15,145 bases of DNA from positions 1-15,145 of the forward strand of contig JAFGKV010000108.1 in NCBI GenBank assembly GCA_016928395.1, in the 5' to 3' direction. Positions 1 through 15,145 of this stretch are shown here, one piece after another. Origin of the DNA: Candidatus Fermentibacterota bacterium (GTDB taxonomy: Bacteria > JAFGKV01). The position numbers and the translations under genes are program-made. Under the pieces are notes generated by a model. That model had not been told where the DNA came from and ran no database searches. It saw only the letters and a list, made by a program, of their open reading frames with translations. Each line of letters starts with the position of its first letter. The first letter of the stretch is position 1.

Positions 1-1
1 G

Positions 2-1333
2 ATGCCGCTTGGCAAATGGGCGGAGGAGGTGCGTGCGTGCGCCGACACCCTGGCACGATTCACCGGCACGCGCCCCCACTGGTTCCGCTATCCCTTCCTA
101 CAGATGGGCGCGACCGCCAGGCTGCGGGATTCGGCAATGGCAATCGTGCACGACAGCGGCCAACGGATCGCCCACGTATCGGTCGATACCGGCGAGTGGG
201 CGCTGGTCAAGCCGTATGTGGATGCATGGCGCGCGGGGGACGCGCGCCTGGCGAGAACGGTCGGAGACGCCTATGTGGAGCACCTATTGAACGCCATCGA
301 CCACTACCGTGCCGTGGCCCAGGCCCGATTCGGGCATGATGTCCCCCAGGTGCTTCTCCTCCACGCCAATGCGCTGGCTGCCGACTACCTGGATGCGCTG
401 CTGACGGCACTGGAAGACCGCGGCGTCACTTTCGTCTCTTTGGCGGATGCACTCTCCGACTCGGTGTATGCGCTGCCTGACGGGTACGTGGGGCCCATCG
501 GCCTGTCGTGGCTGTATCGTGCGGCGCCCTATCTGGAGGGCGCCTGGTCATGGGATGATGCACAGGTGAAAGCCTTTGGCCAACGCTTCGGCGGCCGGAC
601 TGATCCCGACTCCTGTTGGATCGATCAAGACCTTCGCGTCCGCAGGCTCCGCTCTGGCGTGTGGGTTGTCACCCACGAAAGGCCGTGGCCCGCCAACTCG
701 TTGGTGGCCGAGCTGGCCGATTCAACCATCTTGCTCGTCGACACGCCCTACACCCCGGCGGCGACCCGCAGCATGCTCCAGTGGATCTTTGCCCGGTTCG
801 GACGCCGCCCGATGATCGCGGTGAATACCCATTTCCACTACGATGCCCTGGGAGGCAATGAGGCGCTCGGGGAGGCGGGCGTGCCTGTCTATGGTTCCGA
901 CTTCACCGTGCGGCTGCTGGCCGAGCGGGAAGACGCCATGCGGGAGCAGGTCGTGGGCTGGCTCCGCGGTCGGCCCGAAGGAGACTGGTTCGCAGATCTG
1001 AGGCTGGTTGCCCCGGACCATCTCTTCCCCGTGGACGAAGGGCTCGTCCTGGTGCGTGGGGATACGGTGCGGGTGATCTACCCCGGCCCGGCCCATTCAT
1101 CCGACAATGTCGTGGTCTACCTTCCCAGCCAGAGGACCCTGTTCGGTGGATGCATGCTCCTCAGCGGCGACAGAATCGGCAACACCACCGATGCCGATGT
1201 GCCCGCCTGGCCTGCGGCGGTGGAGCGACTGAGGGGGCTACCGGCAGATTTCGTGATACCCGGCCACGGCGATCTCTTCACGCCGGGCCTGCTGGATCAT
1301 ACGGTTCACGTGCTGGCCGCATCTCAAGAATAG
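2..1333 (+). CDS. Polysaccharide deacetylase (NodB-type) C-terminus fused to a subclass B1-like metallo-beta-lactamase domain; 5' partial
   Basis: Reads from the window edge to TAG at 1331-1333. Residues ~1-155 match the second half of a NodB-fold polysaccharide deacetylase: the motif FRYPFLQMG (28-36), VDTGEWALVKPY and the late LLLHAN strand (118-123). The usual early TFDD and HxxxH metal motifs are absent, so the true start almost certainly lies upstream and the ATG at 2 is probably internal. Residues ~205-440 form a metallo-beta-lactamase domain with every B1 zinc ligand: H277-F-H279-Y-D281, H365 (GPAHSSDN), C384 (LFGGC) and H422 (IPGHGD), plus the B1-like DADVPAWP segment. The position matching the B1 substrate-binding Lys three residues after the Cys is Leu387, so classical beta-lactam binding is doubtful. 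It converges on the radical SAM gene ending at 1420. Both domain assignments are firm; substrate and any link to the glycan locus are inferred. Confidence 0.9.
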   Translation: MPLGKWAEEVRACADTLARFTGTRPHWFRYPFLQMGATARLRDSAMAIVHDSGQRIAHVSVDTGEWALVKPYVDAWRAGDARLARTVGDAYVEHLLNAIDHYRAVAQARFGHDVPQVLLLHANALAADYLDALLTALEDRGVTFVSLADALSDSVYALPDGYVGPIGLSWLYRAAPYLEGAWSWDDAQVKAFGQRFGGRTDPDSCWIDQDLRVRRLRSGVWVVTHERPWPANSLVAELADSTILLVDTPYTPAATRSMLQWIFARFGRRPMIAVNTHFHYDALGGNEALGEAGVPVYGSDFTVRLLAEREDAMREQVVGWLRGRPEGDWFADLRLVAPDHLFPVDEGLVLVRGDTVRVIYPGPAHSSDNVVVYLPSQRTLFGGCMLLSGDRIGNTTDADVPAWPAAVERLRGLPADFVIPGHGDLFTPGLLDHTVHVLAASQE

Positions 1334-1419
1334 CAGCTTTCGGCTCGTCGCTCAGGGGCGGGTGCCGTTGACCTGCCGCGAACCATCGGTCGGTGGGAGG
1401 CGAGAAGACGGGGCGGACG

Positions 1420-2841
1420 CTACCGGATGGAGTGGCGAAGCCGGGAGAACCCCATGGTGGCGACCGAAAGGGCGCCGTGGAACATGACCTGCACGTCATA
1501 CCACCCGCGGATCCCGGCGATCCTGCGCAGGACGTATGAGGGGCGGGCATAGTAGCGGGCATAGCCCCGTTCCACCAAGTCGACTATCTGTTCCTCAGTC
1601 ATGGTGGGCGCGACAAAGGGCGCCGCCTTGAAGAGCATGCCAAGTCGCTCCTGGGGAGCATTGAGTCGTCCATAGCGGTCAATCTCGTCGTACAGCTTTG
1701 TGCCGGGAAACGGGGTCAGGGGGAAGAACTCCACGTAGAAGTGATTCATGCTGCACGCGAACCGTATGGTCTCCTGCCCCTCTTCATAGGTTTCCCCGGG
1801 GATCCCGAACACATAGGTGCCCATGCTCTCGATGCCCGCCCGGTGGGTGAGGCACACCGCCTCACGGCCCTGCTCTACCGTGGTGCGCTTGTTGAGCGTC
1901 GCCAGGTTCTTCTCCACACCGCTTTCCAGCCCGTAGCTGATGCACCAGCATCCGGCGCGCTTCATCATCCGCAGCAGTTCCTCGTCGACCGTGTCGACCC
2001 GGCCGGTGCACCAGAACACAATCTTCAGATTGCGCCGCAGGATCTCCTCGCAGATTCCCATGGCACGCTCTCGATTCAGCATGAACTGCTCGTCCCAGAA
2101 TTTGATCTCGCGGGCCCCGTGCCTTCGTACATACGACTCGATCTCATCCACCACGTGGCCGGGCGAGCGATACCGCGTCGCGCCGTTGATGGTCTTGAAG
2201 CAGAAAATGCATCGGCTGGCGCAGCCGCGCGAGCTTATCACCTGCATCGCCGGAAGTCGCTTCACCTGGCCATAGGAAGGCCGATACGAATAGTGGGCGA
2301 CGAGGTCATAGGCTGGCATGGGCAGCGCATCGAGGTCAGGAATGGGAGCGCGGGGAGGGTTCTGTACGATGAGGTCGCCGTCCCGCCAGACGCAGCCCTG
2401 CACGCCATCCAGATCGGCCCCTGACGCCACACGTGCGGCAAGTTCTACCACCGTGAGGTCGCCCTCCCCGTATACCACGGCGTCCAGCGCGGGCTCGTCG
2501 AGGCAGCGTGACATGAAGCCGGTGGGGGCCGGACCGCCTGCAACGGTGAATGTCTTCGGATCCAGACGTTTCACCCGACGGAATAGCTCCGTGGCCCGAT
2601 TCCACATGAGCGTGACGCTGTAGACGCCCAGAAGATCAGGCTTCCATGCCTCGATCTCCCCCAGCAGTTGCGCTTCGGTGTGAAAGTGACCATCGAGGAT
2701 CCGCACGTCATGCCCCGCCTGGCGCAAGGCCGCACCTACGGAGAGCACTCCCGGCATGGGCCAGACGCCCGATACGGCCCGTGTCTGGACCGAACGGATA
2801 TCCTCGGTTCTCCAGGAGGGGGAGGTGAGAAGGCATTTCAT
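1420..2841 (-). CDS. B12-binding-domain radical SAM protein (paralogue of the 6584-8008 product)
   Basis: A 473-residue protein. Residues ~1-145 form a Rossmann-like cobalamin-type domain (VLSVGAALRQAGHDVRILD; VAGGPAPTGF; LDAVVYGEGDLT). A linker ending in DLDALPMPAYDLV leads to a radical SAM barrel with the 4Fe-4S motif C207-ASR-C211-IF-C214, then YGLESG (303-308) and FGIPGETYEEG (345-355), and a C-terminal helical tail starting MTEEQIVDLVERGYARYYARP. This is the class B (B12-dependent) architecture, whose members include C-methyltransferases and ring-forming enzymes. The cobalamin motif DxHxxG is only partial (D50-G-H52, no Gly at 55). The ATG at 2841 is supported by an AGGA about 8 nt upstream. 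It is the last gene of the minus-strand run, 170 nt after the GT-C gene. Family is certain; reaction and substrate are unknown. Confidence 0.93.
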   Translation of the reverse strand: MKCLLTSPSWRTEDIRSVQTRAVSGVWPMPGVLSVGAALRQAGHDVRILDGHFHTEAQLLGEIEAWKPDLLGVYSVTLMWNRATELFRRVKRLDPKTFTVAGGPAPTGFMSRCLDEPALDAVVYGEGDLTVVELAARVASGADLDGVQGCVWRDGDLIVQNPPRAPIPDLDALPMPAYDLVAHYSYRPSYGQVKRLPAMQVISSRGCASRCIFCFKTINGATRYRSPGHVVDEIESYVRRHGAREIKFWDEQFMLNRERAMGICEEILRRNLKIVFWCTGRVDTVDEELLRMMKRAGCWCISYGLESGVEKNLATLNKRTTVEQGREAVCLTHRAGIESMGTYVFGIPGETYEEGQETIRFACSMNHFYVEFFPLTPFPGTKLYDEIDRYGRLNAPQERLGMLFKAAPFVAPTMTEEQIVDLVERGYARYYARPSYVLRRIAGIRGWYDVQVMFHGALSVATMGFSRLRHSIR

Positions 2842-3011
2842 GAAGGTTTCCTATCTTTAGGCACGCGCCCGTGACCACGGGGTGGGGTCACCATCCACGA
2901 ATGGCGCGCGTTGTGCGGGGTGCTCCCCACGGGCAGCGGAATGCTGCGGACGGGAAAGAGTGCCGACAGCAGGTGCAAGACCACCGTCGAGGTGAAGACC
3001 GCCGTGGATCA
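2842..3011. other. Gap between the GT-C gene and the last radical SAM gene, with one dyad
   Basis: This 170-nt gap has no convincing gene. It holds a perfect inverted repeat with arms GTGACC (2871-2876) and GGTCAC (2886-2891) and a 9-nt spacer, ending 30 nt upstream of the ATG at 2841. It could be a leader hairpin, an operator or a processing site. There is no T-run, so it is not a standard intrinsic terminator. Because of the gap, the last radical SAM gene may have its own promoter, but no clear -35/-10 pair was recognised. Confidence 0.4.
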
Positions 3012-4811
3012 TCACGGGGAGCCAAAGTCCTTCACTGTTATGTCGCGGGAATGGGGATCGTACCTGAGCAGATACCCGCTCCGGCCCGGGAAGCGTTGCA
3101 GACATGCCCGGTCTGTCTCAGGGCTGATGTGCCGTGCATAGATGATCGGTCTGCGCAAGAACGGATCATTGTGTATGAAGCCAGAGGTGTAATAGTCGGC
3201 GGGCTCCTCCGGGCACTGCATGAACACCACGGCGGGGGTCTTTACCTGCTGTCGCGCGACTTCGTGAACCCTCGGATCAACGCCAAGGCGACGGTCAGTC
3301 AAATCACGAACCCGCATGGGCACGTACAGCACGAACGACACGAGGAACAGCGCTCCGACGGCGGCTAATGCGGCATTCGACCCGGCAACACCGAACCTCC
3401 GGCGGAGGCCGCTGACCCCTCCACGGATGCCCAGAGCCGAGAGGATCACGAGTCCCGGCCAGGAATCAAGGTAGTGTCGCGGCCCATGTTCGACTGCGGA
3501 ATACCAACTGAAGAACAGAATGCTCCCGGTCATCAGCACTGCCAGCGCAAAGGCCCAACTCCATACGGAGCGGCGGCTGCACCAGAATCCCGCCATTGCC
3601 GGTATCAGCGAGATGAGCGGCCACCCGAACAGACCCGTCGAGAGGGTGGCAGACTGCAGCAGGAGGTTCCGGGCTCCTTTCGCGGGGTTGTGACCCATGC
3701 TGCCGTAGCTGGGCCCGTGGGAGGCGGAATCACCAAAGCCCAAAAGCGAATTGGGGTAGATGCATTGCCGTGCCGTGCACAGCGCGTGGCCGGTCACCGC
3801 ATGGTTGTAGAACAACCAAAGGGTGATGAGGGGAACAGCGCCCAGCAGGATCCTCCCCCACCGTGCCCACAGCGGACCCCGGCGTTTCCACGAGCTCAAC
3901 TCCACCACCATGATGGGCACCAGCAGAATCCCCGCCGCCAACGGGCGGACGAGGAAGAGTGCGCCGACGGCGACGCCGACACACCAATCCCACAATCGCC
4001 GATTGCCCCTTCCGTGGGCCTTGGCCACCGCCAGAAACACGAATGATGAAAGGGCCAGAGAGGTTACGTGGTAGCTGTGGCAGGCCGCCAGGAACACGAA
4101 GAAGGGAGAGATGGCACCAATGGCCAGTGCCAAGACCGCCAGGCCCGCGCCATGAAGGTGCGCGGCCAGGAAATAAAGAAGCCAGAGTGAAAGCGCACCA
4201 GTGAGCGGGCCGACCGCCCACGCCAACCCGAATCGGTCGGCGAGCCCCAGAAGTAGTGGATGGCCCGGTTCATAGGGAGTGATCCATCGGCCGTTCCAGA
4301 TGACCATGCCGCGGAGCGCGAACGCATCGACGCACGCCGGCGGGGGTGCGCTCAGCGACCCCGCTGCCAGCGCCCTGCCCTGAAACAAATACTGCGCTTC
4401 GTCCCGGCTTCCGGGAAGCCTTTGCATGGGCCACGCTGCCACCGCAAGGAGTACGCAGAGCCCGAGAAACACCAAAGTCCACGGCCGCAGCCGCCCCGCG
4501 ACTCTGTCCAGCGCCCCCGCGATGTCAAACTTCAGCAGCGCCCCACTCATCAAGGCCAACGCGCCGATGGCTGGCCCCAAGAAGAGAAGCTGCCACAGCT
4601 TGTCCCACCGGCGGCGGGACAGCACGGTGCTCACCTGCCTGCCGGAGACCATTCCGTAGGCTATGACGCCCGCAATCAAGACCGCCACGCTCCCAATCAA
4701 GAGCACCCGATACGCCCGCCGGGAGGATTCCCCGCGCATCGTATCTTGAACAAGAGCGCCAAGGCTCCCGTTGTCGTCGCCCGGGCCTTTCGCGGGAGAG
4801 CCCGAAATCAT
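3012..4811 (-). CDS. GT-C fold membrane glycosyltransferase, GT39/ArnT-like
   Basis: About 599 residues from the ATG at 4811, which lies 4 nt after the stop of the upstream radical SAM gene. An in-frame ATG at 4850 would give 612 residues and a 35-nt overlap; neither start has a clear ribosome binding site. About twelve hydrophobic segments are visible. After the third comes an extracytoplasmic loop with adjacent acidic residues in SRDEAQYLFQGRALAAG (D137-E138), the usual position of the catalytic Asp/Glu in PMT/ArnT-type enzymes that take sugar from a polyprenyl phosphate. A later loop has EHGPRHYLDSWP. The last ~100 residues are soluble and probably periplasmic. The DPM1-like gene at 9019-9771 could supply the lipid-linked donor. 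Fold and topology are well supported; sugar and acceptor are unknown. Confidence 0.82.
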   Translation of the reverse strand: MISGSPAKGPGDDNGSLGALVQDTMRGESSRRAYRVLLIGSVAVLIAGVIAYGMVSGRQVSTVLSRRRWDKLWQLLFLGPAIGALALMSGALLKFDIAGALDRVAGRLRPWTLVFLGLCVLLAVAAWPMQRLPGSRDEAQYLFQGRALAAGSLSAPPPACVDAFALRGMVIWNGRWITPYEPGHPLLLGLADRFGLAWAVGPLTGALSLWLLYFLAAHLHGAGLAVLALAIGAISPFFVFLAACHSYHVTSLALSSFVFLAVAKAHGRGNRRLWDWCVGVAVGALFLVRPLAAGILLVPIMVVELSSWKRRGPLWARWGRILLGAVPLITLWLFYNHAVTGHALCTARQCIYPNSLLGFGDSASHGPSYGSMGHNPAKGARNLLLQSATLSTGLFGWPLISLIPAMAGFWCSRRSVWSWAFALAVLMTGSILFFSWYSAVEHGPRHYLDSWPGLVILSALGIRGGVSGLRRRFGVAGSNAALAAVGALFLVSFVLYVPMRVRDLTDRRLGVDPRVHEVARQQVKTPAVVFMQCPEEPADYYTSGFIHNDPFLRRPIIYARHISPETDRACLQRFPGRSGYLLRYDPHSRDITVKDFGSP

Positions 4812-4815
4812 GGGT

Positions 4816-6321
4816 TCAAGTGGGGGAGGCGCTTCGGCTCGGAATCGCATCCCGACGAAGCAGTGCTCTTAGCGGCCGTCGCACACGCCAGTCGACCGCA
4901 TCGAGTATGACCCGGGTAACGGTCATCTCCCCCTTAGTCTCGTGACGTCGGGTGAGCACATTGGCAATCTGGCGGAGGCTGGCGCCGGGACGGTGGAATG
5001 CTCTCACGGTGAGGAACATCGCATAGATGGCCGTTCGAAATCGGGAAAGGGCTCGGTAGTCCTTCCGCCAGCGGGGACTGAAGCACATTTCCTCCGCTTC
5101 ACACCCCGGAAAAGCCTCCATGGAGGCCGTGCCCGGAAAGGGCGTCATAATGGGGATGATCAGCTCATCCAGGCCTTGGCGGGCCAGGTGAGCGACATAC
5201 CGCCTGGTCATCGCGCGGTCTTCATCCTCCTCGCCGGGATAGCCTAACATGAAACATGCATTGGTGCGAATACCCCTCTTGGATGTCATGGCCACGGTGG
5301 CGCTCACCCGCGAGAGATCCATGCGCTTGCCCATGAGCTCCAGAACCCTGGGTGAGCCGGTCTCGGGAGACACTGAGAGATAACGGAACCCCGCCCGGGC
5401 CATCAGGTCTACCAGTTCCTCATTCAGGGTCATGGCATTGATGCCCGAGGGAAGGCAGAAAGTGAACCCGCGACCCAGCCTGATGACCTCCCGGCATATC
5501 TCTGCGCAGCGCGCTCGGTTCAAGGCAAAGTTCTCATCCTGGATGTGAAAATCGGTGATGCCCCACCGATCGTGATAGAAGACCAACTCCCTCAGAACAT
5601 CATCTGGCGAGCGGGCCAGCCACTTGCCTCCCGACATCAGGGGCGCCTGGCAAAAGCCGCAGTGGAACGGGCAGCCGCGGGAGGTGATCACGTTCATGTA
5701 CGGCCCGCGCACCGGGCCGTGGCCGTAGGGCAGCTTCCAGTAGTTCTCCAGCGGGAGCAGCTCCGCGGCGGGGAGAGGAAAGCCGTCCAGTGTCCCCAGA
5801 AGCTTCGTGCGCGGGCGGATCACTTCCCCTGTGGCCAACCCCTCGACTTCTTCCAGGGAGCCACGGCCTTCCAGTGCATCGAGAAGCGCGGGAAGCCGGT
5901 GTTCGCCTTCGCCCAACACGACAAAGTCAGCGCCCAAGGCAACGAACTGCTCCGGCACAAACGTCGGGTGGTACCCGCCCACGATAAGGGGCATACCGGG
6001 GAATGCATCCCGCAGTTCGGACAGTAGTGCCCGCGCTATCGCCTGCTCGGTGGTACAGTGGACGCTCAACCCGATGGCATCGATCTCCCCTGTGACCGAC
6101 CTGACGATCTCTGACGGCGTCAGACCCCGGGCCACATACTGACGTGCAAACGAATAAAGCCTCCGGGGGGCACTGCCATAGGCGTCCAGCACCGCCACGG
6201 GATGCCCCGCGGCCTGTACCACCGCGGCAAGATGGGCAATCCCGATGGGAATGCCGGGGATGGAGCCGTAGAAATCGCCTCGGTGATGAATCACGGGAGG
6301 GCGGATCAGGAGCAGCTTCAT
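4816..6321 (-). CDS. B12-binding-domain radical SAM protein
   Basis: A 501-residue protein from the ATG at 6321; the frame stays open to an ATG at 6354. The 6321 start is chosen because the family N-terminus begins there (MKLLLIRPP) and because it forms a 4-nt ATGA overlap with the small ORF before it. The N-terminal cobalamin-type domain shows IPIGIAHLAAVVQAAGHPVAVLD, IVGGYHPTFVPEQ and FVVLGEGE. The linker GTLDGFPLPAAELL is followed by C217-PFH-C221-GF-C224, the 4Fe-4S/SAM site. Barrel signatures are SVSPETGS and ACFMLGYPGEEDED, followed by MTPFPGT. No DxHxxG cobalamin-ligand motif is present (it has LDAYGSA there). It is not a close paralogue of the 1420-2841 and 6584-8008 pair. Class B radical SAM enzyme of unknown reaction; the locus suggests glycan or lipid modification. 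Confidence 0.92.
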   Translation of the reverse strand: MKLLLIRPPVIHHRGDFYGSIPGIPIGIAHLAAVVQAAGHPVAVLDAYGSAPRRLYSFARQYVARGLTPSEIVRSVTGEIDAIGLSVHCTTEQAIARALLSELRDAFPGMPLIVGGYHPTFVPEQFVALGADFVVLGEGEHRLPALLDALEGRGSLEEVEGLATGEVIRPRTKLLGTLDGFPLPAAELLPLENYWKLPYGHGPVRGPYMNVITSRGCPFHCGFCQAPLMSGGKWLARSPDDVLRELVFYHDRWGITDFHIQDENFALNRARCAEICREVIRLGRGFTFCLPSGINAMTLNEELVDLMARAGFRYLSVSPETGSPRVLELMGKRMDLSRVSATVAMTSKRGIRTNACFMLGYPGEEDEDRAMTRRYVAHLARQGLDELIIPIMTPFPGTASMEAFPGCEAEEMCFSPRWRKDYRALSRFRTAIYAMFLTVRAFHRPGASLRQIANVLTRRHETKGEMTVTRVILDAVDWRVRRPLRALLRRDAIPSRSASPT

Positions 6322-6569
6322 TTCGGCGTGCAGGATAGCGTGGAGAGCCGCCACCTGTCGACGGACAGGCTATCGAAGAGCGTGGTACGCAGAGCGCACC
6401 CATCCCGGAAGCGGACTATCCGACGTGGGACACACGGGAGGCGGTCAGAGCACGTGTCACAGCCGCGCTCCACGGGGTTGACGATCTGCTCCAGCGTCAC
6501 TTCTTCCTCCCCGAAGACCACCACGTCCAGCGGGGGATCATCGAAACCGGCGGCGCGGCGAGACGACAC
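6318..6569 (-). CDS. Small 83-residue ORF in the operon, cysteine-containing, resembling a fragment of a B12-binding domain
   Basis: It starts at GTG 6569, 14 nt after the stop of the radical SAM gene at 6584, and its TGA (6318-6320) overlaps the ATG of the next gene in an ATGA junction, an arrangement typical of translated operon genes. Codons end mostly in C or G, as in the neighbours. Residues 12-25 (PPLDVVVFGEEEVT) match a core strand of the B12 domains encoded on both sides (ELDIVVYGDGEIT; ALDAVVYGEGDLT), but no SAM motif follows. It has five Cys, including C37-x2-C40-x5-C46 and C58. It may be a decayed or captured radical SAM fragment, or a small accessory or substrate protein. No obvious Shine-Dalgarno. 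Not recognised as a named family. Confidence 0.5.
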   Translation of the reverse strand: MSSRRAAGFDDPPLDVVVFGEEEVTLEQIVNPVERGCDTCSDRLPCVPRRIVRFRDGCALRTTLFDSLSVDRWRLSTLSCTPK

Positions 6570-6583
6570 TTCATCGAAGACTT

Positions 6584-8008
6584 CTAGCTTGCGGTCAGGA
6601 GAAGAAAAAAGCCCTTGATGTTCTTCTTCAGGTCATGGATGTTGCGCATCTTGCGGATCCGCTGCCCTACCAGACGCGGCCGCAGGTAGAAGCGCTTATG
6701 TCCCTGCTTGATGAGACTGATGATCTGCTCTTCGGTCATCCCCTCGGGCACAAACGACACGTTCTTCAGATCGTACGGGGCTTCGTGCTTCACGGCGCGA
6801 ATCCTGCCGGACTGCACGTCTTCATAGACCGCCGAACCCGGGAACGGGGTGAGCGACACGAACACCGCGAAGTCCAACCCGATGGAACAGGCGAACTCGA
6901 TGGTCTGCAAGCCCTCCTCATAGGTCTCGCCAGGGATGCCGAACATGAATGTGCCGTATGCCTCGATGCCGGCCTTGTTCGTCATGCGCACGGCATCGGC
7001 GATCTGCGTGAGGGTAAGTTCCTTCCGCAAGGTGTCGATGTTCTTCTGCACGCCCGATTCTATGCCGTAGAGCACCCGCCAGCATCCGGCCCGCTTCATG
7101 TGCCGCAGCAGCGGCAGGTCTACCTTGTCGGCCCGGGCATTCACGCACCAATCAACCTTCAGTCTGCGCCGAAGCATCTCGTCACAGACCTCGCTGGCCC
7201 GGCGCTCGGACAGCGTAAATGTGTCGTCCCAAAACGCAACATCCACCACACCGTGATCGCGATGCAGCATCTCAATCTCATCCACAATATTGCGCGCGCT
7301 GCGCATCCTCGTGAACGGATCTGTGTGGCAGAAGGTGCAGTGATACGGACACCCACGGGATCCGATTATGGACTCGTGGGGCAGCCGGTGGTAGAAGGTC
7401 GGCGAGGGAAGGTACTTGGAAAGGTCAACCACCGAACGATCGGGAAACGGCAACGTGTCCAAGTCTTTCACCGGGGGGCGCGGCGGGTTGACCGCCACCT
7501 CCCCGTCATTCCGGTAGATGATCCCCTGAACTCCCTCCAGCGGTGCCCGATCCTGGAGCCGGCGCATGAGCTCCCGTGCGGTGATCTCGCCGTCACCGTA
7601 GACGACGATGTCCAATTCGGGACACTCCTCGAAGCACTGCTCTTTCCACAGGGTCGGGTGAATGCCCCCCGCCACAAGAGTCAACTCGGGGAAGGCGCCG
7701 CGCAGAGACCGGGCCAAATGCTTCATGTTGCGCCAGTCGACGCTGGTGACCGTCATCCCGACCACGTCCGGTTGTATCCGCCTGACCGTCTCCAGCACGA
7801 TCTCCGGGGTGCTGAAGAGCCCTTCCAGATAATGCACCTCATGCCCGTCGCCCTTCAGATGGGGCACGAGGTACAGCAGGGAAGGCGAGGGAACGACATT
7901 GACCAGAGGTCGTATCTTGAGCCAGCCGAAGCCTTTCCTCCGGATGTTCATGAAGCGGTGCTGATCCTGCTCCCACGGGGCAGGCACGGTCATGAGCAGG
8001 ACACGCAT
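6584..8008 (-). CDS. B12-binding-domain radical SAM protein (paralogue of the 1420-2841 product)
   Basis: A 474-residue protein. The N-terminal cobalamin-type domain (~1-155) contains VAGGIHPTLWKEQ and LDIVVYGDGEIT. DLDTLPFPD links to a radical SAM barrel with C220-PYH-C224-TF-C227, MKRAGCWRVLYGIESGV and FMFGIPGETYEEG. The helical tail begins MTEEQIISLIKQGHKRFYLRP. The same blocks recur in the product of 1420-2841 (MKRAGCW, YG-ESGV, FGIPGETYEEG, MTEEQI), so the two arose by duplication. The DxHxxG motif is absent (YLEGLFST at that place), so any cobalamin would bind without the usual histidine ligand. An AGAGG lies 9 nt before the ATG, inside the end of the upstream glycosyltransferase gene, whose stop is only 3 nt away. 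Class B radical SAM enzyme; substrate unknown. Confidence 0.93.
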   Translation of the reverse strand: MRVLLMTVPAPWEQDQHRFMNIRRKGFGWLKIRPLVNVVPSPSLLYLVPHLKGDGHEVHYLEGLFSTPEIVLETVRRIQPDVVGMTVTSVDWRNMKHLARSLRGAFPELTLVAGGIHPTLWKEQCFEECPELDIVVYGDGEITARELMRRLQDRAPLEGVQGIIYRNDGEVAVNPPRPPVKDLDTLPFPDRSVVDLSKYLPSPTFYHRLPHESIIGSRGCPYHCTFCHTDPFTRMRSARNIVDEIEMLHRDHGVVDVAFWDDTFTLSERRASEVCDEMLRRRLKVDWCVNARADKVDLPLLRHMKRAGCWRVLYGIESGVQKNIDTLRKELTLTQIADAVRMTNKAGIEAYGTFMFGIPGETYEEGLQTIEFACSIGLDFAVFVSLTPFPGSAVYEDVQSGRIRAVKHEAPYDLKNVSFVPEGMTEEQIISLIKQGHKRFYLRPRLVGQRIRKMRNIHDLKKNIKGFFLLLTAS

Positions 8009-8011
8009 CGA

Positions 8012-9022
8012 TCAGTACCTCTTGCCAAAGAGAAACGAGACTGCGCCCGAGACGATGCCCGCATCGATGGCGGCGACATCAGCCACGAGAAGCGCGGCGA
8101 TCGCGCCGGCTTGGAGGGCGCCGCGGCGACGGGAAATGAAGAACAAGAACGGAAGCTGGAAGAGAATCACGCACGCACCCAGCGCGACCGCAAGAGGCAC
8201 TGCCCCCGCCCAGGCCGCCGCGATCCCCAAGGGAAGACAGGCGAGACTCCCCAGCCAGGCCCTCATCTCGCCGGCGCGGGCTGTGCTCACGGCCCAACCA
8301 CCACCGGGATGCAATACCGCTACATCCCTGGCCAAAGCCCGGCGCAGCATGAACCGCGTCTTTGCCGCAGCCAGACGGAAATCATAGCGCAGCAGTTCAC
8401 CTGCTCCATAGTGCCGGTCGTGAATCACCCGAAGCCGCGAGTCAAGGAGAATGCGGCCTCCTCTCCGCACGACGCGATGCCCCAGGTCTGCGTCTTCCAC
8501 CGTCGGCACGGTGATCCTCTCATCGAAACCACCCAGTTCACGAAACAGCGACGCTCTGATGGCGAAGAAGAACGACGCGGCCGACACCAGCCAGGGGTTC
8601 TTGATCCGTCGCGTCCATGAGTAGTGGTAGTAGAGGTTCTTGTACTGGCTGGATGCATTTGGATGCGGGCATTCCGCGGCATAGATCCCCTGCACCGCAT
8701 CGGGGCAGTCTGGCGCCTGAAAGTGGTGGAGGAGGAGGGTGAACGCATCGGGCGGAACCATGACATCGGCATCCACGAACACTACGATCTCTCCGCCAGC
8801 CTCGCGGGCGCCCAGATTCCTGGCCCTGGACGCGCCCACTGACCTCGGCAGGGTAATGACCCGCGTGGCGTCGCGTTCCGCAAGGGACGCCGTCGCATCG
8901 CAGGATCCATCATTGACCACAAGGATCTCTAGTGACATCCCCCCCGCGCGGCGGAGAGCAGCCAGGCACGAGGGAAGGGTGGGCGCAGCATCCCGCGCCG
9001 GCACCACTGCGGACACCGTCAT
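8012..9022 (-). CDS. Family 2 glycosyltransferase with C-terminal membrane segments
   Basis: A 336-residue protein. The GT-A domain opens with VSAVVPARDAAPTLPSCL, followed by ILVVNDGS (nucleotide binding), FVDADV (82-87, the metal-binding DxD) and TVPTVEDADLGHR (~171-183), where the acidic pair probably includes the catalytic base. Residues ~255-335 contain two to three hydrophobic helices, so it is probably anchored with its catalytic face in the cytoplasm, using a nucleotide sugar. The ATG overlaps the stop of the upstream gene as ATGA, suggesting translational coupling. It is a paralogue of the 9776-10816 product: both share FVDADV, a YYHYS block and the C-terminal helices. Donor and acceptor cannot be read from sequence. 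Confidence 0.9.
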   Translation of the reverse strand: MTVSAVVPARDAAPTLPSCLAALRRAGGMSLEILVVNDGSCDATASLAERDATRVITLPRSVGASRARNLGAREAGGEIVVFVDADVMVPPDAFTLLLHHFQAPDCPDAVQGIYAAECPHPNASSQYKNLYYHYSWTRRIKNPWLVSAASFFFAIRASLFRELGGFDERITVPTVEDADLGHRVVRRGGRILLDSRLRVIHDRHYGAGELLRYDFRLAAAKTRFMLRRALARDVAVLHPGGGWAVSTARAGEMRAWLGSLACLPLGIAAAWAGAVPLAVALGACVILFQLPFLFFISRRRGALQAGAIAALLVADVAAIDAGIVSGAVSFLFGKRY

Positions 9023-9771
9023 GAGAAGCGGGGAAGCGTCGGGTCGCGACGGATACCCAGGCGGTGTAGGAAAAAGCGCGCCATGTGGCCCAGAAGGCTG
9101 AGCCCGTAGCGGATTCCCTGGCGAAAGCTCATCTTGGAGCTGTCATCGGCGAAGCGTGTCGGGCTGGGGATTTCGTCGATCCGGTGGCCGCGGGCAGCCA
9201 GATGCACCATGATCTGAGTGTCGAAATCGAATCGGTCGGAGAAGGTGTGAAAGGGAACCGCCTCCAGCCCTCGCCTCGAATATGCGCGGTAGCCGTTGTG
9301 AAACTCGGAAAGCCGCGTGCCGAACACGAGGTTGCCCAAAAACGTCAGGGTTCGGTTCGGAATGTACTTCCAGATGGGCATACCCCCCTTCAGGGCATCA
9401 CCGCTCTTGATGCGTGACCCGGTCACGCCATCGGCCCCCGCTGCCACGGCTTCGACGAATCTGGGTAGGATGGCGGGGCTGTACTGAAAATCCGAGTGGA
9501 GCAAGACCACGATGTCGGCCGCATGCTCCAGAGCCCAGGCGTATCCCGTCTTCTGTGCTCCGCCGTATCCTCTGTTTTTCGGATGGTTCACCACCGCAAG
9601 GCCCAGAGAGCGGGCGACTTCATCGGTGCCGTCGCGGCTACCGTCATTCACCAGGACGATTTCGTCCACCCATCCTTCGGGGATGGCCGCCACGGTCTTC
9701 GCCAGAGTGCGGGCGGTGTTGTAGGCGGGCATGACCACTACGACCCTGCGACCCGAAGCGTGCGCGCTCAC
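9019..9771 (-). CDS. Family 2 glycosyltransferase of the DPM1/polyprenol-phosphate-sugar synthase type
   Basis: A 250-residue protein from GTG 9771. An ATG at 9798 would overlap the previous gene by 23 nt; the GTG is preferred because an AGGAGG lies 10 nt before it, inside the last codons of the upstream gene, and it starts 4 nt after that stop. Visible blocks are VVVVMPAYNTARTL, IVLVNDGSRDGT, NRGYGGAQKTGYAWAL, LLHSDFQYSPAIL (DxD region, here H-S-D), SEFHNGYRAYSR and a PSPTRFADDSSKMSFRQG end. No membrane segment is obvious, as in short DPM1-type enzymes, which move a sugar from a nucleotide donor to a polyprenyl phosphate. It is a logical donor source for the GT-C protein at 3012-4811. Its downstream end overlaps the next gene by 4 nt. 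Confidence 0.9.
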   Translation of the reverse strand: MSAHASGRRVVVVMPAYNTARTLAKTVAAIPEGWVDEIVLVNDGSRDGTDEVARSLGLAVVNHPKNRGYGGAQKTGYAWALEHAADIVVLLHSDFQYSPAILPRFVEAVAAGADGVTGSRIKSGDALKGGMPIWKYIPNRTLTFLGNLVFGTRLSEFHNGYRAYSRRGLEAVPFHTFSDRFDFDTQIMVHLAARGHRIDEIPSPTRFADDSSKMSFRQGIRYGLSLLGHMARFFLHRLGIRRDPTLPRFS

Positions 9772-9775
9772 TGTG

Positions 9776-10816
9776 TCAAAACCTCCTACCCACAGCATAC
9801 TCCAGGGCGCCTACCATGAGCCCAGCCCCCACAGCCAGCATGTCGAACCACAGCATTCCAAGAGAGACCATGGCGGCCACCCAGCCGTGGGTGACTCTGA
9901 CATGCGTGAGGAACCCGCCGCCGAGACAGGCCAAAACTACCCAGGCCCCGAGAAAGACCGCCAGAAGTCTCCAGCCCGGCATCACCAGCAGTGCGCCCAG
10001 CAGAAGGGCAATCCCCCACGACACGGGAATTGCCAGCACAATCCTGCGGGAATGGTGTGTCAAGTTGCTGCCCACATTGGCATAGCGACGAAGAAGCCGG
10101 AGGCGAACATGCCGCAAGGCGCTCTTCATCTGGCTGCGCCCCATCCGGAATCGGCGGATGAGAAAACGACCGAGCGTGTAGTCAGCCAAGTGATCCACCA
10201 GAAGCGTTCGGTCAAGCAGTATCTGATAGCCTTTGTCCACCAACGTATACCCAAACTCCTCATCCTCCACGGTGGCCCCCGGTATCCGCTCGTCGAATCC
10301 GCCTGCCCGCAAGAATACGTCCCGGCGCACTGCGGCGCACCACGTCGCAAACACACTGGTATGGTCTCCCGGCACGCGGCGCAGGGAATAGTGGTAGTAG
10401 TCGTTCTGATAACGGCTCCACGGGTTGGCCACGGGGCCCGGGCATCGGTAGAGGCTCTGCACCGCCGCCACGTCCGGATGTCGGGAGAAATCCTCCCGGA
10501 CCCGGTGCAGCGTATCCGAAGCGATCACCACATCGGCATCCACGAAGACGATGATGGCCCCCCGAGCCGCCCGCGCCCCCGCATTGCGGGCGGCGGCGGC
10601 GCCTCGCCGGGAGGTCAGCCGCACCAGACGGTGACACAGATCGCCGGCGATGCGGGCAGAGTCGTCGGCAGACTTGTCGTCAACTACGATAAGCTCGGCG
10701 TCATCCAGGCCTGACCCGCACACCGCCTCAAGGCATCGGCGAAGAGTCCCCGCGGCATCATGCGCGGGGACCACAATGGAGAGGTCCGGAAGGGACCGGC
10801 TCGATTCGGCGGCCAT
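9776..10816 (-). CDS. Family 2 glycosyltransferase with C-terminal membrane segments (first gene of the minus-strand run)
   Basis: A 346-residue protein. The GT-A domain has LSIVVPAHDAAGTLRRCL, LIVVDDKSADDS, the AARNAGARAARG helix, FVDADVV (DxD at 93-95) and GATVEDEEFGY (E184-D185, candidate catalytic base region). Three hydrophobic stretches lie between ~258 and 340. It resembles the 8012-9022 product, including RYQNDYYHYSLRR against QYKNLYYHYSWTR, so the two are duplicates that probably act on related acceptors. The ATG has a weak AGGG about 9 nt upstream. It is the first gene after the divergent intergenic region, so the promoter at 10925-10953 would serve the run. Confidence 0.9.
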   Translation of the reverse strand: MAAESSRSLPDLSIVVPAHDAAGTLRRCLEAVCGSGLDDAELIVVDDKSADDSARIAGDLCHRLVRLTSRRGAAAARNAGARAARGAIIVFVDADVVIASDTLHRVREDFSRHPDVAAVQSLYRCPGPVANPWSRYQNDYYHYSLRRVPGDHTSVFATWCAAVRRDVFLRAGGFDERIPGATVEDEEFGYTLVDKGYQILLDRTLLVDHLADYTLGRFLIRRFRMGRSQMKSALRHVRLRLLRRYANVGSNLTHHSRRIVLAIPVSWGIALLLGALLVMPGWRLLAVFLGAWVVLACLGGGFLTHVRVTHGWVAAMVSLGMLWFDMLAVGAGLMVGALEYAVGRRF

Positions 10817-10894
10817 TGTAACAACCCTGAAGGCTCCCCCATGCCGCGCCCACTGGCAGGCTCTCGGCCGGAGAACCGGAGAGAATGGAACAAA

Positions 10895-10913
10895 GTTCCC
10901 GGGTCATGGGAAC
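10895..10913. promoter_or_regulatory. Perfect dyad GTTCCC-N7-GGGAAC, possible operator
   Basis: The arms GTTCCC (10895-10900) and GGGAAC (10908-10913) flank a 7-nt spacer. The dyad would lie just inside the start of the minus-strand transcript, a common place for a repressor site. No regulator gene is in the window. Confidence 0.4.
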
Positions 10914-10924
10914 GGGAATCTTCC

Positions 10925-10953
10925 AATGTCACCGTTGGGAGTCTGGGTGTCAA
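10925..10953 (-). promoter_or_regulatory. Candidate sigma70 promoter for the minus-strand operon
   Basis: Read on the minus strand, a perfect -35 box TTGACA (10953-10948) is followed by a 17-nt spacer and a weak -10 box GACATT (10930-10925, 3 of 6 matches). Transcription would start near 10918, giving a leader of about 100 nt before the ATG at 10816. The poor -10 box may mean an activator is needed or that the site is spurious. Confidence 0.4.
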
Positions 10954-11032
10954 TGTGGACTCTGGTCGACCTCGCCCTCAGGGAACGGGCGCGCGGGCCT
11001 GCACCTTTGAGGACCGTGCACCACCTTCCTGC

Positions 11033-11060
11033 TTGACATCTCGCCCGGACATCGTACCAT
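11033..11060 (+). promoter_or_regulatory. Sigma70 promoter for the plus-strand radical SAM gene
   Basis: A perfect -35 box TTGACA (11033-11038), a 16-nt spacer and the -10 box TACCAT (11055-11060, 4 of 6 matches). Transcription would start near 11067, leaving a leader of about 135 nt before the GTG at 11203. This is the best promoter in the window. Confidence 0.6.
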
Positions 11061-11094
11061 CGAGTCTTCATCCCCTGTGTGTCGCGAATCCGCA

Positions 11095-11148
11095 GTCACG
11101 TCCCACGGCCTTGAGGGCGTGACAGTGGGCCGGCACGGTGGTGCCGGC
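11095..11148 (+). promoter_or_regulatory. Two-hairpin leader structure with a competing pairing
   Basis: Hairpin 1 pairs GTCACG (11095-11100) with CGTGAC (11118-11123) and, after one bulged T, CCC (11102-11104) with GGG (11115-11117). Hairpin 2 has perfect 8-bp arms GCCGGCAC (11129-11136) and GTGCCGGC (11141-11148) around a GGTG loop. CCCAC (11102-11106) could instead pair with GTGGG (11125-11129), which would break hairpin 1 and the base of hairpin 2. No U-run follows, so this is not an obvious transcriptional terminator. A regulatory role is inferred. Confidence 0.4.
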
Positions 11149-11202
11149 GGTCTCCATGGATACGACCGGCCCCGCCGGAATCAGAGAAGGCAGGTAGCCT
11201 GC

Positions 11203-12840
11203 GTGCATACACCCTCCATCGCGGTGATCACTCCCATCGAAGACGGCATACCCGTCCAGGTGTCCGCCTACAAAGCGTGGATGCCCCGATACGGCAGCGT
11301 TTCGGTGGCCCAGGCCCTCAAGGATGCGGGCTATGAGGTCCGCCATTACTGCGAGCACTCAGGAAGCGTCATCGATTGGGAGTGGGTCTTCTCCTGCGAC
11401 TATGTCGGCCTGTCGCTCATGACGTTCTGCGCCCGCAAAGGCGCCCAGTACGCCCGGCGGATCCGCGAGCACTCCAAGGCCCGCATCATTGCCGGGGGCT
11501 GCCATGCCTCGGTCGCGCCGGAGGACTGTCTGGATTTCGCCGACATCGCCGTCCGCAACGAAGGCGAGGCCGCGCTGCTGGAGGTGCTGGATGCCCTGGG
11601 CCACGGGGGTGATCTCTCGGGTGTGCAGGGTATCAGCTATCGCGACGGGTTCGGCCAGATACGGCACAATCCTGATCACGCCTTCATTGCGGATCTGAGT
11701 AGAGTCGTCGACATCTCTCTCATCGATGGCTACCCCAGGAATGACCCACGCCGGTTCCTCAAAGAGGCGTTCAGGCGGCGCCAGATTCCCCGGATCAGCC
11801 TACCCGTAGCGCAGACATCCCGGGGCTGCGTGCACCGCTGCCGTTTCTGCATGGTCAAGTTCGAGCTGGGATCAACCTACCGCCGCCGTCCTCCGGAGGT
11901 GGTGGTGCAGGAGATCGAAAAAGCCTTCGATCATCTTAGATCGCGCACCATCTTCTTGGTGGACAATGACTTCACCCACGACACCGACCATGCGCTGGCG
12001 GTGCTTACGCCACTGGTCGAGAAGTACGGCGGGAGATTTAACATCTACTTCTTCAGCCGTATCGATCTCGCGAAGAAGCCGCGGCTGCTGGAGGTCTTGC
12101 GCACCATCGACAATGTCTATATCGGCGTCGGGTTCGAATCAACCAATGATTCGACCTTGTCGGAGTTCTCCAAGGGGCAGCGCCACGGCGACTTCATCGA
12201 GAGCGTCGACACGCTTCACCGGTACGGATTCAATATCCACGGCCTCTTCATCTTCGGCGCGGATACCGATACGGTCCGGAGTCTGGAGGAGACTGTGGGA
12301 TTCGCTCTGCAAAACAAGCTCTACACGGTGGGGTTCAGCGCCCTCTACGATATCCCGGGCAAAGAGAAGACCCTGGGCCTCCCCCAGCTCATTCCTGACC
12401 ATCGCTTCATTCATCGGGACTGGCGACTCTTCACGAGCCACTTCGTCGTGCACTACCCAAGACAGATGCGGCCCAGCCAGCTCCAGCGCGCCATCATCGA
12501 CGGCCAGAAGCGCTTCTTCCGCGAGAACCGGGCGACCTTCTTCCAGTACTTTCCGGTGTACGCCAGCTCCGAGCCTTATATTCGCTACCTCGAACAGGCG
12601 GAGCGGGATCTGTACGACACCCAGGATCGCCTCATTGAGGAACGGCTCATGGGGAGAACCTACGAGGATCTTCCCGACCTCGTGCCGCTGCGGGCCAGTC
12701 GGTGGGTGAAAAGCCGGGAAACCGGGGAGTTCATCCTGCAGAACGCCTTCCGCGCCAAGGCATGGCAGATGCTGTCATCCAACTTCGGCCGTCGGGGGAC
12801 CGGGGCCAAACCCCTCATCCTCGGCAGCCTCCAGACGTAG
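11203..12840 (+). CDS. B12-binding-domain radical SAM protein with a long C-terminal extension
   Basis: A 545-residue protein from GTG 11203. The frame stays open upstream to 11077, but that part has no family-like sequence, while AVITPIEDGIPVQVSAYKAW is a natural N-terminus; an AGG lies 8 nt before the GTG. The N-terminal cobalamin-type domain includes VSVAQALKDAGYEV, IIAGGCHASVAPEDC and IAVRNEGEAALLEVLD. The radical SAM site is C209-VHR-C213-RF-C216 after AQTSRG. Later signatures are FLVDNDFT, IGVGFES and GLFIFGADTDT. The last ~130 residues (from about HRDWRLFTSHFVVHYP) are aromatic- and basic-rich and longer than in the other copies. There is no DxHxxG motif. It is transcribed away from the glycosyltransferase operon from its own promoter. 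Reaction unknown. Confidence 0.92.
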   Translation: MHTPSIAVITPIEDGIPVQVSAYKAWMPRYGSVSVAQALKDAGYEVRHYCEHSGSVIDWEWVFSCDYVGLSLMTFCARKGAQYARRIREHSKARIIAGGCHASVAPEDCLDFADIAVRNEGEAALLEVLDALGHGGDLSGVQGISYRDGFGQIRHNPDHAFIADLSRVVDISLIDGYPRNDPRRFLKEAFRRRQIPRISLPVAQTSRGCVHRCRFCMVKFELGSTYRRRPPEVVVQEIEKAFDHLRSRTIFLVDNDFTHDTDHALAVLTPLVEKYGGRFNIYFFSRIDLAKKPRLLEVLRTIDNVYIGVGFESTNDSTLSEFSKGQRHGDFIESVDTLHRYGFNIHGLFIFGADTDTVRSLEETVGFALQNKLYTVGFSALYDIPGKEKTLGLPQLIPDHRFIHRDWRLFTSHFVVHYPRQMRPSQLQRAIIDGQKRFFRENRATFFQYFPVYASSEPYIRYLEQAERDLYDTQDRLIEERLMGRTYEDLPDLVPLRASRWVKSRETGEFILQNAFRAKAWQMLSSNFGRRGTGAKPLILGSLQT

Positions 12841-12942
12841 CATCTCATCCTCGGGGCGCCTCACATTGTGAATGAGGGCTTCCATGGCGTGTATCGTGAA
12901 GGCGGCAAGACTCAAGGAGTCAGAACCCAGAGTGGCCCCTGA

Positions 12943-12985
12943 ATGGGCGCCGAGTGCCGGGCGCCGCTTCCCGCAAGGCGCCCAT
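12943..12985. repeat. Inverted repeat with perfect 9-bp arms
   Basis: ATGGGCGCC (12943-12951) and GGCGCCCAT (12977-12985) flank a 25-nt loop that holds an inner CGGG/CCCG stem (12958-12961 with 12970-12973). It forms a stable cruciform or RNA hairpin on either strand. With no T-run it is at most a non-canonical terminator; it could also be a REP-like extragenic palindrome. Confidence 0.5.
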
Positions 12986-13053
12986 ATCCGAGATCGCTGG
13001 CGGGAATCGGATACGACAGTCTCGCTCCCTCTCCACCAAGCCCCCAGTGACGG

Positions 13054-13071
13054 TCGCCCCTTCGGGGGCGA
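13054..13071. terminator. TTCG-loop hairpin, possible bidirectional terminator
   Basis: The arms TCGCCCC (13054-13060) and GGGGCGA (13065-13071) close a TTCG loop, the very stable C(UUCG)G type in plus-strand RNA. Lying between convergent genes, it is the best terminator candidate here, but it lacks a U-run, so termination is inferred from place and stability only. Confidence 0.4.
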
Positions 13072-13150
13072 ACAGCCATCCGCCCGAATGCTCATTCCCC
13101 ACAAATCCGACAGTCTTCGGCCCGCAAGAAGCCTGCCCACGCTACGGGGG

Positions 13151-14566
13151 TCAGGATTCCACTGAACTACTGAGCCTTCCCTTATCACGCATACGCCGGA
13201 ACCACAGCCAGGCGGCGTTGCTCCAATCGATTCTCAGCCGGGGCATTCCCATAAGGATCTTGGGCGCCTTGGCGGCATAGAAGCGGCGGTAGGCCCGGCG
13301 TTGGAGACGCCGCAGCTCCTCCCCGGAGACGGCGCTCAGGTTGAAGTAGCCGGAGAGGTAGTTGTACTTCCCGAAGTCCAGCGTCGCCGACTCTTCCGGC
13401 CCCACCGTTTCGTCCCACAGCGGCGTTCCAGGGTAGGGTGTGACGATGAAGAAGCTGGCGAAGAACAGATCCGTGGCAACGGCATAGGAGATCGTCGCCT
13501 CCATCTCCTCGGCCGTCTCCGTGGGAAACCCAAGCATGAAGTAGCCGTTGGTCACAATGCCGTCGGCATCGGCCCAGGTGATCGCCTCGCGAACGCGCTC
13601 AATGTCCAAGTGCTTGTGGATGAGCTTCTGAAGGCGCGATGATGCGGTCTCAACCGCCACGGCAAGGTTCGTGGTGCCTGCATCGGCCATCAGACTGACC
13701 AGCTCCCGATCCAGCCTGTCGGCACGGACTCCATTGGGAAATGCGAGCTGGAAGCTCCCGTCCATCCGGCAGAGCCCTTCGCAGATGGCCTTCGCCCTGG
13801 GCAGGTCAAGGTTGAAGATATCGTCATATACCTCGATATCGCGAATGCCGAAGCGCCCCACGATCTCTCGCGCCTCCTCCACCACGTTCTCTGCGGATCT
13901 CGGGCGGAACTGCTTCCCGAAGAGGTTGTGGCAGTAAAAACACTGGTAGGGACACCCTCGCGAGGTGAACAGGGGAAGGAACCGGCCACGCTTGAGATTG
14001 CCGGCTCGCCCCCGGCGTGCATAGAGATTGATGTCTACCAGATCCCATGCGGGGAAGGGAAGCGCATCCACATCGGAGACGGCTTGGCGCGGCGGACCCC
14101 AGGCAACCTGCCCATCGGTGCGCCACCCAACCCCCGGGATTTCCGGCCGGTCTCCTCCACCCTCCACCGCGCGGACGACTGCGGCAAAGCTCTCCTCGCC
14201 TTCACCCGTCACCAAGACATCGATGTTCCCATCGGCGATGACATCGGCAGTGCATGCGGAAATGTGAGGGCCACCGACAACAACGGCCGTACGTCGATCT
14301 GATGCCTTGGTCTCCGCGGCAACCCGATGCATGCTGGCTGCTTCGCATGTCAAGGCGGAAACCGCCACCATATCGGCCGGAGAGGAGGAGAGTCGCTGCT
14401 TCAGGAGCGTGAACGGCTCGGGATGGCACCGAAGGTCAAGGAGCTCTATCTCGTGGCTCTTCTCCAAGGACCGGAGGTAGGAAGCCAAGTACATCAGCCC
14501 CAGCGGGTACGATATCTGCGGGACTTCTCTGTTGAAGGAAGAACACTTGACCATGAGGATGCGCAT
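13151..14566 (-). CDS. B12-binding-domain radical SAM protein
   Basis: A 471-residue protein. The ATG at 14566 has a strong GGAG 7 nt upstream. The N-terminal cobalamin-type domain shows PLGLMYLASYLRSL, VVVGGPHISACTADVI and IDVLVTGEGEESF. DVDALPFPAWDLVD leads to the 4Fe-4S/SAM motif C205-PYQ-C209-FY-C212 after TSRG. Barrel signatures include IEVYDDIFNLD, VAVETASS and NGYFMLGFPTETAEEM, and the TPYPGTPLWDE block precedes a basic C-terminal tail (LQRRAYRRFYAAKAP). The cobalamin DxHxxG motif is absent (DLRCHPE). It closes the set of five enzymes of this class. It is convergent with the 11203-12840 gene and probably has its own promoter (14597-14624), so it may be controlled apart from the operon. 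Confidence 0.93.
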   Translation of the reverse strand: MRILMVKCSSFNREVPQISYPLGLMYLASYLRSLEKSHEIELLDLRCHPEPFTLLKQRLSSSPADMVAVSALTCEAASMHRVAAETKASDRRTAVVVGGPHISACTADVIADGNIDVLVTGEGEESFAAVVRAVEGGGDRPEIPGVGWRTDGQVAWGPPRQAVSDVDALPFPAWDLVDINLYARRGRAGNLKRGRFLPLFTSRGCPYQCFYCHNLFGKQFRPRSAENVVEEAREIVGRFGIRDIEVYDDIFNLDLPRAKAICEGLCRMDGSFQLAFPNGVRADRLDRELVSLMADAGTTNLAVAVETASSRLQKLIHKHLDIERVREAITWADADGIVTNGYFMLGFPTETAEEMEATISYAVATDLFFASFFIVTPYPGTPLWDETVGPEESATLDFGKYNYLSGYFNLSAVSGEELRRLQRRAYRRFYAAKAPKILMGMPRLRIDWSNAAWLWFRRMRDKGRLSSSVES

Positions 14567-14596
14567 ATCCGTTCTCCTGTGACTGTGCCGTGGCGG

Positions 14597-14624
14597 AACC
14601 TACCCGGCGGAACGTATTCGTCAA
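14597..14624 (-). promoter_or_regulatory. Candidate promoter for the 13151-14566 radical SAM gene
   Basis: On the minus strand, TTGACG (14624-14619), a 16-nt spacer and TAGGTT (14602-14597). The -35 box is good and the -10 box weak. Transcription would start near 14590, about 24 nt before the ATG, leaving room for the GGAG ribosome binding site. Confidence 0.35.
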
Positions 14625-14809
14625 TACCGGCGCCCATCATGAGGCACAGCAGTGAAGAAGTGAAGGGGCACGGGCATTCGGTAACAGGACAGTGAGACGA
14701 GTGCGATGTGAGTGAGCCGGGATCGGCGGGCCGAAAGCCGAGAGCCTCCACCCCATCGGCAAAACCCCCGATCGAGGCCATAACCCGTACGCGCCCGGCA
14801 ACGCCCGGC

Positions 14810-14838
14810 TTGCGACGAGTCCGCACCGTCTTCATTAT
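14810..14838 (+). promoter_or_regulatory. Candidate promoter for the lipoprotein gene
   Basis: TTGCGA (14810-14815), a 17-nt spacer and CATTAT (14833-14838); each box matches 4 of 6 consensus bases. The start would be near 14845, about 85 nt before the GTG at 14930. Confidence 0.35.
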
Positions 14839-14929
14839 GATCCCTGCGGGCCCCCGGGGGCTCCCGGCGGACCGCTCGGAATGGTCTCGCGGTTCCCTCT
14901 CATGACTCCCGCTGGGAAGGATCCTTTTC

Positions 14930-15145
14930 GTGTTGAAGAACAGATGGCGTGTGCGCCGTTGGTCCCTGGTTTCCAAGAGACGAGCATGGCCGGCCATCCT
15001 GCTCGCCCTTCTCTCCTGCGGGGGCGGCCGGGACCTTGGTGTCGTGAGCCTCATGGATGGCATTCCCGATGACCTTCCCGCGGGGCCATGGCGAGTGGTA
15101 TACCTGCACGACAGGCTGCACGACGGCGCCGTGGCGGCGGCGGAC
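14930..15145 (+). CDS. N-terminus of a putative secreted lipoprotein; 3' partial
   Basis: An open frame from GTG 14930 runs to the window edge with no stop (72 codons). An AAGG lies 9 nt upstream. The start is basic (K3, R5, R7, R9, R10, then KRR at 16-18), followed by a hydrophobic stretch AWPAILLALLS and Cys30 followed by three Gly: a type II signal peptide with lipobox L-L-S-C. After cleavage the protein would be lipid-anchored at Cys30. The visible mature part (DLGVVSLMDGIPDDLPAGPW and beyond) is too short to assign a family. It is divergent from the radical SAM gene at 13151-14566. A start at TTG 14933 is possible. Confidence 0.65.
   Translation, partial: MLKNRWRVRRWSLVSKRRAWPAILLALLSCGGGRDLGVVSLMDGIPDDLPAGPWRVVYLHDRLHDGAVAAAD

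Follow-up and report, generated by a model that had tools for sequence, protein, structure and literature searches.

A conserved glycosyltransferase core with interchangeable B12 radical SAM modules, possibly for an undescribed envelope glycoconjugate, in Fermentibacterota and a second bacterial lineage

Why do genes for several cobalamin-type radical SAM enzymes lie among genes for glycosyltransferases, and do all of them serve one pathway? The window analysed here, a stretch of 15,145 bases, is one entire contig (G000:C140) of a draft genome of 4.79 Mb in 343 contigs. An earlier note, made from its sequence alone, had described five such enzymes and four glycosyltransferases, mostly in one co-directional run, and had proposed a pathway that radically modifies a glycan, a glycolipid or a lipid-linked metabolite.

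The five radical SAM reading frames are intact where that note had placed them, and each encodes a B12-binding domain (PF02310), a Radical_SAM domain (PF04055) and a single CX3CX2C motif. They are here called A (1420-2841, minus strand; 72.6 bits for PF02310 and 64.4 bits for PF04055), B (4816-6321, minus strand; 68.6 and 83.1 bits), C (6584-8008, minus strand; 68.8 and 66.9 bits), D (11203-12840, plus strand; 41.3 and 65.8 bits) and E (13151-14566, minus strand; 66.6 and 69.6 bits). The scores, 41-73 bits for PF02310 and 64-83 bits for PF04055, are all above the Pfam cut-offs. The cluster motifs of A-E (CASRCIFC, CPFHCGFC, CPYHCTFC, CVHRCRFC and CPYQCFYC) have the form CX3CX-phi-C. With an N-terminal Rossmann B12-binding domain and a radical SAM barrel, the five proteins have the architecture of class 1 cobalamin-dependent radical SAM enzymes (OxsB/TsrM/TokK type) and would be expected to bind B12.

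The three GT2 enzymes and the GT-C enzyme of the earlier description are also present, the GT2s with PF00535 scores of 86-110 bits and the GT-C recognised by its TM-like segments and an invariant Asp-Glu pair. All four are encoded on the minus strand: GT-C (3012-4850), GT2a (8012-9022; PF00535 89.7 bits), GT2b (9019-9798) and GT2c (9776-10816; PF00535 110 bits). From GT2c through to C the genes follow one another with overlaps or almost no gap (spacing -23 bases for GT2c/GT2b, -4 for GT2b/GT2a and 3 for GT2a/C) and B overlaps GT-C (-35 bases), so the arrangement is operon-like. In a promoter and terminator scan, promoters were no commoner than in shuffled sequence. The co-directional run holds for most of the locus, but D is on the opposite strand and E is set apart from the run. 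No sugar-nucleotide gene and no flippase gene, GtrA-like or other, was seen within the window.

The glycosyltransferases indicate where the product might be found. Enzymes of the DPM/ArnC/GtrB type make polyprenyl-phosphate sugars in known cases. The closest solved relative of GT2b is dolichol-P-mannose synthase (5mlz), followed by ArnC-type enzymes, and GT2b matches a GtrB-like PHROG profile with 107 bits, as a DPM/GtrB-like synthase should. GT-C has nine TM-like segments, and its D150-E151 pair is invariant across 11 relatives; this multi-spanning topology and acidic motif are what would be expected of an enzyme using polyprenyl-phosphate sugars. Its PMT_2 score is marginal, with 21.7 bits as a protein against a cut-off of 26.1 bits and 26.2 bits in the genome scan, and a search of known structures with its sequence gave no match. 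GT-C relatives in other phyla were considered as a functional guide and set aside, as those at E <= 1e-40 are mostly solitary beside unrelated genes. GT2a and GT2c are membrane-anchored enzymes with three C-terminal TM-like segments each. The type of GT2b, the features of GT-C and the membrane segments of GT2a and GT2c together suggest that the product is a glycan or glycolipid of the envelope.

When A-E were searched against curated radical SAM subgroups, none of them reached an NCBIfam cut-off and none could be assigned to a curated family. The best models for A and C are BchE (TIGR02026; 201 and 211 bits, cut-off 481.35) and HpnJ (TIGR03471; 181 and 179 bits, cut-off 577.6). The highest scores among A-E were 103 bits with HpnR (TIGR04367; cut-off 650) and 92 bits with AprD4 (NF033070; cut-off 500), while the ApyD RiPP model gave 128-162 bits for A, B, C and E (cut-off 750) and the rSAM_ladder lipid model 112 bits for A, far under its cut-off. 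Membership in BchE, HpnJ or HpnR was rejected because the cut-offs are missed and A and C fall in a separate clade on the tree. AprD4 membership was likewise rejected because the cut-off is missed, the likeness being one of fold only. Squalene-hopene cyclase (PF13249) is absent from all 18 genomes searched, which rules out a hopanoid pathway.

A Trp shortly after strand 3 (Trp80 in A) is invariant in the A/C clade and missing from BchE, HpnJ and HpnR. The residue beneath the cobalt sits in the loop after strand 3 and is a Trp in TokK and probably in CysS (PMC13331322); structures solved so far have Asn, Arg or Trp there. The Trp is aligned to Trp75 of CysS in A and lies two residues off Trp76 of TokK in C. 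Since the pairwise alignments disagree on the register, it was not counted as a sign of methylation.

Which of these genes belong together becomes clear from comparisons with other genomes. Fermentibacterota loci were annotated by tblastn among 42 genomes of that phylum, and three genomes were compared from the window's own phylum. A core of five genes, A - GT2a - GT-C - GT2b - GT2c, is complete in 18 Fermentibacterota loci, in all of which GT2c is on the opposite strand to the other core genes. Homologues of A (E <= 1e-100) occur in 29 of the 42 genomes. C occurs in 17 of them (full length in 15, broken or partial in two), and in each of the 17 loci B comes immediately after it, the B orthologues being 49-54% identical. 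Outside a sister genome, relatives of C at 59-62% over the full length are confined to Fermentibacterota, and the next matches are at 36% or less. These relatives come from Fermentibacteria, Fermentibacteraceae, Aegiribacteria and Sabulitectum. A genome from the same family as the window (G002) has no close C. Genomes lacking C often have a B-like gene, which in two loci (L164 and L168) is found beside a different radical SAM enzyme that lacks the B12 domain, and three loci (L162, L166 and L169) have the core alone with no cassette. C-B is thus an optional cassette, C being its first and B its second gene, and A alone of the five radical SAM enzymes belongs to the core.

The window carries the same seven genes (A, B, C and the four glycosyltransferases) in a different order. 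On the trees A, B and C group with their Fermentibacterota counterparts (support 100/99, 100/100 and 100/100), and GT2a, GT2b and GT2c each group with their own counterpart (SH-aLRT 96, 96 and 94%), so the shared gene set looks orthologous gene by gene. The window's A is a deeper branch of the A clade, outside the core A of Fermentibacterota. A gene closer to the Fermentibacterota core A stands alone in the window's genome, upstream of hrcA-grpE-dnaK (L051).

D and E behave differently from these genes. D has a relative at 69% in a single Fermentibacterota genome, where it converges with E in the same way, and E has 62-66% relatives in four, beside a GT-C paralogue. The two genes are convergent neighbours in the window, in the sister genome (C283) and in G151, and in Fermentibacterota E and its own GT-C paralogue lie away from the core locus (L154-L157). 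D-E is therefore a separate second module, near the core in the window's genus and not in Fermentibacterota. The deacetylase-lactamase gene, truncated at its 5' end (2-1333, plus strand), is only a neighbour outside the core. With these genes separate, a single five-enzyme system was rejected. The neighbourhood comparison called for by the earlier note hence gave a divided answer: conservation holds for seven of the nine genes, with D-E a module apart. The linkage of glycosyltransferases and radical SAM enzymes is genuine, as seen in the 18 loci and in a genome-wide association, but the five enzymes do not form a single unit.

The 4.79-Mb genome has 28 B12-binding matches above the cut-off, giving an expectation of 0.09 per 15 kb, and five such genes in one 15-kb stretch anywhere in the genome would arise with P ~1e-5; the density that first drew attention to the locus is far beyond chance. 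Of the 25 large B12 proteins encoded elsewhere in this genome, 8 have a GT2 gene at a distance of at most 3 kb, where 3.8% would be expected (P 3e-6, a value that assumes independent loci). Such a large excess of neighbouring GT2 and B12 radical SAM genes beyond the window suggests that the organism might decorate glycoconjugates with radical SAM enzymes in general.

The sister genome (G001, which includes contig JALOPK010000054.1) is from the same genus as the window. A, B and C are 80-87% identical between the two (87% for C), and their presence in this second draft genome makes a mis-binned contig unlikely. The contigs of G001 tile as GT2c, GT2b, GT2a, C, A2 and B in one piece, GT-C and D in the next, the end of D, E, a transposase, GT-C' and A3 in a third, and the rest of A3, GT-C'', a GT2, an amine oxidase, A and the deacetylase-lactamase gene in the last. 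The C397-C437 join has an exact end overlap of 45 bases; the other joins, C437-C283-C22, were deduced from complementary gene pieces. The A2 gene, a second gene of the A type, lies between C and B. The corresponding gap in the window (6322-6583, 262 bases), now covered by an ORF of 83 amino acids (6318-6583, minus strand), keeps both ends of A2 with ~80% DNA identity to G001. It holds two collinear in-frame pieces that match residues 107-143 and 353-412 of the G001 protein (tblastn 6e-5 and 4e-7). The gap is thus what internal deletions have left of A2, which would have been the sixth radical SAM gene of the locus. The G001 copy is probably defective too, since its radical SAM barrel lacks ~61 residues, the GIPGE segment among them. 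Such decay fits a system that gains and loses add-ons. The locus contains an IS4 transposase as well as gene decay.

The predicted folds of A and B were compared with solved structures. The closest match in the PDB to the AlphaFold2 model of A (pLDDT 89.4) is AprD4 (Z 34.3, 3.0 Å over 413 residues), followed by MgmA (30.4), CysS (30.2), OxsB (28.3) and TsrM (27.7). The model of B (pLDDT 88.4) gives a similar top order with AprD4 at 29.8, MgmA at 26.9, OxsB at 26.2 and TsrM at 26.1, and both models match OxsB, TsrM and CysS over their full length. Among these matches are methyltransferases as well as a dehydratase and a ring-contracting enzyme, so more than one reaction would fit. AprD4 acts on paromamine, an aminosugar compound (a pseudodisaccharide) (PMC5461906), and its place as the closest solved fold of both A and B was counted in favour of a glycan substrate. 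The likeness does not fix the substrate, since the methyltransferases MgmA and CysS score nearly as high. Lipids, porphyrins and peptides are further substrates of known B12 radical SAM enzymes (PMC13142503), which was counted against a glycan.

Taking these observations together, we lean towards a modular pathway for an envelope glycoconjugate, a lipid-linked glycan or glycolipid whose carbon skeleton is modified by cobalamin radical SAM enzymes. GT2b would put a sugar on polyprenyl phosphate in the cytoplasm, and the membrane-anchored GT2a and GT2c would extend a membrane-bound acceptor by sugars. The soluble A, which is part of every core copy, would then modify the glycan at the cytoplasmic face of the membrane; it is placed on this side because SAM, reductant and B12 are available there. 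After flipping, GT-C would transfer the polyprenyl-phosphate-linked sugar to the acceptor outside. The product might vary between species through optional add-ons, such as C-B, a B-like enzyme with a plain radical SAM partner, or D-E with its own GT-C. In this order of steps the sugar is most likely the part that is remodelled, and the lipid tail less likely, by a reaction that might be C-methylation, deoxygenation or ring rearrangement. The earlier note recognised no described system, and no account of such a locus was found in the literature searched either, most subscription papers being outside that search. We judge the chances evenly balanced that Fermentibacterota and the window's lineage share an undescribed class of envelope glycoconjugate, in which one to six interchangeable B12 radical SAM modules on a fixed polyprenyl-phosphate-sugar core remodel the sugar or lipid skeleton.

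The main rival reading is that the radical SAM enzymes alter the lipid anchor (polyprenol, fatty or ether chains) and that the glycosyltransferases only add the head group. HpnR, the GDGT ring synthases and the proposed ladderane enzymes modify lipids. Many B12 radical SAM enzymes act on lipids (PMC13142503), and the best models for A and C, together with the ladderane match of A, lie in this direction with scores far below the cut-offs. However, the 18 genomes have no squalene-hopene cyclase, A and C split from BchE, HpnJ and HpnR on the tree, and no lipid-synthesis gene was recognised in the window or conserved beside the core. Modification of the lipid part is therefore unlikely in our view, but deserves to be kept in mind.

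A diffusible secondary metabolite that resembles an aminoglycoside or a RiPP and is tailored by radical SAM enzymes and glycosyltransferases is improbable. Natural-product clusters do combine such genes, AprD4 is the nearest fold and the ApyD model detects four of the enzymes, but far below its cut-off. About two thirds of a phylum have the core enzyme A, a spread not seen in sporadic clusters. Of the four glycosyltransferases, three are embedded or anchored in the membrane and the remaining one belongs to the polyprenyl-phosphate type, and no precursor peptide, NRPS/PKS or export gene was recognised. There is similarly little to commend a chance or mobile-element accretion of unrelated genes. 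The genome is rich in both kinds (32 B12-binding hits and 41 GT2s), D-E and the deacetylase-lactamase gene lie outside the core, and the transposase and decay would suit such an origin. Against this, the clustering has P ~1e-5 and orthologous genes co-occur with conserved orientation in another phylum, which contradicts accretion for A, B, C and the four glycosyltransferases. A hopanoid or bacteriochlorophyll branch with HpnJ, HpnR or BchE, towards which the top-scoring NCBIfam models of A and C point, is refuted by scores under half of the curated cut-offs, the separate clades and the lack of squalene-hopene cyclase in 18 genomes, as the earlier note had anticipated.

The favoured pathway, with an envelope glycoconjugate as its product, bears on a wider group of proteins. 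B12 radical SAM enzymes form a large group in which, to our knowledge, most members have no known substrate. A fixed glycosyltransferase core with swappable radical SAM modules in two uncultured phyla reduces the range of substrates to a lipid-linked glycan or the lipid of such a glycan, and the locus supplies named genes for direct tests. If the proposal is true, these bacteria have a novel envelope chemistry and possibly biomarkers.

Some known systems resemble the locus in part. A B12 radical SAM protein (TIGR04295) beside four glycosyltransferases on an Azospirillum plasmid, and B12 radical SAM genes among glycosyltransferases and sugar genes in Lawsonia/Solidesulfovibrio plasmid clusters, show a similar mixture, but their families and gene sets differ from those of the window. 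AprD4, the radical SAM diol dehydratase of apramycin (6fd2), is the nearest solved fold to A and B over ~400 residues. Unlike A-E, its cluster motif reads CX3CX3C in the alignment, and A has no sequence match to it in the B12 domain. HpnJ is a B12 radical SAM enzyme that remodels an attached sugar. In the bacteriohopane cyclitol ether pathway, where the gene order hpnI-hpnJ-hpnK was observed, a GT2 adjoins this enzyme as in the window; the genomes studied here differ in having no hopanoid synthesis, and A and C form a separate clade far below the HpnJ cut-off. The GtrB/GtrC and ArnC/ArnT systems share with the window a DPM-like GT2, here GT2b, and a GT-C that would use its product. As differences from these systems, no GtrA-type flippase was identified in the window, and the locus supplements the pair with another two GT2s and with one or more B12 radical SAM enzymes.

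The gene at the 5' end of the window (2-1333, forward strand) encodes a protein in which a polysaccharide deacetylase is fused to a metallo-beta-lactamase domain; it has a full-length relative in locus L040 (7289-8986). The lactamase domain is subclass-B1-like with a score of 163 bits, which is below the cut-off of 200, and retains the motifs HXHXD (as HFHYD), GPAH, GGC and PGHGD. The fusion gene is convergent with A, the first B12-binding radical SAM gene of the window, in both genomes of the genus. In the sister genome, the locus contains an IS4-family transposase between E and a GT-C gene (L153, 2414-3607, G001:C283).

A radical SAM gene elsewhere in the draft genome (L051, 9570-11024, G000:C199) is placed by the tree in the core-A clade of Fermentibacterota. 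This gene is solitary, with hrcA-grpE-dnaK-dnaJ downstream of it, and core A itself often adjoins a ClpB-like gene in Fermentibacterota, an apparent link to chaperones. The same genome has two smaller clusters (L057 on G000:C16 and L054 on G000:C201), each with two B12 radical SAM genes and two GT2 genes.

The locus with core and C-B cassette in L178 (G177:C8) is entire but interrupted by many apparent frameshifts, which are probably sequencing errors.

The unrelated genome G044 has four B12 radical SAM matches inside 13 kb (L047) and, elsewhere, a distant GT-C relative with radical SAM genes nearby (L208). Loci on plasmids of named bacteria, in Lawsonia (L189), Solidesulfovibrio (pDMC1, L190) and Azospirillum (L188), likewise contain B12 radical SAM genes together with sugar genes and glycosyltransferase genes of the GT2 or GT4 type; thus the association extends beyond two phyla, the lineage of the window and Fermentibacterota.
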